Below are positions 1 through 64,000 of a DNA stretch of 64,000 nt, piece after piece. Both the position numbers and the translations under genes were made by a program. Positions within the stretch are counted from its first letter, which is position 1. Each line of letters starts with the position of its first letter. Origin of the DNA: Thermoleophilia bacterium (lineage in GTDB: Bacteria > Actinomycetota > Thermoleophilia > Miltoncostaeales > Miltoncostaeaceae); assembly GCA_028285405.1 (NCBI GenBank), contig JANQPH010000032.1:1-64000 (forward strand), given 5' to 3'. Below the pieces are notes generated by a model that was given only the letters and a program-made list of their open reading frames with translations, made no database searches and was not told the DNA's origin.

Positions 1-1511
1 ATCATGTCGCCGAGGGCCGCGGCCACGGCCTCCTCGAGCCCGGGCTCGACCTCCAGGCCAGCGCCGACCCCCGACTCCTCGGCGGCGCGCCCCCCGAGCG
101 CCGCGGCCTGGGCCCGCAGGTTCCTGGCGTGGCTGCCGGAGGCCTCGCGCCGGGCGCGCGCCTCCTCGTGGATCGCCGCGGCCTCCGTCTCCCGCGCGGT
201 CCACGCCAGGACGCGCCGGCTCGCGATCTCCTCGCGGCGAGCCGCACGCTCGGGGTCCTCCGCGCCCGAGGCCCCCTCTCCCGCGCCGGCCAGCTGCCCC
301 CGGACCCGCTCGAGCGTCTCCGCGACGCGCTGAGCGCGGGCCGATGCCTCCGCCTCGGCCTTCTCGGCGAGCGCGGCCGCCGCACGTGCGCTGGCTGCGG
401 CCTCGCGAGCCTCGGCGGCGCCGGCCCGAGCCTCGACAGCCCGCTCGTCCGCCTCCATCGCGGCCCGCTCCGATGCGGCGAGCGCGTCGGCCGCCGACTC
501 GGCGCTCGATCGTGCGGCTTCTGCGGCGGCACGCAGCTGATCCTTCGAGGAGGCAGCCTCCTCGGCCTCGTCACGGGCGGACTCGCTCGAGGCGATCCTG
601 TCGGCGGCCACCTCGTGACGGCTCTCGCACCGCTCGGCCGCCCGAGCCAGCTCGCGCTCGAGACCCGCACGCGAGGTCGCCCGTCGGCGCGCCTCGCTCG
701 CGGCGGCCACGGCGTCGTGGGCGGCCACGCGTGCCGCCTCAGCTGCCGCTTCGGCGCGCTCCCGCGCCTGACGCTTGGTCGCGGCGTCCTCGGCGGCGGC
801 ATCGGCCGCCGCGAACAGCGCGTCGACCCGCGAGCGGTCGAGCTTGCCTCTCGCATCGGCCATCTCGCGCTCGAGCGCCGCCGCGCGCTCGGCCGCCTTC
901 GCCTGGCGCTGCAGGCGACGGATGCGACTCCCGAGGTCGTCCCGCATCGCGTGCGCCTGCTCCAGCCGGTCCTGGATCTGATTGAGGCGGCCCTCGGTGC
1001 GGCGACGCCGCCGGCGGCCGTGGGCGATCCCCGCAGCCTCGTCGATCATGGCCCGAAGCGCGGTCGGTGCGGCCGCGCAGACGCCCTCCACCTGCCCCTG
1101 ACGAACGACCGCGAGCGAGTCGGGTCCGAGACCCCGGGCCGCGAACGCCTCCTGCACGTCCAGCAGCCGGCAGCTCACGCCGCCGAGTCGGTAGCCGCTG
1201 TCACCGGCGGCCGTCAGACGCCGGCTGACCTCGAGCGGGTCCTCGCCGTCGTCCTGGCTGCTCAGCGTCAGCTCCACGTCGGCGTAGCCGGCCGGCGATT
1301 GCCCGTCCCCTCCGGAGAAGAGCACCTCGCCCATGCTGCCCGCGCGCAGCCGCGCCGGACGCTGCTCTCCGAGCGCCCAGAGCACGGCCTCGACGACGTT
1401 GCTCTTGCCCGAGCCGTTCGGGCCGACGACGACGTTCACGCCGGGAACCAGATCGAGCGTCGTCGCCTCCGCGAAGCTCTTGAACCCACGAATCCTGATC
1501 TTGCTGAGCAT
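1..1511 (-). CDS. smc: Chromosome segregation protein SMC, N-terminal part (3' end outside window)
   Basis: ATPase subunit of the SMC-ScpAB condensin that compacts and segregates DNA. The frame is open from ATG at 1511 to the window edge, about 503 residues. The N-terminus MLSKIRIRGFKSF leads into Walker A GPNGSGKSN near residues 32-40. A very long Ala/Glu/Arg-rich coiled coil follows from about residue 170. The last visible residues (GLEVEPGLEEAVAAALGD) look like the start of the hinge domain, at the expected distance. The hinge, second coiled coil and ABC signature/Walker B half are beyond position 1. The rnc stop and smc start share one base (TGATG), so they are probably co-transcribed. 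Its partners scpA and scpB lie at 38960-40263. Confidence 0.96.
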   Translation of the reverse strand, partial: MLSKIRIRGFKSFAEATTLDLVPGVNVVVGPNGSGKSNVVEAVLWALGEQRPARLRAGSMGEVLFSGGDGQSPAGYADVELTLSSQDDGEDPLEVSRRLTAAGDSGYRLGGVSCRLLDVQEAFAARGLGPDSLAVVRQGQVEGVCAAAPTALRAMIDEAAGIAHGRRRRRRTEGRLNQIQDRLEQAHAMRDDLGSRIRRLQRQAKAAERAAALEREMADARGKLDRSRVDALFAAADAAAEDAATKRQARERAEAAAEAARVAAHDAVAAASEARRRATSRAGLERELARAAERCESRHEVAADRIASSESARDEAEEAASSKDQLRAAAEAARSSAESAADALAASERAAMEADERAVEARAGAAEAREAAASARAAAALAEKAEAEASARAQRVAETLERVRGQLAGAGEGASGAEDPERAARREEIASRRVLAWTARETEAAAIHEEARARREASGSHARNLRAQAAALGGRAAEESGVGAGLEVEPGLEEAVAAALGDM

Positions 1512-2170
1512 CAGCTCGCCTCCAGGTCACCGAGGGCCGTTGCCGCGGCCGCCTGCTCGGCGGCCTGCTTGCTGCGACCGCGTCCGCGGCCGCGCTCGAC
1601 GCCGCGCAGCCGCACGATCGCCGTGAAGGTCCGCTCGTGCGGGGGTCCGTCGGGCGCGAGCTGCTCGTACTCGACGACCTCGCCCATCCGCGCCGCCTCC
1701 TCCTGCAGCGCCGTCTTCGGGTCGCGCTGCGAGGGGTCGGCCGCCTCCAGCTCGGGCATGAAGGCCGCGACGACCGCGGGGGCGGTCTCGTCCCTGCCGA
1801 GATCCGTCCAACCGCCGCCGATCGTCGCCTCCGCCAGCCCCGCGAGCACGCGCTCGCGGCCTGCCAGATCGAGTGCGGTCGCCCGCATGCGCTCGGGCGC
1901 GGCGGCGACCATCCGCTCTCCGAGGCCGGCGTCCTGCGCCGCCCGGGCGCACGCGACCCCACTCACGACCCGTTGGCGCATCGCCGTCAGCTGGCCTTCG
2001 CTGGCGGCCGGATGGCGGCGCATCAGCTCCTCTGTCACCTCGAGGGCGAGAACGGCGTCCCCGAGGAGCTCGAGTCGCTCGTACGAGGGGCGCCGCGGCC
2101 CTGCCCAGGATCGATGGGTCAGGGCCTCACGCTGGCGCGCGGGCTGCAGGCGGTCCAGTAGACCCGCCAG
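1511..2170 (-). CDS. rnc: Ribonuclease III
   Basis: Double-strand-specific endoribonuclease that processes rRNA precursors and structured mRNAs. The catalytic domain has the signature ERLELLGDAVL, followed by a C-terminal dsRNA-binding domain starting DPKTALQEEA. Its length of about 219 residues is normal. Two oddities. The acidic residue equivalent to E. coli Asp114 is glycine (LAGLAEATIGG where the family has a D three residues before the Glu). There is also no ATG, GTG or TTG between the end of acpP and the first conserved helix. I place the start at a CTG at 2170. The only canonical start, ATG at 2254, would overlap acpP by 71 nt and add an Arg-rich peptide read from acpP codons. Family certain, start uncertain. 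Confidence 0.93.
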   Translation of the reverse strand: MAGLLDRLQPARQREALTHRSWAGPRRPSYERLELLGDAVLALEVTEELMRRHPAASEGQLTAMRQRVVSGVACARAAQDAGLGERMVAAAPERMRATALDLAGRERVLAGLAEATIGGGWTDLGRDETAPAVVAAFMPELEAADPSQRDPKTALQEEAARMGEVVEYEQLAPDGPPHERTFTAIVRLRGVERGRGRGRSKQAAEQAAAATALGDLEAS

Positions 2171-2183
2171 CGCCCCGCGGCCC

Positions 2184-2429
2184 TCACGACTCGACGTGGG
2201 CGAGCACGTAGTCCACCGCCTGGCCGACGGTCTGGATCTTCTCCGCTTCCTCATCTGGGATCTTGACCTTGAAGCGATCTTCCATCTCCATGATCAGCTC
2301 CACGAGGTCGAGAGAGTCCGCGTTGAGGTCCTCTTGGAATGAGGCGGCCTCCTGGACATCGTCGGGCTCAACCCCGAGTTGCTCGACGAGAATCGCGCGA
2401 ACCTCTCCCAACGCCTGGTCACGTTCCAA
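2184..2429 (-). CDS. acpP: Acyl carrier protein
   Basis: Small acidic carrier of growing fatty acyl chains in type II fatty-acid synthesis, cytosolic. It has 81 residues. The phosphopantetheine attachment motif is [11 protein letters not shown], with the serine in DSL at about residue 39. Upstream plsX uses acyl-ACP, so ACP and phospholipid precursor synthesis are linked here. The 88 nt between plsX and acpP hold no clear terminator. The TGA stop sits where rnc translation must begin. Confidence 0.97.
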
Positions 2430-2517
2430 TCAGGGCCCCCTTTGGTGCCGGCCCCCATCGAGGCGGGGCCAAGTTACCGTCGGCCTCGGACGCGGTGTCG
2501 CCCGGGCTTGCGGAATC

Positions 2518-3552
2518 CTACGCCGAAGGGACCCGCTCGGATCCGAGCGCGGCGGCAAAATGGCCGATGAGGTCCTCTCGCGCGCCCTGCGCCGCCAGGC
2601 GAACGGCGTTGCCAAGGCCTTCCGAAGAGGCGTTGCCGTGCGTGATCACGCAGAGCCCACGCACCCCGAGCAGGTATGCGCCGCCGTAGACCTCCGGATC
2701 GATCTTGTCGCGCATTCCGCGGAGGGCCGGACGCACGAGCAGTGCCCCGATCCTGGCGCGTGTCGTGCGGGTCACGGCCGCACGAACCTCGGTCATGAGG
2801 TAGCTCGCCGCGCCCTCGAGCGCCTTCAGCACGACGTTCCCGGTGAAGCCGTCCGTGACGACGACGTCCGCGAGCCCCGCGTTGATGTCGCGACCCTCGA
2901 CGTTGCCGACGAAACCGGGCGTGTCGCGAAGCAGCGCGTGGGCGGCCTGCACCGCCTCGTTTCCGCGCAGCTCCTCCTCGCCGATCGAGAGGAGCCCGAC
3001 CGTCGGCTCCGGGATGCCCAGCACGTCGCGGGCGAACAGCCGGCCCATGAGCGCGAACTGGGGGTAGTACTCGGCCCGCGCCTCAGCGCTCGCGCCGGCG
3101 TCCAGCAGGACCACCGGGCCGCGGGCCGACGGGACGACGACGGCGATGGCCGGCCGGATCACCCCCGGGACCCGCCTCATGTTGAGCGTCGCGGCCGCGA
3201 GCATCGCGCCGGTGTGACCAGCCGAGACCGCCCCGTGCGCCTCGCCCTGACCCACGAGCCGGCAGACCTGGGCGATCGAGGAGTCGGGCTTCTCGCGCAC
3301 CGCCGTCGCACCGGCCTCGTGCGAGGACACCGTCTGCGGAGCGTGGAAGAAGTCGATGTGCGGCGGGACGTGCCCGACCTGGCGCTCGACCTCCGCGCGC
3401 ACCCGGGGCTCGTCGCCGACCAGCAGCACCTTGGTCTCGGGCCCCGACGCGTCGAGCGCCCCCTTGACCTGCTCCTGGGGCGCGGTGTCGCCGCCCATCG
3501 CGTCGAGGGCCACGACGATCTGGTCGCGCCCGCTCGTCGTGACCGCGCTCAC
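2518..3552 (-). CDS. plsX: Phosphate acyltransferase PlsX
   Basis: Converts acyl-ACP to acyl-phosphate, the first committed step of phosphatidic acid synthesis with PlsY, at the inner face of the membrane. The N-terminal motif VALDAMGGDTAP is diagnostic, and the ~344-residue length is normal. I choose GTG at 3552 because it lies 16 nt after the rpmF stop and gives the usual short N-terminus. The frame stays open to 3621, but that would overlap rpmF and encode an unconserved Ala/Ser-rich extension. The rpmF-plsX-acpP-rnc-smc order is a widespread bacterial arrangement. Confidence 0.96.
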   Translation of the reverse strand: MSAVTTSGRDQIVVALDAMGGDTAPQEQVKGALDASGPETKVLLVGDEPRVRAEVERQVGHVPPHIDFFHAPQTVSSHEAGATAVREKPDSSIAQVCRLVGQGEAHGAVSAGHTGAMLAAATLNMRRVPGVIRPAIAVVVPSARGPVVLLDAGASAEARAEYYPQFALMGRLFARDVLGIPEPTVGLLSIGEEELRGNEAVQAAHALLRDTPGFVGNVEGRDINAGLADVVVTDGFTGNVVLKALEGAASYLMTEVRAAVTRTTRARIGALLVRPALRGMRDKIDPEVYGGAYLLGVRGLCVITHGNASSEGLGNAVRLAAQGAREDLIGHFAAALGSERVPSA

Positions 3553-3568
3553 CGCCGCTTGTGCCGGC

Positions 3569-3748
3569 TCAGGTCTCGATCTCGACGCGCTGACGGCCGC
3601 GGTAGTAGCCACACACGCCACAGATGTGGTGTGGGCGCATGGGGCTCCCGCAGCTCGGGCAACGCGTCAGGCGCACCGCCGGGACAGCGTGCGTCGCCCG
3701 CCGGGTGTCGCGTCGCTGTCGAGAGGTCTTTCGCTTCGGAACGGCCAT
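3569..3748 (-). CDS. rpmF: Ribosomal protein bL32
   Basis: Large-subunit ribosomal protein of 59 residues, starting MAVPKRKTSRQRRDTRRA. It has a zinc ribbon with two CxxC pairs, CPSC and CGVC, about 14 residues apart, so this is the zinc-binding (C+) form. The yceD-rpmF-plsX order is a classic conserved cluster. By contrast the L33 gene at 35151 encodes a cysteine-free paralogue type. Start and stop are unambiguous. Confidence 0.96.
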   Translation of the reverse strand: MAVPKRKTSRQRRDTRRATHAVPAVRLTRCPSCGSPMRPHHICGVCGYYRGRQRVEIET

Positions 3749-3826
3749 GTGTCTCCAACCGGGGTGCGGTGCGCGGGCAAGCGTAGCAGGGTACCCCCGG
3801 TCCGCCTCAGCGACCCGCGGTACGCC

Positions 3827-4357
3827 TCAGTTGGTGCGTGGCGAGTCCTCGTCGGAACGCAGGCGCTCCGCCAACGCCTCGAGCGGCGCCCACCGAGGAT
3901 CGGTCTGCTCGTCGTCGTCCGGCCCCCCGCCAGCCGGCTCGACGCACTCCTCGCGGCCACAGAGGATCATCGGTGGCACCGCCTCGGCGATCGCGTCCCG
4001 CAGCCAGCGCGCGAGCTCCAGATCGTCTCCGTCGACGTACTCGCTCGAGACCTCCTGCGGGTCGTCGCCCTCAGGCACCGCGACGGTCCCGTCGCCGTCG
4101 AACTCGGTCGTGTCGACGCCGATCTCGGTGACGGCCTCCTCGAGGCAGCGCCAGCACGGCCCGACCAGGCCCACCTGCGATCGGAGCCGCAGGTGCCGCC
4201 CGCCGACCGAGCGCGCGACGTCGAGTCGGACGATCGGGTCGGACGGCTCGAGGCCATACGTCTGCCCCGCGAACTCGAAGCCCTCCACCGGCACCGCGAG
4301 CTCGAGATGCTTGGCCTCGCCGGAACCGAGGTCGAGGCCTCCCAGATCGAACTGCAT
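3827..4357 (-). CDS. YceD / DUF177 family protein
   Basis: 176 residues of the DUF177 (YceD) family, which is usually encoded just upstream of rpmF and linked to 23S rRNA accumulation. Visible features are the conserved CWRCLEEA segment around residue 88 and a second cysteine pair CGREEC around residue 152, followed by an acidic tail. The pairs suggest metal binding, but this is inferred. It lies 78 nt upstream of rpmF and 22 nt downstream of the coiled-coil gene, probably in one transcript. The biochemical role is not established. Confidence 0.88.
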   Translation of the reverse strand: MQFDLGGLDLGSGEAKHLELAVPVEGFEFAGQTYGLEPSDPIVRLDVARSVGGRHLRLRSQVGLVGPCWRCLEEAVTEIGVDTTEFDGDGTVAVPEGDDPQEVSSEYVDGDDLELARWLRDAIAEAVPPMILCGREECVEPAGGGPDDDEQTDPRWAPLEALAERLRSDEDSPRTN

Positions 4358-4379
4358 CTCGGGATCCTCGTCCGTGGGA

Positions 4380-4898
4380 CTAGTTCTCGACGGGCTCCCG
4401 AAGGATCTGATCCTCGCTCTCGTCCGCGTCGGGCGGCGCCATCGCCTCGAGCTCGTCGCGGCCCTGCAGCCGCTCCCGACCGCGCTGGACGGCCGCGAGG
4501 AACTTGCCCAGGTTCACCTCGAGCGTGCCGAGCACCTCGTCCGCGTAGTCCTCGGCGCCCAGCCGGACCTCTCGCTCGCGCTGGCGCGCCTCCTCGAGCA
4601 GGTCCGAGGCCTCGCGCTCGGCGCGCTTGACGACCTCCTTCTCGGAGGCCTCCCGCGCCGCCTGGTCCCGTGCCTCCTCCAGGATCCGCTCGGACTCGCG
4701 CTTGGCCTCGGCGAGCATCTCCTGCCGTTCCTTGACGATCCAGCGCGCCTGCTTGACCTCTTCGGGGATCGTCGAGCGCATCTCGTCGAGCAGCTCGTAA
4801 ATCGCCTCGCGGTCGATCCGGACCTGATCGGTCAGCGGAACGGCCTTCGCGTTGTGGATCAGGTCGTCGAGCTTGTCGATGAGTTCGAGTACGTCCAC
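4380..4898 (-). CDS. Coiled-coil protein of the DivIVA / ATP-synthase-b-like type
   Basis: 172 residues, dominated by Glu/Ala/Arg heptad-like sequence from about residue 50 to 130. The N-terminal region starts MDVLELIDKLDDLIHNA. There is no signal peptide or membrane segment. Similar coiled-coil proteins next to coaD and rsmD in other actinobacteria are annotated as DivIVA-like or V-ATPase subunit H-like. The sequence alone does not assign a function, and a structural or scaffolding role is only a guess. It sits 12 nt downstream of coaD in the coaD-X-yceD-rpmF string. Confidence 0.7.
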   Translation of the reverse strand: MDVLELIDKLDDLIHNAKAVPLTDQVRIDREAIYELLDEMRSTIPEEVKQARWIVKERQEMLAEAKRESERILEEARDQAAREASEKEVVKRAEREASDLLEEARQREREVRLGAEDYADEVLGTLEVNLGKFLAAVQRGRERLQGRDELEAMAPPDADESEDQILREPVEN

Positions 4899-4910
4899 GC
4901 CGGGTCTCCT

Positions 4911-5414
4911 TTAGCCCGCCAGTCGCCGATCAAGCTTTGCACGCAGCGCCTCCGCGACGTGCGGCGGCACCCAGTCCTCCACGTTCCCGCCCCAGGCGGC
5001 GATCTCTCGAACGCCGCTCGAGCTGATGAAGCTGAACTGTGGTGATGCCGGCAAGTACACGGTCTCGATCTCTGCGGCCAGGTGCTTGTTGATCTGCGCC
5101 ATCTGGAACTCGTAGTCGAAGTCCGAGATCGCTCTCAGGCCCTTGACGATGACGACAGCGCCCAAGTCTCGGGCGTGCTCGGTCACCAGGCTATTCAAGC
5201 TCTCGACCCGAACGTTGACAAGATGGCCGAACGTCTCTTCGACCAGGGCTTTCCGTTCCCTCTCCTCGAAGAGGGGCTGCTTCTTGAGCGACGGACCGGT
5301 GACCGAGACGATCACCTCGTCGAACAGCGCCGTGGCGCGGTTGATGATGTCGATGTGCCCATACGTGATCGGGTCGTAGGTACCCGGGCAGATCGCGGTT
5401 CGGGGCCCGGACAT
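4911..5414 (-). CDS. coaD: Pantetheine-phosphate adenylyltransferase
   Basis: Penultimate step of coenzyme A synthesis: 4'-phosphopantetheine plus ATP gives dephospho-CoA. 167 residues with the nucleotidyltransferase motif GTYDPITYGH (T/HxGH) at residues 10-19 and the C-terminal ISSSGVRE motif near 126, both typical. Start ATG at 5414 shares a base with the rsmD TGA (TGATG). A TTG one codon upstream at 5417 is also in frame but unnecessary. Translationally coupled to rsmD, as in many bacteria. Confidence 0.97.
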   Translation of the reverse strand: MSGPRTAICPGTYDPITYGHIDIINRATALFDEVIVSVTGPSLKKQPLFEERERKALVEETFGHLVNVRVESLNSLVTEHARDLGAVVIVKGLRAISDFDYEFQMAQINKHLAAEIETVYLPASPQFSFISSSGVREIAAWGGNVEDWVPPHVAEALRAKLDRRLAG

Positions 5415-5971
5415 CAACCCAACGACCCCGTCCGGAGCGACATGAACGTGACGGCCGTGTCGCCGTACGCCCGGCGGCGTTCCACCTGCATGTGCGGAAG
5501 ACTAGGCGCTTCGGTCGCCGGGTGTTCGGCGACCACCCGGGCACCCGATGCGAGCACCGGCTCGAGCGCCTCGCCCAAATCGCCCCGAATCGCCTCCCAG
5601 TCGCCGTATGGAGGGTCGAGAAACACGATGTCGTAGGCGATCTCGGCCCGGGCGAGATCGGTCAGCGCCCGGCGCCAGTCGGCGCGCAACACCGTGCATT
5701 GCTCGTCGAGTCCCAGGGCCGTCACATTGCTCGCGATCGTCGTGTGGGCGGCTCGGTCGCGGTCGACCAGCGTCGCGCGTCGCGCCCCGCGCGAGACCGC
5801 CTCGAGCCCGAGCGCCCCCGAGCCGGCGAACAGATCCAGCACCGTCAGCCCGTCCACCGACCCGATGGCCGAGAAGACCGCCTCCCGGACGCGCTCCGGC
5901 GTCGGCCGCGTTCCTCGCCCCCGCGGAGCGCGAATGCGCCGGCCGCCGAGGGTCCCGGCGACGATCCTCAT
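5414..5971 (-). CDS. rsmD: 16S rRNA (guanine966-N2)-methyltransferase RsmD
   Basis: SAM-dependent N2-methylation of a guanine in 16S rRNA during 30S assembly. 185 residues. The N-terminus MRIVAGTLGGRRI is typical, with a SAM-binding glycine-rich motif VLDLFAGSGALGLEA near residue 45 and the catalytic DPPY motif (FLDPPYGDW) near residue 123. It overlaps recG by ATGA at the 5' end and coaD at the 3' end. Confidence 0.95.
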   Translation of the reverse strand: MRIVAGTLGGRRIRAPRGRGTRPTPERVREAVFSAIGSVDGLTVLDLFAGSGALGLEAVSRGARRATLVDRDRAAHTTIASNVTALGLDEQCTVLRADWRRALTDLARAEIAYDIVFLDPPYGDWEAIRGDLGEALEPVLASGARVVAEHPATEAPSLPHMQVERRRAYGDTAVTFMSLRTGSLG

Positions 5972-8130
5972 GCCTCGAGGAGCCGCGGGATGTCCGGAAA
6001 GCGCTCGCGGACCGCCTCGCGCAGCGGCCGGTGGACGTCGGCCGTGAGCCGCGGGTCCCGATCGAGCGCCTTCCGCGCCAGGTGCCTGGCTTGGGCGAGC
6101 TCGCGCCGGTCTCGCGTCAGGCGCGCGAACCGAAGGTCCGTCGCCCCCGACTGCCGTGCGCCGAGCACGGTGCCCTCGCCCCGCATCTCGAGATCGAGCT
6201 CCGCGAGGGCGAAGCCGTCGGAGACCTGTGTCATCGCCTCGAGCCGGCGCGCGCCCTCCTCGTTCGCCGGCTCCCCGAAGAGCATGCAGGTGCCCGGATC
6301 CGCTCCGCGCCCGACCCGACCGCGGAGCTGATGCAGCTGCGCCAGCCCGAACCGCTCGGCATCCTCGACCACGATCACGGTCGCCCCCGCGACGTCGATG
6401 CCGACCTCGACGACCGTTGTCGCCACGAGCAGGTCCGTTCGGCCCTCCGCGAAGTCGAGCATCGCCTGGCGCTTGTCGTCGCTCGACTGCGCGCCGTGGG
6501 CGAGCCCGACCGAGAACCCCGCGAACGGGCCGGCCGCGAGCCGCTCAGCCTCCGCGACGGCGGACCGACGGCCGTCGGTGTCCTGCTCGACGCGCGGGCA
6601 GATCACGTACGCCTGACGGCCGGCTCGCAGCTCCTCGCGAATCCGCGCGTACGCCTCGTCCCGGTCCGGCTCGCGCACCCACTCGGTGGCGACTGGACTT
6701 CGCCCCGGGGGTCGCCGCCTGATGACCGAGACGACCAGATCGCCGAAGGCCGTCAGCGCCATCGTGCGGGGAATCGGGGTCGCCGTCATGTAGAGCACGT
6801 GCGCGCGTCCCTCGTCGGCGCGGCTGGTCAGCGCGCTGCGCTGCTCGACACCGAAGCGATGCTGCTCGTCGACCACGACCAGCGCCAGGTTGGCGAACTC
6901 GACGCCCTCCGACAGCAGCGCCTGCGTTCCGACCACGACCTGGGCGGTGCCGGTCTTGATCGCCAGCAGCCGCCGCTCGCGCTCGGCGCCCTGAATCCGC
7001 CCGGTGAGGAGGACGGGCGAGATCCCGGCCGGCGCGAGCAGCGCGTCGAGGCTCCGCAGGTGCTGCTCGGCGAGCGTCTCGGTCGGCACGAGGATGGCCG
7101 CCTGGGCGTCCGCCTCGACGGCGGTGCACATCGCGAGGGCGGCCACGAGGGTCTTCCCCGACCCCACCTCCCCCTGGAGCAGCCGCCGCATGGGGCGGGT
7201 GCGCCTGATGTCGGCCTTGACCTGGGTCAACGCCCGCTCCTGCTCGGGTGTGAGCGAGAACGTGAGGGCCGAGCGCACCTGGCGCTCGAGGTCGCCCTCG
7301 CCTCGCAGCGCCGACGCGACGTGGTCCGCCGCCTCTCGGCGCATCAACGCAAGCAGCCCCAGCTGCAGGACCACAAGCTCGCCGACGACGAGCCGGCGCC
7401 GGGCCAGCCGAGCCTCCGGTCGCCGGCGCGGGAAATGGACCGCGTGAACCGCCTCGCCGAGGCTCGGAAGCGTCAGCCGCTCGCGCATCCAGACCGGCAG
7501 CGGATCGCGCAGTCCCCGCGCCAGCGGGATCGCCGCGTCGACCAGCTCCCGGATCCGTCGACTCGGCAGCGCCTCGGTCGCCGGGTACACCGGCACCAGA
7601 CCGGTCGTGTGGAGCCCCTCCGAGGCGCGGCCCCCTTCGGCGCCGGTGCCGATCACCTCTTGGGTCTGCACGTTCATCTCCGGCGGCGCGCCGGCGCGGA
7701 TCTTGCCGCGCAGCAGGAGGACGTCGCCCGGGGAGAGGACCCGGGCGAGGTAGTCCCGGTTGAACCACGTCGCCACGAGCAGCCCGGTCTCGTCGTGGAC
7801 GCGCGCCTGCACGATCCGCAGCCGCCGCCGCCGGGTCGGCCGCACCGAGATCGAGTCGAGCTCGACGCGCACCGTCGCGTCCTCGCCGATCGCGAGATCG
7901 CGGATCGGACGAGCGCCTTCCGCGAAGTCCTCGTGTCGCGCGGGAAGGTGCAGGAGCAGGTCGGCAACGCTCGCGAGCCCGAACGCGCGGGCGCGCTCGG
8001 CGGTCACGCGACCGACGCCGCGAAGCTGCTCGAGCGGGCCCGCCACTGCCTCCGGTCCAGGCCGTGAGGTCGGGATCGGCGCCTCCCACCGCTCGCCCCG
8101 GCCGGCAGCGAACGGGACCGGCGATGTCAC
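5968..8130 (-). CDS. recG: ATP-dependent DNA helicase RecG
   Basis: Branch-migration helicase that remodels stalled replication forks and Holliday junctions. About 720 residues. The wedge/OB domain starts near PLEQLRGVGRVTAERARAFG. Walker A is GEVGSGKTLVAALA and the DExH box is VVVDEQHRFGVEQR. The C-terminal helicase motif includes QLRGRVGRG. I choose GTG at 8130, 28 nt after the ribH stop. The frame stays open to 8250 but that part is Arg/Ser-rich antisense-like sequence inside ribH. ATGA overlap with rsmD downstream. Confidence 0.95.
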   Translation of the reverse strand: MTSPVPFAAGRGERWEAPIPTSRPGPEAVAGPLEQLRGVGRVTAERARAFGLASVADLLLHLPARHEDFAEGARPIRDLAIGEDATVRVELDSISVRPTRRRRLRIVQARVHDETGLLVATWFNRDYLARVLSPGDVLLLRGKIRAGAPPEMNVQTQEVIGTGAEGGRASEGLHTTGLVPVYPATEALPSRRIRELVDAAIPLARGLRDPLPVWMRERLTLPSLGEAVHAVHFPRRRPEARLARRRLVVGELVVLQLGLLALMRREAADHVASALRGEGDLERQVRSALTFSLTPEQERALTQVKADIRRTRPMRRLLQGEVGSGKTLVAALAMCTAVEADAQAAILVPTETLAEQHLRSLDALLAPAGISPVLLTGRIQGAERERRLLAIKTGTAQVVVGTQALLSEGVEFANLALVVVDEQHRFGVEQRSALTSRADEGRAHVLYMTATPIPRTMALTAFGDLVVSVIRRRPPGRSPVATEWVREPDRDEAYARIREELRAGRQAYVICPRVEQDTDGRRSAVAEAERLAAGPFAGFSVGLAHGAQSSDDKRQAMLDFAEGRTDLLVATTVVEVGIDVAGATVIVVEDAERFGLAQLHQLRGRVGRGADPGTCMLFGEPANEEGARRLEAMTQVSDGFALAELDLEMRGEGTVLGARQSGATDLRFARLTRDRRELAQARHLARKALDRDPRLTADVHRPLREAVRERFPDIPRLLEA

Positions 8131-8158
8131 GGGCGCGGCCCGGTCGCCAATCGTTCGG

Positions 8159-8641
8159 TCACCCCACCGCCGCGGCGAGGCTCGCGAGCCGAACGACCGC
8201 GTCCGCGGCGTCCTCGCCGATGTTGCCGACCGCCCCACCGGCCCGCGCATGCGCCTGCTCGAGGTCGTAGACCGTGAGCACGCCGAAGCCGATCGGGACG
8301 CCCGTATCCAGCATCACGCGCATGAGGCCGTGCGTCGCCGCCTCGCACACGTACTCGAAGTGCGCCGACTCGCCCTTGATCACCGCCCCGAGCGCGACGA
8401 TCCCGGCGTAGCGGCCGGTGGAGGCGAGCGTCCGGGCCGCGTGGGGAAGCTCGAACGAGCCCGGCACACCCTCCTCGACGATGCGCCCCTCCGCGACCCC
8501 CGCGTCGAGCAGGCGGGCCCTCGCACCCGCGCGGAGCGCGTTGATCAGATCCTCGTGGAAGCGGGCCGAGAGGATCGCGAAGTCGCCCTCGACGTCGCCG
8601 AGCCGGGCCGCCTCGCGCGGGGCATCCGAGGAGCGGGCCAC
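8159..8641 (-). CDS. ribH: 6,7-dimethyl-8-ribityllumazine synthase
   Basis: Penultimate step of riboflavin synthesis, joining the pyrimidine from the RibD branch with the DHBP made by RibBA. 160 residues. Motifs are VPGSFELPHAA, GAVIKGESAHFEYV and PIGFGVLTV. GTG at 8641 overlaps the ribBA TAG by one base, so start choice is secure. It closes the ribD-ribE-ribBA-ribH operon. No FMN riboswitch was visible in the short gaps of this operon. Confidence 0.96.
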   Translation of the reverse strand: MARSSDAPREAARLGDVEGDFAILSARFHEDLINALRAGARARLLDAGVAEGRIVEEGVPGSFELPHAARTLASTGRYAGIVALGAVIKGESAHFEYVCEAATHGLMRVMLDTGVPIGFGVLTVYDLEQAHARAGGAVGNIGEDAADAVVRLASLAAAVG

Positions 8642-9888
8642 TACGTTCGGCTCTCGAGGAGCGAGTCGAGGTCGCCGTGGCTCAGCATGTGCCCCAGCTT
8701 GTCCCGCTTGGTCCGCAGGTAGCCCTGGTTCTCCCCGCCCGGGTCGACCTCGATCGGCACCCGGTCGGAGATCTCGAGGCCGTGGCCGCGGATGCCGACG
8801 ATCTTGCGCGGGTTGTTGGTCAGGAGGCGAATCGACGTCAGGCCCAAGTCGACCAGGATCTGCGCGCCGATCCCGTACTCGCGCAGGTCGGCATCGAAGC
8901 CGAGGGCGATGTTGGCCTCGACGGTGTCCCGACCCTCGTCCTGCAACTCGTAGGCGAGCAGCTTGTTCACGAGCCCGATGCCCCGGCCCTCCTGGGCCAT
9001 GTAGAGGAGCACACCGGCACCTTCCCTGGCGATCTGGCCGAGCGCTGCATCGAGCTGCTCGCCGCAATCGCACCGGAGCGAGCCGAGCGCGTCGCCGGTG
9101 AGGCACTCGGAGTGGACGCGCACCAAGACGTCGCGAAGGCCCGAGACGTCACCCCGAACCAGCGCGATGTGCTGCTTGTCGTCCACGACCGAGCGATACG
9201 AGATCGCCCTGAAGTCCCCGTAGGGCGTCTCGACGATCCGCTCGGGGCCACGCTCGATCAGCCGCTCGTGCCGGCGCCGGTGCTCGATCAGGGCCGAGAT
9301 GGTGATCATGCGAAGGCCATGCGCCTCGGCGTACGGCACGAGATCGTCCACCCGCGCCATCGTGCCGTCCTCGCGCTGGATCTCGCAGATCACCCCGGCG
9401 GGGAGCAGGCCGGCCAGCCTGGCCAGATCCACGGCGGCCTCCGTGTGCCCCGCGCGCTCGAGCACTCCTCCGGGCCGCGCGCGCAGCGGGAACACGTGCC
9501 CCGGCTTGACCAGGTCGGACGGGCGCGCCCCGGGATCGATCGCCACCTGCACGGTGTGGGATCGGTCCGAGGCGGAGATCCCCGTGGTGACGCCGTGGGC
9601 CGCCTCGATGGACTCGGTGAACGCCGTGCCGTGCTGCGCCTCGTTGAGCCGCACCATCGGCCGCAGGCCGAGTCGCTCGCACTGGTCTCGGGTCAGCGAG
9701 AGGCAGACGAGCCCTCGCGCGTGGGTCGCCATGAAGTTCACGGCCTCGGGGGTGGCGAACTGGGCCGCCATCACGAGGTCGCCCTCGTTCTCGCGATCCT
9801 CCGAGTCGACGACGATCACCATGCGACCGGCTCGAATGTCCTCGATCGCCTCGGGGATCGTCGAGAAATGGGGTGTGGTCTGGCTCAT
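8641..9888 (-). CDS. ribBA: Bifunctional DHBP synthase / GTP cyclohydrolase II
   Basis: Makes both riboflavin precursors: 3,4-dihydroxy-2-butanone 4-phosphate from ribulose-5-phosphate (N-terminal half) and the pyrimidine from GTP (C-terminal half). 415 residues. DHBP domain motifs are [16 protein letters not shown] and the [13 protein letters not shown] segment. The cyclohydrolase half has the zinc cysteines in [20 protein letters not shown] and the QEGRGIGL loop. Start ATG 9888 overlaps the ribE stop (ATGA). The rpe gene upstream interconverts the ribulose-5-phosphate substrate. Confidence 0.97.
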
Positions 9889-10484
9889 GAGGGCAGGTGC
9901 GGCGCGACCAGCGCCTCGACGTACTTTGCCAGCACGTCGACCTCCAGGTTCAGCGATGCGCCCTCCAGCTCGGGCCCGAGGGTCGTCTCGGCGACCGTGT
10001 GAGGGATCAGCGCGACCTCGAAGGCGTCCCCCGATCGCGCCGCGACGGTGAGGCTGACACCGTCGAGCGCAACGCTCCCCTTCTCGACGACATACCGAAG
10101 CAGGTCCGGCGGGCACGCCAGCTCGAGGCGGATCCCGTCACCGTCGGGCCGGACGGCACGGCACTCGGCCAGGCCGTCGACGTGCCCCTGCACGAAGTGC
10201 CCGCCGATTCGTGCGTCCGCCCGGAGCGCCCGCTCGAGGTTGACGCCCTCGCCCTCTCGCCGTGTGCCGAGCGAGGTCCGCCGCAGCGTCTCGGCGACGC
10301 AGTCCACCGCAAATCCCTCCCCAGAGACGGTCACGGCAGTGAGGCATGCCCCGTTGACGGCAACCGAGTCGCCCACGGCGAGGCCGTCCTGGACCCGGGA
10401 CGTGCGCACGCCCAGGCGCGCCCCGTCGGGGCCGCCGTCGATCCACGCCAGCGTTCCGACCTCTTCCACCAAGCCGGTGAACAT
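9885..10484 (-). CDS. ribE: Riboflavin synthase, alpha subunit
   Basis: Dismutates two 6,7-dimethyl-8-ribityllumazine molecules to riboflavin plus a pyrimidine. 199 residues with two internally similar lumazine-binding barrels. The start is [10 protein letters not shown], and the second repeat begins near [14 protein letters not shown] around residue 97. Start ATG at 10484 is preferred over TTG at 10487. Separated by about 23 nt from ribD and overlapping ribBA by ATGA. Confidence 0.96.
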
Positions 10485-10507
10485 CAACCGAGCTTAGGGA
10501 CCCCGCC

Positions 10508-11641
10508 TCACCCCAAGCCCGCTTCTACCGAGGGCGAGCCGGGCACCTCGCGCAGCCGCCCGGTGACGAGCACGTCGTCCCCGAGGCGCGCCATCTCGAC
10601 CGACGACAGGCGCCAGGCATCGGCGAGGCGGGCCCGGCCGGCCCCGCCCAGGGCCGGCGCGCCGTCGCCGCCGATCAGCATCGGGGCGACCATCCACGCG
10701 ACCCGATCGACGACGTCCGCCTCGAGCGCGCCGGCGGCGAGCGTCGGCCCACCCTCGACGAGCACGGACTGGACCTCTCGGCGCCCCAGCTCGGTGACCG
10801 CCTCCTGAAGCCGCTCCCGAGCATCCCCCGGGAGCGCGAGCACCTCCACGCCGGACGCCTCGAGTCCGCGAACTCGATCGGCCGGAGCATTCGCGCTCGC
10901 GATCACGAGGACGCCCTCGCCCGCGCTCGCGAGCTTGCCGTCGAGCGGCAGCCGCGCACCGGAGTCGAACACCAACCGCAGCGGCGCACGGAAGGCCCCC
11001 TCGACGTCACGCGCGGTCAGCAGCGGGTCGTCGGCGAGCGCGGTCCCGATTCCCACCGCGACCGCGTCGCTGTCGGCCCGCCACCGATGCACCCGGGCCC
11101 GCGATTGCTCGCCGCTGATCCACTGGCTCTCCCCCGTGCTGGTCGCGACCCGCCCGTCGAGGGACTCGGCCATCTTCAGCGTGACCTCGGGGCGGCCGGT
11201 GACCGACCACGTCATGAACGGTCCGTTCATCTGCCGGCAGGCCAGCTCGTCGGGCCCGTCGGCGACCGCGACGTCGATCCCCGCCTCGGCCAGGATCCGC
11301 ACCCCCTGTCCACGAGACCGCTCGAGCGGGTCGAGGCAGCCGACGACGACCCGGGCGACGCCCGCCGCGCGGACCGCATCGACGCACGGCGGCGTCCGAC
11401 CGTGGTGGGAGCAGGGCTCGAGGGTGCACACGAGCGTCGCGCCACGGGCGCCGGTGCCGGCCGCTCGCAGGGCGCCGACCTCGGCGTGATCGGTTCCGGG
11501 GCCCTCGTGGCCGCCCTCGCCGATCACCTGCCCGTCCTGGACCACGAGCGCGCCGACGAGCGGGTTGGGGCTCACGCGACCCCTTCCGACCATCGCCAGC
11601 TCTCGTGCTCGAGCGAGCCACGCCCGCTCCTTCGGGCTCAC
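10508..11641 (-). CDS. ribD: Bifunctional pyrimidine deaminase/reductase RibD
   Basis: Deaminates and then reduces the pyrimidine intermediate of riboflavin synthesis. 377 residues. The N-terminal deaminase has the zinc motifs HAEVGAL (TDHAE, near residue 47) and PCSHHGRTPPC (near 71). The C-terminal reductase begins near RPEVTLKMAESLDGRVA at about 147 and contains the VLVEGGPTLA motif. GTG at 11641 overlaps the rpe TGA (GTGA), which fixes the start. The frame is open further upstream, but only as a shadow of rpe. Confidence 0.96.
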   Translation of the reverse strand: MSPKERAWLARARELAMVGRGRVSPNPLVGALVVQDGQVIGEGGHEGPGTDHAEVGALRAAGTGARGATLVCTLEPCSHHGRTPPCVDAVRAAGVARVVVGCLDPLERSRGQGVRILAEAGIDVAVADGPDELACRQMNGPFMTWSVTGRPEVTLKMAESLDGRVATSTGESQWISGEQSRARVHRWRADSDAVAVGIGTALADDPLLTARDVEGAFRAPLRLVFDSGARLPLDGKLASAGEGVLVIASANAPADRVRGLEASGVEVLALPGDARERLQEAVTELGRREVQSVLVEGGPTLAAGALEADVVDRVAWMVAPMLIGGDGAPALGGAGRARLADAWRLSSVEMARLGDDVLVTGRLREVPGSPSVEAGLG

Positions 11642-12318
11642 GCCGATGCCAGCTCCGCCAGGTGCGCGTAGGCCCGGGAGATGTCCTCCTGGCCGAAGAT
11701 CGCCGACGCGGACACGAACAGCTCCGCCCCCGCCGCTCGGGCCAGCGGCAGCGTTTCGGGCTCGATGCCGCCGTCGACCTCGATGGCGACGCCCGGCGGG
11801 ACGAGCTCGCGCAGCCGCGCGATCCGCTCCGGTGTCCGCTCGATGAACCGCTGGCCGGCGAAGCCCGGATCCACCGAGAGCACGTTGACGTAGTCCGCGT
11901 CGTGCACGACGTCCCGAGCGGCCTCGACCGGCGTTCCCGGGTTGATGGCGATCCCGGCCAAGCATTCGGCCTCGCGGATCTGGTGCAGCAGCCGGTGCGG
12001 GTGCGGATCGGCCTCGACGTGGATGCTCACGGCGTCCGCGTGCGCCGAGAAGGCCGGGAGGACGACCGACGGGCGATCGACCATGAGGTGCACGTCGACC
12101 ACGCCGCCGCGGGGATGCACGAGGGCCGCCAAGTCGGCCACGAAGTTGGTACCGAGCGTCAGGTTGGGGACGAAGTGCGCGTCCATCACGTCGACGTGGA
12201 AGACGCGAGCCCCCGCGTCCATCAGCCGCTCGACCTGCTCGCCGGCGCGCATCTGGTCGGCCGACATGACCGACGGAAGCACGACCCGCCCGCCGCGGGT
12301 CAGGAGGGAGACGTCCAC
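11638..12318 (-). CDS. rpe: Ribulose-phosphate 3-epimerase
   Basis: Interconverts ribulose-5-phosphate and xylulose-5-phosphate in the pentose phosphate pathway. 226 residues of TIM-barrel type. Typical segments are the HVDVMDAHFVPNLTLG strand with the metal-binding His-x-Asp, DVHLMVDRP, NVLSVDPGFAGQRF and the phosphate-binding VDGGI. Placed directly before the rib genes, whose RibBA consumes ribulose-5-phosphate. Confidence 0.95.
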   Translation of the reverse strand: MDVSLLTRGGRVVLPSVMSADQMRAGEQVERLMDAGARVFHVDVMDAHFVPNLTLGTNFVADLAALVHPRGGVVDVHLMVDRPSVVLPAFSAHADAVSIHVEADPHPHRLLHQIREAECLAGIAINPGTPVEAARDVVHDADYVNVLSVDPGFAGQRFIERTPERIARLRELVPPGVAIEVDGGIEPETLPLARAAGAELFVSASAIFGQEDISRAYAHLAELASA

Positions 12319-12336
12319 GGCGGGGAGCCTAGTGCC

Positions 12337-13638
12337 TCAGCGGCGGAGGCGAGCGACGTAGAAGCCGTCGGTCCCGTCCCTGCCGGGCAACGTCCTGAGC
12401 GCCCCGCCGGCGGCGAATGCGTCGTACTCGCCGTCGATCGCCTCCTCGTCGGCCCCGGACGCGGCGACGACCTCCTCGTTCTCGGCCGAGAGCAGCGTGC
12501 AGGTGCTGTACACCACCCGTCCGCCCGGGCGGACGAGCTCGAGCGCGCGCCGCAGCAGGGCCCGCTGGAGCTCGACGAGCGGCGCGAGCGCCTCGGGTCG
12601 CCGCTTCCAGCGCGCGTCGGGGCGCGCCGCGAGCACGCCGACTCCGGTGCACGGCGGGTCCACGAGGACCGCATCGAACCCACCGTCGAGCTCGACCTGC
12701 CGGCCGTCGCCGACCACGACCTCGACCCGCGCGCCCATCCGCTCGGCGACCCGCTCCAGGGCCGCCGCCCGGGAGGCGTGGAGCTCGACCGCCACGATCT
12801 CGGCCCGGCCCTCCGACAGCGCTGCGAGATGGGTGGTCTTGGCACCCGGGGCCGCGCAGAGATCGAGGATGCGCTCGCCGGGCTCCGGGGCGAGGATCCT
12901 GGCGGGGAGCATCGAGGCGCGACTCTGGGCCATCGCGCGCCCCTCCTGCCAGATCATCGAGTCCTCGATCGCAAAGGGCGCTTCGAGGACGTACGCCTCG
13001 GGGATCAGGTCGTCGCGACGCCACGCGCCACCCGGCAGCGCTTCCTCCACCTGCTCCCGTGGACCCCGAAGCGGGTTCCAGCGGATGGCCGACTCGGCGG
13101 GCTCGTTCAGCGCGGCCATCACCCCCTCCGCGTCGGCCCCGAGCGATGCCTCGAGACCAGCGACGATCCAGTCCGGCAGCGAGAACCGAACTCCGGCCGG
13201 CTCGTCGGCGAGCTCCCGCGCGAGCGCGTCGGCGTCACCGGCGAGCGAGCGCAGCACACCGTTAACCAGACCCGCGCGCGCGGATCGGCGCGCGCGCGAC
13301 CCGCGCAGCCCGCGCGCCTGACGAACGGACTGGTCGACCGCGGCGGGGACGGCGACACCGTCGAGGAACACGAGCTGGTACGCGCCGAGGCGCAGGACCT
13401 CTCGCACCGGCGCCTCGAGGCCCGAGGGTCGATCCACGACCCGGTCGATCATCCAATCGAGGGTGCGCGAGCGCTGCACCGCGCCGTAGGCCAAGCGCAT
13501 GCCGAACGCCCGCTCGCGCGCGTCGAGCCGCGCCCGGCGAGCCTCTGCCGCAAAGGCCCGATCGGCGTAGGCACCCTCCCCCACGCGCTGGATCACCCGG
13601 AGCGCGACGGCGCGCCCGGGCGAGACGGCATCGCTCAT
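12337..13638 (-). CDS. rsmB: 16S rRNA (cytosine967-C5)-methyltransferase RsmB
   Basis: SAM-dependent m5C methylation of 16S rRNA. 433 residues. The N-terminal helical NusB-like RNA-binding domain spans about 1-135. The catalytic domain has the SAM motif ILDLCAAPGAKTTHLAA and the two catalytic cysteines in VDPPCTGVG and YSTCTLLSAENE. ATG at 13638 overlaps the fmt stop by ATGA. The longer open frame up to 14304 is antisense-like noise within fmt. The fmt-rsmB pair is conserved in many bacteria. Confidence 0.95.
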   Translation of the reverse strand: MSDAVSPGRAVALRVIQRVGEGAYADRAFAAEARRARLDARERAFGMRLAYGAVQRSRTLDWMIDRVVDRPSGLEAPVREVLRLGAYQLVFLDGVAVPAAVDQSVRQARGLRGSRARRSARAGLVNGVLRSLAGDADALARELADEPAGVRFSLPDWIVAGLEASLGADAEGVMAALNEPAESAIRWNPLRGPREQVEEALPGGAWRRDDLIPEAYVLEAPFAIEDSMIWQEGRAMAQSRASMLPARILAPEPGERILDLCAAPGAKTTHLAALSEGRAEIVAVELHASRAAALERVAERMGARVEVVVGDGRQVELDGGFDAVLVDPPCTGVGVLAARPDARWKRRPEALAPLVELQRALLRRALELVRPGGRVVYSTCTLLSAENEEVVAASGADEEAIDGEYDAFAAGGALRTLPGRDGTDGFYVARLRR

Positions 13639-14546
13639 TCGGGCGGGGTCATCTCGAGCTCGCCCCGATACCCGCGCAGGAAGTCCGCGACGGCCATCCG
13701 GCCCTTGCCCGGTGGCTGGATCTCGTCGATCTCGAGTGCCCCATCGGCGCATGCCACCAGCAGTCGCCCGTCCAGGTCGGTGAGGGGCCGCGGTGGGCGA
13801 TCGCTCACGGCGCGCGCCCTCCACACCGAATACGGGTGCCCGTCGATCCCGATGGTCGCGCCGACATGAGGACCGAGCGCCCGGACGCGACGCGCGAGGG
13901 CGTCGGCGGTGGCGCTCGGCTCGAGTGGCCGGTCGGCCGACGTGATCCGCGGGGCGAGCGTCGCCCCCTCGGCCGGCTGCGGCGTCGATTCCAGCCGCCC
14001 CGCGGCCAGTCGATCCACCGCGGCGACGAGCGCCGGCGCGCCGATGGAGGCGAGCCGCTCGGTGAGCTCGCCCGCGTTCTCGTCCGAGCCGATGCTCGTC
14101 GGGTGCATGCTCACGATCGGGCCCGTGTCCATCCCCTCGTCCATCAGCATGATGGTCACGCCGGTCTCGGTGTCCCCGGCGAGCAGGGAGTGCTCGACCG
14201 GGGCGGCGCCTCGGTGCCGCGGCAGGAGCGAGAAGTGGACGTTCAGCGACGGGCCGAGGGCCAGCACCTGCGGCTTCAGGATCTGGCCGAACGCGACCAC
14301 GCACAGGGCCTGTGCCCCCGAGTTACGGAGCCGGGTGACCTCCTCGTCGACGTTGATCGACTTCGGCTTGGCGACCGGCAGGCCGAGCGCCTCGGCGCGC
14401 TCGGCCACCGGCGTCGGCACCGGGCGCTTCGAGCGGCCCTTCGCCCGGTCGGGCTGGGTCACGACCAGCGTCACGTCGTGGGCGGCCGCCAGCGCCTCGA
14501 GGGCCGGGATCGCCGCCGGTGGACTGCCGGCGAACGCCACCCGCAT
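13635..14546 (-). CDS. fmt: Methionyl-tRNA formyltransferase
   Basis: Formylates Met-tRNAfMet using 10-formyltetrahydrofolate for translation initiation. 303 residues. The start MRVAFAGSPPAAIPALEAL is typical. The catalytic region NVHFSLLPRHRGAAPVEHS carries the essential Asn and His, and the catalytic Asp lies in MDEGMDTGPIV. A C-terminal tRNA-binding domain follows from about 205. It sits 6 nt downstream of def, whose product removes the formyl group that Fmt adds. Confidence 0.96.
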   Translation of the reverse strand: MRVAFAGSPPAAIPALEALAAAHDVTLVVTQPDRAKGRSKRPVPTPVAERAEALGLPVAKPKSINVDEEVTRLRNSGAQALCVVAFGQILKPQVLALGPSLNVHFSLLPRHRGAAPVEHSLLAGDTETGVTIMLMDEGMDTGPIVSMHPTSIGSDENAGELTERLASIGAPALVAAVDRLAAGRLESTPQPAEGATLAPRITSADRPLEPSATADALARRVRALGPHVGATIGIDGHPYSVWRARAVSDRPPRPLTDLDGRLLVACADGALEIDEIQPPGKGRMAVADFLRGYRGELEMTPPE

Positions 14547-14552
14547 GACGGC

Positions 14553-15083
14553 CTACCTGGAGCCGCGCAGCGCCTTCATCGTCGCCTTGCGCGACTCGGG
14601 CGTCGCGCGGTCGATGATGAGGATGCCGTTCAGATGGTCGATCTCGTGCTGGAGAACCCGCGCCTCGAACCCCTCGGCGTCGATCTCGACCGGCTCCCCG
14701 GCCTCGTCGACGGCCACGACCTTCACCGACGTCGCGCGGGGCACGTCGAATCGCAGCTCGCCGAGGGAGAGACACCCCTCCTCGTCGACGTCCTGCTCGT
14801 CCGAGTACGTGACGATCTCCGGGTTGCAGAGGGCACGGATCGGCCCGTCCTCGTCCGGGCGGATGATGATCAGCCGCCGCAGCGAGCCGAGCTGGGGAGC
14901 CGCCAGCCCCACACCCCGGGCCTCGCGCATGATCTCGCCCATCCGCTCGACCTCGTCCGCCAGCGCGTCGTCGAAGACGTCGATGTCGAGCGACGGTGTG
15001 CGCAGGACCGGGTCGCCGAGCTGGCGGATGTGCTGGAGCGCAGCCGCGCGGCGCTGCTCCTCGGTTGGGACGCTGGTGCTCAT
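14553..15083 (-). CDS. def: Peptide deformylase
   Basis: Metal-dependent removal of the N-formyl group from nascent proteins. 176 residues with the three family motifs in order: GVGLAAPQLG (about 57), EEGCLS (about 101, metal-binding Cys) and HEIDHLNG (about 145, metal-binding His pair and catalytic Glu). All expected residues are present. It heads the def-fmt-rsmB-rpe-rib string. The 63 nt up to the kinase stop contain no clear promoter. Confidence 0.97.
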   Translation of the reverse strand: MSTSVPTEEQRRAAALQHIRQLGDPVLRTPSLDIDVFDDALADEVERMGEIMREARGVGLAAPQLGSLRRLIIIRPDEDGPIRALCNPEIVTYSDEQDVDEEGCLSLGELRFDVPRATSVKVVAVDEAGEPVEIDAEGFEARVLQHEIDHLNGILIIDRATPESRKATMKALRGSR

Positions 15084-15146
15084 CGACCCGGCAGGGTAGC
15101 GGCATTGCGCCGTCGGAGCCCGACGAGCGCCGCGCCCGGTCGCGGA

Positions 15147-16499
15147 TCAGCCATCTGTCGCACTCGGCGCGCGGGCATCGTCCGGCATCGCGGCGGCGAG
15201 CGCGACGGCATACGTCTCGACCGCCCCTTCCCCACCCCTCAGCACGACCGTTCGGGCATCGGACGCCTCTCCCAGCCCGAGCACTCCCTGCGCCTGGCCG
15301 TCTCGCCCGCGGGCGATCTCGGCCACGTCCCTGCCGTTGCGACGCACGCGCTCGATCGCGGCGCCGCCATCCTCCTGGGCGGCCCGCATCCCGACGTTGA
15401 CGACGTCGGCCCCCGACTCGAGCACCACCACCTCGACCCCGGCGACCGATGCCGCCACCGCCGGGACGCCGCTCGAGACACCGGGCACCTGCTCCGACTC
15501 GGCCACCGCGGCCGGGCGCGGGCCACCGTCCGGCCCCGGGACGGTGCTCGCCTCGACCCGTGGCGCCCCGTCCAACGCGCTCGGGAACGACAGGTCCGGG
15601 CCGGCGGCGACGCCCGCCGCCAGGATCAGCGCGCCCCCGGCGGCGGCTCCGGCGAGCACGAGTCGCCTCCGAGGAGCCCGGCGGCGGCGCGGCGTCGGGC
15701 TCAGCCCCTCCTCGAGCCGAGCCACGAGCTCCAGGCTCGACGCGGGCCGGCGCGCGGGGTCCTTGGCGAGGCCCGAGACGAAGACCGGGTCCACCGATGC
15801 CGGCACGCTCGGCGTCGTGGCGCTGGCCGCCGGAATCGGGCCGCTGACGTGCGCGTGCAGGAGGCCGACGGCCGTCTCGGCCTCGAACGGGCGACGACCG
15901 GTGAGCGCCTCGAACGCGACCACCGCGAACGAGTAGCGGTCGGCCGCAGCGCTCGGGGCGCCGCCACTCGCCACCTCGGGGGCGACGTAGCCGGGTGTGC
16001 AGGTGAGCGCGTCGGTCGTGGTGGGGGCGTCGCCGGGGCCGACCGCGAGGCCGAAGTCGGCGATCATGGCCGAGCCGTCGGCGCGCAGCAGCACGTTGCT
16101 CGAGGTGACGTCGCGGTGCACGATGCCGGCCAGATGGGCCGCGTCGAGGCCGGCCGCGACGTCCCCGAGGATCGACAGCGCGCGTACCGGCGGCAGCGGG
16201 CCCTCCGAGATCCGCTCCGCGAGCGTGCCGCCCGCGGCCAGCTCGATGAGCAGCACGCCGTGCCCCGCGACCTCTCGCGTACCGATCACGCGCACGACGC
16301 CCGGATGGTCCACGCGCTGGAGCGCCTTCAGCTCGCGCTCGAGCCGGCGCCGCAGGCGCGGATCGCTCCAGACCCGAGGCTCGAGGATCTTGGCCGCCGC
16401 GACCTCGCCGCTGCGCCGATCCACGACCCGCCGGACCGTCGCCTGGCCGCCACGCCCGAGGGGCTCCCCGAGCTCGAGATCCCCCTCCCTGAAGGCCAT
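15147..16499 (-). CDS. Membrane-anchored Ser/Thr protein kinase
   Basis: About 450 residues. The cytoplasmic kinase domain spans 1-260: glycine loop LGRGGQATVRRV, ATP lysine in VAAAKILEP, catalytic loop HRDVTSSNVLL, DFGLAVG, and a PGYVAPE activation-loop end. One hydrophobic segment follows an Arg-rich stretch (about 275-300). The extracytoplasmic tail of about 150 residues resembles no sensor domain I recognise, and PASTA repeats are absent. The catalytic loop has Thr where Ser/Thr kinases usually have Lys (HRDxKxxN), so activity may be altered. The start could also be GTG at 16508. Confidence 0.85.
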   Translation of the reverse strand: MAFREGDLELGEPLGRGGQATVRRVVDRRSGEVAAAKILEPRVWSDPRLRRRLERELKALQRVDHPGVVRVIGTREVAGHGVLLIELAAGGTLAERISEGPLPPVRALSILGDVAAGLDAAHLAGIVHRDVTSSNVLLRADGSAMIADFGLAVGPGDAPTTTDALTCTPGYVAPEVASGGAPSAAADRYSFAVVAFEALTGRRPFEAETAVGLLHAHVSGPIPAASATTPSVPASVDPVFVSGLAKDPARRPASSLELVARLEEGLSPTPRRRRAPRRRLVLAGAAAGGALILAAGVAAGPDLSFPSALDGAPRVEASTVPGPDGGPRPAAVAESEQVPGVSSGVPAVAASVAGVEVVVLESGADVVNVGMRAAQEDGGAAIERVRRNGRDVAEIARGRDGQAQGVLGLGEASDARTVVLRGGEGAVETYAVALAAAMPDDARAPSATDG

Positions 16500-16557
16500 C
16501 GCGAACACGCTAGACCAAGGTCAGCGCTCCGCGATGCGGTTCAGTTGAGCGGTGGCG

Positions 16558-17433
16558 CTAGCGACGGACGGGCAGCGCGGCCCGAGCGGCGCCCCGAGTC
16601 CAGCTCCGGGCGGCGAGCCAGTCCTCGTCGGACCGGATCTGGACCGTCTGCCAGCCGGGCTCCGGGCCCGCCGAGCTGCCCGGGCCGGTCTCGGTCGTCC
16701 GAACCCTGAGATCGAGCACGTCGCCGTTGACGGCCACGACACACCCGGGATCCCCCGTTCGAGGGAAGGTCGCGGTGGCAGCGTCGTCGCCGCCGGTGAG
16801 GATCAGCGGAGCCGGCGACAGGTCGTTCAGCGTGAAGAAGATCGACGCGAACGCCGGCCGGAGGCTCTCGGCCATCAGCGGCATCACCGACTCGAGGCGG
16901 TAGAGCTCCGCGACGCGGGGCGTCAGGAAATACTCGGCCTCGCGAAGCAGCATCAGGTCGACCCCTTCGGCCTTGCCGCGCTCCGGACGCTCCTGGACCC
17001 AGTCGCGGGTCCGCAGCCACGACAGATGCCGGATGTCGCGTCCGCCCTCGCGTGCGGCGGCCAGGTATCCGGGCTCGCGCCGATTCGGCGTCAGCGCGAC
17101 GAGGATGGACTTGTCGGCCACCTCGGTCAGCGCGTCCCAGGTCGCTCCGAGCAACTCGGCCTCGTCGACGTCGAAACCCAGCGTGGACTGCACGGCAACG
17201 GTCCATCCGGCGCCGCGCGCGACGATGTCCGCCACGAGCTGCCCGTCTCCGGTCCCGAGCGGCCGCTGCTCGCGCACCAGGATCGCATCGGCTTCGGGGA
17301 GCTCCTCGCCCGTGATCTCCTCGACGAGCGCGGAGCGGGTCTGCGGCCCGGCCAAGCCGAGCAGGGTCGCGATCACGTGCGTCCAGTGCTCGCGGGGGTC
17401 GAACTGCGCCTCGAAGATGCGGGGAACTGGCAT
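16558..17433 (-). CDS. Unassigned protein, possibly a degenerate PD-(D/E)XK-fold domain
   Basis: 291 residues, no signal peptide or membrane helix, and no family I can name. Residues 60-90 have a strand pattern, with Asp69 in QLVADIV followed 13 residues later by the VAVQST segment. This spacing mimics the D...ExK core of restriction-endonuclease-like folds, but with Gln82 and Thr84 in place of Glu and Lys. So if the fold is right, the nuclease site is probably dead. The rest alternates hydrophobic strands and helices. It lies alone between the kinase and priA, with about 106 nt upstream. Coding is supported by ordinary amino-acid composition. Function unknown. Confidence 0.62.
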   Translation of the reverse strand: MPVPRIFEAQFDPREHWTHVIATLLGLAGPQTRSALVEEITGEELPEADAILVREQRPLGTGDGQLVADIVARGAGWTVAVQSTLGFDVDEAELLGATWDALTEVADKSILVALTPNRREPGYLAAAREGGRDIRHLSWLRTRDWVQERPERGKAEGVDLMLLREAEYFLTPRVAELYRLESVMPLMAESLRPAFASIFFTLNDLSPAPLILTGGDDAATATFPRTGDPGCVVAVNGDVLDLRVRTTETGPGSSAGPEPGWQTVQIRSDEDWLAARSWTRGAARAALPVRR

Positions 17434-17539
17434 GGCCGTGGCGTTCCTTCGTCGGTTTGCGGCCGCGGAAGGCTAGCGGACCCGCGGCGCCGACACCGGG
17501 GCTTCCGCCGGTCGAGGGGGTGTCGCGGGGTGCCGCGGC

Positions 17540-19831
17540 TCAGGTCTCCTGCGGATCCACGTCGATCGTCACGCGCACCCCGCTGGCCGAGAGGCGGTCC
17601 TGGACACGGGCGAGGCCCGCCTCGATCGCGTCCGCGACGGGCCCCGCGCGAGCCCCGGCCACAACGAGCGATCGCCGGTGCCGCCCGCGCAGCCGGTGCA
17701 GCCGCGCCGGCCCCCTGACGTCGAACTGCCCGTCGTCCCGCAGCGAGCCCGCGAGCGCTCGTGCAGCCGCCCCGACCCCCTCACCCTCCCCGCCATCGAG
17801 AACGACTCGGACGAGGTGCCCCCACGGCGGATACCCGTGCTCGCGCCGTCGCTCGATCTCGCCCTCCAGGAACGCCTCTACGTCGCCCTCGGCGGCCATC
17901 CGGACGGCTCGCGCCGCGGGCTCCCATGCCTGCACGACGACGCTCGCGTCCTCGCCGCGCCGGCCCGCGCGGCCGCGCACCTGCACGATCAGGCCGAACG
18001 TGCGCTCCTCCGAGCGGAAGTCCGCCCGCGCCAGGCCGGCATCGGCCTCGACGACGGCCGCGAGGGCGACGTCCGGCAGGTCGTGGCCCTTCGCGACCAT
18101 CTGCGTGCCGAGCAGGACCGCCGGCCCCGGGGCGGCGAACGCGCGAAGGACGTCGGCGACGCGGGCCCCGCCGCCGCTCGTCTCGGCGTCGAGGCGCACC
18201 CGCCGAAGCGCAGGCGCCGCGCGCGCGATCGCGCGCTCGAGCCCCTTGGTGCCGAATCCCTGGCGCGCGACGTCGACCGCGCCGCACGACGGGCACGTGC
18301 TGGGGACGGAGCGCTCGAGGCCGCAGTGGTGGCACTCCAGACGGTCCGGATCGGAGTGGATCACCATGGGGACGTCGCAGTCGTCGCAGCGGGCCACCCA
18401 GCCACAGCTCCGACACAGCGCCATCAGCGCGATCCCCCGCCGGTTCAGCATCACGATCGCCTTCGCGCCGCGCTCGCCGACGTCGCGAAGGGCCCGGATC
18501 AGCGGTCGCGAGAGCGGTCCCGGGCCCTGCGTGCGCATGTCGACGAGCGTCACGGGGGGTGCCGGCGTCCCGTCGGCTCGCTCGCGCAGCTCGACCCGGG
18601 GCAGGCGAGCCCACGTCTCGGGCCGCGGCGTGGCCGAGCCGAGCACAACGGCCGCGCCGCCGGCCTGCGCGCGTCGCCACGCCACCTGCCGAGCGTCGTA
18701 GCGCGGCGTGGCGTCCTGCTTGTAGGAGGGATCGTGCTCCTCGTCGACGACGACCAGTCCGAGCCGGCGCACCGGCGCGAACACCGCGCTGCGCGCTCCG
18801 ACGACCACGTCGGCCTCGCCGCTGGCGACGCGGTCGTACTGCGCCCGCCGCTGGGACAGCGTCAGGCCGGAATGCCAGATGGCCACCCCGTCGCCGAGTC
18901 GAGCGCGCAGCCGGCCGAGCATCTGCGGGGTGAGCGCGATCTCGGGCACGAGGACCAAGCTCGCCCTCCCGCGCCGGCGGGCCGCCTCGATCGCGCGGAT
19001 GTAGACCTCGGTCTTGCCCGAGCCGGTCACGCCGAAGAGCAGTCGTCCTCCCGTGCCCGCCTCGACATCCGCCCTGATCGCGTCGAGCGCACCCTCCTGC
19101 TCCGGCGTGAGGGCGATGGACTCCCGTGACGGAATCGCTGCCGTCATCGCCGCCGACATCGGGTCGTCGGCCGTCGCGCGGCGCTCCTTCTCGAGGGCGA
19201 TCAGCCCGCGCTCACGCATCCGGCGGAGCGTGTCCATCGTCGTCTGCGCCCGCTCGAGGAGGACGGCGGCCGCAAGCTCGCCCCCCGCCGCCCGCAGCGC
19301 AACGAGGACCTCCCGCTGGCGCGCGGTCCCCTCCTGATCGGAGTCGAGCGCTCGCGCGATCCAGACCTCGGCCCCCGTGCCCGGTGGAGCCGAGAGCGCA
19401 TAACCCGACCCGACCTTGCGGATCGCTCCGTCCGCCCCCGGCGGAAGCACGAGCCGCAGCGCCGCTCCCGCCGGCGCGCGGTAGTAGCGGGCGACCCAGC
19501 CAGCCAGGTCGATCAGCTCCACCGGGACGCTCGGAGCGTCGATCAACCCCGCGATCGGCACCAGCGCGCCGTCGTAGGTCGGCGGGTCGAGCGAGAGCAC
19601 GACCCCGGCGACCACGCGTCGCCCGAGCGGGCACGCGACGAGCGCGCCCGGCGCCACCACCCCCGACAACGCGTCGGGGACGGCGTAGTCGAGTGGCCCG
19701 TCGAGCTGACGGGCCGAGACGAGCGGCTGGACCTGGGCGCCGGGCGGCGCCCAGGATCCGCCTGCCGTCGCGGCTACCCCGCGGCGCTCAGGCGGCCGCT
19801 GGCCTCCTGGCCCACGTCGGTGTTCTCCCAT
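17540..19831 (-). CDS. priA: Primosomal replication protein N' (PriA)
   Basis: Restarts stalled replication forks. About 763 residues. It has an N-terminal DNA-binding domain ([22 protein letters not shown]), Walker [13 protein letters not shown] and the DEEH box [13 protein letters not shown]. Eight zinc-ligand cysteines lie in [18 protein letters not shown] and CPSC. Motif V/VI is near [14 protein letters not shown]. The helicase core appears intact, unlike the decayed PriA of some actinobacteria. The only usable start before the conserved N-terminus is ATG 19831, which overlaps the end of metK by 58 nt. Confidence 0.94.
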
Positions 19832-20967
19832 GTGAAGTCAGGATCATGGCGACCGAAGTGGCCGTATGCGGCGGTCTTCTGGTAGATCGGCCGCCGGAGG
19901 TTCAGCTGCTCGAGGATCGCCCCCGGGCGAAGGTCGAACTTCTCGCGAACCCAAGCCTCGATCAGATCGGGCGAGCGGGTCTCGGTCCCGAACGTCTGGA
20001 CCATGATCGACATCGGGTGGGCAACGCCGATCGCGTAGGCGACCTGGACCTCGCAGCGCTTGGCGAAGCCGGCGGCGACCACGTTCTTGGCGACCCACCG
20101 GGCCGCGTAGGCGGCCGAGCGGTCGACCTTCGAGGGGTCCTTGCCGCTGAACGCGCCGCCACCGTGACGGGCCATGCCGCCATACGTGTCGACGATGATC
20201 TTGCGCCCCGTGAGCCCCGCGTCACCGAGCGGTCCGCCGACGACGAAGAGCCCCGTCGGGTTGATGAACCGGTCGACGTCCTCACGCCACATGCCGAAGT
20301 CGTCGAGAACGGGCTTGATGATCTGGCTCGTGATCTCGTCCTCGAGGAGATCCCGCGACACGTCGGGCGCGTGCTGGGTGGAGATCACGACGGCGGTCAC
20401 CTCGGTCGGGACGCCGTCGACGTACCGGACCGTCACCTGCGACTTCCCGTCCGGGCGCAGGTACTGCAGGCTCTCCCGCCGCATCGCGGCGAGCCGCTCG
20501 ACCAGCCGGTGCGCGAGCGTGATCGGCAGCGGCATCAGCTCGGGGGTCTCGTCGGTCGCATACCCGAACATCAGCCCCTGGTCGCCGGCGCCCTGCAGGT
20601 CGTAGGGATCGCTGTCCTTGCCGCCACGGGTCTCGTACGCGTGGTCGACGCCCTGCGCGATGTCGGGGCTCTGCTCGTCGAGCGCCACCGAGACGCCGCA
20701 GGTGTCCGCGTCGAAGCCGTACTTGGCGCGGGTGTAGCCGATCCGCCGGATCGTGTCCCGGGCGACGTTCGGGATGTCGACGTAGGCGCTCGTCGTGATC
20801 TCGCCAGCGATCATCACCTGGCCGGTGGTGATCAGCGTCTCGCATGCGACGCGCCCCCCCGGATCGTCGGTCAAGACGGCATCGAGGACGCCGTCAGAGA
20901 TCTGGTCGGCGATCTTGTCGGGGTGTCCCTCGGTCACAGACTCCGAGGAGAAGAGGTACTCAGCCAT
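19774..20967 (-). CDS. metK: S-adenosylmethionine synthetase
   Basis: Makes S-adenosylmethionine from methionine and ATP, feeding the several methyltransferases in this window. 397 residues. Diagnostic motifs are [12 protein letters not shown] at the N-terminus and the phosphate-binding [20 protein letters not shown] near residue 266. The 133 nt upstream hold a hairpin belonging to the next gene's end, and no recognisable SAM riboswitch. priA overlaps its 3' end. Confidence 0.97.
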
Positions 20968-21064
20968 TAGCCCTCACGGGTCGCGTGCATTCAGATTCGG
21001 ATGAGGCGGCAGGATACAGCGGCCCCGGCGGAGCCGCGCCGGGCGCACCGTCCCCCGGAAGGTC

Positions 21065-21094
21065 GCCCCCGGGCCATCCGAGCGGCCCGGGGGC
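21065..21094 (-). terminator. Strong GC hairpin after the DUF3352 gene
   Basis: Perfect 11-bp stem (GCCCCCGGGCC at 21065-21075 with GGCCCGGGGGC at 21084-21094) and an 8-nt loop, starting 6 nt after the stop codon of the gene at 21101-22735. There is no T-tract behind it, so it may be a hairpin-only terminator or an mRNA-end stabiliser rather than a textbook rho-independent terminator. Confidence 0.55.
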
Positions 21095-21100
21095 CGAGCG

Positions 21101-22735
21101 TCACGGGATCCGCAGGAACGCGTCGAACGTCGGGGTGTCGCCCCCGGTGCTCCAGGCCGACAGGCTCTCGAGCGGGCGGAGGTTGTCCAGCAGCTCCTGC
21201 TCGCCCTGGAAGAGGTCGTTGGTCGCGCCCAGCTGCACGGCCTCGGCGACGTCGACCCACGCGATGCCAGTGACCTCGCTCGGGGCCTCGGAAGTCCCGT
21301 CGATGTAGCGCCGCGACTGCGAGAGCGGGCTGGCCGGCGCCTGGGCCTCCCTGACGAGCGCGGCGGACGTCCCGATGATCACGAGGTCGCCGTCGACCGC
21401 GTAGACGACCGAGAGGTCGTCGTCGGCGGGGAGCTCCCAGCCCGAGACGCCGTTGGCGAGCCGAACCTGCTGCCAGTCCGGGATGCCCGACTGCCCGAGG
21501 GCGCCGAGCGCCGTCGGAAGCCCCGTCCGCAGGGCGTCGAGCGTCTGCTGGGCGCGGGCCCCGTCCTCGACCCGAAGCAGCAGCGCCGCGCCGACCTGCG
21601 CGGCGCTCGACGGATCCGGCGCGACGACGATCGCGTGCTCGCCCCTCGTCAGGGCCGCCAGGTCCGAGATGGTGATGCCGAGCACGGCCTCGAGCTGCCC
21701 GGACAGCTGGTCGATCTGCGAGATCGCGTCCTCGGTGTCCGGGTCTCCCGACTCGCGGAGGTCGTCGACCAGCGAGGCGATGTTGCTCTGGAGGTCGGCG
21801 AACCCGATGTAGGCGAGCGAGTTCGCCGGCGCGTGCTCGGCGAGCGTCGGGGTGAACGGCGCGGCGTCGTCGAGCTGGTCGGCGCCGAGGATGACACCGC
21901 GCGTGCGGACGCCGTCGGCCTCCGCGGTGAGCGATGCCGCGAGCGTCGCGTTGGCGATCTCCTCGAGGCCGCCGAACTGCTGCAGCTGCGCCTGATCCTG
22001 CTGCACGCTGGCCACGAGCTCGCCCAGACCGACGTAGCTCTGAGCGAACACGTCCTCGGGAAGCTCGGCGAGCGCGTCCTGGAACCGGCCCACACCGGCG
22101 AGCACGGCGTCACCGCCGCTCGCGTTCGCGTCGAGCGACGCGAACAGCGTCTCCTCGCTCTCGGCGAGGACGATGGCCTCCGACGTCACCGCGACGTAGA
22201 CGTCCTCGTCCTCGTCGGCGTAATACGTGACGCCCCCCCGATCGCCCTGCTCGGTCGCGCCGGACCCGGTCACCAGGTTCCGCGCGGCATCCTCCTGCCC
22301 GTCGGCGATCTCGGCGACGACGAGGACGGCGGTGTCGTCGACCGATGGTGCCCGGAGTCCGGTGCCGGCGGCGTTTCGCGGCACCCGCGGAAGCGCGAGC
22401 GCCACGCTGTCGCCGAGCACCGGGCGGAGCTCCTGGTAGGAGATCTCCTCGCCCGAGAGGGCATCCTCGATGGCATCGTCGACATCTCCGCCCGGCCAGC
22501 CCGGGAACGAGTTGAGCAGGGCGCTCACCTGCTGCCACTGCGCGCTCTGGGTGTCGCTGTCGACCTCGACGTAGAACGGCGCCGACGCCGGGACGTAGTC
22601 GGCGGTCGTGCCCGCCGACGAGCCGGACGACGAGTCGCCACCGCACCCGGCGGCCACGGCGATCGCGGCCAGCGGCACGAGCGTGAACGCCGCGCGACGG
22701 CGCACCTTGCGCGAGGGGACCATGGTCAGGGCCAT
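21101..22735 (-). CDS. DUF3352 family lipoprotein
   Basis: 544 residues. The N-terminal signal is RKVRRRAAFTLVPLAAIAVAAGC, whose final AAGC is a lipobox, so the mature protein should begin at a lipid-modified Cys followed by a Gly/Ser-rich linker. The remainder is a long Asp/Ala-rich extracytoplasmic domain (substrate-like opening YVPASAPFYVEVDS) matching the DUF3352 family of actinobacteria. No enzymatic motif is visible. A ribosome-binding site GGAGGT lies about 9 nt before ATG 22735. Standing alone between gpsA and metK, with its own strong hairpin downstream, it is probably monocistronic. Function unknown. Confidence 0.82.
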   Translation of the reverse strand: MALTMVPSRKVRRRAAFTLVPLAAIAVAAGCGGDSSSGSSAGTTADYVPASAPFYVEVDSDTQSAQWQQVSALLNSFPGWPGGDVDDAIEDALSGEEISYQELRPVLGDSVALALPRVPRNAAGTGLRAPSVDDTAVLVVAEIADGQEDAARNLVTGSGATEQGDRGGVTYYADEDEDVYVAVTSEAIVLAESEETLFASLDANASGGDAVLAGVGRFQDALAELPEDVFAQSYVGLGELVASVQQDQAQLQQFGGLEEIANATLAASLTAEADGVRTRGVILGADQLDDAAPFTPTLAEHAPANSLAYIGFADLQSNIASLVDDLRESGDPDTEDAISQIDQLSGQLEAVLGITISDLAALTRGEHAIVVAPDPSSAAQVGAALLLRVEDGARAQQTLDALRTGLPTALGALGQSGIPDWQQVRLANGVSGWELPADDDLSVVYAVDGDLVIIGTSAALVREAQAPASPLSQSRRYIDGTSEAPSEVTGIAWVDVAEAVQLGATNDLFQGEQELLDNLRPLESLSAWSTGGDTPTFDAFLRIP

Positions 22736-22868
22736 CAGCGTGGACCTCCGCTCCGGGGCTCGACGGGCGGGACGGTAGCAACGCCGGCATCGGGGATCGC
22801 CATGCGGCGGTAAAGCAACGGTTCACGATGGCCGGGCGCCGAGCGACGGCGCGGTCGAGCAGCTGCCG

Positions 22869-23810
22869 TCAGGTCTCCTGCCGCGGCTCCCGGGTCATCA
22901 GGTCGTGCAGGCAGGCCCTCGGGTCCTTGCCGTCGAGCGCGGCCAGCACCTCGGCGCAGATCGGAAGCTCAACGCCCACCTCGGCCGCCAGCGAGACGAG
23001 GTTGCGAGCCGTCCAGAGACCCTCGGCGACCTGCCCCAGCTCCCGCTCCAGGTCGGCCGCCGCCACCCCGAGCGCGAGCAGCTCACCCGCGCGGCGGTTC
23101 CGGCTGTATCGCCCGAGGCAGGTCGCGACCAGATCCCCGACGCCGGCCAGCCCCCGAAAGGTGTCCGCATCCGCGCCGCAGGCCACGCCGAGGCGGGTCA
23201 TCTCGGCCAGCCCGCGGGTGATCACCGCCGCTCGCGCGTTGTCGCCGAGCCCGATGCCCTCCCCCATCCCCGACGCCACGGCGATCACGTTCTTGGCCGC
23301 ACCGCACAGCTCGACCCCGAGCAGGTCGTGGTTCACGTACGGGCGGAACACGGGACTCGCCAGCCGCGCCTGCAGGGCGTGCGCGAGCGCATCGTCCCCG
23401 GCGATGACCGCGGCCGACGGCTGCCCCTCCGCGATCTCCTCGGCGTGATTCGGCCCCGTGAGCGCGCAGTACGGGGTGCCGGGGGCGAGCTGGTCGAGCC
23501 ACACGCCCGACAGGCGCCGACCGCTCGCCGGGTCCAGACCCTTGGTGAGACAGAGGACACCGGCGTCGCGCTCCATTCGGCCGGCGGCCCATGCGGCGAC
23601 CTCCGCGGTGGCGCGAGACGGAACGGCGGAGGCGACGACGTCCGCGCCGCCAAGGGGATCGTCCGCGTCGAAGGTCGTGACCTCGACGCCGTCGCGCAGC
23701 CCGGCCAGCCGGTCGGGGTTGCGCACCACGAGGGTCACCGGCCCGGCGCCGGATGCCAGACCGGCGAACGCGGCGCCCCAGCTGCCGCCCCCGAGGACCG
23801 CCAGCCTCAT
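22869..23810 (-). CDS. gpsA: Glycerol-3-phosphate dehydrogenase [NAD(P)+]
   Basis: Reduces dihydroxyacetone phosphate to sn-glycerol-3-phosphate for phospholipid synthesis. 313 residues. It has the N-terminal Rossmann motif MRLAVLGGGSWGAAFA, the LCLTKGL segment, and the active-site region ELCGAAKNVIAVASGMGEG with the catalytic Lys. ATG 23810 overlaps the der stop by ATGA. The plsC-like acyltransferase two genes upstream can use its product, which suggests a lipid-precursor role for the operon. Confidence 0.96.
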   Translation of the reverse strand: MRLAVLGGGSWGAAFAGLASGAGPVTLVVRNPDRLAGLRDGVEVTTFDADDPLGGADVVASAVPSRATAEVAAWAAGRMERDAGVLCLTKGLDPASGRRLSGVWLDQLAPGTPYCALTGPNHAEEIAEGQPSAAVIAGDDALAHALQARLASPVFRPYVNHDLLGVELCGAAKNVIAVASGMGEGIGLGDNARAAVITRGLAEMTRLGVACGADADTFRGLAGVGDLVATCLGRYSRNRRAGELLALGVAAADLERELGQVAEGLWTARNLVSLAAEVGVELPICAEVLAALDGKDPRACLHDLMTREPRQET

Positions 23811-25171
23811 CGGCGTCGCTCCCTGATGTCGAGCACGAGCGGCACACCCTCGAAGCCGAGCTCCCGCCGCAGCCGCCCCTCGAGCCAGACGACGTAGTCG
23901 CGCTTCAGCAGGTCCCGGTCGTTGACGTCGAGCCGGAACCGTGGCGGCGATGTACCGGTCTGGACGAGATAGCGCAGCGACAGGCGGCGACCGCCCTTGC
24001 GCGGACCCGGTCGCTCCTCCGCCAGCTGGCGGAGGATGCGGTTGAGCGTCCCGGTCGGGACCCGCTCGCGGTATCGGTCGTAGAGGCGCAGCGCCGCCGG
24101 GAGCAGGCGATGGACTCCCTCGCCCGACACGGCCGAGCACACCTCGAGCGGGGGGCGTTGTCGGGTCTTGCGCTCGATGCGCTCGGTGAGATCGAGCAGC
24201 TCCGGCTGCGCGGCATCCCACTTGTTGACGACCAGCACGGTCGCGCAGCCCGCCTTCACGGCCGCTTCTGCGGCCGCGAGATCGGTGTCGGTGATCCCCT
24301 CGGTCGCGTCGCAGACGACCAGCGCCACGTCGGAGCGTGACGCGGCCTCGAGCGCCCTGACCTGGCTGTAGCGCTCGAGCGCCTCGCGGGTCTTGCCCCG
24401 CTTTCGTAGTCCGGCCGTGTCGATCAGGACGACCTCCCGCCCGTCGACGTCGACCAGGGTGTCGATCGGATCCCGCGTGGTGCCCGGCCGCGAATCGACG
24501 ACGGCCCGCTGCTCGGCGAGGATCGCGTTCAGGATCGAGCTCTTGCCCACGTTCGGCCGACCGAGGATGCAGACCGCCGGGCGGTCGAGCCCGGAGGCGC
24601 TCGTCGAGGGACCCCGTGCCGGGAGGGTGTCGACGAGCGTGTCGAGCAGCTCGCCGGAGCCGCGCCCGTGGGCCGCCGAGACCGTCACGACCGGACCCAG
24701 CCCGAACGCCCACAGCCCGGCCGCTGCTGCCTCGTGGCGCGCGGCGTCACACTTGTTCGCCACGACGATCACCGGTGTGTCCGACCGGCGCAGCAGGTCG
24801 GCGATGTCCTCGTCTCCGGGCGTCGGCGCGGTCGTGACGTCGACCACGAACAGCACGACGTCGGCGTCCTCGATCGCGGCTGCCGCCTGTGCCGTGACCT
24901 GCTTGGCCATCGCGCTCTCGTCGGCCGCGTCGATCCCGCCGGTGTCCACGAGCTGGAAGCCGGTCCCGCGCCATTCCGCGCCGGCCTGGCGCCGGTCCCT
25001 CGTCACGCCGGCGGTCGAGTCCACGACCGCGTCCCGGCGGCCGACGATCCGGTTGAAGAGCGTCGACTTGCCCACGTTGGGGTAGCCCACGACGGCCACG
25101 ACGGGCTGGCCGGCCGCCACCGTGCTCCCGGCCGGCTCTCGTTCGCGTCGGCGGCGGCCGCCCGCGCTCAT
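23807..25171 (-). CDS. der: Ribosome-assembly GTPase Der (EngA)
   Basis: Essential GTPase of 50S subunit assembly. 454 residues with two tandem GTPase domains. The first P-loop is GYPNVGKSTLFN (about 29), with DTGG and NKCD. The second P-loop is GRPNVGKSSILN (about 205), with DTAGL and NKWD. A C-terminal KH-like domain follows from about 355. The first ~20 residues are Arg/Ser-rich and unconserved. Adjacent to and overlapping gpsA and the acyltransferase. Confidence 0.97.
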   Translation of the reverse strand: MSAGGRRRREREPAGSTVAAGQPVVAVVGYPNVGKSTLFNRIVGRRDAVVDSTAGVTRDRRQAGAEWRGTGFQLVDTGGIDAADESAMAKQVTAQAAAAIEDADVVLFVVDVTTAPTPGDEDIADLLRRSDTPVIVVANKCDAARHEAAAAGLWAFGLGPVVTVSAAHGRGSGELLDTLVDTLPARGPSTSASGLDRPAVCILGRPNVGKSSILNAILAEQRAVVDSRPGTTRDPIDTLVDVDGREVVLIDTAGLRKRGKTREALERYSQVRALEAASRSDVALVVCDATEGITDTDLAAAEAAVKAGCATVLVVNKWDAAQPELLDLTERIERKTRQRPPLEVCSAVSGEGVHRLLPAALRLYDRYRERVPTGTLNRILRQLAEERPGPRKGGRRLSLRYLVQTGTSPPRFRLDVNDRDLLKRDYVVWLEGRLRRELGFEGVPLVLDIRERRR

Positions 25172-25854
25172 GGCCCGGCGACGCTCCGAGGCTGCGCCGG
25201 CCCGCCCGCCTGCGGGACGAGCTCCGCCAGCGCCTCCATCATCCGATCCGTCGCGATTCGCGCGCGCTCAGCCCGCGGCCCGCTGTCGAGATCGGTCATG
25301 TCGATCGCCTCGCCCACGACCGCCCGAGCCGGCCCGAAGCGAGACTGCGTCCCCCACAGCGCCATCGGCACGACGGTGATCCCGGCCTCCAGCGCGAGCA
25401 TGCCCGCACCCGCATGTGGCTCGCCCAGGACGCCGTCCTGGCTCCGGGTCCCCTCCGGGAACATCACCACGGCGTCGCCGCGCCGCAGGATCCCGCGCGC
25501 CATGCGAATCGCATCGCGGTCCGCCTCCCCGCGACGAACCGGGAAGGCCCCGGTGCGGGTGATCGCGAACCGCAGCAGCCTCGATCGGAACAGCTCGACC
25601 TTCGCCATGTAGTAGAGCTTGCGTGGCCACGCGGCCGTTCCCACGACGGGCGGGTCGATGCTCGACAGGTGGTTGCTGACGATCAGCACGCCGCCCCGCT
25701 TGGGGATGGCCCCCGCCCCTCGGACTCGCAACCGGTACCCGAGGCGAATCCCTGGAACGACGACCGCGGAGGACACGATCCACGCCCACCTGACCCAGAG
25801 CGGAACGCCATTCTCGTCGTGGAACGGCACGTCGGGATTGTCGGTCGCGCTCAC
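25168..25854 (-). CDS. 1-acyl-glycerol-3-phosphate acyltransferase-like (PlsC family)
   Basis: Likely adds the second acyl chain to lysophosphatidic acid at the membrane. 228 residues. One hydrophobic segment lies near 18-38 (VRWAWIVSSAVVVPGIRLGY). The catalytic NHLSSID (Hx4D) is near residue 60, and the phosphate-binding FPEGTRS near 132. The family is certain; the exact acyl acceptor is inferred. It sits between cmk and der with 4-nt overlaps on both sides. The order cmk-plsC-der-gpsA is common in actinobacteria and firmicutes. Confidence 0.87.
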   Translation of the reverse strand: MSATDNPDVPFHDENGVPLWVRWAWIVSSAVVVPGIRLGYRLRVRGAGAIPKRGGVLIVSNHLSSIDPPVVGTAAWPRKLYYMAKVELFRSRLLRFAITRTGAFPVRRGEADRDAIRMARGILRRGDAVVMFPEGTRSQDGVLGEPHAGAGMLALEAGITVVPMALWGTQSRFGPARAVVGEAIDMTDLDSGPRAERARIATDRMMEALAELVPQAGGPAQPRSVAGP

Positions 25855-26522
25855 GCCCGTTCCCCTGTCTCCGCCGCTAGCTCGGCCAGGGCGATGACGG
25901 CCTCGACAACCTCGTCGGCGCTCATGTCCGTCGAGTCGATCACATGCGCGTCGTCGGCGCGACGAAGCGGGCTCTCGGCCCGCGTCGTGTCGAGCCGGTC
26001 CCTGACCCTGACCGCCTCGTAGACGTCCGCCCGGTCGGCGTCGGGGCCGAGCTCGTCCGCGCGCCGCGTGGCCCTGGCCTCGAGCGTGGCCGTCAGGAAC
26101 ACCTTGACCTCGGCGTCGGGGGCAACCGTCGTCCCGATGTCGCGCCCGTCGGCGACCCAGCCGCCACGGGTGAGGATCTCGCGCTGGCGGGCCACCATGC
26201 GCTCTCGTACCGGCCCGTGTGCGGCGACTGCGGAGACGCTCGCGGTGACCTCGGCGTCGCGGATCGCGGCGGTCACGTCCTCGTCGTCAACACGAACTCG
26301 CAGCGCCCCGTCCGCCTCGGGCTCGAGCTCGATCGACGTCGCGGCGGCCAGCTCGGCCACCGCACCGGCATCCTCGGGGTCGAGCCCGCGCCGGAGCGCC
26401 GCGAGGGTGAGCGCGCGGTACATCGCGCCAGTATCGAGATACGCCGCCCCGATGCGGTCGGCAACAGCTCGCGCGACCGTGCTCTTGCCGGCGCCAGCCG
26501 GACCGTCGATCGCGACGATCAC
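25851..26522 (-). CDS. cmk: Cytidylate kinase
   Basis: Phosphorylates CMP and dCMP with ATP. 223 residues. The P-loop is AIDGPAGAGKSTVARAVA at the very N-terminus, followed by the substrate segment YLDTGAMYRALTL (about 32) and the DGRDIGTTVAPDA motif (about 125). Overlaps the aroA stop by ATGA and the acyltransferase start by 4 nt. Confidence 0.96.
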   Translation of the reverse strand: MIVAIDGPAGAGKSTVARAVADRIGAAYLDTGAMYRALTLAALRRGLDPEDAGAVAELAAATSIELEPEADGALRVRVDDEDVTAAIRDAEVTASVSAVAAHGPVRERMVARQREILTRGGWVADGRDIGTTVAPDAEVKVFLTATLEARATRRADELGPDADRADVYEAVRVRDRLDTTRAESPLRRADDAHVIDSTDMSADEVVEAVIALAELAAETGERA

Positions 26523-27820
26523 GCCTCCACCCCGAGCGCGACCAGGTCCCGGGCGAAACCCGGGTAGGAGACGCTCACCGCCTCGTACCCGCCGACCGAC
26601 GCGCCCTCCTCGCTCAGGAGTCCCGCGGCCGCGCCGAGCATTGCGATTCGATGGTCTCCCTCGGCGTCCATCCGGCCCCCCGGAATCCGGCCCGTACCCC
26701 GCACCGCGAAGCCATCGGGCGCCTCGTCGACAGGCACGCCGAGCGAGCGCATCGTCGTGGCGACCGCGGCGATCCGATCGCTCTCCTTGACCCGGAGCTC
26801 GGCGGCGCCCGTGACGCGGGTCGTCCCGCTCGCGAGCGCTCCGAGCAAGGCCACCAGTGGAAGCTCGTCGATCAGCGTCGGGATCTCCTCGCCACCCACG
26901 TCGGTCGCGACCAGGCGCTCCGAGCGCCGGACGATCAGGTCTCCGGTCGGCTCGCCGGCCACCTCGCCGGCCTCGACGAGCTCGATGTCGGCCCCCATCC
27001 GCCGCATCACCTCGAAGAACCCCGTTCGCCGCGGGTTGAGGTTGATGCCGGTGAGCCGGACCTCGTCGTCCGCGAGCAGCGCGGCCACCACCGCCAGCGG
27101 CGCCGCCGACGAAGGGTCACCGGGGATGTCGACATCGGGCAGCTGGATGCGCTCGACGGGGCCCTCGACCTCCGCCCCGTCGGCGTGACGACGAATCGGC
27201 GCGCCCGCGGCCTCGAGCATTCGCTCGGTGTGGTCCCGCGACGGTCCGGGCTCGACGACACGGGTGACCCCGGTCGCCGCCAAGCCAGCGAGCAGCAGGC
27301 AGCTCTTCACCTGCGCGCTGGCCATGGCCAGCCCGTGAGTGAAGCCCACGAGCGGCTCGCCCCCGCTCACCGCGAGCGGGGGGGTGCCACCGGGCGCCGT
27401 CCAGATGGACGCCCCCATCGCGCGGAGGGGGTCCGCCACGCGCTCCATCGGTCGCCGGCGGAGCGAGTCGTCGCCGTCGAGCACCACGCGGTCGCAGGTC
27501 TGGCCGACGAGCACGCCCGGCAGGAGGCGGATCAGGGTCCCCGCGTTGCCGCAGTCGATCGCCGGCGGCGGGCGGAGGCCGTGCAGCCCGCGACCCGCCA
27601 CGGTGATCTCCTCGCCGAGGTCCCCGGTGACCGTGGCGCCGCACGCGGCGATCGCGCCGGCCGTCGCCGCCGTGTCCTCCGCGTCCAGCGCGCCGCGAAT
27701 CCTCGTCGGCTCGCTCGAGAGCGCGGCCAGCAGCAGCGCCCGGTGGGTGATGGACTTGTCGGCCGGCACCCGGAGGGAACCGGCGAGCCGCCTGGCTGGC
27801 TCGAAGCGAACGATCGGCAT
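26519..27820 (-). CDS. aroA: 3-phosphoshikimate 1-carboxyvinyltransferase (EPSP synthase)
   Basis: Sixth step of the shikimate pathway: shikimate-3-phosphate plus phosphoenolpyruvate. 433 residues. It has the N-terminal PADKSITHRALLLAALS motif, the CGNAGTLIRLLPG loop, the DPSSAAP segment, and RVKESDRIAAVATTMRSLG with MDAEGDHRIAM near the C-terminus. ATG 27820 is the family start; the frame is open to 28375 only as a shadow of the upstream gene. Other aromatic-pathway genes lie at 30718-34023. Confidence 0.96.
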   Translation of the reverse strand: MPIVRFEPARRLAGSLRVPADKSITHRALLLAALSSEPTRIRGALDAEDTAATAGAIAACGATVTGDLGEEITVAGRGLHGLRPPPAIDCGNAGTLIRLLPGVLVGQTCDRVVLDGDDSLRRRPMERVADPLRAMGASIWTAPGGTPPLAVSGGEPLVGFTHGLAMASAQVKSCLLLAGLAATGVTRVVEPGPSRDHTERMLEAAGAPIRRHADGAEVEGPVERIQLPDVDIPGDPSSAAPLAVVAALLADDEVRLTGINLNPRRTGFFEVMRRMGADIELVEAGEVAGEPTGDLIVRRSERLVATDVGGEEIPTLIDELPLVALLGALASGTTRVTGAAELRVKESDRIAAVATTMRSLGVPVDEAPDGFAVRGTGRIPGGRMDAEGDHRIAMLGAAAGLLSEEGASVGGYEAVSVSYPGFARDLVALGVEA

Positions 27821-27830
27821 CCGCGGCAGG

Positions 27831-28778
27831 TTAGCTCTCGGTCCCCGGGTCGACGTGGACCGAGCGAGCAACCGCGAGCGCGGTCTCGACGGGATCCGCG
27901 ATGCCGCGCAGCTGGAGCCCGAACGCGAGCGCATCGGTCTCCCACACGAGCGTGACCAGCCCGCGAGCCCGCAGCACCCCCGGGAATCCGCCGACGTCCA
28001 CCGCCCTCGCGCGCGGCCCGGCGGTCTCGGGGCTCGCGAGCGGTGCCGCCGCCTGGCGCAGGAGCAGGCGCGTCCGCTCGTCGCCGCCCCACACGCTGAC
28101 CACGGTCGGCGGGGCCGTGGGATGCGCGATCTCGGGCTCGATCCGAAGTCGCCGCTCGCCGAGACCCTCCGGGATCCGCGCCGGAGCGGCGATCTGTCCC
28201 CCGGTCTCGATCTCGGCCTCGAGCTCGGTCTCCACCCACCGGCCCGCGCCGATCCCCGCCGCCATCCCGTGGCTCGCCCCGAGCCGCCCGGAGATGCCGT
28301 CGGGCCCCAGGTGCAGCTCGCCGATCCCGGCGCGCACGAGCATCCCCACGGGCTCGCCGGAGCCATCGAGCGCACCGACGCCGGTCACGACGGCGGTCTT
28401 GTCGAGCCGGGCGATAGCGACGCCGTCCGTCCCCGCGCCGACCGGCTCGGGCTCGGCCGCCTCGACGACCCGCGGAAGTGCCGCCGCGGCCTCGGGCGCG
28501 AGGCGTGAGACGAGCAGCCGGTCGTCCAGCTCGGGAAGCTCGACCGTGACCGAGGTGGCTGACACCGGACGGGCGCGGCTCGGGCGGGCCGGCGGGCACG
28601 CAAGGCGGGCGAGGACCTCGCCGTCGTCGCCGACCCAGGCGACGCGAACCCTCGGCGGGTCGCCGGCGACGCTCGCGGCGAGCAGCGGCTCACCGGGCAG
28701 CTCGGGCGACAGCACGAGGCTGACCTCGTGGCCGAGCGCACGCTCCGCGCGCTCGTGCTCGGCGGGACCACCCTCCAT
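27831..28778 (-). CDS. Protein of unknown function upstream of aroA
   Basis: 315 residues, no signal peptide or membrane segment. I do not recognise the family. It is rich in beta-prone Val/Gly segments, with two similarly sized halves. The C-terminal stretch TLVWETDALAFGLQLRG followed by AVARSV faintly resembles the closing part of DUF4367-type domains; this is a weak pattern match only. I choose ATG 28778; the frame is open to 28907 but that would pass the divergent hydrolase start. It ends 10 nt before aroA and may be co-transcribed with the aroA-cmk-plsC-der-gpsA string. Confidence 0.6.
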   Translation of the reverse strand: MEGGPAEHERAERALGHEVSLVLSPELPGEPLLAASVAGDPPRVRVAWVGDDGEVLARLACPPARPSRARPVSATSVTVELPELDDRLLVSRLAPEAAAALPRVVEAAEPEPVGAGTDGVAIARLDKTAVVTGVGALDGSGEPVGMLVRAGIGELHLGPDGISGRLGASHGMAAGIGAGRWVETELEAEIETGGQIAAPARIPEGLGERRLRIEPEIAHPTAPPTVVSVWGGDERTRLLLRQAAAPLASPETAGPRARAVDVGGFPGVLRARGLVTLVWETDALAFGLQLRGIADPVETALAVARSVHVDPGTES

Positions 28779-28854
28779 CCGTGAATCCAAGCACGAGCCC
28801 AACCCGGCACCCAGCGGCACCCGCGGGTCCGTACGCCGGGGATAGCCTTCCCGG

Positions 28855-29697
28855 GTGCCGCCGAACCGCCTCGAGCTGGCGAAGGACTCCACGACGTCGT
28901 GGCTCACGACCTCGGACGGGGTACGCCTCGCGATCGAGGAGATCGGGGCCGGCCCGCCGATCCTGCTGCTCCACGGGCTGACGGCGACCCGCCGCTACGT
29001 CGTGCACGGATCGCGGGCCCTCGATCGCGCCGGACACCGGGTCATCGCCTTCGACGCACGCGGGCACGGAGAGTCCGACCCGGCGCCGACCGTCGACGCG
29101 TACGACTACGACCGAATGGTCGAGGACGCCGCCGAGGTCCTCGCGCAGCTGGGCGTCGAGCGGGCGGCCGTCGTCGGTCAGTCCATGGGCGCCGCGACCG
29201 CCGCGGGGCTTGCGATCCGCCATCCGGAGCTCGTCTCGGCGCTCGTCGCGATCACACCGGCCCACCGAGGCGAGCCCAGCGCCAACATCCCGCGCTGGGA
29301 CCGCCTGGCGGACGGCCTCGAGACCGGCGGGCCCGACGGATTCCTCGATGCCCTCAAGCCGTTGCGACTACCGGAGCGCTACGAGTCGGCCGTCGAGACC
29401 GTGATTCGCCAGCGGGTGGGCCGGCACGTCGAGCCCGCCGCAACCGCTGCCGCGCTTCGGGCGACCCCCCGCACCGCCGCCTTCGACGGCCTCGAGGGAC
29501 TGGAGACGATCGCTGCGCCGACGCTCGTCGTCGGCTCGCGCGACGACGCCGATCCCGACCATCCGCTGGAGGTCGCCCGGACCTGGGCGGACCGCATCCC
29601 GAACGCGGCCCTTATGGTCGAGGAGGAGGGCGAGTCACCGCTCGCCTGGCGGGGCGGGGCGCTGTCGGCGGCGATCCTCGCCCACCTGGCGCCCTAG
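28855..29697 (+). CDS. Alpha/beta hydrolase
   Basis: 280 residues, GTG start at 28855. Alpha/beta-hydrolase hallmarks are the oxyanion segment LLLHGLTATRRY (about 39), AFDARGHGES (about 64), nucleophile elbow VVGQSMGAATA (Ser at about 106) and a late Asp in VVGSRDDADPDHP. The usual catalytic His near the C-terminus is not evident. Where a GH would be expected the sequence reads VEEEGESPLAW, so it may use another His (DPDHP) or lack normal hydrolase activity. Divergent from the gene at 28778. Its TAG and the trpS stop overlap on opposite strands in a single CTAG. Confidence 0.82.
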   Translation: MPPNRLELAKDSTTSWLTTSDGVRLAIEEIGAGPPILLLHGLTATRRYVVHGSRALDRAGHRVIAFDARGHGESDPAPTVDAYDYDRMVEDAAEVLAQLGVERAAVVGQSMGAATAAGLAIRHPELVSALVAITPAHRGEPSANIPRWDRLADGLETGGPDGFLDALKPLRLPERYESAVETVIRQRVGRHVEPAATAAALRATPRTAAFDGLEGLETIAAPTLVVGSRDDADPDHPLEVARTWADRIPNAALMVEEEGESPLAWRGGALSAAILAHLAP

Positions 29698-30707
29698 CCG
29701 GAGGGGCCGACCCCGATCGCGGCGCGCACCCGCCACAGGACGCCCGAGGCGATCTGCCGCGCCCGCTCCGCGCCGTCGGCGAGAATGCGCTCGAGCTCCG
29801 AGCGATCATCCATCAGCTCGTGGAACCGCTGACGGGGGCCTCCCAGGAGCTCCTCGACCCGGTCGGCGAGGTCGTCCTTCACCTGCCCGTACCCGATCCC
29901 CCCGTCCAGATACTTGACGCGCAGCTCCTCGGTCGCCTCGGCCGGGGCGACGGCCCGATAGATCCGAAACAGCGTGTCGGTCTCGGGATCCTTCGGCTCC
30001 TCGGGCCGCCGTGAGTCGGTCACGATCCGGCGGATCCGCTTTCGCATCTCGTCGGCGCCGATGAACATCGGCAGCGTGTTGTCGTAGCTCTTGCTCATCT
30101 TGCGCCCGTCGGTGCCGGGAACGGTCTCGACGACCTCCCGGATCAGCGGCTCGGGCAGCTTCAGCAGCTCGGCGTCGTAGATCGAGTTCATCGCCGCCGC
30201 GATGTCCCGGGTGATCTCGAGGTGCTGCTTCTGGTCGAGCCCGACGGGCACGACGTCGGCGTCGAAGGCGAGGATGTCGGCCGCCATCAGGACCGGGTAG
30301 TTGAAGAGGCCCATGCTGACGCCGTCGTCCTGCGTCCTGCCCGCGCCGGAGTTCTCGTCGACGATCGCCTTGTACGCGTGCGCCCGATTCAGCAGGCCCT
30401 TCGGCGCGAAGCAGCTCAGGACCCAGGTGAGCTCGAAGACCTCCGGGACGTCGGACTGGCGGTAGATGACCGCGCGCTCGGGGTCGAGCCCGACCGCCAG
30501 CCAGGTGGCCGCCATCTCGGCCGTCGCCTCGCGCATCTGCTCGCCGTCGTGGACCGTGGTGAGCGCGTGGTAGTCGGCGATGAAGTAGAGCGCCCGGTGG
30601 TCCTGGGCGAGATCGAGCGCGGGCCGCAGCATCCCGAGGAAGTTGCCGAGCGTCGGCGAGCCGGTCGGCTTGATGCCGGTCAGCGAGATCAGCTCGTCGG
30701 AACCCAT
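29694..30707 (-). CDS. trpS: Tryptophanyl-tRNA synthetase
   Basis: Charges tRNATrp. 337 residues, class I. The N-terminal GIKPTGSPTLGNFLG corresponds to the HIGH-like motif and GRKMSKSYDN (near 203) is the KMSKS loop. It is last in a string after hisC, aroF and tyrA, 10 nt after tyrA, so the charging enzyme for one aromatic amino acid is encoded with aromatic biosynthesis. No tRNA-like or T-box leader is seen in the 10-nt gap. Confidence 0.95.
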   Translation of the reverse strand: MGSDELISLTGIKPTGSPTLGNFLGMLRPALDLAQDHRALYFIADYHALTTVHDGEQMREATAEMAATWLAVGLDPERAVIYRQSDVPEVFELTWVLSCFAPKGLLNRAHAYKAIVDENSGAGRTQDDGVSMGLFNYPVLMAADILAFDADVVPVGLDQKQHLEITRDIAAAMNSIYDAELLKLPEPLIREVVETVPGTDGRKMSKSYDNTLPMFIGADEMRKRIRRIVTDSRRPEEPKDPETDTLFRIYRAVAPAEATEELRVKYLDGGIGYGQVKDDLADRVEELLGGPRQRFHELMDDRSELERILADGAERARQIASGVLWRVRAAIGVGPSG

Positions 30708-30717
30708 CCGCGGGAGC

Positions 30718-31797
30718 CTAGAGATCCGTCGCGCTGAACAGGACGCCTCGCGCGAGCTCCGCGTCGGAGGCGCCCTCGACCGTCACCAGCAGGGCCCCCT
30801 GACCGCCGGGCGGGCCGGGGCGCAGGGACAGATCGGCGATGTTCACGCCGGCGTCGCCGAGCGCTGTCGTGATCGCCGAGAGCGCCCCCGGCCGGTCCGC
30901 GACCGGGACCTCGATCGTGATGTGCTCACCGCCGGCGGGAGCGGTCGGCCCGATCCGCGAGTGGCTGCCGCGCGCGGCCGCGAACTCGGTGAGGATCGCG
31001 TCGCGATCTCGCGCATCGATGGCGTCGGCGAGGGCCGCCAGCCGCCGGCCGCTCGCTCGGACCACCGGCGCGAGCGCGCCGGCGTTGTCGACCAGGATGT
31101 CGGCCCAGAGCTCGGGGTTCGAGCCCGCCACGCGGGTCAGGTCGCGAAACGACGGGCCGGCGGCCGACAGCACGTCTCGTCCGTCTCCCGTGGCGTCGGC
31201 CGCCTCGTTGACGAGCGTCGCGGCCAGCACGTGCGGCATGTGCGACACGAGGGCCATCAGGCGGTCGTGCTCGTCGACGTCGATCGCGGTCGGACGGGCC
31301 CCCACCGCCGTGACGACGCGGTGGACGCGCGTGTAGAGCTCGGGATCGATCTCGTCGGGCGGCGTCAGGAACCAGGAGGCCCCGGAGAAGAGATCGGATC
31401 GCGCCGCGGCGGGGCCGCTCGTCTCACCACCGCAGACCGGGTGCCCGCCGACGAAACGTCGGCGCTCGCTCGGCGTGAGGCCACGCATCACCCCACCCTT
31501 GGTCGACCCCAGGTCGCTGACCACGCACGCCTCGTCGCTGGCGGCGATCGCCGACCTCGTGGTCTCGACGATCTGGGGCACCGGTGTCGCGACGAACACG
31601 ACGCCGACACCCTGGGTCGCCTCCTCGATGCTCGAGGCCAGGTCCGTGATCGCGCCGCGCTCGAGCGCCTGCGCCGCGTGGGCGGTGCTGGGATCGAAGC
31701 CGCGCACGACCCGCGCGCCGGCCCGCTCGCGCAACGCGAGCCCGAGCGAGGCCCCCATCAGCCCGACGCCGATGACGGCGACGGGTTCCACCGACAT
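30718..31797 (-). CDS. tyrA: Prephenate dehydrogenase with C-terminal ACT domain
   Basis: Converts prephenate to 4-hydroxyphenylpyruvate in tyrosine synthesis. 359 residues. It has a Rossmann motif VAVIGVGLMGASLGLAL, then SDLGSTKGGV and the GGHPVCGGETSG segment around the active-site His. The helical dimer domain is followed by an ACT domain from about residue 285 (EVPVADRPGALSAITTALGD), which usually gives tyrosine feedback control. Four nt separate it from aroF. Confidence 0.93.
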   Translation of the reverse strand: MSVEPVAVIGVGLMGASLGLALRERAGARVVRGFDPSTAHAAQALERGAITDLASSIEEATQGVGVVFVATPVPQIVETTRSAIAASDEACVVSDLGSTKGGVMRGLTPSERRRFVGGHPVCGGETSGPAAARSDLFSGASWFLTPPDEIDPELYTRVHRVVTAVGARPTAIDVDEHDRLMALVSHMPHVLAATLVNEAADATGDGRDVLSAAGPSFRDLTRVAGSNPELWADILVDNAGALAPVVRASGRRLAALADAIDARDRDAILTEFAAARGSHSRIGPTAPAGGEHITIEVPVADRPGALSAITTALGDAGVNIADLSLRPGPPGGQGALLVTVEGASDAELARGVLFSATDL

Positions 31798-31801
31798 GGG
31801 G

Positions 31802-32851
31802 CTAGGCCCCGACCGGAACGGAGCCGTCGCCCGCGATCACCTTGCCCATGACGTCGACGATCCGCCGAATGTCGGCGACCCACTCGTCGAAGGTCTCGGT
31901 GTGGAGCGCCTGCGGACCGTCGCAGAGCGCGTGCTCGGGCGCCGGGTGGATCTCGACGATCAGGCCGTCCGCGCCCGCCGCGACGGCGGCGCGCGCCATC
32001 GGCAGGATGTAGTCGCGCTTGCCCGCGGCGTGGCTCGGGTCCACGATGACCGGCAGGCTCGAGAGGCTCTTGGTCACCGGGACGGCGGAGATGTCGAGCG
32101 TCGCTCGCGTCGCCGGCTCGAAGGTGCGGATGCCGCGCTCGCACAGGATCACGTTCGGATTGCCCTCACGGGCGACGTACTCGGCCGAGAGCAGCCACTC
32201 CTCGATCGTGGTCGCCATCCCCCGCTTCAGCAGCACCGGCACTCCGGCCTGACCGACCTCGCGGAGAAGGTCGAAGTTCTGGACGTTCCGGGCGCCGATC
32301 TGGACCACGTCGGCGACGTCGAGCACGTCGTCGAGCTGCCTGAGGTTCATCAGCTCGGTCACGATGGGCAGGCCCGTCTCCTCGCGCGCCTCGCGCAGGA
32401 TGTCGAGGCCCGGAGCGCCGAGGCCCTGGAACGCGTACGGCGACGTGCGCGGCTTGTAGGCCCCGCCCCGGAGCATGGACGCGCCGGCGTCCTTGGCGGC
32501 GTGGGCGGCGGTGAGCGTCTGCTCGCGCGTCTCGACCGCGCACGGGCCGGCGATGAGGCCGAACGAGCCGTTGCCGACCTTGCGCCCGGCGACCTCGACG
32601 ACGACGTCGGTCCCGCCGCGGAAGTCGGTCGAGACGAGCTTGTACGGCTTCAGGATCGGAACGACCTTCTCGACGCCGGGCTCGGCCTCGAGCGCCAGCG
32701 ATGCCACCAGCTCGCGGTCGTCGCCGATCGCGCCGATGACCGTCACGAACTCCCCGCGCGAGGGGTGGGGCTTCACGCCCGCGGCCTCGAGCCGCTCCAT
32801 GACATGGCGGATCTGCTCCTCGGTCGCGCCCTGCTGCATGATCACCATCAT
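31802..32851 (-). CDS. aroF: 3-deoxy-7-phosphoheptulonate synthase (type I-beta, with regulatory N-domain)
   Basis: First shikimate-pathway step: phosphoenolpyruvate plus erythrose-4-phosphate. About 349 residues. The N-terminal ferredoxin-like domain (1-75, [20 protein letters not shown]) is of the Thermotoga/Bacillus type that mediates aromatic feedback. The barrel carries the IAGPCAVE motif, [17 protein letters not shown] and [13 protein letters not shown] 32851 overlaps the hisC TGA (ATGA). The symbol aroF is the usual actinobacterial label for this type. Confidence 0.93.
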
Positions 32852-34023
32852 GGTTGGCCGCCATCCTCCTGGCTGGTTCGCCCCACCTCGTCGAGCGCTT
32901 CGGGAAGCGCCTCGAGGAAGGCGTCGTTCTCGTGCGGGGTCCCGATCGAGACCCGAATGTGTCCTGGGCACCCGAGGGCACCCCCGTCGCGGACGATCAC
33001 GCCTCGGCGCAACAGGGCGAGGTGCAACGCTCCCCCGTCGTCGCCGCGTGGGCTGCGGCCGTCAGACGACCCCACCAGGATAAAGTTTGCCTCGCTGGGA
33101 ATGAAGGGCTCCCCGGCCAGGGCAACACCGGCCGCAACACGCTCCCGCTCGCGGACGGTCTCGGCGATCCGCTCGGCTAGCGCTCCACGGTGCTCGAGCC
33201 CGGTGAGCGCGGCGGCCTGCCCCAGCGCGTTGGTGTTGAACGGCTGTCGCACGCGGTCGATCGCCTCCACCCACGACCGGCCGCCGACGCCGTAGCCGAT
33301 CCGCAGCCCGCACAAGCCGAATGCCTTGCTGAACGTGCGGGTCACGAGCAGGTTCTCGCGATCGCGCGCCAGGGACATCACCCGGCCGCGGTCCGGCGCG
33401 CTCACGAAGTCGAAGTAGGCCTCGTCGACCAGGACCGCGACGTCCGCCGGCACGAGGTCGAGGAGCATCTCGATCTCGGACGCCCCGCGGTAGCGCCCGC
33501 TCGGGTTGTTCGGGTTGCAGACGATCACGAGCCGGGTCCGCTCGTCGACCGCGGCCGCCATCGACTCGAGGTCGTGCCCACCGTCCGACGACAGCGGCAC
33601 GCCGATCGCCTCGGCTCCGGCGGCCCCCGCCAGGTGCGGGTAGAGCGAGAACGAGGGGTCCGCGTGGACGAGCGTGGTCCCGGGGTCGAGCAGCGCCTGC
33701 CCCGCATAGAGGATCAGCTCGCACGAGCCGTTGCCGATGACGACCTGCTCCGTGTCGACGCCGTGCAGCTCGGCGATCGCGCGCCGCAGCGCCCCGGCCG
33801 GCCCGTCCGGATACCGGTTGAGGGCCCCGCTGGCGTCTGCGATCGCCGCGACGACCTCGGGCAGCGGTGGGTAGGGGCTCTCGTTGGACGCCAGCTTCAC
33901 CGCGTTGGCGACGCCGAAGCGGCGCAGCGCGTCGGCGACGCTCAGGCCCGGCTCGTAGTCGGGTATCCCCGCAAGTCGCGGCGAGGCGGCGATGCCAACC
34001 GTTCGGTCGGTCGGCGCATCCAT
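32848..34023 (-). CDS. hisC: Histidinol-phosphate / aromatic aminotransferase
   Basis: Fold-type I PLP enzyme of 391 residues. It has the SNESPYPPLPEV segment near 45, the CNPNNPSG motif near 166, DEAYFDF and the PLP lysine in TRTFSKAFGLCGLRIGY (near 228). By sequence it is a HisC homologue. Lying between a methyltransferase and aroF-tyrA-trpS, with no other his genes nearby, it may mainly transaminate phenylpyruvate and hydroxyphenylpyruvate. This is an inference from context, parallel to the Bacillus hisC-tyrA operon. Its start overlaps the upstream TAA. Confidence 0.88.
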   Translation of the reverse strand: MDAPTDRTVGIAASPRLAGIPDYEPGLSVADALRRFGVANAVKLASNESPYPPLPEVVAAIADASGALNRYPDGPAGALRRAIAELHGVDTEQVVIGNGSCELILYAGQALLDPGTTLVHADPSFSLYPHLAGAAGAEAIGVPLSSDGGHDLESMAAAVDERTRLVIVCNPNNPSGRYRGASEIEMLLDLVPADVAVLVDEAYFDFVSAPDRGRVMSLARDRENLLVTRTFSKAFGLCGLRIGYGVGGRSWVEAIDRVRQPFNTNALGQAAALTGLEHRGALAERIAETVRERERVAAGVALAGEPFIPSEANFILVGSSDGRSPRGDDGGALHLALLRRGVIVRDGGALGCPGHIRVSIGTPHENDAFLEALPEALDEVGRTSQEDGGQP

Positions 34024-34805
34024 TAGCGCGTGATGTGGACCATCAGGAAGGGCATGATCGGCGTCTGCTGGAGCAGCGAGACCGGCCAGCGACCGGCCGC
34101 CGCCAGCCCCGCTCGCGCGACCGGGGTCAGCACCCGCCCCCAGAGGTGCGTCTGGCTGCGCTTGAAGACGAACGCCCGGTCCATCCCGAGCGGGTCGATC
34201 GACGCGCAGCCCGCGTCCTCGACGAAGAGCCGGCGCATGTCGCCGTACGAGAGCGAGAACCGCTCCTTCGGCGAGTGCCAGCGGAGGCCGAACCGGTCCG
34301 TGCTGTGGAAGAAGTCGATCGGAAACAGCCGGTTGGGCGTGCTGAGCACGATCGCGCCACCGGGTCGGACGACCCGCGCGATCTCGCGCGCGAACTGCTG
34401 GCGCTGCTCCCAGACGTCCGGGTGCACGTCGACCGAGTCGCCGATCGCCCCGACGTGCTCGATCACCCCGAAGGACACCGCCGAGTCGAAGCGCCCGTCC
34501 TCGAACGGAAGCTCCTGGCCGAGGGCGGCGTGCAGCCGCTCGGGGCACTCGCGGCGATCCCAGGCGTCAGCCCGGTAGCCGGGCTCGATGCCGTGAGCGT
34601 CGAAGCCCATGCGCCACAGCGTCTCCACGTCGGCTCCGACACCGCATCCCACCGACAGCGCCGACACACCCGCGGAGGGCGGGCCGACCAGCCGGCTGAT
34701 CAGCGGCGCCGTGAACTCGCGCGAGAATCGCTCGTTGTCGAGCTCCTCCCACGCGATCGTCGCCGCGCGCTTCGCCTCGTCCGGGGCCGCAGCCTCGGAG
34801 CTCAG
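34023..34805 (-). CDS. Class I SAM-dependent methyltransferase
   Basis: About 260 residues. SAM motif I is [15 protein letters not shown], followed by an acidic loop GIEPGY, motif [12 protein letters not shown], and [17 protein letters not shown]. The domain order is that of the Methyltransf_11/UbiE-like group; the substrate is unknown. No ATG, GTG or TTG lies between the rpmB stop and the conserved N-terminus. A CTG at 34805, overlapping the rpmB TGA, is the simplest start. GTG at 34667 would remove everything before motif I. TAATG overlap with hisC. Confidence 0.78.
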
Positions 34806-35038
34806 ACCTTCTCGCCCCTCGCCCTGATCTCTGACAGGACGCGATCGATGCCGATGCGGTCGATGCGCTTCAGCCCGCGCGCGCTCACGGTCAGGTGCAC
34901 GTACCGGCGCTCGCTCGGAACCCAGAACCGACGCTTCTGGATGTTCGGCATGAAGCGACGCTTGGTCGCGCGCATCGAGTGAGATCGGTTGTTGCCCGCC
35001 TTGGGACGGCGGCCGGTGACCTGACAGACCTGAGACAC
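34802..35038 (-). CDS. rpmB: Ribosomal protein bL28
   Basis: Large-subunit ribosomal protein of 78 residues, with the [21 protein letters not shown]-terminus. The central [14 protein letters not shown] and the basic C-terminus are as in the family. Start is GTG 35038, with a good ribosome-binding site AAGGAGAG just upstream. First gene of the string leading into the methyltransferase and hisC. Divergent from rpmG, with 112 nt between the two ribosomal genes. Confidence 0.95.
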
Positions 35039-35150
35039 GGCTCTCCTTCGGACCGACGAGGGACCATAGCGAAAATGGGCTACTCTGCGTCGTCGGCGCG
35101 CGGTCAGATCGCCAAGCGCCACAAACCACGGCCCGAGAACGGGAGCGATC

Positions 35151-35315
35151 ATGGCCAAGCAGGGACCGCGCCAGGGGATTCGGTTGGAGTCGACCGCGGG
35201 GACCGGTCACGTCTACGTGACCGAGAAGAGCAAGCGCAACACCCCGGACCGACTCGAGGTCAAGAAGTACGACCCGATCGCCCGCAAGCACGTCACCTAC
35301 AAGGAAGCGCGCTAG
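35151..35315 (+). CDS. rpmG: Ribosomal protein bL33 (cysteine-free type)
   Basis: 54 residues: [19 protein letters not shown] at the N-terminus, then the [20 protein letters not shown] core and KHVTYKEAR at the end. The four zinc-binding cysteines of C+ L33 are absent, so this is the zinc-independent form. A ribosome-binding site GGGAG lies 6 nt before ATG. Its TAG stop is the first nucleotide triplet of the structured element described at 35313. Confidence 0.94.
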
Positions 35316-35557
35316 CAAGGAGGGCACAGAGCCCTGGCCCTGTGCCGCCGACGACCCCTGGTCGTCGCATCGATGTCTCCGGGGCTGGTTGCCCGACGCG
35401 CAGGCCGCAGTGCCGGCGTACTCCCGGCACGAGCTATTCGGAGCGCGATCGCGCGATGAAGGCAAATCGCGCCTGGATGGCGCGAGTCCCTTCAGCCAGG
35501 AGGGCTGGTGTGGCCGAATCGTGCCGCAAGGAGTGCGCCGGTGATCGGCCGAAGTCG
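35313..35557 (+). repeat. Structured intergenic element E1 (same family as E2 and E3)
   Basis: Non-coding element beginning at the rpmG TAG. It opens with CAAGGAGGGCACAGAGCCC, then GC-rich hairpins, then the block CGCGCAGGCCGCAGTGCCGG (35398 on). A hairpin region built around palindrome GCGCGATCGCGC (35443-35454) follows, then a 6-bp stem at 35492-35497/35503-35508, and the conserved end GTGATCGGCCGAAGTCG at 35541-35557. Short open frames through it encode Arg/Pro/Ser-rich peptides that differ between copies, so it is not a convincing gene. The last ~70 nt match E3 with only about six differences, all transitions. Confidence 0.72.
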
Positions 35558-35676
35558 GGACAACCCGACTGCATCACCGGCGGGGACCTGGACAAACGGC
35601 GACCAGCTCCGCACCAGCCGGCGCGACGGGCTGCGCCCGTCGGCAACACCAGGCGGGGCTCTGTGCCCTCATCCCC

Positions 35677-35855
35677 CAACTTCGGCCGGTCACTTCACCC
35701 TGAGGGCACGCCCAGGGGGCATTCACAACGCGGACCGATTGCCCTCAGGGCGAAGCACTGCGGCCTGCGCGTCGGGCAACCAGCCCCGGAAGAACTGAGG
35801 CGACGACCAGAGGTCGTCGACGGCAAGGACCGGGGCTCTGTGCCCTCCTTGCCTA
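35677..35855 (-). repeat. Structured intergenic element E2 (short family member)
   Basis: It begins at the TAG of the M23 peptidase gene with GGCAAGGAGGGCACAGAGCC and shares the first ~100 nt with E1. It then replaces the middle of E1 by one large hairpin whose arms CTTCACCCTGAGGGCA and TGCCCTCAGGGCGAAG (plus-strand reading, about 35692-35756) are nearly complementary. It ends with the family terminus GTGACCGGCCGAAGTTG. Oriented outward from its host gene, as are E1 and E3. Confidence 0.66.
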
Positions 35856-36722
35856 GATCTCGGTCTGCGACCTCGGCTTGGGGTCGACGGCCACGAGGTG
35901 CTGGAACGGGTTGGTGTTCGGACCGCCCCGCTTGCCGAGCATGATCTCCAGGTGGAGGTGCGGCGCGCCGTAGCTGGCGTTGCCCGAGGAGCCGTTCCGG
36001 CCGATCACCCGGCCTGGCCACACGGTGTCACCGGGCTGCAGGCTGCGCGGGATCGAGCTGAGGTGGGCGTAGTAGTACCAAGTCCCGCCCGGATCCCGGA
36101 TGTAGACGTAGAGGCCACCGAGGCCGCTGTCGGTCCGGCGCAGGTCCATCACCGTGCCGTGCGTCGCGGACAGGATCGGTGCGCCATGCGGCGCCAGGAT
36201 GTCGGTCGCGCCGTGCATGCCGGTGCTCCGCGGCGCGAAGTAGTCGTTGAAGTAGCGATACTCGACCGACTTCGGCATCGGGAACGTGACCAGGTACTCA
36301 GAGACCGCCGAGCCCGCGGCGATCGGCGCCGGTACGCCCAAGCGGCGCTGCAAGGCGGGGGTCGCGACCCCGGTCACGCGCAGCCCCAGCTTGCGCTGGG
36401 CTCGCCGCACCGCCTTGACGGTGCTGCCGCCGTAGCGGCCGTCGAGCCGAATGCGGAAACCGTTCGCGCGCAGGCGCCGCTGCAGCTGCATGACGCGCTG
36501 CCCGCGGGCGCCGCGCCTGATGACGACGTGCTTGCCGCGGGGTGCAGCGGCAGCCGCTCCCGCGCCCTCCGCTGGGGCTGCCGACTGTCCGGTCGACGTC
36601 CCCTGTCGAGAGGGGAGGTCGATTGCCGCCGCCTGGCCACTGGCGACGATCAGTATCAGTACCGCGAGCGCAAGCCAGAGGATCTGGCCTCGCGCAACGC
36701 GAGCGATTTGTGGCCGGGGCAC
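35853..36722 (-). CDS. Secreted M23 metallopeptidase with peptidoglycan-binding domain
   Basis: Probable cell-wall endopeptidase of 289 residues, GTG start. It has an N-terminal signal/anchor (hydrophobic LWLALAVLILIVASGQAAA, 15-33) and an Ala-rich linker. A PG_binding_1 domain spans about 65-130 (RRGARGQRVMQLQRRLRANG). The LytM/M23 domain follows from about 150: HGATDI (HxxxD zinc ligands) and HLHLE (HxH) are both intact, so it should be active. Transcribed divergently from ferritin, with a good promoter at 36761-36789. Its stop codon opens element E2. Confidence 0.9.
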   Translation of the reverse strand: MPRPQIARVARGQILWLALAVLILIVASGQAAAIDLPSRQGTSTGQSAAPAEGAGAAAAAPRGKHVVIRRGARGQRVMQLQRRLRANGFRIRLDGRYGGSTVKAVRRAQRKLGLRVTGVATPALQRRLGVPAPIAAGSAVSEYLVTFPMPKSVEYRYFNDYFAPRSTGMHGATDILAPHGAPILSATHGTVMDLRRTDSGLGGLYVYIRDPGGTWYYYAHLSSIPRSLQPGDTVWPGRVIGRNGSSGNASYGAPHLHLEIMLGKRGGPNTNPFQHLVAVDPKPRSQTEI

Positions 36723-36760
36723 GATCGGTGCGGCCTCCCAGGTCGCCGATCGCGCGGCAA

Positions 36761-36789
36761 CGTATCAGGACCGCCCCCGGGCGCGTCAA
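36761..36789 (-). promoter_or_regulatory. Predicted sigma-70-type promoter of the M23 peptidase gene
   Basis: On the minus strand, TTGACG (36789-36784) is separated by 17 nt from GATACG (36766-36761). The -35 matches the consensus at five of six positions, the -10 at only three. It lies about 40 nt upstream of the GTG start. It shares the short divergent region with the ferritin -10. Confidence 0.5.
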
Positions 36790-36833
36790 CCCCAGAGCCC
36801 ACGAAATCAACGATGGTGGTCCGGGGGCGCTCG

Positions 36834-36839
36834 TATAAT
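36834..36839 (+). promoter_or_regulatory. Perfect -10 box upstream of ferritin
   Basis: TATAAT at 36834-36839 stands out in 70% GC sequence and lies 35 nt before the ferritin ATG. No convincing -35 is found 16-18 nt upstream, so an activator or an alternative sigma factor may be needed. A strong ribosome-binding site, GAGGAGG at 36861-36867, follows. Confidence 0.55.
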
Positions 36840-36874
36840 CGGGTCCGTCCACACGACGACGAGGAGGAGCCCGG

Positions 36875-37375
36875 ATGCCGGTCTCGGACAAGGTTGCTGA
36901 CGCCATCAATGCCCAGATCGGCCGTGAGCTCGAAGCCCACCTGCAGTACCTGCAGATCTCGAGCTACTTCGACTCCCAGGCGCTTCCGGCGCTCACGATC
37001 TTCTTCGCCAACCAGGCTGAAGAGGAGCACGAGCACGCGATGAAGTTCCGCGGGTACCTCATGGACCAGGGGGCCGAGGTGGCCATCCCCGCGCTCGCCG
37101 CGCCGCGGATCACGTTCGAGAGCTCCGAGGAGGCGGTCGCGCTCAGCCTCGCGTGGGAGGAGGAGGTCACCGGGCACATCAACGACCTCGTCAAGCTCGC
37201 GCAGTCGCAGGACGACCACGCCACGTTCTCGTTCCTGCAGTGGTTCGTCGACGAGCAGGTCGAGGAGGTCTCGACGATGAGCGACATGCTGCTGATCGTG
37301 AAGCGGGCCGGCGAGGTGCGGATGCTCGACGTCGACGCGATCGTGGCGCGGGGCGAGGTCGGCGACCACGACTAG
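36875..37375 (+). CDS. Ferritin
   Basis: Non-haem iron-storage ferritin (Ftn type) of 166 residues. The four-helix ferroxidase residues are visible: Glu in GRELEAHLQYLQIS (about 18), EEEHEHAMKF (Glu and His of the di-iron site, about 50-57) and later Glu in WEEEVTGHIND. Oxidises and stores Fe(II) as a ferric mineral in a 24-mer. It has a TATAAT -10 and a strong ribosome-binding site, suggesting high expression. Downstream lie two tandem structured repeats starting right after its TAG. Confidence 0.94.
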   Translation: MPVSDKVADAINAQIGRELEAHLQYLQISSYFDSQALPALTIFFANQAEEEHEHAMKFRGYLMDQGAEVAIPALAAPRITFESSEEAVALSLAWEEEVTGHINDLVKLAQSQDDHATFSFLQWFVDEQVEEVSTMSDMLLIVKRAGEVRMLDVDAIVARGEVGDHD

Positions 37376-37588
37376 TGAGCTGAACCCGAGAGCGATCGGT
37401 TCCCCGGACCGATCGGTCGCAGGTGTTCAGCGAGAGGACGCAGCCGGGTCTGGATGACCCGGACCGTCCGGTTGTCCGCATGAGCTGAACCCGAAGGCGA
37501 TCAGTTCCCCGGAACGATCGGTCGCAGGTGTTCAGAGAGAGGACTCGAGCGGACGCCCGGATGACCCCGGCCGTCCGGCTGGGCTCAT
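37376..37588 (+). repeat. Two tandem 105-bp structured repeats after ferritin
   Basis: Copies begin at 37376 and 37481 with TGAGCTGAACCCGA. The first ~65 nt of each are nearly identical, and the rest diverges in sequence while keeping hairpins. Copy 1 has the 8-bp stem CGATCGGT/ACCGATCG (37393-37400/37408-37415) enclosed by CTGAAC/GTTCAG, then CCGGGTC/GACCCGG. A partial inverted trace (CTGAACATCCGC) follows near 37590. No coding potential is evident. Could be tandem terminators or a processed 3' RNA of the ferritin transcript. Confidence 0.68.
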
Positions 37589-37622
37589 CCTGAACATCCG
37601 CAAGCGGCTGCCGAGACGACCA

Positions 37623-37860
37623 CGACTTCGGCCGGTCACCGGCGCACTCCTTGCGGCACGACTCGACCACACCAGCCCTCCCGGCTGGAGAGACTCGCGC
37701 CATCCGGGCACGATCAACTCATCGCGCGATCGCGCGACGAGTTGATCGTGCCGGGAGTACGCCGGCACTGCGGCCTGCGCGGAGTCGACAGATCCAGAAC
37801 GAGAGGCGCCACGAGCTTTGCTCGTGCACCCGAAGGGCCGGATCTGCGACTCCTTGCCTA
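37623..37860 (-). repeat. Structured intergenic element E3 (same family as E1)
   Basis: It begins at the aroH TAG with GGCAAGGAGTCGCAGATCC and ends with the family terminus GTGACCGGCCGAAGTCG at 37639-37623. The block around CGCGCAGGCCGCAGTGCCGG matches E1 exactly. In the middle is a near-perfect 46-nt hairpin: a 14-bp stem (37707-37720/37739-37752) enclosing the palindrome TCGCGCGATCGCGCGA. With the tandem repeats it fills the 482-bp gap between ferritin and aroH; I see no gene there. Confidence 0.72.
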
Positions 37861-38226
37861 TTCAGGCAGGTCCATCCTCAGCTGCCGCGCCTCACCCAGG
37901 TAGACGTGCCTGACCTCGACCCCAGGCGGCGGGTAGCAGTGCGCCAGCACCCGCACGCACCGCGGTAGTGAGCCGGTCACGGGAATCTCGCGCGTGCACA
38001 GCAACGGCACCCCTGACAGCCCCATCTCGCGCGCCGCCACCGCCGGGAAGTCCGAGACCAGGTCGGCGGTCGACGTGAAGATGATCGAGACGAGGTCCTC
38101 GGCGGTCAGGCCGTTCCGGCCGAGTAGCTCTCCGAGCAGCTGCGCCGTCGCCGCCCGGATGGCCTCGCTGGTGTCCTCGGGCACCGAGATCGCCCCCCGG
38201 ATGGCGTGAAGCCGCGACTCGCTCAC
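37858..38226 (-). CDS. aroH: Chorismate mutase, AroH type
   Basis: Rearranges chorismate to prephenate, the substrate of TyrA at 30718. 122 residues with the full Bacillus-type AroH pattern: the ESRLHAIRGAISVPEDT N-terminus (catalytic Arg in AIRGA), the LLGRNGL segment, FTSTADL, FPAVAARE, and the C-terminal VRVLAHCYPPPGVEVRHVYL. GTG 38226 overlaps the rluB TGA (GTGA). The upstream open frame is a shadow of rluB. TAG stop opens element E3. Confidence 0.94.
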   Translation of the reverse strand: MSESRLHAIRGAISVPEDTSEAIRAATAQLLGELLGRNGLTAEDLVSIIFTSTADLVSDFPAVAAREMGLSGVPLLCTREIPVTGSLPRCVRVLAHCYPPPGVEVRHVYLGEARQLRMDLPE

Positions 38227-38963
38227 TCGGCCAGCCCCGCAACTCGGCGCAGCGTCGTCAGCTCCTCGGGGGCGAGCGGACGCCACGAGCCACGAGAGAG
38301 CCCCTTCAGGCTGATCCCCGCGTACCGACTCCGATGCAGCTTTCGCACGGGGTGCCCAATTGCCTCGCCCATTCGCTTCACCTGACGGTTGCGGCCTTCC
38401 CTGATCTCGATCTCGACCCAGGTACCCCCCGGCTCCTGTCGCGCGATTCGCTCGACCCGCGCCGGCGCGGTGCGTCCGTCCTCGAGCTCGACCCCCTCCC
38501 GGAGTCGCCGGATCGACGCGGCCGACACCCGGCCCTCCAGCAGCACCTCGTAGGTCTTCCCCACGCCGTGGCGCGGATGCATCAGGGCATTGGCGAGCTC
38601 CCCGTCGTTGGTGACGAGCAGCGCCCCGGTCGTGTCGAGGTCCAGCCGCCCGACCGGGTAGAGCCGCAGCTCGTCCGGCAGGCGGTCGAGCACGGTTGGC
38701 CGCCCCTGCGGGTCCCGAGCGCTCGAGACCGTGCCGGCCGACTTGTTCAGCAGATAGGTCCGCACCGGCTCGGCCTCGACGACGCGCCCGTCGACCGCGA
38801 GCTCGTCCTCGGGCTCGAGCACCTGACCGACGTGCGCCGTGACACCGTTGACCGTCACGTGCCCCTCGCGCACGAGCTTCTCCGCGGCTCGGCGGCTCGC
38901 GACGCCGGCCTGCGCGAGCGCGCGATGCACGCGCATCGGTGCGTTGCGGGTCGTTGCCGTCAT
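38223..38963 (-). CDS. rluB: Pseudouridine synthase, RsuA/RluB family
   Basis: Isomerises a uridine in rRNA, most likely 23S. 246 residues. The N-terminal S4 RNA-binding domain (MRVHRALAQAGVASRRAAEK) spans about 10-65. The catalytic domain has the Asp in GRLDLDTTGALLVTNDGE (near 107) and GRNRQVKRM near 190. The neighbours scpA-scpB upstream and aroH or cmk-like genes downstream are the usual surroundings of rluB in actinobacteria and firmicutes. Assignment to RluB rather than RsuA rests on context. Confidence 0.9.
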   Translation of the reverse strand: MTATTRNAPMRVHRALAQAGVASRRAAEKLVREGHVTVNGVTAHVGQVLEPEDELAVDGRVVEAEPVRTYLLNKSAGTVSSARDPQGRPTVLDRLPDELRLYPVGRLDLDTTGALLVTNDGELANALMHPRHGVGKTYEVLLEGRVSAASIRRLREGVELEDGRTAPARVERIARQEPGGTWVEIEIREGRNRQVKRMGEAIGHPVRKLHRSRYAGISLKGLSRGSWRPLAPEELTTLRRVAGLAE

Positions 38964-39550
38964 CCCTCGGGCTCGGCTGGCTCGGCATTGCGATCGATCC
39001 CACTGACGACGCTGAGCTTGGCCCTGATCGCGTCGGCTTCGGGCCCGGTGAGCTCGAACCGCTCGATCGGCGGCAACGAGCTACGACCCTGAAGTCCGAA
39101 TCGCTCGCGGAACGCCGGGGTCGTCCGGTAGCGGGTTCCGCCGCGCGGAGTCCTCCCCGCCTCCTCGATGAGGTCCCGCTCGAGCAGCGTCGTGATCGTC
39201 GCGTCCGGCGAGACCCCTCGCAGCTGAGCGATCTCGGCCCGGGAGATCGGCTCGAGGTACGCGACGACGGCGAGCGTCTCGAGCGCCGGCCGCGACAGTC
39301 GCGCCTCGGGGGGCCGGGCCCGCAAGCGATCGCAGACCTCCACCAGGTCGACGCTCGTGCGAAGCGCGTAGCCGTCCCCGACCTCGGCCACCTCGAGGCC
39401 GGAGTCGGCGCCGTGGCGATGCGTGAGCTCGCCGAGGGCCCGCTGCACCTCTCCCGGGGACTGCTCGGTCAGCTCGCACAGCGTGACCACCGGCACGGGC
39501 TCCGGAGAGAGGAAGAGGATCGCCTCGATGGCGCGGGAGAGCTCGGTCAA
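38960..39550 (-). CDS. scpB: Segregation and condensation protein B
   Basis: Winged-helix dimer that bridges the SMC-ScpA complex. 196 residues: MTELSRAIEAILFLSPEPV at the start, a first winged helix up to about 80, a second with RPALETLAVVAYLEPISRAE (about 87) and the GRTPRGGTRYRTTPAFRERF region. The start is TTG at 39550, overlapping the scpA stop (TTGA). Works with scpA and the smc gene at the window start. Confidence 0.94.
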   Translation of the reverse strand: MTELSRAIEAILFLSPEPVPVVTLCELTEQSPGEVQRALGELTHRHGADSGLEVAEVGDGYALRTSVDLVEVCDRLRARPPEARLSRPALETLAVVAYLEPISRAEIAQLRGVSPDATITTLLERDLIEEAGRTPRGGTRYRTTPAFRERFGLQGRSSLPPIERFELTGPEADAIRAKLSVVSGIDRNAEPAEPEG

Positions 39551-40263
39551 CGGGCCTCGATCGTGATGTCGGCGAACGGCTCCGACTGGTGCAGGCTGAC
39601 CTCACCGAGGCGGTTCAGCTCCAGCGCCGCGAGCAGGGTGACGGCGACCTCGATGCGGTCCGCGCCGGCGACCTGCTCGTCGAAGCTGAGCCGCCGCCGG
39701 TCCCCCAGCAGCGTACGCAGGTTCGAGAGCACGTCCTCGATCCGCACCCGCCTCGAGGACATGTGGCTGAGCGAGGGAGCCTGACGGGAGAGGAGCAACG
39801 CCTGGAGGGCGTCGCGAAGCTCGTCGGCGTCCCCCATCGGCCCTGGAGCGGCGCTTGGGAGCGGCACGCGACGGTAGTGGTGGCCCGCCTCGGCGTCGCC
39901 CTGCTGGGCGAGCCACTCGCCCGCGCGCTGATACGGCGCGTAGGCGACGAGGCGCGCGGCGAGGCGCGCGGCGACCTCCTCGGCGTCCTCGCGCGGCTCC
40001 TCCTCCCCCTCCTCGCCCAGCATTCGGCGAGCCTTCAGCTCTCCGAGCGCGGCGAGCAGGAGCGTCAGCTCGGCGGTGACCGCGGCGCTCCAGCGGTCCC
40101 GCTCGTCGACCGGCAGCGCGCAGTCGACGAGGTCGGCGAGCGGCAGCTCGAGCAGCTCGATCTCCTCCCTGAGCACGAGCGTCGTGAGGAGGTCGAGCGG
40201 CCCCTCGAAGAGCTCGATCTCGACCGGCTGACGCAGCGCGGAGCGCCCGGCCAGGTCCCTCAC
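39547..40263 (-). CDS. scpA: Segregation and condensation protein A
   Basis: Kleisin subunit joining SMC heads. 238 residues, GTG start at 40263. The conserved N-terminus IELFEGPLDLLTTLVLREEIEL is followed by an acidic middle with EEGEEEPREDAEEV, and a C-terminal winged helix (VTLLAALELNRLGEVSL) that contacts SMC. Operon scpA-scpB-rluB-aroH. The 69 nt to the divergent CPBP gene must hold both promoters; I see no clear one. Confidence 0.93.
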   Translation of the reverse strand: MRDLAGRSALRQPVEIELFEGPLDLLTTLVLREEIELLELPLADLVDCALPVDERDRWSAAVTAELTLLLAALGELKARRMLGEEGEEEPREDAEEVAARLAARLVAYAPYQRAGEWLAQQGDAEAGHHYRRVPLPSAAPGPMGDADELRDALQALLLSRQAPSLSHMSSRRVRIEDVLSNLRTLLGDRRRLSFDEQVAGADRIEVAVTLLAALELNRLGEVSLHQSEPFADITIEAR

Positions 40264-40332
40264 TCGCCGGTCCCGACCGCTGGTTGGCGCATCGACATCC
40301 CCGCGATCGTACCCGTGTCATCATCGCCGAGG

Positions 40333-41079
40333 ATGGGCACGACCGACGCGGTGCACCCGAGCGAGCGACCACCCCCGCCGCCCCGGCTCCCCGGGCCCGG
40401 CCCGGGTTTCTGGTGGCGGGTCCTCGGCCCGCCGCTCGCCGTCATCGGCTCGTTCGTCGTGGCGGGCGTGGCGGTCATCTCGCTCGACGGGGCCGGCCTG
40501 TCCGAGGACGCCGCGCTCGCCATCGGGCAGACGATCGCCGGACTCTGCCTGGTCGCGCTCGGCGTGATGCTGCTCCTCACGCTCCCGAGCACGTTCCGCC
40601 GCCTCGCAGTCGCCGGGAAGGGACGGACTCCGACCTCGATCGGGATCGGGGTCGGGATCGGCCTCGCGGCGCTCATCGCGGCCGGGATCATCTTCAGCAT
40701 CGCCATGGCCCTCGACCCGGCGGTCGAGGACCAGCTGGAGGACCTCGGCAACGACATCGGCTTCTCGGTTCCGTGGCAGCAGGGCCTGCTCGTGTTCGCC
40801 CTGGTCATCCTGGCGCCGTTCGGCGAGGAGCTGCTCTTCCGTGCGCTGCTCCTGCGGGGGCTCGTGCGGAAGATGCCCTTCTGGGTCGCGGCCATCGTCA
40901 GCGGGGCCGTCTTCGCCGCCGCGCACGTCGACGCCTGGCAGATCTGGCCGCGCGCGGTGTTCCTCCTCGCCATCGGCATCGGCTTCGCGTTCCTCTACCG
41001 CTGGCGCGGCTACGGCGCCAGCGTGACCGCACACATGACCGTGAACACGGCCGCCGCCATCGGCGTGATCGCCGGCTGA
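40333..41079 (+). CDS. CPBP family intramembrane metalloprotease
   Basis: 248 residues, about six membrane helices after a Pro-rich cytoplasmic N-terminus. The family motif EExxxR appears as FGEELLFRALLLRGLV near residue 175, with the second conserved His in AAAHVDAW near 205 and a later polar segment TAHMTVNT. CPBP (Abi) proteins include CAAX-processing proteases and bacteriocin self-immunity proteins; the substrate here is unknown. The next gene starts 22 nt downstream, so they are probably co-transcribed. Confidence 0.88.
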   Translation: MGTTDAVHPSERPPPPPRLPGPGPGFWWRVLGPPLAVIGSFVVAGVAVISLDGAGLSEDAALAIGQTIAGLCLVALGVMLLLTLPSTFRRLAVAGKGRTPTSIGIGVGIGLAALIAAGIIFSIAMALDPAVEDQLEDLGNDIGFSVPWQQGLLVFALVILAPFGEELLFRALLLRGLVRKMPFWVAAIVSGAVFAAAHVDAWQIWPRAVFLLAIGIGFAFLYRWRGYGASVTAHMTVNTAAAIGVIAG

Positions 41080-41101
41080 CCGAACCGTCGGCGAGTACGA
41101 T

Positions 41102-41812
41102 TTGCCCACCCGCGACGAGGACCTCAGGATCGACGACCTCGACCCCTTCGCCGAGCTGACTGGCGATGGCCTCCAAGCCGCGATCGCGGGCTTGGAGCCG
41201 AGGAAGCTCGACATCGACGAGAGCATCGACGTGATCGGCTCGGGAGCCGCCTGCTGCGTCGTGCTCGCCGGGCGCCTGGCGCTGACGGTGGCCGGGCCCG
41301 AAGGCCGCTCGCGCATCATCGGCCTGCTCGAGGAGGGCGAGGTGCTGGTCCGCCCGACCGACTCGTGGGCGGAGGTCGGCCCGCGCCCCCTGCCCGTCGC
41401 CATCGAGCCGTCGTCCGTGCTCCTGGTCCCGGAGGAGCGCCTGTCGGAGTGGCTCTCGGATCCGCAGCTCGCGCTCGGCCTCTACCGGACGCTGTCGCGC
41501 CAGGTGGCCGACCGTGAGCTCGCGATCGCCATCGCGCTCGAGCCGCGTGTCGAGCGACGGCTCCTCCTGAAGCTCCGCCAGCTGGCGGAGCGCTTCGGCG
41601 TCGTGACCCCGGACGGCATCCGGTTGGACCTGCGCCTCACCCACCGGGAGCTCGCGGGCATGGTGGGAGCGGTGCGGGAGTCGGTCACGATCGCCCTCGG
41701 CCGCCTGGCCGACGCCGGTGAGATCGAGTTTCGGAACAAGACCCTGCTCGTGCGCAACACGATGGACGAGGACTCGGCCCCGGCCACGCCGCGCCCCCTT
41801 CGACGCGACTGA
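41102..41812 (+). CDS. Crp/Fnr-type transcription regulator with divergent sensor domain
   Basis: 236 residues, TTG start at 41102. The N-terminal jelly-roll domain lacks the cyclic-nucleotide phosphate-binding pattern (no GE..AL...R segment) but has adjacent cysteines C51-C52. The C-terminal winged helix is typical of the family: LDLRLTHRELAGMVGAVRESVTIALGRLADA with a recognition helix near residues 190-215. Its ligand and targets are unknown; redox sensing through the Cys pair is a speculation. Probably forms a two-gene unit with the CPBP protease. Confidence 0.84.
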   Translation: MPTRDEDLRIDDLDPFAELTGDGLQAAIAGLEPRKLDIDESIDVIGSGAACCVVLAGRLALTVAGPEGRSRIIGLLEEGEVLVRPTDSWAEVGPRPLPVAIEPSSVLLVPEERLSEWLSDPQLALGLYRTLSRQVADRELAIAIALEPRVERRLLLKLRQLAERFGVVTPDGIRLDLRLTHRELAGMVGAVRESVTIALGRLADAGEIEFRNKTLLVRNTMDEDSAPATPRPLRRD

Positions 41813-41866
41813 GCCGCTCCCGTGCGCGGCGAAGCCCGCAACGTGCGGCTGCGCGGTGACAGCTTC

Positions 41867-41896
41867 TTCGGAGTTCCGGCAGAACCGCAGTAAAGT
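41867..41896 (+). promoter_or_regulatory. Possible promoter of the VanW-family gene
   Basis: TTCGGA (41867-41872) and TAAAGT (41891-41896) are spaced by 18 nt. The expected transcription start would fall almost on the start codon (TTG 41903 or ATG 41909), so the mRNA could be leaderless or nearly so. The match to consensus is moderate. Confidence 0.35.
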
Positions 41897-41908
41897 CGTG
41901 GGTTGCTC

Positions 41909-43693
41909 ATGGCGAAGCGCTCCTGGAGGTGGCGAGGCGGTCGGCTGCTCGCAGTCGCGCTGGTCGTCCTTGCCGTCGTTGCGCTCGGGCTGACCGGAGC
42001 GGCGCTCGCCCGGGGGGGCGACGGCGCACCGCCACGGGTCTCGCTCGACGGGGTCGACGTCAGCGGGCTGACCGACGAGGAGGTCCGCGAGGTCGCCGCA
42101 GCTCGCCTCGAGGAGCTGCGCTCCGAGACGATCGTCCTGACCAGTCCGGACGCCCCCGCCTTCGAGCTTCGCGTCGACAAGGGCGAGCTGATCCGAGGAG
42201 CCGACCTGGACGCCGCGGTGGAGGCGGCCGCCACCGAGCGGGGCGCCTTCGGGAACCTGCTGGCTCGCATCGGCATCGCCTCACGGCGTGAGGTCGCGGT
42301 CGAGCCGGTGATCAACCGCAATCGCGTCGACGCCATCGTCGACCAGGTGGTCGGCCAGCTGAGCGAGAAGCCCGCACGGGGGGCGACCGTCGTCGCCTCC
42401 GGCGACGGCTTCGCCGTTCGCTCTGGCGCGCCCGGCAACGGCGTGGATCCGCTCTGGCTCGAGGCGAGGCTCGCCGAGCTCCCCGACGAGATCGAGATCC
42501 CGCTCGGCCCGCACGACGCGCCGATCTCGGACGCCGCGGCGCAGCGCGCCGTCGAGGTGGCCGAGCGCGCCACGTCGAGCCCGGTGTCGGTCGCGCAGGG
42601 CCCGTACGGCTTCCCGCTCGACCGGAACTTCCTGCGGCAGGCGATCGAGTTCGTGCCCGACGCGCCGGACCTGCTGGTCCGGCTGAACGGCGACCTCCTC
42701 GCCGAACGGCTCCGCCCGGCCTTCGCCTCGCGCGAGGTCGAGGCGAGCGACGCACGGTTCCAGCCGGTCGCCAGCGGCATCGAGATCGTCCCCGAGCGCA
42801 CGGGTCGCCGGCTCGACCTGAACGCGATCGGCCGCGCCATCGTGCAGCGCCCGGAAGGCGCCAAGTCGGTCAAGGCCCGCTACGAGGTCATCCGCCCGCG
42901 CCGCAAGAGCGCCGATCTGGAGGCGCTCGACATCAACGAGCTCGTCGGCGAGTTCACGACCGAGTTCACCCCCGGAGAGCCGCGGGTCACGAACATCCAG
43001 CGCGGAGCGGCGCTGCTCGACGGCGCGATCATCAAGAAGGGCGAGACCTTCTCGCTGAACGACGCGATCGGCGAGCGCACCGAGGAGCGCGGGTTCGTCC
43101 CGGCCCCTGAGATCTCGGGTGGAGAGCTCGAGGACGGGGTCGGCGGCGGCGTCAGCCAGATCGCGACGACCTTCTACAACGCCGCGTTCTTCGCGGGCCT
43201 CGAGATCGCCGAGCACCGCCCGCACGAGTTCTACATCTCGCGCTATCCGGAAGGCCGCGAGGCGACGATCTCGTGGGGCGGCCCCGACGTCGTCGTCGTC
43301 AACGACTGGCCGAGCAACGTCCTCGTCGACAGCCAGACATCGGACGGGGCGATCACCGTGCGGCTGTACTCCAACGGCCACGACCGACGGGTCGAGACCG
43401 AGACCGGTGGGCGAAGCGACTTCGAGGAGCCGGAGATCACCGAGCGCGCGGGAGAGGATCTTGCGCCCGGCGAGTTGCGCTACATCCAGGACCCGGGGTC
43501 GCCGGGCTTCAAGGTCAGCTACACGCGGACCGTCTACGAGGGCACCGACGTGAAGCGCGACGAGACGTTCCGGTGGACCTACAAGCCGCAGAACGGGATC
43601 ATCGAGATCGGCGGCTTCGTGCCGGAGTCGGAGGAGCCGGCCGACGAGGACCAGGGGGCCTCCACCGAGGCCGAGGTGGTCGCGCCGGAGTAG
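41909..43693 (+). CDS. VanW family cell-wall protein with PG-binding and G5-like domains
   Basis: 594 residues. A short basic N-terminus leads into one membrane anchor (LLAVALVVLAVVALGLTGAALA). Two YoaR-like peptidoglycan-binding segments lie at about 45-300 (PPRVSLDGVDVSGLTDEEV). The VanW domain spans about 350-475 (FTTEFTPGEPRVTNIQRGAALLD is its start; GGGVSQIATTFYNAAFFAGL is the signature). A G5-like strand pair FKVSYTRTVYEGTDVKRDE follows, then an acidic tail. Extracytoplasmic, role in envelope maintenance unknown; not evidence of vancomycin resistance. Confidence 0.88.
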   Translation: MAKRSWRWRGGRLLAVALVVLAVVALGLTGAALARGGDGAPPRVSLDGVDVSGLTDEEVREVAAARLEELRSETIVLTSPDAPAFELRVDKGELIRGADLDAAVEAAATERGAFGNLLARIGIASRREVAVEPVINRNRVDAIVDQVVGQLSEKPARGATVVASGDGFAVRSGAPGNGVDPLWLEARLAELPDEIEIPLGPHDAPISDAAAQRAVEVAERATSSPVSVAQGPYGFPLDRNFLRQAIEFVPDAPDLLVRLNGDLLAERLRPAFASREVEASDARFQPVASGIEIVPERTGRRLDLNAIGRAIVQRPEGAKSVKARYEVIRPRRKSADLEALDINELVGEFTTEFTPGEPRVTNIQRGAALLDGAIIKKGETFSLNDAIGERTEERGFVPAPEISGGELEDGVGGGVSQIATTFYNAAFFAGLEIAEHRPHEFYISRYPEGREATISWGGPDVVVVNDWPSNVLVDSQTSDGAITVRLYSNGHDRRVETETGGRSDFEEPEITERAGEDLAPGELRYIQDPGSPGFKVSYTRTVYEGTDVKRDETFRWTYKPQNGIIEIGGFVPESEEPADEDQGASTEAEVVAPE

Positions 43694-43720
43694 GCACGCG
43701 TCAGGCTGAGGCTCGGGACC

Positions 43721-44698
43721 TCACAGCGTCGCCTCCCAGCCGGCTGGATCGCGCAGGAACGCCAGCAGCGCGTCCGAGGTCTCCTCCGGCGCCTCTTCGG
43801 CGACGAAGTGGCCGCCGCGCACGGCTCTGCCGGACACCTCGTCCGCATAGTCGGTCCAGATCCGGCCGACGTCGTAGAGCTGGCCCATGCGGCCCTCGTC
43901 TCCCCACAACGCGAGCAGCGGCGCCTGCACCCGGCGGCCCGCCGACACGTCGGCGTCGTCGAGCTCGAGATCGATGCTGGCCGCCGCCCGGTAGTCCTCG
44001 CAGCTGGCGTGCACCGCGCCCGGGCTCGACATCCCGGCCACGTACTCGTCCACCGCCGCCGGATCGATCGGTCGGGCGTCACCCGCCCACCGATCCAGGA
44101 CCCAGCGAGTCCACCCCTCGATGTCGGCGCCGATGAGGCGCTCGGGCAGCTCGGGCTGGGTCAGGAAGAACCAATGGAAGTAGCCGTCGGCCAGCGGCCG
44201 ATCGACGTGATGGAACAGGTAGTGCGTCGGGACGATGTCGAGCACCGCGAGCGACCGGACGACACCCGGTGCGTCGAGCGCCAGGCGGTGAGCGACCCGC
44301 GCGCCCCGGTCGTGGCCGACGACCGCGAACCGCTCGTGGCCGAGTCCCTCCATCAGCCGCAGCGCGTCCGCCGCCATCGCGCGCTTGGAGTACGTCGTGT
44401 GGCGGCTGTCGCCGGGGGGCTTCTCGCTCTGTCCGTAGCCTCGCAGGTCCGGCATGACGAGCGTGTGCTCGGCGGCGAGCCGATCGACGACGTGCCGCCA
44501 CATCACGTGGGTCTGCGGGTACCCGTGCAGGAGGAGGACCGGGGGCCCCTCGCCGGTGACGGCCACCGCCAGCTCGATCTCCCCCACGCGCACGAGGCTG
44601 CGGGCGACGCCGGGCATGATCGGGGAGGGCGCGAGCGGGCGTCCCGGCAGTCGCTCGCGCGGATCACGCGAGCGTTCCGATCCACTAGCCTCGCTCAT
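43721..44698 (-). CDS. Haloacid-type alpha/beta hydrolase, probable fluoroacetate dehalogenase
   Basis: 325 residues. The nucleophile is Asp (VVGHDRGARVAHR, D130), not Ser, with R131 and R134 at +1 and +4 to hold the substrate carboxylate, D154 in LDIVPT, and H175-W176 (YFHWFF) and Y236 (CEDYRA) where fluoroacetate dehalogenases bind the halide. The catalytic base H297 is in GGHF. Spacings from the nucleophile (+24, +45/46, about +106, +167) closely follow the known enzymes (Delftia DehH1, Rhodopseudomonas RPA1163). Substrate is inferred from these residues; related non-fluorinated haloacetates are possible. The ~27 N-terminal residues are unconserved. Convergent with the VanW gene. Confidence 0.82.
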   Translation of the reverse strand: MSEASGSERSRDPRERLPGRPLAPSPIMPGVARSLVRVGEIELAVAVTGEGPPVLLLHGYPQTHVMWRHVVDRLAAEHTLVMPDLRGYGQSEKPPGDSRHTTYSKRAMAADALRLMEGLGHERFAVVGHDRGARVAHRLALDAPGVVRSLAVLDIVPTHYLFHHVDRPLADGYFHWFFLTQPELPERLIGADIEGWTRWVLDRWAGDARPIDPAAVDEYVAGMSSPGAVHASCEDYRAAASIDLELDDADVSAGRRVQAPLLALWGDEGRMGQLYDVGRIWTDYADEVSGRAVRGGHFVAEEAPEETSDALLAFLRDPAGWEATL

Positions 44699-44727
44699 GT
44701 GGCCAACCTACCGACGGTGACGCCAGC

Positions 44728-45885
44728 GTGGTCCAGGCGCCGACGCTGACAGACGCACATCGCGAGGTGCAGGCGCTGGCCCGCGAGTTCGCGGCAGCCG
44801 AGATCGCGCCGCACGCTGCGGAGTGGAACGCGCGTCACGAGGTGCCGGTCGATGTCCTTCGCAAGCTGGGCGAGATCGGACTGATGGGGATCGCGATCCC
44901 CGAGGAGCATGGCGGCTCCGGGCTCGATCACACGAGCGTCTGCCTTGCGATGGAGGAGATCTCCGCCGCCGACACGGGTGTCTCGACCGCGGTCGCCGTG
45001 CAGAACGGCCTCGCCGCCGCCCCGATCGTGAACAACGGCACGGATGCGCAGAAGGCGCGTTTCCTGCCGGGCATCGCGAGCGCCGAGACGATCGGCGCCT
45101 ACGCGCTGACCGAGCCCGAGGCGGGGTCCGACGCGGCCAGCCTGAGAACGACCGCGACCGCCGACGGTCGGGGCGGATGGGTGCTGAACGGCGCGAAGCA
45201 GTGGATCACCAACGGCGGGATCGCCGACGTGTTCGTGCTCTTCGCCCGCACCGGGGGCCCGGGAGCCAAGGGGGTGTCGGCGTTCGTGACGCCGGCCGCC
45301 CGCGGGCTGGTCCCGGGTGCGGAGCTCGGCAAGCTCGGGCTCCACTCCTCGTCGACGGTCGGGCTGACGCTCGAGGACCTCTCGCTCGGCGAGGACGCCC
45401 TCCTCGGAGGCGAGGGCCAGGGACTTCGCATCGCGCTGGAGACGCTCGACGCCGGGCGGATCACGATCGCCGCCCAGGCGTGCGGGATCGCGCGGGCGGC
45501 GATCGACCTGGCGGTCTCCTATGCGTCCGAGCGCCAGGCGTTCGGTGGACCGATCGCGCGCTTCCAGGGCGTGCAGTTCCCGCTGGCCGAGATGTCCGCG
45601 CGCCTGGATGCCGCGCGCCTCCTGATGCTCCACGGGGCGCGGCTGAAGGACGCGGGCGAGCCACACGGCGTCGCGGGCGCCAAGGCCAAGCTCGTCGCGA
45701 GCCGAGTCGCGGTCGAGGCCGCCGACGTCGCGGTCCAGACGCTCGGCGGCTACGGGTACTCGGCGGAGTTCGCCGCCGAGCGGCTCTACCGCGATGCCAA
45801 GATCACCGAGCTGTACGAAGGAACGAGCGAGATCCAGCGCATGGTGATCGCCCGCGCCCTCTTCGGGGATGCGGCACGAGGGTGA
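44728..45885 (+). CDS. Acyl-CoA dehydrogenase
   Basis: FAD enzyme oxidising acyl-CoA to trans-2-enoyl-CoA. 385 residues, GTG start. Motifs are YALTEPEAGSDAASL (about 126), WITNGG (flavin contacts), ASERQAFGGPI (about 262) and the C-terminal YEGTSEIQRMVIAR with the catalytic Glu (about 369). The fold is that of short-chain enzymes; chain-length specificity cannot be read off. Divergent from the dehalogenase-like gene, 29 nt apart. No partner ETF or enoyl-CoA hydratase genes nearby. Confidence 0.93.
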   Translation: MVQAPTLTDAHREVQALAREFAAAEIAPHAAEWNARHEVPVDVLRKLGEIGLMGIAIPEEHGGSGLDHTSVCLAMEEISAADTGVSTAVAVQNGLAAAPIVNNGTDAQKARFLPGIASAETIGAYALTEPEAGSDAASLRTTATADGRGGWVLNGAKQWITNGGIADVFVLFARTGGPGAKGVSAFVTPAARGLVPGAELGKLGLHSSSTVGLTLEDLSLGEDALLGGEGQGLRIALETLDAGRITIAAQACGIARAAIDLAVSYASERQAFGGPIARFQGVQFPLAEMSARLDAARLLMLHGARLKDAGEPHGVAGAKAKLVASRVAVEAADVAVQTLGGYGYSAEFAAERLYRDAKITELYEGTSEIQRMVIARALFGDAARG

Positions 45886-46046
45886 TGCCGATGACGAAGC
45901 CGATCTCAGGCCTCCACGCGGCCAACTGCAGCTGCCCGGCACCGCGCGAGGGCCTATCCGTTCGTGGGGGGTTTTAGAGTTTCGGGACGAGTAGTCTCAA
46001 GGGCGCCTGACGCGGTGCACAGGGCCCCATCCCGCGAGGCGCGACG

Positions 46047-47609
46047 ATGACGAGACGGTCCCAAACCAACGGCCTGCCCGCCAGCGGCATGGAGGCGGCG
46101 CGGCGTGCCGCGCTCCGCGCGATGCGCCGAGCGGTTGGCGGCGCACCGAGCCAGAACGGGCTGCCGCGCCGTCGGGAGCCCTGGGGCCGAGGCGGAGGGG
46201 GCGATCTCGGGGCCGATCTGACCGACGCGCTGTTTGCGGCGGTCGACGAGCAGGAGGGGGTCGGGGCCGTGCTGGCCGACTACGCGGCGGCGCGCTGCTG
46301 CGCAGCGGGTGCAGTCGCGGTCCATCTGGACGGTGAGGGCACCGCCCAGCCGGTCGGCGCGCACCACGAGGAGGCCTCGCCACCACTCGTGGCGTGGGAA
46401 GCGGCCGACCAGGCCGCTCGCACGGGGGTCGCCGCGGTCGAGCACGGAGGCGCCTACGGCGCTCCGATCCGAATGAACGGGCGCCCCTGGGGCGGGGTTG
46501 CGGTCTGGGGTGGCGAGCGGCCCAGGTCACCTCGCGAGCTCGCGGGCTGCGCGGCCGATCTCAGCTCGGCGCTGACCCTGGCGACCGAGCGCATCGAGCT
46601 CGCGAGCCGGGCGCGCGAGGAGGCGGCGCTGCGACGCATCGCCACCGCGGTCGCCGCGGGCCGGGAGCTGCCGGCGCTGCACTCGCTCGTCGTCGAGGAG
46701 GCGTCGGTGATGCTCGACGCCGACGCCGCGGCCATCTTCACGCTCGACGAGCGAGGAGCCGCCAGGCTGGAGCAGGCGTTCACTCGACCGCGGCGGGTGG
46801 AGGCCAACGCCCACGACTCGGTCTCGCGCGCGATCAGCTCGCAGCACTCGACCCGCTCCGACGCGAGCGCGATCGGCAACTGGCTGGGCGGGACCTTCTC
46901 CATCGCAGCGCCGATCACGGTCCGCGGAGCGGTTCGAGGCGCGCTGGTGGCGGAGCGAGCGGAGCAGCCGTTCGGCGCCGGCGCCGAGGAGCGACTCGCC
47001 GCGCTCGGTGAGCTCGCCGGCCTGGCGATCCTCAACTCCGACCGCAGCGCGGCGCTGTCGGCAGAGGCCCGAATCGACCACCTCACGGGGCTCGGGAACC
47101 GGCGCGCGTTCAGCGAACGGCTCTCCGACGAGGTGGAGCGAGCGCGCCGGTACGGGCACCCACTCGGCCTCGTCCTGATGGACATCGACGAGTTCAAGGC
47201 GATCAACGACACCTTCGGGCATCCCCTCGGCGACGACGTGCTCGCCGAGGTCGCACGCCGCCTGTCGTCGCTTGGCCGCGCCGGCGAGCTCGTTGCCCGG
47301 ATCGGCGGCGACGAGATCGCCTGGCTGCTGCCCGAGACCGATGTGGAGGGAGCCGCGAGCGCGGCCGAGCGTGCGCTCGAGGCGATCACGTCCGCGAGCT
47401 TCTCGGGGGTCGGGTCGCTGAGCGCATCGGCCGGGGTCGCGGACCTGAGTCCCGGCGGCGGACCGGCCGAGCTCGTTCGTCGGGCCGATGCCGCGCTGCT
47501 CCGCGCGAAGGTCGAGGGGCCGGGAATCGTGCGGCGCGCAGGCGACGACGATCCTCCGGCGCTTGGCGGCGGGGCACCGCCCGACACCGGACAGCCGCTG
47601 CCGCGCTGA
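46047..47609 (+). CDS. GAF-domain diguanylate cyclase-like protein (GGDEI signature)
   Basis: 520 residues, cytosolic. Two GAF-like regions lie at about 55-180 and 200-335 (ALHSLVVEEASVMLDADAAA). The GGDEF domain is about 345-505: IDHLTGLGNRRAF, the DIDEFKAINDTFGH metal-binding segment and signature ARIGGDEIAWL. Phe of GGDEF is replaced by Ile, which some cyclases tolerate. The inhibitory I-site RxxD reads RAGE, so product inhibition is probably lost. Predicted c-di-GMP synthesis is likely but not certain. Radical SAM gene starts 13 nt downstream. Confidence 0.86.
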   Translation: MTRRSQTNGLPASGMEAARRAALRAMRRAVGGAPSQNGLPRRREPWGRGGGGDLGADLTDALFAAVDEQEGVGAVLADYAAARCCAAGAVAVHLDGEGTAQPVGAHHEEASPPLVAWEAADQAARTGVAAVEHGGAYGAPIRMNGRPWGGVAVWGGERPRSPRELAGCAADLSSALTLATERIELASRAREEAALRRIATAVAAGRELPALHSLVVEEASVMLDADAAAIFTLDERGAARLEQAFTRPRRVEANAHDSVSRAISSQHSTRSDASAIGNWLGGTFSIAAPITVRGAVRGALVAERAEQPFGAGAEERLAALGELAGLAILNSDRSAALSAEARIDHLTGLGNRRAFSERLSDEVERARRYGHPLGLVLMDIDEFKAINDTFGHPLGDDVLAEVARRLSSLGRAGELVARIGGDEIAWLLPETDVEGAASAAERALEAITSASFSGVGSLSASAGVADLSPGGGPAELVRRADAALLRAKVEGPGIVRRAGDDDPPALGGGAPPDTGQPLPR

Positions 47610-47622
47610 TAGCGTCGGCGGG

Positions 47623-49086
47623 GTGCTCGGCGTGGCCCGCATCGCGGCTCGAACGGCGGCGATCCTCGGGCTGGACGAGCTGGGCAGCCGGCTCGGCGTA
47701 CTCGAGCGCGCATCGCGCCCGGAGCCGCCCGCGCTGGCGGAGGCGCTGCGCCGGCGCAGGGAGAGCTTTCCGGCGTGGGCATCCTCGGCCGCCCAGTCCA
47801 TCGGGGCACGGACGCTGGGGTGCGAGGGCACCCACGGGGTGTTTCCCAAGTGCAACCTGGCGTGCACGCCCTGCTACCACGGCGCCGACGCCAACCGCGT
47901 GCGGATCGACGGCGAGCACACCCTGGCGGAGGTCGACGCGCAATCGGCCTACCACGCACGACGCCGGGGGCCCGGCCAGTACGCCCAGCTGATCGGCGGC
48001 GAGGTCACGCTGCTGCCGGCGCGCGAGCATGCCGCCGCCCTCGAGGCGATGATCGCCAACGGCCGAAAGCCCATGAGCATGAGCCACGGCGACTTCGACG
48101 AGGCGTACCTGCGCGACCTCGCCCTCGACGAGCACGGCAAACCACGCTTCGATCGCCTCTACTTCGCGCTCCACTTCGACAAGCTGATGCGGGGACGGCG
48201 CGGCGCGCAGCGGCCCGAGCGCGAAGCCGACCTGCACGAGCACCGCGCGAGCGCGTGCGCGATGTTCCGCCGGCTGTCCGAGGAGACCGGCATGCGCACG
48301 TACCTCGCGCACAACATGACCGTCACGCCCGCGAACGTCGACGAGATCCCGGACCTGATCCGGCGCTGCGGGCAGATGGGCTTTCGGATGTTCAGCTTCC
48401 AGCCCGCCGCGTTCCAGGGCAACTCCGTGCGCTGGAAGGAGGACTACCGCGGGCTCACCTCGGACGACGTCTGGTCGAGGATCGAGGAGGGCGCCGGTGC
48501 GCGGCTGCCGTACCGACTGATCCAGACCGGGGACCTCCGGTGCAACCGGACGGCCTACGGGGCCTACGTCGGCGCGCGGTGGGTGCCGCTGTTCGACGAC
48601 CGCGATCCGCGCGACCACGGGCTCCGGGACGCGTTCTTCGGAGCGATGGGCGCGATGAACACCGAGGTCGGGCCCGTGCTGGCGGGAACGCGCATGGCCC
48701 GCGGGATCGCCCGCGAGCCACGGGTCGTGCCGATCGCGCTCGCCTGGGCGACGCGCTTGGTCCGCAGGGCGGGCCTGCGCCAGCTCGTCCGCCACGGGGC
48801 GAGGTCGATGACCTTCGTGATGCACAGCTTCATGGACGCCGCCGACGTGCTCCCGGCATGGCGCCTGCTCGAGCGCGGGCAGATGAGCGACGAGCCGAGC
48901 GTGCGCGAGACCCAGGAGCGCCTGCTCGCCTGCGCGTACCACATGGCCCATCCCGAGACCGGTCGCCTCATCCCGGCCTGCGCTCAGCACGCGGTGTATG
49001 ACCCCGCCGAGAACATGCGCTTGGCCGAGCTCCTGCCGGCGCGGCGCGCGACGGGCGGATCGGTCAGGGGTCGAGCAGCCCCATGA
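47623..49086 (+). CDS. Radical SAM protein of unknown substrate
   Basis: 487 residues, GTG start. The cluster-binding CxxxCxxC appears as FPKCNLACTPCYHG near residue 83, early after a helical N-terminus. The middle has HFDKLMRG and RMFSFQPAAFQGNS barrel segments. The C-terminus carries additional cysteines (LLACAYHMAHP and LIPACAQHAVYDP), possibly ligands of an auxiliary cluster. The domain order does not match SPASM, B12-binding or HemN types that I can identify. Follows the GGDEF gene by 13 nt. Its 3' end overlaps the oppositely oriented flavin oxidoreductase by 23 nt. Confidence 0.82.
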   Translation: MLGVARIAARTAAILGLDELGSRLGVLERASRPEPPALAEALRRRRESFPAWASSAAQSIGARTLGCEGTHGVFPKCNLACTPCYHGADANRVRIDGEHTLAEVDAQSAYHARRRGPGQYAQLIGGEVTLLPAREHAAALEAMIANGRKPMSMSHGDFDEAYLRDLALDEHGKPRFDRLYFALHFDKLMRGRRGAQRPEREADLHEHRASACAMFRRLSEETGMRTYLAHNMTVTPANVDEIPDLIRRCGQMGFRMFSFQPAAFQGNSVRWKEDYRGLTSDDVWSRIEEGAGARLPYRLIQTGDLRCNRTAYGAYVGARWVPLFDDRDPRDHGLRDAFFGAMGAMNTEVGPVLAGTRMARGIAREPRVVPIALAWATRLVRRAGLRQLVRHGARSMTFVMHSFMDAADVLPAWRLLERGQMSDEPSVRETQERLLACAYHMAHPETGRLIPACAQHAVYDPAENMRLAELLPARRATGGSVRGRAAP

Positions 49087-50254
49087 CCTCGTCGACCTGC
49101 GCGTAGCCGGTCTGCATCAGGAACGCGCCGAAGCGGCCATGTGACTTGGCGCCGATGATGAAGAACCCGGGCTCGGGGTTCTTCAGGGTGTCGCCGCTCG
49201 GCGCCGCCTGGGCGAGACAATCCGTCGAGCCGCTCCCCAGCAGCGCGGCCGAGAGCGACATGGGTGCCGCGGTCGCGTAGCACTGATGGACCTGGAGCTG
49301 CTCGTGGAGCGTGCCGTCCCCGACGGCTCCCACCAGCGCGATCACCCGGTCGGCGAGAACCTCCTCCCCCACGCCCCGTGTTCTCAGCGCGACGAGCAGC
49401 CGCCCGTCGCGCTCGGCGATCGCCGCGACGGACGATCCGAGCCGGACGTCCACGTCGGGGCTCGCCCCGCCCGCCAGGGCGGTGCTGCCGGCGACCAGCT
49501 CGGCCCGCGCCGGAAGGGGATCGCCCGGGACCCCGCCCCAGTGCGGCTCGCGGTCCCGGACCGCCCACACGACGCGCGTTCCACCTGCCTCGTGCGCGAG
49601 CGCGGCCAGGTCGCGGACCGCGGTCTGTGCGGAGTGTCCGGCGCCGACCACGAGCGTGGTTGCGCCGGCGAAGGCTCCGGGCTCCTCACCGATGTCGGGG
49701 ATGGTGCGCTCGATCGCGTGCTGAAGCGCGCGCTCGCCGGGCGCCGGGATGCCCCCGTCGCCGATCGCGTTCGGGATCGACAGCGCACCGGACGAGTCGA
49801 TGACGATGTCGGCGCGCTCGATTCGCTCGCCGTCGTGGTCCTCGACGAGGAGCAGGAACGGCCGCGCCGCGCGCGCGTCAGAGGCGATCTCCTCGTCCTT
49901 GACGAGCCCGGCCCGCCCGATGCCGAGCACGCGAGCGCCCACCCGCACGTGGCCCGCCAGCTCGGGCGCCCGCGCGAGCGGCTCGAGCAGCCAGCTCACG
50001 AGCTCGGCACCGGTCGGGAGCCTCGTCCGGTCGGCGACGTCCGGAGCCGCCGAGCCGAGGGTGGCGCGCATGCGGGTCGACACGTTCATCGACCACGGCG
50101 TGAACAGCTCGACGTGACCCCAGCCGCGCACGCCCGCGCCAACCGTGGACCCCGCCTCGTAGACGACCGGCTGCCATCCGCGCTCGGCCACGGCGAGGGC
50201 GGCATCGAGTCCAACCGGCCCCGAACCCACGATCGCGACCCGCGGTCCGCTCAT
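49064..50254 (-). CDS. FAD-dependent NAD(P)-binding oxidoreductase
   Basis: 396 residues. The FAD Rossmann motif VAIVGSGPVGLDAAL is at the N-terminus, and a second nucleotide-binding motif LVVGAGHSAQTAV lies near residue 206, as in flavin monooxygenases and thioredoxin-reductase-like enzymes. The C-terminal PEPGFFIIGAKSHGRFGAFL segment is typical of a family of uncharacterised flavoproteins. Substrate unknown. Convergent with and overlapping the radical SAM gene, so co-function is possible but unproven. 72 nt downstream of gcvH with no clear terminator. Confidence 0.82.
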   Translation of the reverse strand: MSGPRVAIVGSGPVGLDAALAVAERGWQPVVYEAGSTVGAGVRGWGHVELFTPWSMNVSTRMRATLGSAAPDVADRTRLPTGAELVSWLLEPLARAPELAGHVRVGARVLGIGRAGLVKDEEIASDARAARPFLLLVEDHDGERIERADIVIDSSGALSIPNAIGDGGIPAPGERALQHAIERTIPDIGEEPGAFAGATTLVVGAGHSAQTAVRDLAALAHEAGGTRVVWAVRDREPHWGGVPGDPLPARAELVAGSTALAGGASPDVDVRLGSSVAAIAERDGRLLVALRTRGVGEEVLADRVIALVGAVGDGTLHEQLQVHQCYATAAPMSLSAALLGSGSTDCLAQAAPSGDTLKNPEPGFFIIGAKSHGRFGAFLMQTGYAQVDEVMGLLDP

Positions 50255-50326
50255 GACACCCCCTCGCTCACCCGTGGACCCCGCCCTGGTACCCGACGCT
50301 CTCGCTGGGCGGATGTCCGGGGGTCG

Positions 50327-50719
50327 TCAGAGGCCCTTCAGGTACTCCTGGTAGGCGGCGGCATCCATGAGGTCGTCCAGCTCGCTCGGATCCGACAGCC
50401 GCACCCGGATCAGCCAGCCGCCGCCGTACGGATCGCTGTTGGTCAGCTCCGGGGTCGAGCTCATGTCGCCGTTGACGGCCAGCACCTCACCGCTCGCGGG
50501 CGCGTAGATGTCAGAGACCGCCTTCACGGACTCCAGCTCGCCGTACGGCTGGTCCTTGGTCACCGTCGACCCGACACCGGGAGGATCGAAGTAGACGACG
50601 TCGCCCAGGGCCTCCTGCGCGTACCAGGTGATCCCGAACTCCGCCTCCTCGCCCTCGCGCCGCACCCAGTCGTGCTCGCGGTGGTAAAGGAGATCGCCGG
50701 GGTATGACTCGTCAGCCAT
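50327..50719 (-). CDS. gcvH: Glycine cleavage system H protein
   Basis: Lipoylated shuttle protein of glycine cleavage. 130 residues, with the lipoyl-lysine segment GELESVKAVSDIYAPASGEV near residue 63 and the N-terminal YHREHDWVR region. Located 3 nt after gcvT. The P-protein and L-protein genes are not in this window. Confidence 0.96.
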   Translation of the reverse strand: MADESYPGDLLYHREHDWVRREGEEAEFGITWYAQEALGDVVYFDPPGVGSTVTKDQPYGELESVKAVSDIYAPASGEVLAVNGDMSSTPELTNSDPYGGGWLIRVRLSDPSELDDLMDAAAYQEYLKGL

Positions 50720-50722
50720 CGC

Positions 50723-51823
50723 TCAGCCTTTCTTGGTCGGAGAGGTGTCCACCAGCGGACGGCGAGCGGTCCGCGCCGCCTTGCGCTTGCCACGCACGTC
50801 GATCTCGATCTCGGTTCCGGCCGCGGCCACGTCCGCCGGAAGATAGGCCATCCCGATCCCGTGGCCGAGCACCGGGCTCAGGGTCCCGCTCGTCACCTCG
50901 CCGACCGGCTCCCCGTTGGCGAGGACGGCCTGACCAGCGCGCGGGATTCCCGGCTCGGTCAGCTCGAAGGCCGCAAGGCGCTCGGCGGTCCCCTCCCGCG
51001 CCTGGCGCATGACCACGTCGGCCCCCACGAAGCCCCCGTGCTCCAGGTCACAGGCAAAGCGCAGCGCGGCCTCGATCGGGGTCCGCGACAGGGACAGCTC
51101 GTTGCCGTGCAGCGGGTACCCGACCTCGATCCGGAGCGTGTCCCTGGCGACGAGTCCCGCGGGAGCTGGAGCGTGCGCGCCGGCCTGGAGGGCGTCCCAC
51201 ACGGCCTCGGTGGCCTCCCATGGGCAGAGGATCTCGACGCCGGGCTCGCCCGTGTAGCCGGTCCGCGCCAGCAGGCAGCTCGCCCCGGCCACCTCGCCCG
51301 AGACGATGGAGAAGTAGGGCGTCGCGACCGCCGGCTCGGCGTCACCGACATCGGCGAGCGAGTCCGCCCAGGCCGGACCCTGGAGCGCGAGCATGCCCCA
51401 GTCACGTGAGCGGTCGGCCAGCTCGACGCCGCCGGGCAGCCCGGCGAGCAGCGCATCTCTGCACGCGTCGGTGTTCGACGCGTTCACCACGAGGAAGTAG
51501 CGGTCCTCCAGCCGGTAGACGATGAGGTCGTCGATCACTCCCCCGTGCTCGGTCAGCAGCAGCGTGTACTGGCCCTGGCCGACGTCGAGCTTGTCGAGGT
51601 CGTTGCTGAGGCGCGCCTGGAGGTAGTCGTGGGCGCCCGCCCCCGTCAGCTCGAGCTGCCCCATGTGCGACACGTCGAAGATGCCGGCGCGCTCGCGGAC
51701 GGCCATGTGCTCGTCCTTGGGGGAGGAGTAGAGCAGCGGCATCTGCCAGCCGGCGAACGGCGCCATCCGCGCGCCGAGGGCGACATGACGCTCGTGAAGC
51801 GGTGTGCGGGCATCCGTCGGCAC
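50723..51823 (-). CDS. gcvT: Glycine cleavage system T protein (aminomethyltransferase)
   Basis: Transfers the methylene group of the aminomethyl-lipoyl intermediate to tetrahydrofolate. 366 residues, GTG start at 51823. Motifs are the N-terminal PFAGWQMPLLYSS, FDVSHMGQLEL (about 49), RTGYTGEPGVEI (about 186) and the C-terminal VTSGTLSPVLGHGIGMAYL. The 112 nt between it and the ftsZ stop do not show the paired domains of a glycine riboswitch; a TAGCGT box 10 nt before GTG could be a -10. Confidence 0.95.
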   Translation of the reverse strand: MPTDARTPLHERHVALGARMAPFAGWQMPLLYSSPKDEHMAVRERAGIFDVSHMGQLELTGAGAHDYLQARLSNDLDKLDVGQGQYTLLLTEHGGVIDDLIVYRLEDRYFLVVNASNTDACRDALLAGLPGGVELADRSRDWGMLALQGPAWADSLADVGDAEPAVATPYFSIVSGEVAGASCLLARTGYTGEPGVEILCPWEATEAVWDALQAGAHAPAPAGLVARDTLRIEVGYPLHGNELSLSRTPIEAALRFACDLEHGGFVGADVVMRQAREGTAERLAAFELTEPGIPRAGQAVLANGEPVGEVTSGTLSPVLGHGIGMAYLPADVAAAGTEIEIDVRGKRKAARTARRPLVDTSPTKKG

Positions 51824-51935
51824 GCGGATCAGGACGCTACCACGCGCCCATCCCGGGGCGACTCGCGACGGCCGCGGGCAGGCCGGCGGGGCGCGACCGA
51901 CCGCCGGGGCCGACCGCGCAACCGCTGGACCCGTG

Positions 51936-53057
51936 CTACCGGTTCTTCAGGAAGTCCGGGATCTCGAGCGCGTCGTCGGGGATGTCGAACGAGTCACGCT
52001 CGGCTGCCCCGAGGGACAGGCGCCGTCCGGTCTGGGCCGCCGGCTCCGGCTCCTCCTGCACGCGACGTGACGCGGACCGCCGCGAGGGCGCCTGGACCGC
52101 CGCCTCCTCGGGCGGCTCACCCGAGAACCCCGTGGCGATGACCGTGACGCGAAGCGAGTCGCCCGCCGTCTCGTCGATCACCGCGCCGAAGATCACGTTG
52201 CAGTCCTCGGACGCCGCGCTGCTGATGATCGCCGCGGCCTCGTCGATCTCGAAGAGCCCGAGATCCGGACCGCCGGTGATGTTCAGGAGCACGCCCCGGG
52301 CGCCGGAGATCGTGGTCTCGAGCAGCGGGCTCGAGATCGCCGCCCGGGCCGCCTCGGTCGCGCGGTTCTCACCGGACGCGTTTCCGATGCCCATGAGCGA
52401 TGCGCCCGCGTCGGCCATGATCGTCCGCACGTCGGCGAAGTCCAGGTTGATCAGCCCGGGAACGGTGATCAGGTCGGTGATGCCCTGGACACCCTGGCGG
52501 AGCACGTCGTCCGCCATCTGGAACGCGTCGATGATCGACGTGCGTCGCTCGACGACCTCGATCAGCCGCTCGTTCGGGATGACGATCAGCGAGTCGACCT
52601 GACCCGCCAGCTCGCGAATCCCGTCGTCCGCCCGCTGCGAGCGCTGCCTGCCCTCGAACGAGAACGGCCGGGTCACGACCCCGACGGTCAACGCGCCCTG
52701 CTCGCGCGCGATCTGCGCGAGCACGGGGGCGGCACCGGTGCCGGTTCCGCCACCCTCGCCCGCGGTCACGAACACCATGTCCGCGCCGCGAACTGACTCC
52801 TTCAGCTCCTCGCGGCTCTCCTCGGCGGCCTCGCGGCCGACCCCTGGGTCCGCTCCGGCGCCGAGCCCCTTGGTGATCGTGTCACCGATCTGCACCTTCA
52901 GATCGGCATCGCTCATCGCGAGGGCCTGCGCGTCCGTGTTCACCGCGATGAACTCGACGCCACGCACTCCGGCGTCGACCATCCGGTTGACGGCGTTGGT
53001 GCCGCCTCCTCCTACGCCGCACACCTTGATGACGGCCAGATAGCTGCTGGATTCCAA
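51936..53057 (-). CDS. ftsZ: Cell division protein FtsZ
   Basis: Tubulin-like GTPase forming the division ring. 373 residues. The start is TTG at 53057, because AGGAGG at 53070-53065 sits 7 nt upstream and gives the normal N-terminus ([18 protein letters not shown]). An upstream TTG at 53096 has no such site. The GTP-binding tubulin signature [15 protein letters not shown] is near 103, with NTDAQAL and [11 protein letters not shown] synergy-loop residues. The variable linker is short and the C-terminal peptide [12 protein letters not shown] is the usual partner-binding tail. Own promoter and long leader upstream. ftsA is not present next to it. Confidence 0.97.
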
Positions 53058-53134
53058 GGTCGCCCCTCCTGGGTGGGCGGTGCCGTAAAGGTTCAATCTG
53101 CTGTGGAGACCGAGGCCAAGCTGATCTCAGATGA

Positions 53135-53153
53135 CCTCAAGTTGTGCTTGAGG
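53135..53153. promoter_or_regulatory. Perfect palindrome in the ftsZ leader
   Basis: CCTCAAG-TTGTG-CTTGAGG: two 7-nt arms with a 5-nt spacer, about 60 nt inside the predicted ftsZ transcript. It shares the core TCAAG-N5-CTTGA with the palindrome at 53251-53265. It could be a repressor operator or an RNA hairpin. A second hairpin with GAGGCC/GGCCTC arms lies at 53162-53179. Confidence 0.5.
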
Positions 53154-53213
53154 GTACTTCGGAGGCCACCTTGGGCCTCATTCACCTGAAGTTGGCACTA
53201 GAACTCCACCGTG

Positions 53214-53242
53214 AACCTAGGTGCGGATCACCCAGCTGTCAA
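53214..53242 (-). promoter_or_regulatory. Predicted sigma-70 promoter of ftsZ
   Basis: Minus-strand TTGACA (53242-53237, perfect consensus), 17-nt spacer, TAGGTT (53219-53214). The transcription start is expected near 53207, leaving a leader of about 150 nt before the TTG start codon. It is the strongest promoter match in the window and lies in a 240-nt non-coding gap between ftsQ and ftsZ. Confidence 0.72.
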
Positions 53243-53250
53243 GGCGAATC

Positions 53251-53265
53251 TCAAGTCGTACTTGA
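53251..53265. promoter_or_regulatory. Palindrome upstream of the ftsZ -35 box
   Basis: TCAAGTCGTACTTGA: 6-nt arms around CGT, ending 8 nt upstream of the -35. This is a typical activator position, about -44 to -58. It has the same TCAAG-N5-CTTGA core as the leader palindrome at 53135-53153, which suggests one regulator binding both. The known HspR (HAIR) motif has the opposite half-site order and 7-nt spacing, so it is not that. Confidence 0.5.
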
Positions 53266-53298
53266 TGGTTGCTCAGCGGGTTGTGAGCCAACCCTCGA

Positions 53299-54141
53299 TC
53301 ATTGATCGATGTCTCCGATGCCCGTCGTCGCCGCCGAATCGTCGACCGGTGTCACCTCGGGAAGCCCGCCGACCGCGGGCCGGTCGGCGACGCTCAGATC
53401 GATGTAGGTCGCCGCCTGCTCCTGCTCGGACGACAGGTTCGAGAGCAACGCGGTGAGGGCGGCGGCCTTGCTCACCACGTCGTCGGGCGCGCCGAACCGC
53501 AGCCTCGGCCCGTTGACCAGCCGGCCCTCCAGCCGCCCACCCCGCATTCGCAGCCCGCGCAGCCGCTGCGCCACCTCGGGCGGTGTCGCGCCCGCGAGCG
53601 CAACCGCGCCCTTCGCCTGGCGCGGAACGGGCTCCCCCACTTCCGGCGGCGGAGCGGAGAGCGCGACGCGCGCGAGCCCCGATCGCGGCTCGGCCGGACC
53701 GAGCACCCGACCGTCGGGGGCGACGAGCACGCTCGTCTCACCGTCCGTCGCAACCGCCACGGGCCGGGCGGGCGTCACCCGAACGACGACACCGAAGGGC
53801 AGGTCGCGCGAGACCGACACCGACTCGACCCAGGGATGGGCGGATGCCGCCTCTCGGATCGACGCGACGGGCGGGCGCAGCACCGTGCCGTCGGACACCG
53901 CACGCTCGAGATCCGCCTCGAGCGCCGCGGCATCGCCGGTGAGCTCGCCGCGCAGGTCGACGTCGCGCACCGAGAGCAGCGGCCCGGTCGCCAGGAACCA
54001 CAGCGCGGCGGCCCCGACTCCGACGGCGACCGTGCCGAGCACCACCCGGCGGCGGCGAGCGTGCGTGCCGTCGGCCACGGGCCTCGAGCGGCGACGCCGG
54101 TTCGCGTGAGGTCCGCGGACCGCTCGGGCGTCGCTGCTCAC
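53299..54141 (-). CDS. ftsQ: Cell division protein FtsQ
   Basis: Bitopic divisome protein. 280 residues: a basic cytoplasmic N-terminus with RRRRSRP, one membrane helix near 35-55 (VVLGTVAVGVGAAALWFLA), and a POTRA domain (SVRDVDLRGELTGDAAALE) followed by the FtsQ beta domain with HPWVESVSVSRDLPFGVVVRVT. GTG 54141 overlaps the murB TGA (GTGA). The longer open frame up to 54960 is a shadow of murB. The stop is followed by the ftsZ control region. Confidence 0.9.
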   Translation of the reverse strand: MSSDARAVRGPHANRRRRSRPVADGTHARRRRVVLGTVAVGVGAAALWFLATGPLLSVRDVDLRGELTGDAAALEADLERAVSDGTVLRPPVASIREAASAHPWVESVSVSRDLPFGVVVRVTPARPVAVATDGETSVLVAPDGRVLGPAEPRSGLARVALSAPPPEVGEPVPRQAKGAVALAGATPPEVAQRLRGLRMRGGRLEGRLVNGPRLRFGAPDDVVSKAAALTALLSNLSSEQEQAATYIDLSVADRPAVGGLPEVTPVDDSAATTGIGDIDQ

Positions 54142-55067
54142 AACGGCGGGAGCGGGGCGGGGATCACGCCACGCTCGGGATCGAGGTAGCGAACCTCCGG
54201 CACGAGCACGGGCCCGCCGGACGCGAGCACGCGCCGGCGCCCCTCGGCCATCAGCGCCAGGACGTCGTTGGCGGTGCACCCACGCGAGGCCTCGATGAAG
54301 TTCGCGTGGACGGGCGAGAACCGTGCCCGGCCGACTGTCAGCTCCTTGCACCCGGCGGCCTCGAGCAGGCGGCCGGCGCTGTCGCCCTCCGGGTTCGTGA
54401 ACACGCTGCCGAAGGTGCGAACCCCCTGTGGCTGCGTGCTTCGCCGCTGCCCGCGGAACTCGCTCAGACGATCCTTGATCGCAGCCGGATCGCCCGGCCG
54501 AAGCGCAAAGGACGCGATGGCGACGACCTGGTGGCCGACGATCGCCGAGCGTCGGTAGCCGAGCTCGAGATCCGCCAGGCCGAGGCGCTCGCGGCCCTCG
54601 GCGGAGCAGACCACCACCCATTCGATCGATTCGGCGACGTCGCCCCCGTGCGCACCGGCGTTCATCGCGACGGCACCCCCGGCCGTTCCGGGGATGCTGG
54701 CCCCCCACTCGAGCCCCTCGAGCCCCGCGGCCGCAGCGCGCTGCACCGCGCGCGGTAGCGAGGCGCCGCCCCCGCAGATCACGCGATTCGAGCGCACGGA
54801 GATGTGGTTGAGCGCGCCCGAGAGCCGCACCACGAGCCCGCGAAAGCCCTCGTCCGAGACGATCAGGTTCGAGCCCCGTCCGACCACGGCGATCGGCACG
54901 TCGCTCACCCTCGCCCAGCGCAGCGCGGCGACCAGCCGGCGGGTCGATCGGGCCGTGCACAGCCAGTCTGCCCGCCCTCCGACGCGAATCGACGTCAGCG
55001 GAGCGAGCGGAGCGTCCGGCTCGAGGTCAAGTGGGGTCGTGCGTCGATCCATCGCCGCCATCGCCAT
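54138..55067 (-). CDS. murB: UDP-N-acetylenolpyruvoylglucosamine reductase
   Basis: FAD enzyme that reduces UDP-GlcNAc-enolpyruvate to UDP-MurNAc. Up to 309 residues. FAD-binding segments are VVGRGSNLIVSDEGF (about 61) and GASIPGTAGGAVAMNAGAHG (about 121). The proton-donor serine lies in GSVFTNPEGDSAGRLLE and the last Glu in VPEVRY. Possible ATG starts at 55067, 55061 and 55052 all overlap the murC 3' end (26-41 nt). Confidence 0.95.
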   Translation of the reverse strand: MAMAAMDRRTTPLDLEPDAPLAPLTSIRVGGRADWLCTARSTRRLVAALRWARVSDVPIAVVGRGSNLIVSDEGFRGLVVRLSGALNHISVRSNRVICGGGASLPRAVQRAAAAGLEGLEWGASIPGTAGGAVAMNAGAHGGDVAESIEWVVVCSAEGRERLGLADLELGYRRSAIVGHQVVAIASFALRPGDPAAIKDRLSEFRGQRRSTQPQGVRTFGSVFTNPEGDSAGRLLEAAGCKELTVGRARFSPVHANFIEASRGCTANDVLALMAEGRRRVLASGGPVLVPEVRYLDPERGVIPAPLPPL

Positions 55068-56445
55068 CGTGAGGACTGGTTCCGAGCGCGTCGAGCAAGT
55101 CCTGCCCGAGCTCGGTCACGTCCCCCGCTCCGAGCGTGAGAACGAGGTCTCCGGGCCGCGCGACCTCGAGGACCGCGTCGCGGGCATCGCCCAATGTCGG
55201 GGCGTAGACGGCCGTGGTGTCCGCAGGCACGGCTCGAATGACGTCCGCGCCGCTCACCTCCGGATCGGGGGGCTCCCGGGCGAGGTAGACGTCGGTGACG
55301 ATGGCCACGTCCGCTCGTCCGAGCGCCGCGCCGAGCTCGGGCGCGAGGGCTCGCGTGCGGCTGACCAGGTGCGGCTGGAACACCGCGACGATCCGGCCTG
55401 GCGCCTCCTGGCGGGCGGCGAGCAGCGTCGCGGTCAGCTCGGCGGGATGGTGCGCGTAGTCGTCGACCACCCGCACGCCGCCCCGCACGCCGCGCTCCTC
55501 GAAGCGTCGACCCACGCCGCGATAGCGCTCGAGCGCCCGCGCGGCCGTGTCCGGGGCCATCCCGCACCAGTCCGCCAGCGCGATCGCGCATGCCGCGTTC
55601 TCCAGGTTGTGCGCCCCCGGGACCGCCAGGTCGAGCGCGACGCGCCGGCCGTCCCGGAAACGCAGCTCGCTCCCGTCGGGCGCGACGAACGCGTCGGGTC
55701 CGCCCACCTGGCGGACCTCGCAGTCCGCTGAGCGCGCGATCCTGCGCGCGACCTCGTCCGGCCCGACGACGAGACAGCCGGTCCTCGGCAGCGTGGCGAC
55801 GAACTGGGCGAAGACGGCCTCGACGTCGGCGAGCGACGCGAATGTCGCGTGATGGTCGTGGTCGACGTTGAGGAGGATCGCGGCGTCGGCGGGCAGATCG
55901 AGGAGCGAGCGGTCGCTCTCGTCGCCTTCGGCGACGAACCACTCCCCGCCGCCCCAGCGCGCCCCGGTGCCACCACCGTCGTCGATGCGCGCGCCGATGC
56001 AGCACGACGCGTCGGGGAGCGCGGTCGCGAGCATCGCCGACGTCGTGCTCTTGCCGTGCGCGCCGGCCACGACCAGGGGGCGCTTGGTCCGCATCAGCGC
56101 GGCCAGGAGCTCGGCCCGGTGGTGGACGGGCAGACCCCGTTCGCGGGCCGCCGCGAGCTCCGGGTTGTCCTCGCCGATCGCGGTGGAGACGACGACCGCA
56201 TCGGTGCTGGCGGGAAGCGCGTCGGCACTGTGGCCGATGGTCACCACGGCACCGAGCGCGGCGACCGCATCCGTGGTCGGCGACGCCTCTCGATCCGAGC
56301 CGGTGACCGAGGAGCCGGACTCGAGCGCCAACCGCGCCAGGGCGCTCATCCCGGCGCCGCCGATCCCGATCAGATGGAGCCGTGCGGGAAGCGACAGCGC
56401 CCGAGAGCGGCCCGGCGCGTCGCCTGCCGAGCGCGGCGCGCTCAT
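55027..56445 (-). CDS. murC: UDP-N-acetylmuramate-L-alanine ligase
   Basis: Adds L-alanine to UDP-MurNAc. 472 residues. The N-terminal Rossmann motif is HLIGIGGAGMSALARLAL, the Mur-ligase P-loop VVAGAHGKSTTSAMLA is near 117, and the C-terminal region has the DDYAHHPAELTATL segment. ATG 56445 overlaps the murG stop by ATGA. The frame open to 56802 is antisense-like Arg-rich sequence inside murG. Confidence 0.95.
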   Translation of the reverse strand: MSAPRSAGDAPGRSRALSLPARLHLIGIGGAGMSALARLALESGSSVTGSDREASPTTDAVAALGAVVTIGHSADALPASTDAVVVSTAIGEDNPELAAARERGLPVHHRAELLAALMRTKRPLVVAGAHGKSTTSAMLATALPDASCCIGARIDDGGGTGARWGGGEWFVAEGDESDRSLLDLPADAAILLNVDHDHHATFASLADVEAVFAQFVATLPRTGCLVVGPDEVARRIARSADCEVRQVGGPDAFVAPDGSELRFRDGRRVALDLAVPGAHNLENAACAIALADWCGMAPDTAARALERYRGVGRRFEERGVRGGVRVVDDYAHHPAELTATLLAARQEAPGRIVAVFQPHLVSRTRALAPELGAALGRADVAIVTDVYLAREPPDPEVSGADVIRAVPADTTAVYAPTLGDARDAVLEVARPGDLVLTLGAGDVTELGQDLLDALGTSPHDGDGGDGSTHDPT

Positions 56446-57728
56446 CCGCGGCGTCGCAGCCGCAACCGCGGGATCCGCGGCCGTGGCACGCGCAGCCGGG
56501 GCCGACGCGGGCGGGGCGGCCGCACCGACCCCACCCGCCGGCCGGCTCGCCCGACTCGCGCGAAGGCACCGCGGATCCGCCGCGCGCGACGCGTCTTCGG
56601 AGGCGTGCGCCTCCCCGCGACGTCCTCGACCTCGTCGGCGATCTCGTCCGCGGCCTCGGGACGGCCGACGGCGGCGGCGGCCTCGCCCATCGCGTCGAGG
56701 CGACCGCGATCCGCGAGCAGCGCACCCACGACCTCGCGCAGCCTCTGCCCCGTGCATTCCTCGTCGGCCAGCACGACGGCGGCACCGGCTTCGGCCAGCC
56801 ACGCCGCGTTCGTCGTCTGGTGATCGGCGGTCGCGTGCGGATAGGGGACCAGGATGGACGGGCGTCCTGTCGCCGCGATCTCGAACACGGAGCCGCCCGA
56901 GCGAGCGACCACCAGGTCCGCCGCGGCGAGGGCGCTCGGCAGCTCGTGGGTGAACCCGAGGAGCCGGTACCGCGGATCGAGCCCGTCGTGGACGACGCGC
57001 TCGCGCACGTCGTCGACGTTGCGCTCGCCCGCGACGTGGATGAGCTGGAACGGAGGATGCGGCCCGAACGCGTCGACCGCCGCGTCGTTCAGCGTCTGCG
57101 CCCCCTGGCTCCCCCCGAACACCAGCACCGTCGTCTCGTCCGCGTCGATTCCGAGCGCGTCGCGACCGGTGGCACGGTCGGCCTCGCGGATCGCGCGGCG
57201 CACCGGCCGTCCGGTCACCACGTACCGCCGACCCTCACGCCCGGCGAGCGGAAACGCCAACGCGACGCGCTTGGCGAACGGCGCCGCCAGGCGGTTGGCG
57301 GCGCCGAGTCGCGAGTCGGCCTCCATCAGGACCACCGGACGGCGGCTCAGCCACGCCGCCACCGCAACGGGGCCGGCGAGATAGCCACCCGCGCCGACGA
57401 CGACGTCGGGGCGCCGACGGTGCAGGATGGCCAGCGCACGCGGGATCGCGAACGCCGTCTGCCACAGCGTGCGGATGTTGCGCAGGCTCGGGCGACGGTC
57501 GAACCCGCGAAGCGGGAGCGCATCCTCCTCGTATCCCTCGCGCTCGGGGAGGCCCTGTCCACCGGACCCCTTCGCGAGCGCGAACGTGACGTCAGCGCCG
57601 CGCTCGCGCAGCGCTTCGGCCACCGCCAGGGCTGGCATGACGTGCCCGCCCGTCCCGCTTGCGGCGATCAGCGCCCGAAGAGGTGGCAACGACTCGAAGG
57701 TCTGCTCCGAGGCGCCGCCGACGGGCAA
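56442..57728 (-). CDS. murG: UDP-GlcNAc:undecaprenyl-PP-MurNAc-pentapeptide transferase MurG
   Basis: Makes lipid II from lipid I on the inner membrane face. About 415-428 residues. The glycine loop ASGTGGHVMPALAVAEAL is near the N-terminus, VGAGGYLAGPVA near 108, and FGGSQGAQTLN and ARSGGSVFEIAATGRP lie in the donor domain. No ATG or GTG is available; TTG at 57728 or 57689 are candidates, both inside the 3' end of ftsW. The last ~55 residues form an unusual Arg/Pro-rich basic tail (RRPRLRVPRPRIPRLRLRRR at the end), not part of the normal fold. Confidence 0.92.
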   Translation of the reverse strand: MPVGGASEQTFESLPPLRALIAASGTGGHVMPALAVAEALRERGADVTFALAKGSGGQGLPEREGYEEDALPLRGFDRRPSLRNIRTLWQTAFAIPRALAILHRRRPDVVVGAGGYLAGPVAVAAWLSRRPVVLMEADSRLGAANRLAAPFAKRVALAFPLAGREGRRYVVTGRPVRRAIREADRATGRDALGIDADETTVLVFGGSQGAQTLNDAAVDAFGPHPPFQLIHVAGERNVDDVRERVVHDGLDPRYRLLGFTHELPSALAAADLVVARSGGSVFEIAATGRPSILVPYPHATADHQTTNAAWLAEAGAAVVLADEECTGQRLREVVGALLADRGRLDAMGEAAAAVGRPEAADEIADEVEDVAGRRTPPKTRRARRIRGAFARVGRAGRRVGSVRPPRPRRPRLRVPRPRIPRLRLRRRG

Positions 57729-58866
57729 TGCTTGTGAGGACTCCGGCTGAGGCAAGGGCGACGACGAGGCTGCTTCCGCCGAACGAGACGAACGGCAACG
57801 GAACCCCCGTGACCGGCAACGCCCCGAGAACCGCGCCCGCGTTGACTGCCGCCTGGACGACGACGGCGGTCGTGAGGCCGGCCGCGAGCACCTGCTGGTG
57901 CACGTCCGCTGCGTCGAGCGCGATCCGGTACCCGGCCGCCGCGAAGATCGCGTATGCCGCGAGCAACCCGACGACCCCGACAAGTCCGAGCTCTTCGCCG
58001 ACGGTCGCGAGGATCATATCGGTGTGAGCCTCGGGCAAGTAGAAGGCCTTCTGTAGCCCGTCACCCAGGCCGACGCCGGTCAGCCCGCCCGAGCCGAGCG
58101 CAACCTGGGCCTGCACGACCTGGAAGCCGGCGCCTTCCGGATCGCTCCACGGATCGATGAACGCCGTGAGGCGATCGCGCCGGTAGCCGACGAACGCCAC
58201 CGATGCGGCGGCGAGCGCCAACCCCGCGCCCCCGAGCACCGCGAGATGGTGGCCCCGGACGCCGGCGACCAGCAGGGCGGCAAACGCCGCGACCGCGAGC
58301 ACGACCGCCGTGCCGAGGTCCGGCTCGAGGAGCACCAGGCCGAGCACCAGCGCCGAGCCGATCACGATCGGCATGAGCCCCTTGGTCGTTCGCAGCGCCC
58401 CCGGTCGCGCGGCGACGAGCGCGGCGATCCAGATCACGAGGGCGAACTTCGCGACCTCGGATGGCTGCAGCTGCCCGATGCCCCCGAGCACCAGCCACCT
58501 GCGAGAGCCGTTCACCTCGGTCCCGATCCCGGGCACCAGGACGATGAGCAGGAGCACGACCGAGATGACGAGGCCGGGTGCCGCCAGCTTGCGAACGGTC
58601 TCGGGACTCGTTCGCGAGAAGAGCAGGAACGCTGCGGTGCCGATGCCCGCGTACACGGCCTGGCGAGCGAGCAGCTCCAGCGGATCGCCGTCGGACAGAA
58701 GTGCCGTGGCGCTCGAGGCCGAATAGACCATGATCAGCCCGAAGCAGACGAGGGCGACGACCACGCCGAGGAGGACCTGCTCGGGTCTGGCCTTCGAGAA
58801 CAGATCGAAGCCGCGGCTCGTGTCCTTGGTGAGCGGGCGGACCGGGCGTGTCGAGCGGGCACTCAT
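57592..58866 (-). CDS. ftsW: Peptidoglycan glycosyltransferase FtsW (SEDS family)
   Basis: Septal peptidoglycan polymerase. 424 residues with about ten membrane helices after a short cytoplasmic N-terminus. SEDS hallmarks are SEVAKFALVIW (about 137), LLEPDLGTAVVL (about 175), YLPEAHTDMILATVGEELG (about 257) and PLPFVSFGGSSLV (about 355). Start ATG 58866. The C-terminal ~50 residues are Arg-rich and encoded by DNA that also carries the murG start (98-137 nt overlap). Upstream the division cluster is interrupted by the antisense gene at 59070. Confidence 0.95.
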   Translation of the reverse strand: MSARSTRPVRPLTKDTSRGFDLFSKARPEQVLLGVVVALVCFGLIMVYSASSATALLSDGDPLELLARQAVYAGIGTAAFLLFSRTSPETVRKLAAPGLVISVVLLLIVLVPGIGTEVNGSRRWLVLGGIGQLQPSEVAKFALVIWIAALVAARPGALRTTKGLMPIVIGSALVLGLVLLEPDLGTAVVLAVAAFAALLVAGVRGHHLAVLGGAGLALAAASVAFVGYRRDRLTAFIDPWSDPEGAGFQVVQAQVALGSGGLTGVGLGDGLQKAFYLPEAHTDMILATVGEELGLVGVVGLLAAYAIFAAAGYRIALDAADVHQQVLAAGLTTAVVVQAAVNAGAVLGALPVTGVPLPFVSFGGSSLVVALASAGVLTSIARRRRLGADLRVVATSSGADRRKRDGRARHASPGGGRSAARARR

Positions 58867-59069
58867 GCGATCCCCCGACTTCGTCGCCCGCCTCGCGCCC
58901 CCTACGACTCCCGGGCCCGACGCAACCGGATCGGACCGGAGTTCCCGCCACGCCCCGGCGCGAAGGTGGTCCGACGCCCAGCACGTCGGGAGTTCTGCCG
59001 AGGGCGACGCGCTCGCGCCGAGCCAGCTCGGCGCGGCTCGCAACACGGCCGGTGCACACACGCGCGCCC

Positions 59070-59966
59070 ATGACCCGCGCCGGGCCGGCATCGGCGGTGC
59101 CCGCCGACGCGCCGTTCATAGTTGGGTGCCTGTTCGAGCATGCGCACGCCACGCTCGGTGCCGCTGCTGATCCTGCGCTCGTGCAGGCGTCGCTCGCGGC
59201 GCTCGACGGACTCGAGACGAGCCCGTCGACAGCCCCCGTCCTCGACGCCCTCGTCCGGGAGGCGACCGCGCGACTCGAGCACGTCCGCTCGACGGAGCGC
59301 TGGCTCCTCGGAGCGGCGACGGCGCTCCTGGACGACGCGGCCGAGAGCGAGTCTGCGGCGGCGGCTCGTGGCTGGGCGCCGAGCGCGGCGAGGGAGCACC
59401 TCGACCGAGTGCGCAACCGCCCGGGCGGCCTCGGTCCGGCTCCGCTCCGATTCGCCCGCCTCGGCGAGCAGCTCGAGCCCGCGAAGGCCCCGCCGGTCAC
59501 CGGGATCGTGCTCCACGACCTCCAGGTGCGAGCCGACACCCTCGCCGGATCCCCGGCGCTCGCCAGGCTCGAGGGGCAGCTGAGCTGCGCGAGCGAGTTG
59601 CGGGCCGAGGCGCTCGACGCCGAGGCGGTCCTCCATGCCACGACCGAGTCCCCGGGTGCGGCCGTCATGCAGCTCCGCGCACTCGCCACGACCATCGGGC
59701 ACGGGCCCGCATCGCGCCACGTTGCGGGCGTGAGCGAGCTCCCGTCGCCGTGCGAGCTGCGGCTGGCGGCCTCAGCCGCCGAGGCCGGTGAGCGACGGCC
59801 GCCGACGGCCGCCGACCTCGAGACGCTGCGGCGAGCCGGCCTGCGGATGATCGAGGCGGTCGCCGATCGCCTCGTCGGTGCTCAGGCAGCCGACCCGAGC
59901 CGTCGGCCGGGGACCGCGCCGAGCGCTCGCGCCGCCGCACGGAAGGCCTCCCCCCGCGCCGCGTAG
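59070..59966 (+). CDS. Unknown protein, antisense inside the division cluster
   Basis: 298 residues, ATG 59070. Ala/Leu/Glu/Arg-rich and probably all-helical (RSTERWLLGAATALLDDAAE, ALARLEGQLSCASELRAEAL), with no signal peptide, membrane helix or motif that I recognise. The third codon positions are strongly G/C as in its neighbours, and the competing minus-strand frames over it read as Arg/Gly-rich noise, so I accept it as real with reserve. It lies between murD and ftsW on the opposite strand; its 3' end overlaps the murD end by 85 nt. The frame is open from 58848, but that would start before the divergent ftsW start at 58866. Confidence 0.55.
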   Translation: MTRAGPASAVPADAPFIVGCLFEHAHATLGAAADPALVQASLAALDGLETSPSTAPVLDALVREATARLEHVRSTERWLLGAATALLDDAAESESAAAARGWAPSAAREHLDRVRNRPGGLGPAPLRFARLGEQLEPAKAPPVTGIVLHDLQVRADTLAGSPALARLEGQLSCASELRAEALDAEAVLHATTESPGAAVMQLRALATTIGHGPASRHVAGVSELPSPCELRLAASAAEAGERRPPTAADLETLRRAGLRMIEAVADRLVGAQAADPSRRPGTAPSARAAARKASPRAA

Positions 59967-61243
59967 TCGCTGAACTGGTCGAAGCTCGCGCAGGCCGGGG
60001 CGAGCAGGACGACATCGCCGGGCCGGGCGATCGCGGCCGCATCGCGAACCGCGCGGTCCAGATCGCCGACCGAGGACGCCTCGATCCCCACGGAGCGAAG
60101 CGCCCGCTCGATCTCGGGGGCGGTCTCCCCGATCAGGTGCGCCGAGACCAGGCTCCCCTGCGCCGCGGCGGCGAGGGCGTCGAAGGGTGTCCCTTTGGCG
60201 CTGCCGCCCGCGATCAGGTGCACCCGGCGGTCGTAGGCGCTGAGCGCCGCGGCCGCGGCCTCGGGGTTCGTCGCCTTCGAGTCGTTCACGAACAGCACCC
60301 CGTCGAGCTCGCCCACGACCTCGAGCCGGTGCGACACGCCGGGAAAGCTCGCCAGGCCGGCCGCCAGGCCCTCGGGATCGGCGCCGGCACGCAGGCAGAG
60401 CGCCGCGGCGGCCATCGCGTTGACGCGGTTGTGGGCACCGACGAGGGCGACGTCGTCCCATCTGGCGACCAGCCCGACACCGGCGAGGTGCAGCCCGCCG
60501 TCGGACCACGCGATCGCGCCGTCCACCAGCGGGCCGTCGACCACCCGGGCCGGCAGCACCCCCGGCGGCGGAGAGATGTCGGCCGGGATGATCGCGAGAT
60601 CGCCGGCGCGCATGTTCTGGAACAGCCGGAGCTTGACCTCCAGGTAGCGCTCCATGCTGCCGTGGCGGTCCAGGTGGTCCGGCGACAGGTTGAGGAAGGC
60701 CGCCGCGGTCGGCCGGAATCGGTGGGTGTCCTCCAGCTGGAAGCTCGAGCACTCGACGCAGAGCCACTCGTCGGCGGCGACCACACCGACCAGCGAGCTG
60801 AGCGGCGTCCCCTGGTTCCCGCACGCCCGGGCCGAGATCCCGGATGCGCGCAGCAGGTGCGCCGTAAGCTCGGTCGTGGTCGTCTTGCCGTTGGTGCCGG
60901 TGATGCCGATGATCGGGTTCGGGAGCATCCGAGCTGCCAGCTCGAGCTCGCTCCAGACCGGGATGCCGCGCGCCCGTGCGTCGCGCAGGATCGGGTTCGT
61001 GTCCGGAACGCCGGGGCTTCGGACGAGCAGGTCGATCTCGCCGAAGGGCTCCTCGGACGGGGCGAGGACGGTCACGCCGGCGGACACCAGCTCGGGCGCG
61101 TCGATCGGCGCCCGATCGCTCGCGAGCACTCGCCATCCCCGGCTCGCGAGCAGCGTGGCCGCCGCGCGGCCGGAGCGAGCGAGGCCGACGACGCCAGCCG
61201 AACCGGGTACCTCGATGTCAACTTGAGGCTGAGACACCGTCAC
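59882..61243 (-). CDS. murD: UDP-N-acetylmuramoylalanine-D-glutamate ligase
   Basis: Adds D-glutamate to UDP-MurNAc-L-Ala. 453 residues. It has an N-terminal Rossmann region with VVGLARSGRAAATLLA, the P-loop GITGTNGKTTTTELTAHLL near 117, NLSPDHLDRHG near 190 and a C-terminal NDSKATNPEA motif with the conserved Asn-Asp-Ser. GTG 61243 overlaps the mraY TGA. The C-terminal ~28 codons overlap the antisense gene. Confidence 0.95.
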   Translation of the reverse strand: MTVSQPQVDIEVPGSAGVVGLARSGRAAATLLASRGWRVLASDRAPIDAPELVSAGVTVLAPSEEPFGEIDLLVRSPGVPDTNPILRDARARGIPVWSELELAARMLPNPIIGITGTNGKTTTTELTAHLLRASGISARACGNQGTPLSSLVGVVAADEWLCVECSSFQLEDTHRFRPTAAAFLNLSPDHLDRHGSMERYLEVKLRLFQNMRAGDLAIIPADISPPPGVLPARVVDGPLVDGAIAWSDGGLHLAGVGLVARWDDVALVGAHNRVNAMAAAALCLRAGADPEGLAAGLASFPGVSHRLEVVGELDGVLFVNDSKATNPEAAAAALSAYDRRVHLIAGGSAKGTPFDALAAAAQGSLVSAHLIGETAPEIERALRSVGIEASSVGDLDRAVRDAAAIARPGDVVLLAPACASFDQFSDYAARGEAFRAAARALGAVPGRRLGSAA

Positions 61244-62217
61244 AGGGTGAAGTCGCGGAAGAAGACCGTGAAGCCCGTTGCCGCGAACAGCGCGGCGATC
61301 AGCCACATCCTGAAGATGATCTTGGTCTCGCTCCACCCGGCCATCTCGAAGTGATGGTGCAGCGGCGTCATGAGGAACACCCGACGCTTGAATCGCTTGA
61401 ACACGATCACCTGGATGATCACCGACAGCGCCTCGATCACGAACACAGCGGCGATCACGATCAGCAGGATCTCGGTCTTGGTCATCACGGCCATCGCGGC
61501 GATCGCGCCACCGAGGGCATAGGACCCGGTATCGCCCATGAAGACCTGGGCGGGGTGAGAGTTGAACCAGAGGAACCCGATACAGGCGCCGACGAGCGCG
61601 GCACCGAGGATCGCGAGGTCTCGCTGCCCCGAGACGAACGCGATGCCCGTGTAGGCGAGCAGCACGATCCCGGCCACGCCGCCGGCGAGCCCGTCGAGCC
61701 CGTCCGTCAGGTTCACGGCGTTCGCGGACGCCATCACGACCAGCGCCACGATCACGAAGTAGACGATCGCGCCGACGTCGATGCTCTCGTCGGCGATCGG
61801 GATCGTGAGCGTGGTGGGCAGCCCGACCACCCTGACCGCCACGTAGACGAGCACCGCGGCGATGGCGACGAGTCCGATCAGCCGCAGGCGCCCGGACAGT
61901 CCCAGCGAGCGCTTTCGCACGATCTTGCGCCAGTCGTCCAGGAAGCCGATCGCGCCGCACGCGATCGCGGTGAACAGCACCAGCATCGCCTGGGTGCTGC
62001 GAGCCGACAGGATCGCGAACGGCACGATCGTGGCGAGCAGGATGAGCAGGCCGCCCATCGTGGGCGTCCCCTGCTTCTCGGCATGCCCGGCGGGGATGAG
62101 GCCCGCGGGGCGCACGAACTGGCCGACCTCGTTCGATCGCAGCCAGGCGATGAACTTCGGTCCGAGGAACAGCGCGAGCATGGCGGCGCCGATCGCCGCG
62201 ATCAGGACTCGGGGCAC
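61240..62217 (-). CDS. mraY: Phospho-N-acetylmuramoyl-pentapeptide transferase MraY
   Basis: Forms lipid I from UDP-MurNAc-pentapeptide and undecaprenyl phosphate. 325 residues, about ten membrane helices. Signature motifs are the cytoplasmic loop GTPTMGGLLIL (about 50), FLDDWRKIVRKRSLGLSG (catalytic Asp pair region, about 92), NAVNLTDGLDGLAGG (about 166) and the MTPLHHHFEMAGWSE segment. The 3' end overlaps murD by GTGA and the 5' end overlaps murF by 16 nt. Confidence 0.96.
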   Translation of the reverse strand: MPRVLIAAIGAAMLALFLGPKFIAWLRSNEVGQFVRPAGLIPAGHAEKQGTPTMGGLLILLATIVPFAILSARSTQAMLVLFTAIACGAIGFLDDWRKIVRKRSLGLSGRLRLIGLVAIAAVLVYVAVRVVGLPTTLTIPIADESIDVGAIVYFVIVALVVMASANAVNLTDGLDGLAGGVAGIVLLAYTGIAFVSGQRDLAILGAALVGACIGFLWFNSHPAQVFMGDTGSYALGGAIAAMAVMTKTEILLIVIAAVFVIEALSVIIQVIVFKRFKRRVFLMTPLHHHFEMAGWSETKIIFRMWLIAALFAATGFTVFFRDFTL

Positions 62218-63515
62218 TCGCTCCCCCGAATCGCGGCCCCCACCCGTTCCAGAGCCACGGCTCGCGAGGCCTTCACCAACACCACGTCACCCGGCTCCAG
62301 CAGCCCCGGAGCGCCCGCCGCGGCGCTCTCGGCGTCCTCGAACATCCCCCCGACGGCGTCCCCGACCGGCTCGGCGTATGCCCGGGCCCGCTCGCCGACG
62401 GTGATCAGCAGCTCGATCCCCATGGCGTCGACGAGCTCGCCGATCTCGCGGTGGTAGCTGGCCTCCGTAGGCCCGAGCTCCATCATGTCTCCGAGGATCG
62501 CCACCCGCCGCCCCGGCCTGCGCGCCAGATCCTCGAGCGCGGCCCGCATGCTCACCGGGTTCGCGTTGTAGCAGTCCTCGATGAGGATCCCCCCGCCGGG
62601 CAGGTCGTGCTCCTGGCCGCGCATCGCGGACAGCGCGGGCGCAATCGGGGTCCGCGGGTCCGGAACGAGCCCGAGCGCCAGACACACCTCGGCGGCCGCG
62701 GCGGCGTTTCGCAGCTGCCACGCCTTGTCGAGGTGGAGATCGAGCTCGATCGACGGCTCGTCGACGAACGTGCGCACGAGCACCCCGTCCCGCAGTCGAT
62801 CGATGTGCGGCGCGAGCAGCGGCTCGTTCGCCGGCACGACTGCGACGCCGCCCGCGGTCAGCGCCGCGATCAGCTCCGACTTGGCGGCGGCGATGTTCTC
62901 GATCGTCCCCAGGAGCTCCAGATGAGCGGGGCCGATTCCGGTGATGCACGCCACGTCGGGGGGCGCCAGCTCGGCGAGCTGCGCGATCTGGCCGGGTCCG
63001 CGCATGCCCATCTCGACGACGGCCACCTCGACGTCGTCCGACAGCCCGAGGATCGCGAGCGGCACCCCGATCTCGGTGTTCATGTTCCCGGGGGTGCCCT
63101 CGGCGCGAGCACCCGCCGCGCCGAGCATGGGAACGAGGATGTCCTTCGTCGTCGTCTTCCCGGTCGAACCGGTGATGGCCGCCACGCGAGCACCGCTGCG
63201 CGCGAGCGCGCGCCGCCCGATTCGCTGGAGCGCCGCCAGCGGATCCTCGGCCACCAGCACCGGTCCGCGACCCTCGATCTCCGCCTGGACCCGATCCCAT
63301 GCGGCCGGCCCGATCAGCGCCGCGCCGGCGCCGGCGGCCAGCGCCGCGGGCGCGAAGTCCCCGCCGTCGACCGTCTCCCCTCGCACGCCGACGAAGAGCG
63401 CACCGACCGGGACGGCCCGCGAGTCGACGGTGGCGCCCGACACGTCGCCGGTCTGCGGGCCACCGACGAGCGTGGCCGGCCCCCACTCGAGCAGCTCGGC
63501 GAGGCTGAGCCTCAT
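62202..63515 (-). CDS. murF: UDP-MurNAc-tripeptide-D-alanyl-D-alanine ligase
   Basis: Adds the D-Ala-D-Ala dipeptide to complete the cytoplasmic pentapeptide. 437 residues. The N-terminal uridine-binding domain contains SRAVPVGALFVGVRGETVDG. The P-loop AITGSTGKTTTKDILVPML is near 115, GMRGPGQIAQLAE near 172, and IEDCYNANPVSMRAAL near 312. Overlaps murE by ATGA and mraY by 16 nt. Confidence 0.96.
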   Translation of the reverse strand: MRLSLAELLEWGPATLVGGPQTGDVSGATVDSRAVPVGALFVGVRGETVDGGDFAPAALAAGAGAALIGPAAWDRVQAEIEGRGPVLVAEDPLAALQRIGRRALARSGARVAAITGSTGKTTTKDILVPMLGAAGARAEGTPGNMNTEIGVPLAILGLSDDVEVAVVEMGMRGPGQIAQLAELAPPDVACITGIGPAHLELLGTIENIAAAKSELIAALTAGGVAVVPANEPLLAPHIDRLRDGVLVRTFVDEPSIELDLHLDKAWQLRNAAAAAEVCLALGLVPDPRTPIAPALSAMRGQEHDLPGGGILIEDCYNANPVSMRAALEDLARRPGRRVAILGDMMELGPTEASYHREIGELVDAMGIELLITVGERARAYAEPVGDAVGGMFEDAESAAAGAPGLLEPGDVVLVKASRAVALERVGAAIRGSECPES

Positions 63516-64000
63516 CCCGCGGTCCCGCCGCCGAGGAGCTCCCGCGCGACGTCCCTGTCGTCGAACGGCGTCACGACGCCATCACGCTCCTGCCCCTGCT
63601 CGTGCCCCTTGCCCGCGATCAGGACGACGTCGTTCGGGCTCGCCGCATCCAGCGCCGCCGCGATCGCCCGTCGTCGGTCCGGCTCGACCGCAACTCTGGC
63701 CCGAGCGTCGGACATCCCCTCGAGCACCTCGGCGATGATCGCCTCGGGGTCCTCGGTGCGTGGATTGTCGGACGTGACGATCGCGAGATCCGCCGCCGCG
63801 CCGGCCGCCGCACCCATCAGCGGACGCTTGCCCCGATCACGATCCCCACCGCATCCGAAGACGACGAGAAGACGGGACTCGCCGGCGAGGCCGCGGGCGG
63901 CGGCGAGCACGTTCTCGAGCGAGTCGGGCGTGTGGGCATAGTCGACGATCACCTCGAAGGGTTGGCCCTCCGCGATCGCCTCGAAGCGACCGGGCACGCC
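63512..64000 (-). CDS. murE: UDP-MurNAc-tripeptide synthetase MurE, C-terminal part (5' end outside window)
   Basis: Third amino-acid ligase of peptidoglycan precursor synthesis. Only the last 162 residues are present. They contain the segment IVDYAHTPDSLENVL, VFGCGGDRDRGKRPLM, and the DNPR motif (SDNPRTEDPEAII) that marks meso-diaminopimelate rather than lysine addition. The KGHEQGQ motif follows near the end. So the cell wall should be of the meso-DAP type. Confidence 0.95.
   Translation of the reverse strand, partial: GVPGRFEAIAEGQPFEVIVDYAHTPDSLENVLAAARGLAGESRLLVVFGCGGDRDRGKRPLMGAAAGAAADLAIVTSDNPRTEDPEAIIAEVLEGMSDARARVAVEPDRRRAIAAALDAASPNDVVLIAGKGHEQGQERDGVVTPFDDRDVARELLGGGTAG

Follow-up and report, generated by a model that had tools for sequence, protein, structure and literature searches.

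What kind of element begins exactly where a gene ends? The question arises from a 64,000-nt stretch of DNA of a Thermoleophilia bacterium (GCA_028285405.1 JANQPH010000032.1:1-64000; the window), in which a sequence-only reading had described three related non-coding elements, E1, E2 and E3. These were said to start with (G)CAAGGAG at the TAG stop codons of rpmG, an M23 peptidase gene and aroH and to share the 3' end GTGAYCGGCCGAAGTYG, and a dispersed terminator, a processed 3'-end RNA and a mobile element had been offered as their possible roles. The elements are real, related and close to where they had been placed, with the starts and the common end as described (Table 1). E1 and E3 are 89% identical across 161 nt, E1 and E2 are 89% identical in their first 99 nt, and E1 is a chimera, with a 5' hairpin of E2 type and a 3' part of E3 type. 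In the last ~80 nt, E1 and E3 differ at six positions, all of them transitions (read directly from the alignment), which agrees with the earlier account. We refer to the family of E1-E3 as F1; two tandem copies of a partner family, F2, lie in the same interval (35313-37860) and had been overlooked.

Table 1. F1 and F2 copies in the window and the genes next to them.
Feature	Position	Strand	Description
rpmG (ribosomal protein L33)	35151..35315	+	native C-terminus; profile matched to its end (49/49)
F1 copy E1	35315..35558	+	A-type 5' hairpin module and B-type 3' module; begins at the rpmG TAG
F1 5' module remnant	35638..35670	-	between E1 and E2; matches E1 nt 21-54 at 82% identity
F1 copy E2	35676..35852	-	177 nt, all A-type; begins directly past the TAG of the M23 peptidase gene
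M23-type peptidase gene	35853..36722	-	upstream of E2
Ferritin-like gene	36875..37375	+	followed by two F2 copies
F2 copy 1	37373..37477	+	begins at the TAG of the ferritin-like gene
F2 copy 2	37478..37584	+	diverged; in tandem with F2 copy 1
F1 copy E3	37622..37857	-	all B-type; begins directly past the aroH TAG
aroH (chorismate mutase)	37858..38226	-	upstream of E3; complete C-terminus, profile 117/117

Both families are spread through the genome. The source assembly comprises 2.41 Mb in 57 contigs, is 97.6% complete and has 73% G+C; copy counts combine genome searches with fetched stretches. Used as a query, E1 finds 57 places in this assembly, and the central F1 motif, ACGCGCAGGCCGCAGYGC, occurs ~54 times genome-wide with at most one mismatch. 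The F1 covariance model reaches E-values down to 1e-38 in this genome (1.2e-35 for E2), and E1-E3 are members of the family far beyond chance; the expectation of many copies that a covariance model would detect was thus borne out. F1 units measure 170-245 nt and read GCAAGGAG, hairpin I, GACGCGCAGGCCGCAGYGC, hairpin II, GTGAYCGGCCGAAGTYGG. Each hairpin comes in at least two types, A and B, and the family is modular, since E2 combines A with A, E3 B with B, and E1 A with B. Inside E3, a very long near-perfect palindrome (window 37703-37756, arms 93% complementary) stands in place of part of the B-type hairpin. F2 is shorter, ~105 nt, and consists of CTGTGAGCYGAACCCGAG, a hairpin, CGCAGGTGTTCRGCGAGAGGACGCA, a second hairpin and ACCGTCCGGTT; it has ~48 copies genome-wide, and a reversed control pattern gives 0.

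The two families are interlaced. F2 lies antisense within F1 at two recurrent positions, F1 is found inside the terminal hairpin of F2 or past its first 18-20 nt, and F1 units also follow each other head to tail with a period of ~178 nt. At the nested F2 sites, to which this observation is confined, a target duplication is either lacking or an ambiguous 1-2 nt. The ends of F1, GCAAGGAG and AAGTYGG, are not complementary and thus form no terminal inverted repeat, and that of F2 is at most short and imperfect. Many contigs begin or end in or beside F1 or F2 copies (C10, C14, C23, C29, C30, C39, C41, C53 and C56); given that the assembly breaks on these repeats, the real copy number is probably higher.

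Sequence comparison across the copies points to a conserved fold, with two covarying hairpins per F1 unit and three helices in F2. Among 28 full A-type copies, the F1 structure holds 97.2% standard pairs. Twelve of its pairs have changed on both sides, compared with 4.9 in shuffled alignments (0/500 shuffles match), and the number of cells changed on both sides is 46 versus 10.8. Sliding the partners by a single column lowers pairing to 46%. Hairpin I illustrates the pattern, as its stem occurs as AGCCCC/GGGGCT, AGCACC/GGTGCT, AGCTCC/GGAGCT and AGGCCC/GGGCCT. In F2, 13 of the 23 pairs have changed on both sides among 30 copies (60 cells versus 18; again 0/500), and pairing collapses likewise when the structure is slid. 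The prediction of covarying stems thus holds for both families. Conservation in F1 is highest in the unpaired core, with 98% for the internal loop and 94% for the linker, followed by the stems (83-89%) and the hairpin loops (61-63%). The fold is also strand-specific: the given strand of F1 is more stable than its complement by ~12 kcal/mol in 28/28 and 9/9 copies, and that of F2 by 4.5 kcal/mol in 31/31 copies. Together, covariation, conserved core and strand-specific folding speak for selection acting on a single strand in its folded form. RNA would be the simpler reading of this strand than single-stranded DNA, because G-U pairs are many, occupying ~7-12% of helix cells in RNA-style folding.

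The position of the elements relative to genes is equally constrained. Gene ends rest on gene calls by a script that scores codon usage and was trained on the window, and spacing was scored for the 26 F1 copies whose 5' ends lie between -40 and +48 nt of a co-directional upstream stop. Nineteen of these begin at -4 to +2 nt of the stop; five begin 15-37 nt before it, so that the reading frame enters the element, and the remaining two lie at +8 and +19, where a fragment of F2 intervenes. The stops at the 19 exact junctions are TAG in 15 cases, TGA in two and TAA in two, while TAG has a share of 33% at other genes (binomial p ~5e-5). The view that the elements start at stop codons therefore holds for many copies, the stops being mostly TAG but also TGA and TAA. 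At two loci (L032:5632-5635, behind groEL, and L060:1673-1676), the element start GTAAGGAG replaces GCAAGGAG and yields a TAA stop. F2 behaves similarly, with 12/17 copies within 4 nt of the stop, which F2 itself often supplies. Elements also start 1-3 nt past the mature end of three tRNA genes, two for tRNA-Leu and one for tRNA-Thr.

This proximity is a property of the 5' end. Near stops, F1 5' and 3' ends differ significantly (14/23 versus 1/14; Fisher p = 0.002), and 13 of the 14 F1 3' ends that face a stop keep 19-70 nt from it. The proposed outward, sense orientation from the gene is upheld. Of ten F1 3' ends that face a gene start, only one lies less than 100 nt from it; the copies therefore occupy the ends of transcription units, not operon interiors. 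Confinement to convergent 3' ends, as had been suggested, does not hold: further copies are located between genes of the same direction or behind tRNA genes, and a minority is antisense or divergent. Each gene of several convergent pairs has its own sense copy (rpmG/M23 peptidase, ferritin/aroH and the pair at L035). NCBIfam profiles reach their last position or stop at most two residues short of it in L33, ClpP, NusG, L7/L12, malate synthase A, chorismate mutase and GroEL, so these proteins end natively and the elements sit at the native end of the gene without truncating it. The flanking genes further include CofC, an F420-dependent oxidoreductase and an Xer-like tyrosine recombinase gene (L092:389-1381) whose reading frame enters an F1 copy. 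Genes of the CofC and F420-dependent kind, together with the 73% G+C, would suit an actinobacterial host. The recombinase scores under the cut-offs for XerC, XerD and integron integrase, and is an ordinary type of gene. Native hairpins after element-free genes of the same genome start 4-59 nt past the stop; replacement of a native terminator therefore leaves the zero gap unexplained, and we rejected it as the origin of the spacing.

We looked for both families outside this genome. A DNA search of 100 relatives gave no F1, and neither did a covariance-model search of 198 relatives from 95 genera, all other than that of the source genome, with strict filters and scoring of only the best candidates per genome; the sequence-only reading had proposed relatives as a place to search for further copies. 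The F2 core, allowing up to three mismatches, gave a single match of two or three mismatches in each of six of the 198 genomes, where the reversed control gave three matches, and we read these as chance. An exact F2 core was absent from a GTDB-wide scan of contigs, whereas the gapped F1 pattern found one site, in a Verrucomicrobia MAG (L113:7729-7813). Both core blocks of F1 occur there, correctly spaced and 8 nt past a TGA in open frame, but the site is the only copy in its genome; we read it, too, as chance. Viral contigs contained no F2 and 11 isolated matches to an 18-nt F1 motif, which are likely to be chance as well. In the sets searched, F1 and F2 are thus known from one genome only. 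Rfam 15, at gathering and relaxed thresholds, returned nothing but weak, sub-threshold miRNA and snoRNA matches to the hairpins, and we rejected membership in a known Rfam family, consistent with the earlier statement that none fits.

A genome of another genus in the same taxonomic family (G002) contains a repeat of its own, ~165 nt long (GAGGCTGTCTCAGA...TCTGAGACAGCCTC), with 24 copies found (loci L130-L153, for example L130:1501-1670). Similar to F1 and F2, it begins at stops: 9/24 copies start 0-1 nt past a co-directional stop, and one copy was found at the stop of the ferritin gene of that genome. Its sequence is unrelated, and unlike F1 and F2 it forms one long, true palindrome and carries terminal inverted repeats; a TTA/TA target duplication is possible in two copies (L131 and L133).

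Repeats that supply stop codons are already known. Most REPs are located downstream of genes, in many cases no more than 20 bp from both convergent ORFs, and the termini of GTAG REPs often supply a TAG stop (PMC3733652). In pneumococci, the modular BOX elements encode the stop codon of 36 genes, and SPRITE repeats cluster near the 3' termini of coding sequences (PMC3049150). The earlier impression that no family has this pattern agrees with Rfam but goes too far, since REP and BOX elements are precedents. F1 and F2 resemble REP/BIME repeats in high copy number, palindromic make-up, mosaic clusters and location at gene 3' ends. However, REPs of the GTAG and CGTC families are single palindromes of 20-40 nt that carry a GTAG/CGTC tag and are accompanied by RAYT (Y1) genes, while F1 and F2 are multi-hairpin units of 105-245 nt that start with GCAAGGAG and CTGTGAGC rather than a tag and have no Y1 gene in the genome. 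With BOX, RUP and SPRITE they share a size mostly below 250 nt, a conserved transcript fold and a non-autonomous character (PMC3049150), and F1 shares modularity with BOX; the sequences are unrelated, BOX and RUP carry terminal inverted repeats, which F1 lacks, and the passages of PMC3049150 consulted do not describe the sense polarity or the -4 to +2 nt spacing of F1 for these repeats. Because the tag, size and Y1 features of REPs and the terminal inverted repeats of MITEs are missing, F1 and F2 fall outside these named families, and we discarded both assignments (that of MITE with regard to F1). In kind, they are probably comparable to BIME, BOX and RIME repeats.

A mobilising enzyme was searched for in the same 97.6%-complete genome. 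The Y1 transposase (PF01797) has no match, while control genomes match; reverse transcriptase (PF00078) and the IS110 transposase (PF02371, Transposase_20, DEDD) are absent from the genome, and no transposase occurs among ~55 scanned flanking genes. We therefore set aside a retroelement or group II intron derivative on account of the missing reverse transcriptase, and an IS110/IS1111 or guide-RNA derivative on account of the missing Transposase_20. Twister-sister, hammerhead, attC, HEARO and group II intron were also considered and, with no match, dropped. A scan for terminators with a stem and U-tract found 1 site, with 1.1 expected, and paired R boxes (RYYYAAC/GTTRRRY) are lacking in two alignments (A1 and A2) that we read directly.

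We consider it probable that F1 and F2 are a mosaic of non-autonomous mobile repeats that now serve as 3'-UTR structures. An unlikely alternative, though one with real weight, is that they are purely parasitic derivatives of single-stranded DNA transposons, similar to REP or PATE, in which a transposase acting on the sense strand makes use of the fold and insertion at gene ends simply does no harm. Strand-specific hairpins, an invariant unpaired core (linker 94%, internal loop 98%), intergenic location and nested sites with no visible or only an ambiguous 1-2-nt duplication would all suit such a parasite. The genome nevertheless lacks the Y1 transposase, harmlessness predicts broad distances past the stop rather than 19/26 copies within 7 nt, and the ~7-12% of G-U helix cells are more natural in RNA. 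We regard it as quite unlikely that F1 and F2 are instead functional 3'-end RNAs, acting as terminators or stabilisers, that spread by gene conversion and tandem duplication without transposition. While compensatory evolution of the stems, location at the ends of essential transcription units and the separate sense copies in convergent pairs speak for it, exact joints to unrelated flanks are hard to obtain in this way, as are antisense F2 at two positions in F1 and F1 in the loops of F2, and there are copies that run antisense or lie far from any stop.

When IS1272 inserts, it takes the place of inverted repeats at the target and leaves no target duplication (PMC5678879). An insertion of this type, in which the element took the place of a native terminator hairpin, would match the repeated entry of F1 into F2 hairpins or their replacement by F1. 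Hairpin targets are common to F1 and the IS1272/IS1182 type; the latter make no target duplication, which at the nested F2 sites is either lacking or an ambiguous 1-2 nt, and they are autonomous insertion sequences with terminal inverted repeats, of which none was identified here. As F1 has no such repeats, no such transposase was seen near the copies and native hairpins start 4-59 nt past the stop rather than at 0, this explanation is highly improbable. Integron-type attC sites, or another cassette system of a tyrosine recombinase, are barely credible: a hairpin with conserved foot, internal loop and variable end is attC-like and the Xer-like gene has F1 at its end, yet the paired boxes are absent, the flanking genes are ordinary housekeeping genes rather than cassettes, and the recombinase scores far under the cut-off for integron integrase.

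The mosaic of mobile repeats turned 3'-UTR structures accommodates these observations as follows. F1 (170-245 nt) and its partner F2 (~105 nt) would together make up one mosaic of folding elements across the genome, having spread through insertion or copying by machinery that may lie outside the enzyme families searched for here; nesting and unrelated flanks lead us to infer this mobility. Once inserted, an element would be co-transcribed as a 3' UTR, and its folded RNA may end or protect the transcript, as a terminator or a barrier to 3' exonucleases without a U-tract, a role suggested by sense polarity and position at transcription-unit ends. Copies at these ends would then be tolerated or kept because the fold ends or protects the transcript. 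The three roles initially offered are not mutually exclusive, and the sequence data fit a mobile repeat turned 3'-UTR or terminator-like structure. A further proposal, which we hold to be doubtful and rather unlikely, is a folding RNA or single-stranded DNA mobile element whose machinery recognises stop codons and mature tRNA 3' ends with fixed polarity, by an undescribed mechanism, and which would appear again, with other, unrelated sequences, in related genera.

The copy list and covariance model reported here are ready material for term-seq and insertion-polymorphism tests. F1 and F2 make it testable whether short bacterial repeats arrive at gene 3' ends by targeting or by selection, and whether they turn into the transcript ends of essential genes. 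Moreover, the second genus, with its unrelated repeat family in an identical position, speaks for a general rule and against a peculiarity of a single sequence.

Follow-up and report, generated by a model that had tools for sequence, protein, structure and literature searches.

The ftsZ upstream region

The window, a 64,000-nucleotide stretch of a Thermoleophilia bacterium contig, carries ftsZ on its minus strand, and the encoded protein matches the NCBIfam profile TIGR00065 at 432.4 bits (cut-off 295.2). The gene upstream of ftsZ is putatively ftsQ, judged by position and by eye. Downstream of ftsZ, on the same strand, gcvT- and gcvH-like genes and a gene for an FAD-dependent oxidoreductase can be recognized by eye (49064-51823). 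The features at the ftsZ start are listed below, where box positions are relative to the predicted transcription start and box scores come from a position weight matrix (PWM) trained on sites from the bacterium's own family.

51936-53057, minus strand: ftsZ coding sequence, with a TTG start at 53057-53055
53063-53070, minus strand: ribosome binding site AGGAGGGG ahead of the ftsZ TTG, read from the sequence
53091-53109, minus strand: box D2, TCTCCACAGCAGATTGAAC, weak, PWM score 9.2, at about +106
53135-53153, minus strand: box D1, CCTCAAGCACAACTTGAGG, PWM score 25.2, at about +62, within the leader
53162-53179, minus strand: GAGGCC/GGCCTC inverted repeat (arms 53179-53174 and 53167-53162), unconserved and not counted as functional
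About 53206, minus strand: predicted transcription start, placed 7 nt past the -10 hexamer
53214-53219, minus strand: -10 hexamer TAGGTT, read from the sequence, its TAnnnT form retained by relatives
53237-53242, minus strand: -35 hexamer TTGACA, read from the sequence and conserved in relatives
53249-53267, minus strand: box U1, CATCAAGTACGACTTGAGA, PWM score 21.3, at about -52
53293-53311, minus strand: box U2, CATCGATCAATGATCGAGG, PWM score 17.8, at about -96

The sequence-only reading of this region had proposed a near-consensus ftsZ promoter followed by a leader of about 150 nt. Both hexamers and their 17-bp spacer are present as described, but only the -35 hexamer is a perfect consensus, as TAGGTT matches TATAAT at just 3 of 6 letters; a strict promoter scan of the upstream region called no promoter for this reason. 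A TTGAC-type -35 element followed after 16-18 bp by TAnnnT is nevertheless found in 33 of 36 ftsZ upstream regions of the family, and the predicted start gives a leader of about 149 nt, in agreement with the length first proposed. A second promoter driven from D1 was considered and rejected, as no TAnnnT stands at a fixed offset in at least 4 of 14 representatives.

The two palindromes sharing TCAAG-N5-CTTGA that the earlier reading placed at 53251-53265 and 53135-53153 are both real and correspond to U1 and D1. That reading overlooked U2, which spans the stop codon of the gene upstream of ftsZ and lies partly beyond the interval then considered (53058-53298), and the weak D2. D1 is a perfect box of the type described below, CCTCAA-GCACAAC-TTGAGG, with its palindrome core at 53137-53151, while U1 reads CATCAA-GTACGAC-TTGAGA and ends 6 bp from the -35 hexamer. 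The region thus holds three boxes above PWM 14 (U2, U1 and D1) and a fourth, D2, at 9.2, the centers of the four being 44, 114 and 44 bp apart. When the bacterium's own genus is excluded from the PWM, U2, U1, D1 and D2 score 17.6, 20.3, 24.3 and 9.6, and with a PWM built from genus g12 alone they score 9.8, 13.4, 21.8 and 10.4; the D2 position scores 15-19 in the related genomes G001-G003, G009 and G010.

Allowing up to one mismatch, TCAAG-N5-CTTGA has 3 matches in the window against a shuffle mean of 0.33. A genome-wide search, which had been suggested as a check, returned only 2 exact matches in 2,408,210 bases, both at ftsZ, and therefore does not indicate random occurrence. The looser pattern CYTMAA-N7-TTKARG with up to one mismatch is unenriched across the genome (14 places against 19 for the control), and a palindromic 23-base pattern with up to 3 mismatches occurs 51 times against 15 for the control, so that a genome-wide regulon cannot be called by pattern. 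A one-mismatch box, CCTCAAGTTGACATCGAGG, is also seen on the minus strand of the window at 61210-61228.

FtsR as the candidate regulator

While the palindrome core had at first been matched to no known actinobacterial regulator, it can now be matched to FtsR. In Corynebacterium glutamicum, the FtsR site of the ftsZ promoter, AACCCTAAAGTAAAGGTTGAGGGTA, has the form CCTAAA-N7-TTGAGG and was identified by ChAP-Seq and EMSA by Kraxner et al. (PMC6683498), who also note an FtsR site in M. tuberculosis. Inverted repeats with FtsR half-sites and a 7-bp spacer are present upstream of ftsZ in D1 and U1, and D1 has the same spacing as the C. glutamicum site, with one half-site identical and the other a single letter off. 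Because CCTCAA-N7-TTGAGG closely resembles the published site and shares its spacing, and because the genome encodes FtsR, the factor that recognizes the ftsZ palindromes is very probably FtsR, a MerR-type activator of ftsZ.

The FtsR assignment is that of one among seven PF13411 matches in the genome, located at G000:C27, which matches NF050798 (NCBIfam) at 223.7 bits (cut-off 150) over profile positions 1-222 of 223 and is the single FtsR encoded. Its C-terminal part matches the C-terminal domain of Rv1828 (5ydc, E 7e-10), the sole PDB match with an E-value of 1e-5 or lower. FtsR is found in 36 of 42 genomes of the family, and scores above the cut-off in 59/60 genomes from other families of the class and 38/40 from the rest of the phylum; among 14 control genomes only one, C. 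glutamicum, has it. The original suggestion that one factor binds both palindromes is strongly supported, at the level of sequence, by the box match, the FtsR ortholog and the conservation in relatives. We hold putative FtsR control of this ftsZ with high confidence.

The likeness to C. glutamicum FtsR (Cg1631) and M. tuberculosis Rv1828 extends from the FtsR ortholog, half-site, 7-bp spacing and ftsZ target to gene order, with ftsR right after a garA/odhI-type FHA gene, and to a box position compatible with activation. In this genome, ftsR is directly downstream of such a gene: the GarA/OdhI-like FHA gene (L135:2464-2919) overlaps the ftsR open reading frame at 2916, its best NCBIfam match being OdhI at 120.8 bits, below the cut-off of 200. 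The genes that follow ftsR differ, being adenine phosphoribosyltransferase-like and then ROK-kinase-like (by eye), compared with a nuclease gene and a second MerR gene in known FtsR systems.

A further box lies ahead of garA-ftsR:

G000:C27:35794-35812 (L135:2095-2113): garA-ftsR box, situated where a pgsA-like gene ends (TIGR00560 at 85.3 bits, short of the cut-off of 109.1), about 350 bp before garA

Among 21 garA-ftsR upstream regions (this genome and 20 of 35 FtsR-bearing relatives), 17, including this one, have a box scoring at least PWM 12, where shuffles average 0.3 and reach at most 1/21; the four without a box at PWM 12 are G019, G011, G007 and G008, the stretch from G007 being only 980 bases long. 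Among the g12 genomes compared, it lies far nearer the garA start than the roughly 350 bp seen here. This recurrence points to putative autoregulation of FtsR.

For the ftsZ promoters of C. glutamicum and M. tuberculosis, the published account (PMC6683498) describes one 25-bp box, which in M. tuberculosis lies between -35 and -10. The region described here differs from this one-box arrangement in having two boxes upstream of the promoter, one or two in the leader, and the additional garA-ftsR box. FtsR control of ftsZ is thus already published, but the promoter-flanking array looks new: among the matches listed in the largely open literature on FtsR/Rv1828, ftsZ and division in Thermoleophilia, we came across no report of FtsR boxes that are multiple or that flank a promoter.

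Recurrence and spacing of the boxes in relatives

Upstream regions of ftsZ were gathered from 36 of the 42 family genomes (the remaining 6 being without a usable ftsZ start), from 60 of 119 class genomes outside the family, and from 40 of 143 phylum genomes outside the class. A further 32 Actinomycetes and 32 Bacillota regions were taken from 80 loci, the other 16 of which (Thermoleophilia-like, Rubrobacter, Coriobacteriia, Chloroflexi and one unplaced) were left out and covered by a letter-count scan instead. The exact box CCTCAA-N7-TTGAGG occurs in 22/42 family genomes, mostly of genus g12, and its reversed control in 0/42. Counting boxes with at least 9 of 12 letters, the 36 family regions contain 98, compared with a shuffle mean of 3.5 and maximum of 10, and 35 of the 36 contain at least two.

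At PWM 14, at least one, two and three boxes are present in 36, 34 and 10 of the 36 family regions, in 48, 25 and 6 of the 60 regions from other families of the class, in 28, 0 and 0 of the 32 Actinomycetes, and in 22, 0 and 0 of the 40 from the rest of the phylum, while boxes are found in 0/32 Bacillota ftsZ upstream regions. Relaxing the threshold raises the counts for the rest of the phylum to 28, 2 and 0 at PWM 12 and 33, 11 and 2 at PWM 8, and at the loose PWM 8 at least two boxes appear in 4/32 Actinomycetes. Since the PWM was trained on the family itself, a control matrix was retrained on 64 of 72 regions from outside the class. With this matrix, at scores of 8 and 12, at least two boxes are found in 21 and 11 of 36 family regions, 40 and 26 of 60 other class regions, 12 and 6 of 40 from the rest of the phylum, and 0 and 0 of 32 Actinomycetes. 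Arrays of boxes are commoner in the class, and none is seen in the Actinomycetes set at PWM 14 or with the retrained matrix, yet the class is not their sole holder; given the retrained-matrix counts, the contrast is a matter of degree, and a few other actinobacterial families may have second FtsR boxes as well.

Correspondence between boxes and regulator has exceptions. Three of the 60 class regions (G059, G069 and G132) lack a box at PWM 8 though FtsR is encoded, G133 has boxes but no FtsR above the cut-off, and in family f4 a promoter is called in 0/10 regions, two of which are without any box.

The conservation in relatives for which the sequence-only reading had called is evident, with boxes recurring near fixed promoter distances in the family and recurring in the class. 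In the family, upstream boxes stand at -92 to -99 (or -82/-83) and at -50 to -52 (or -40) from the predicted start, and leader boxes at +60 to +64 (or +75) and +105 to +107 (or +118); genus g5 has a weak box at -29 and G006 an extra weak box at +30. Genus g12 has only the -82 and -40 boxes, the TTGA of the latter forming part of the -35 element. No single box is indispensable, as leader boxes are absent from g12, U1 from g2, and a leader box at PWM 8 from G008. Other families have layouts of their own, for example about -107/-77/+37 and -130/-88/+37, and the position of the downstream box varies among families (+10/+11, +32 to +40, +62, +72 or +104). At PWM 10, 48/96 regions have boxes both upstream and downstream of the promoter, a promoter being called in 81/96.

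Spacing within the family is more regular still. U1 and D1 are 113-115 bp apart in most family genera having both. From the promoter to D1 the leader is saturated with changes, its pairwise identity across 11 genera being 0.288 against 0.28 expected, which argues that the spacing is kept by selection and not by recent descent. U2 and U1 are separated by about 32, 43, 54 or 64 bp, steps of one helical turn (class-randomized P 0.004; P 0.017 with four length classes); the 54- and 64-bp classes depend on weak U1 boxes (PWM 8-10), and when PWM 10 is required, just two classes are left, 31-33 and 42-44. Outside the family, neither the spacing between upstream boxes nor that between upstream and downstream boxes shows helical phasing (R is close to the value for a uniform distribution).

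Readings of the promoter-flanking array

Because the boxes (two strong, one degenerate and a weak fourth) match the FtsR site, flank the promoter and mostly hold their position, and because FtsR is encoded, we consider it likely that the ftsZ upstream region is a putative multi-site control region for FtsR, as read from sequence. That the promoter-flanking array is the functional form of this control is also likely. Activation would follow by analogy with C. glutamicum: FtsR on U2 and U1 would activate RNA polymerase from just upstream of the -35 element, with an activator center at about -52 or, in genus g12, at -40, where it touches the -35. The leader boxes D1 and D2 would be occupied at higher FtsR levels, where FtsR could either bridge to U1 and U2 or hinder early elongation, so capping ftsZ output, and the garA-ftsR box would add autoregulation. 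These roles of U1 as activator site and of D1 and D2 as cap or bridge partner are suggested by position, and the outcome would be an FtsZ supply kept within limits, separately from the upstream genes.

How the two sides of the promoter work together is less certain. The upstream boxes may activate while the downstream boxes serve as a local elongation roadblock or FtsR reservoir, without contact between the sides, a reading to which we give somewhat less than an even chance. Positions of -50 to -52 or -40 are ordinary for an activator, the downstream position varies between families, the distance between upstream and downstream boxes is unphased outside the family, and in C. glutamicum FtsR acts as an activator (PMC6683498); however, the spacing of upstream and downstream boxes is nearly constant within the family despite saturated sequence, a constancy that a simple roadblock would not require. 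Alternatively, and more tentatively, FtsR bound on both sides may be joined so that a short DNA loop or nucleoprotein complex encloses the promoter, loop formation being the switch. The 44-114-44 bp spacing, the helical steps between U2 and U1, the constant U1-D1 distance and the boxes on both sides in half of the regions at PWM 10 are consistent with such bridging. Against it, the longer U2-U1 classes hang on weak U1 boxes, some genera miss boxes on one side, a DNA loop of about 114 bp is stiff in the absence of a bending protein, and strict looping is weakened by the lack of phasing outside the family. Promoters with several operators, placed on both sides, are familiar from gal and ara, in which sites flank one promoter as they do here; their regulators are unrelated to FtsR. 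As a speculative extension to the whole class, FtsR there might not be a one-site MerR activator but might instead act through dimers bound to box pairs (spaced 42-44 bp in most family members), upstream and in the leader, that bridge the ftsZ promoter, together with garA-ftsR autoregulation.

Other accounts of the palindromes are far less probable. An effect through RNA, as an attenuator or as a hairpin governing ftsZ translation, was part of the original proposal and appears very unlikely. D1 could form a hairpin with 7 bp in the stem and 5 nt in the loop, and leader boxes exceed upstream boxes in complementarity at pair 5-13 (1.0 vs 0.61) and pair 0-18 (0.71 vs 0.43), but the inner spacer pair 6-12 has no excess (0.38 vs 0.36). 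The same type of palindrome also occurs upstream of the promoter, hence outside the leader RNA, and genus g12 has no leader box. The ftsZ leader fold has z = -1.5, with 12/200 shuffles equally stable, a terminator search of the leader found none, and no Rfam family exceeds its gathering score in 52800-53600, where three weak matches lie far below. In a D1-anchored alignment, conservation is nearly confined to the 25-bp box. The GAGGCC/GGCCTC repeat that had been proposed as an additional hairpin does exist but is unseen in aligned relatives and forms no part of the regulatory element. The ftsZ box element most likely works as DNA.

Binding by a different MerR-type protein, for instance the heat-shock repressor HspR, is similarly improbable, if marginally less so than the RNA account. 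This genome does encode HspR (NF047375, 113.1 bits, cut-off 105), and in G133 boxes are present though no FtsR is called. HspR is a MerR-family repressor whose HAIR element, CTTGAGT-N7-ACTCAAG, is an inverted repeat of CTTGAG/CTCAAG and shares its hexamer letters with the FtsR-type box. The HAIR half-sites, however, stand in the opposite order, with CTTGAG first, a HAIR search with up to 2 mismatches gave 0 matches in the whole genome, and the ftsZ box, whose half-sites have the order and spacing of the FtsR site, recurs before garA-ftsR. Chance can be practically dismissed: although the looser one-mismatch pattern is unenriched genome-wide, the exact matches fall only at ftsZ, the excess of family boxes over shuffles is large, positions are kept, and garA-ftsR has boxes of its own.

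This genome also has a second ftsZ:

G000:C14:42064-43035 (L136:1418-2650): second ftsZ, a paralogue with 63% identity over the core, standing after a ParA-like gene (by eye)

In a set of ftsZ2 upstream regions from this genome and 20 relatives, there is no box at PWM 12 in the 20 relatives (one reaches 11.3) and none at PWM 8 in this genome. At least two FtsZ matches are found in 32/42 family genomes (fragments counted) and 107/119 other class genomes; at E 1e-110, 137 of the 143 phylum genomes outside the class have one FtsZ, three (family f31) have two and three have none.

The setting of FtsZ amount in actinobacteria is poorly known, and FtsR is among the few direct ftsZ regulators. WhiA and WhiB regulate ftsZ in Streptomyces. 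For C. glutamicum, FtsR was called the first direct ftsZ regulator in 2019 (PMC6683498). Flanking boxes, a garA-ftsR box and a boxless ftsZ2 together offer a natural test of whether FtsR activates only or also caps, and the same relatives offer one for separate control of two FtsZ paralogues. If the bridging reading were true, the array would be a homeostatic switch for the FtsZ supply of only one of the two paralogues.

In genus g12, an rlmB-like gene and the surroundings of a sigma-H-like sigma factor gene (L138; L014, L019) also carry strong FtsR-type boxes; these loci, named from sequence only, are possible further FtsR targets.
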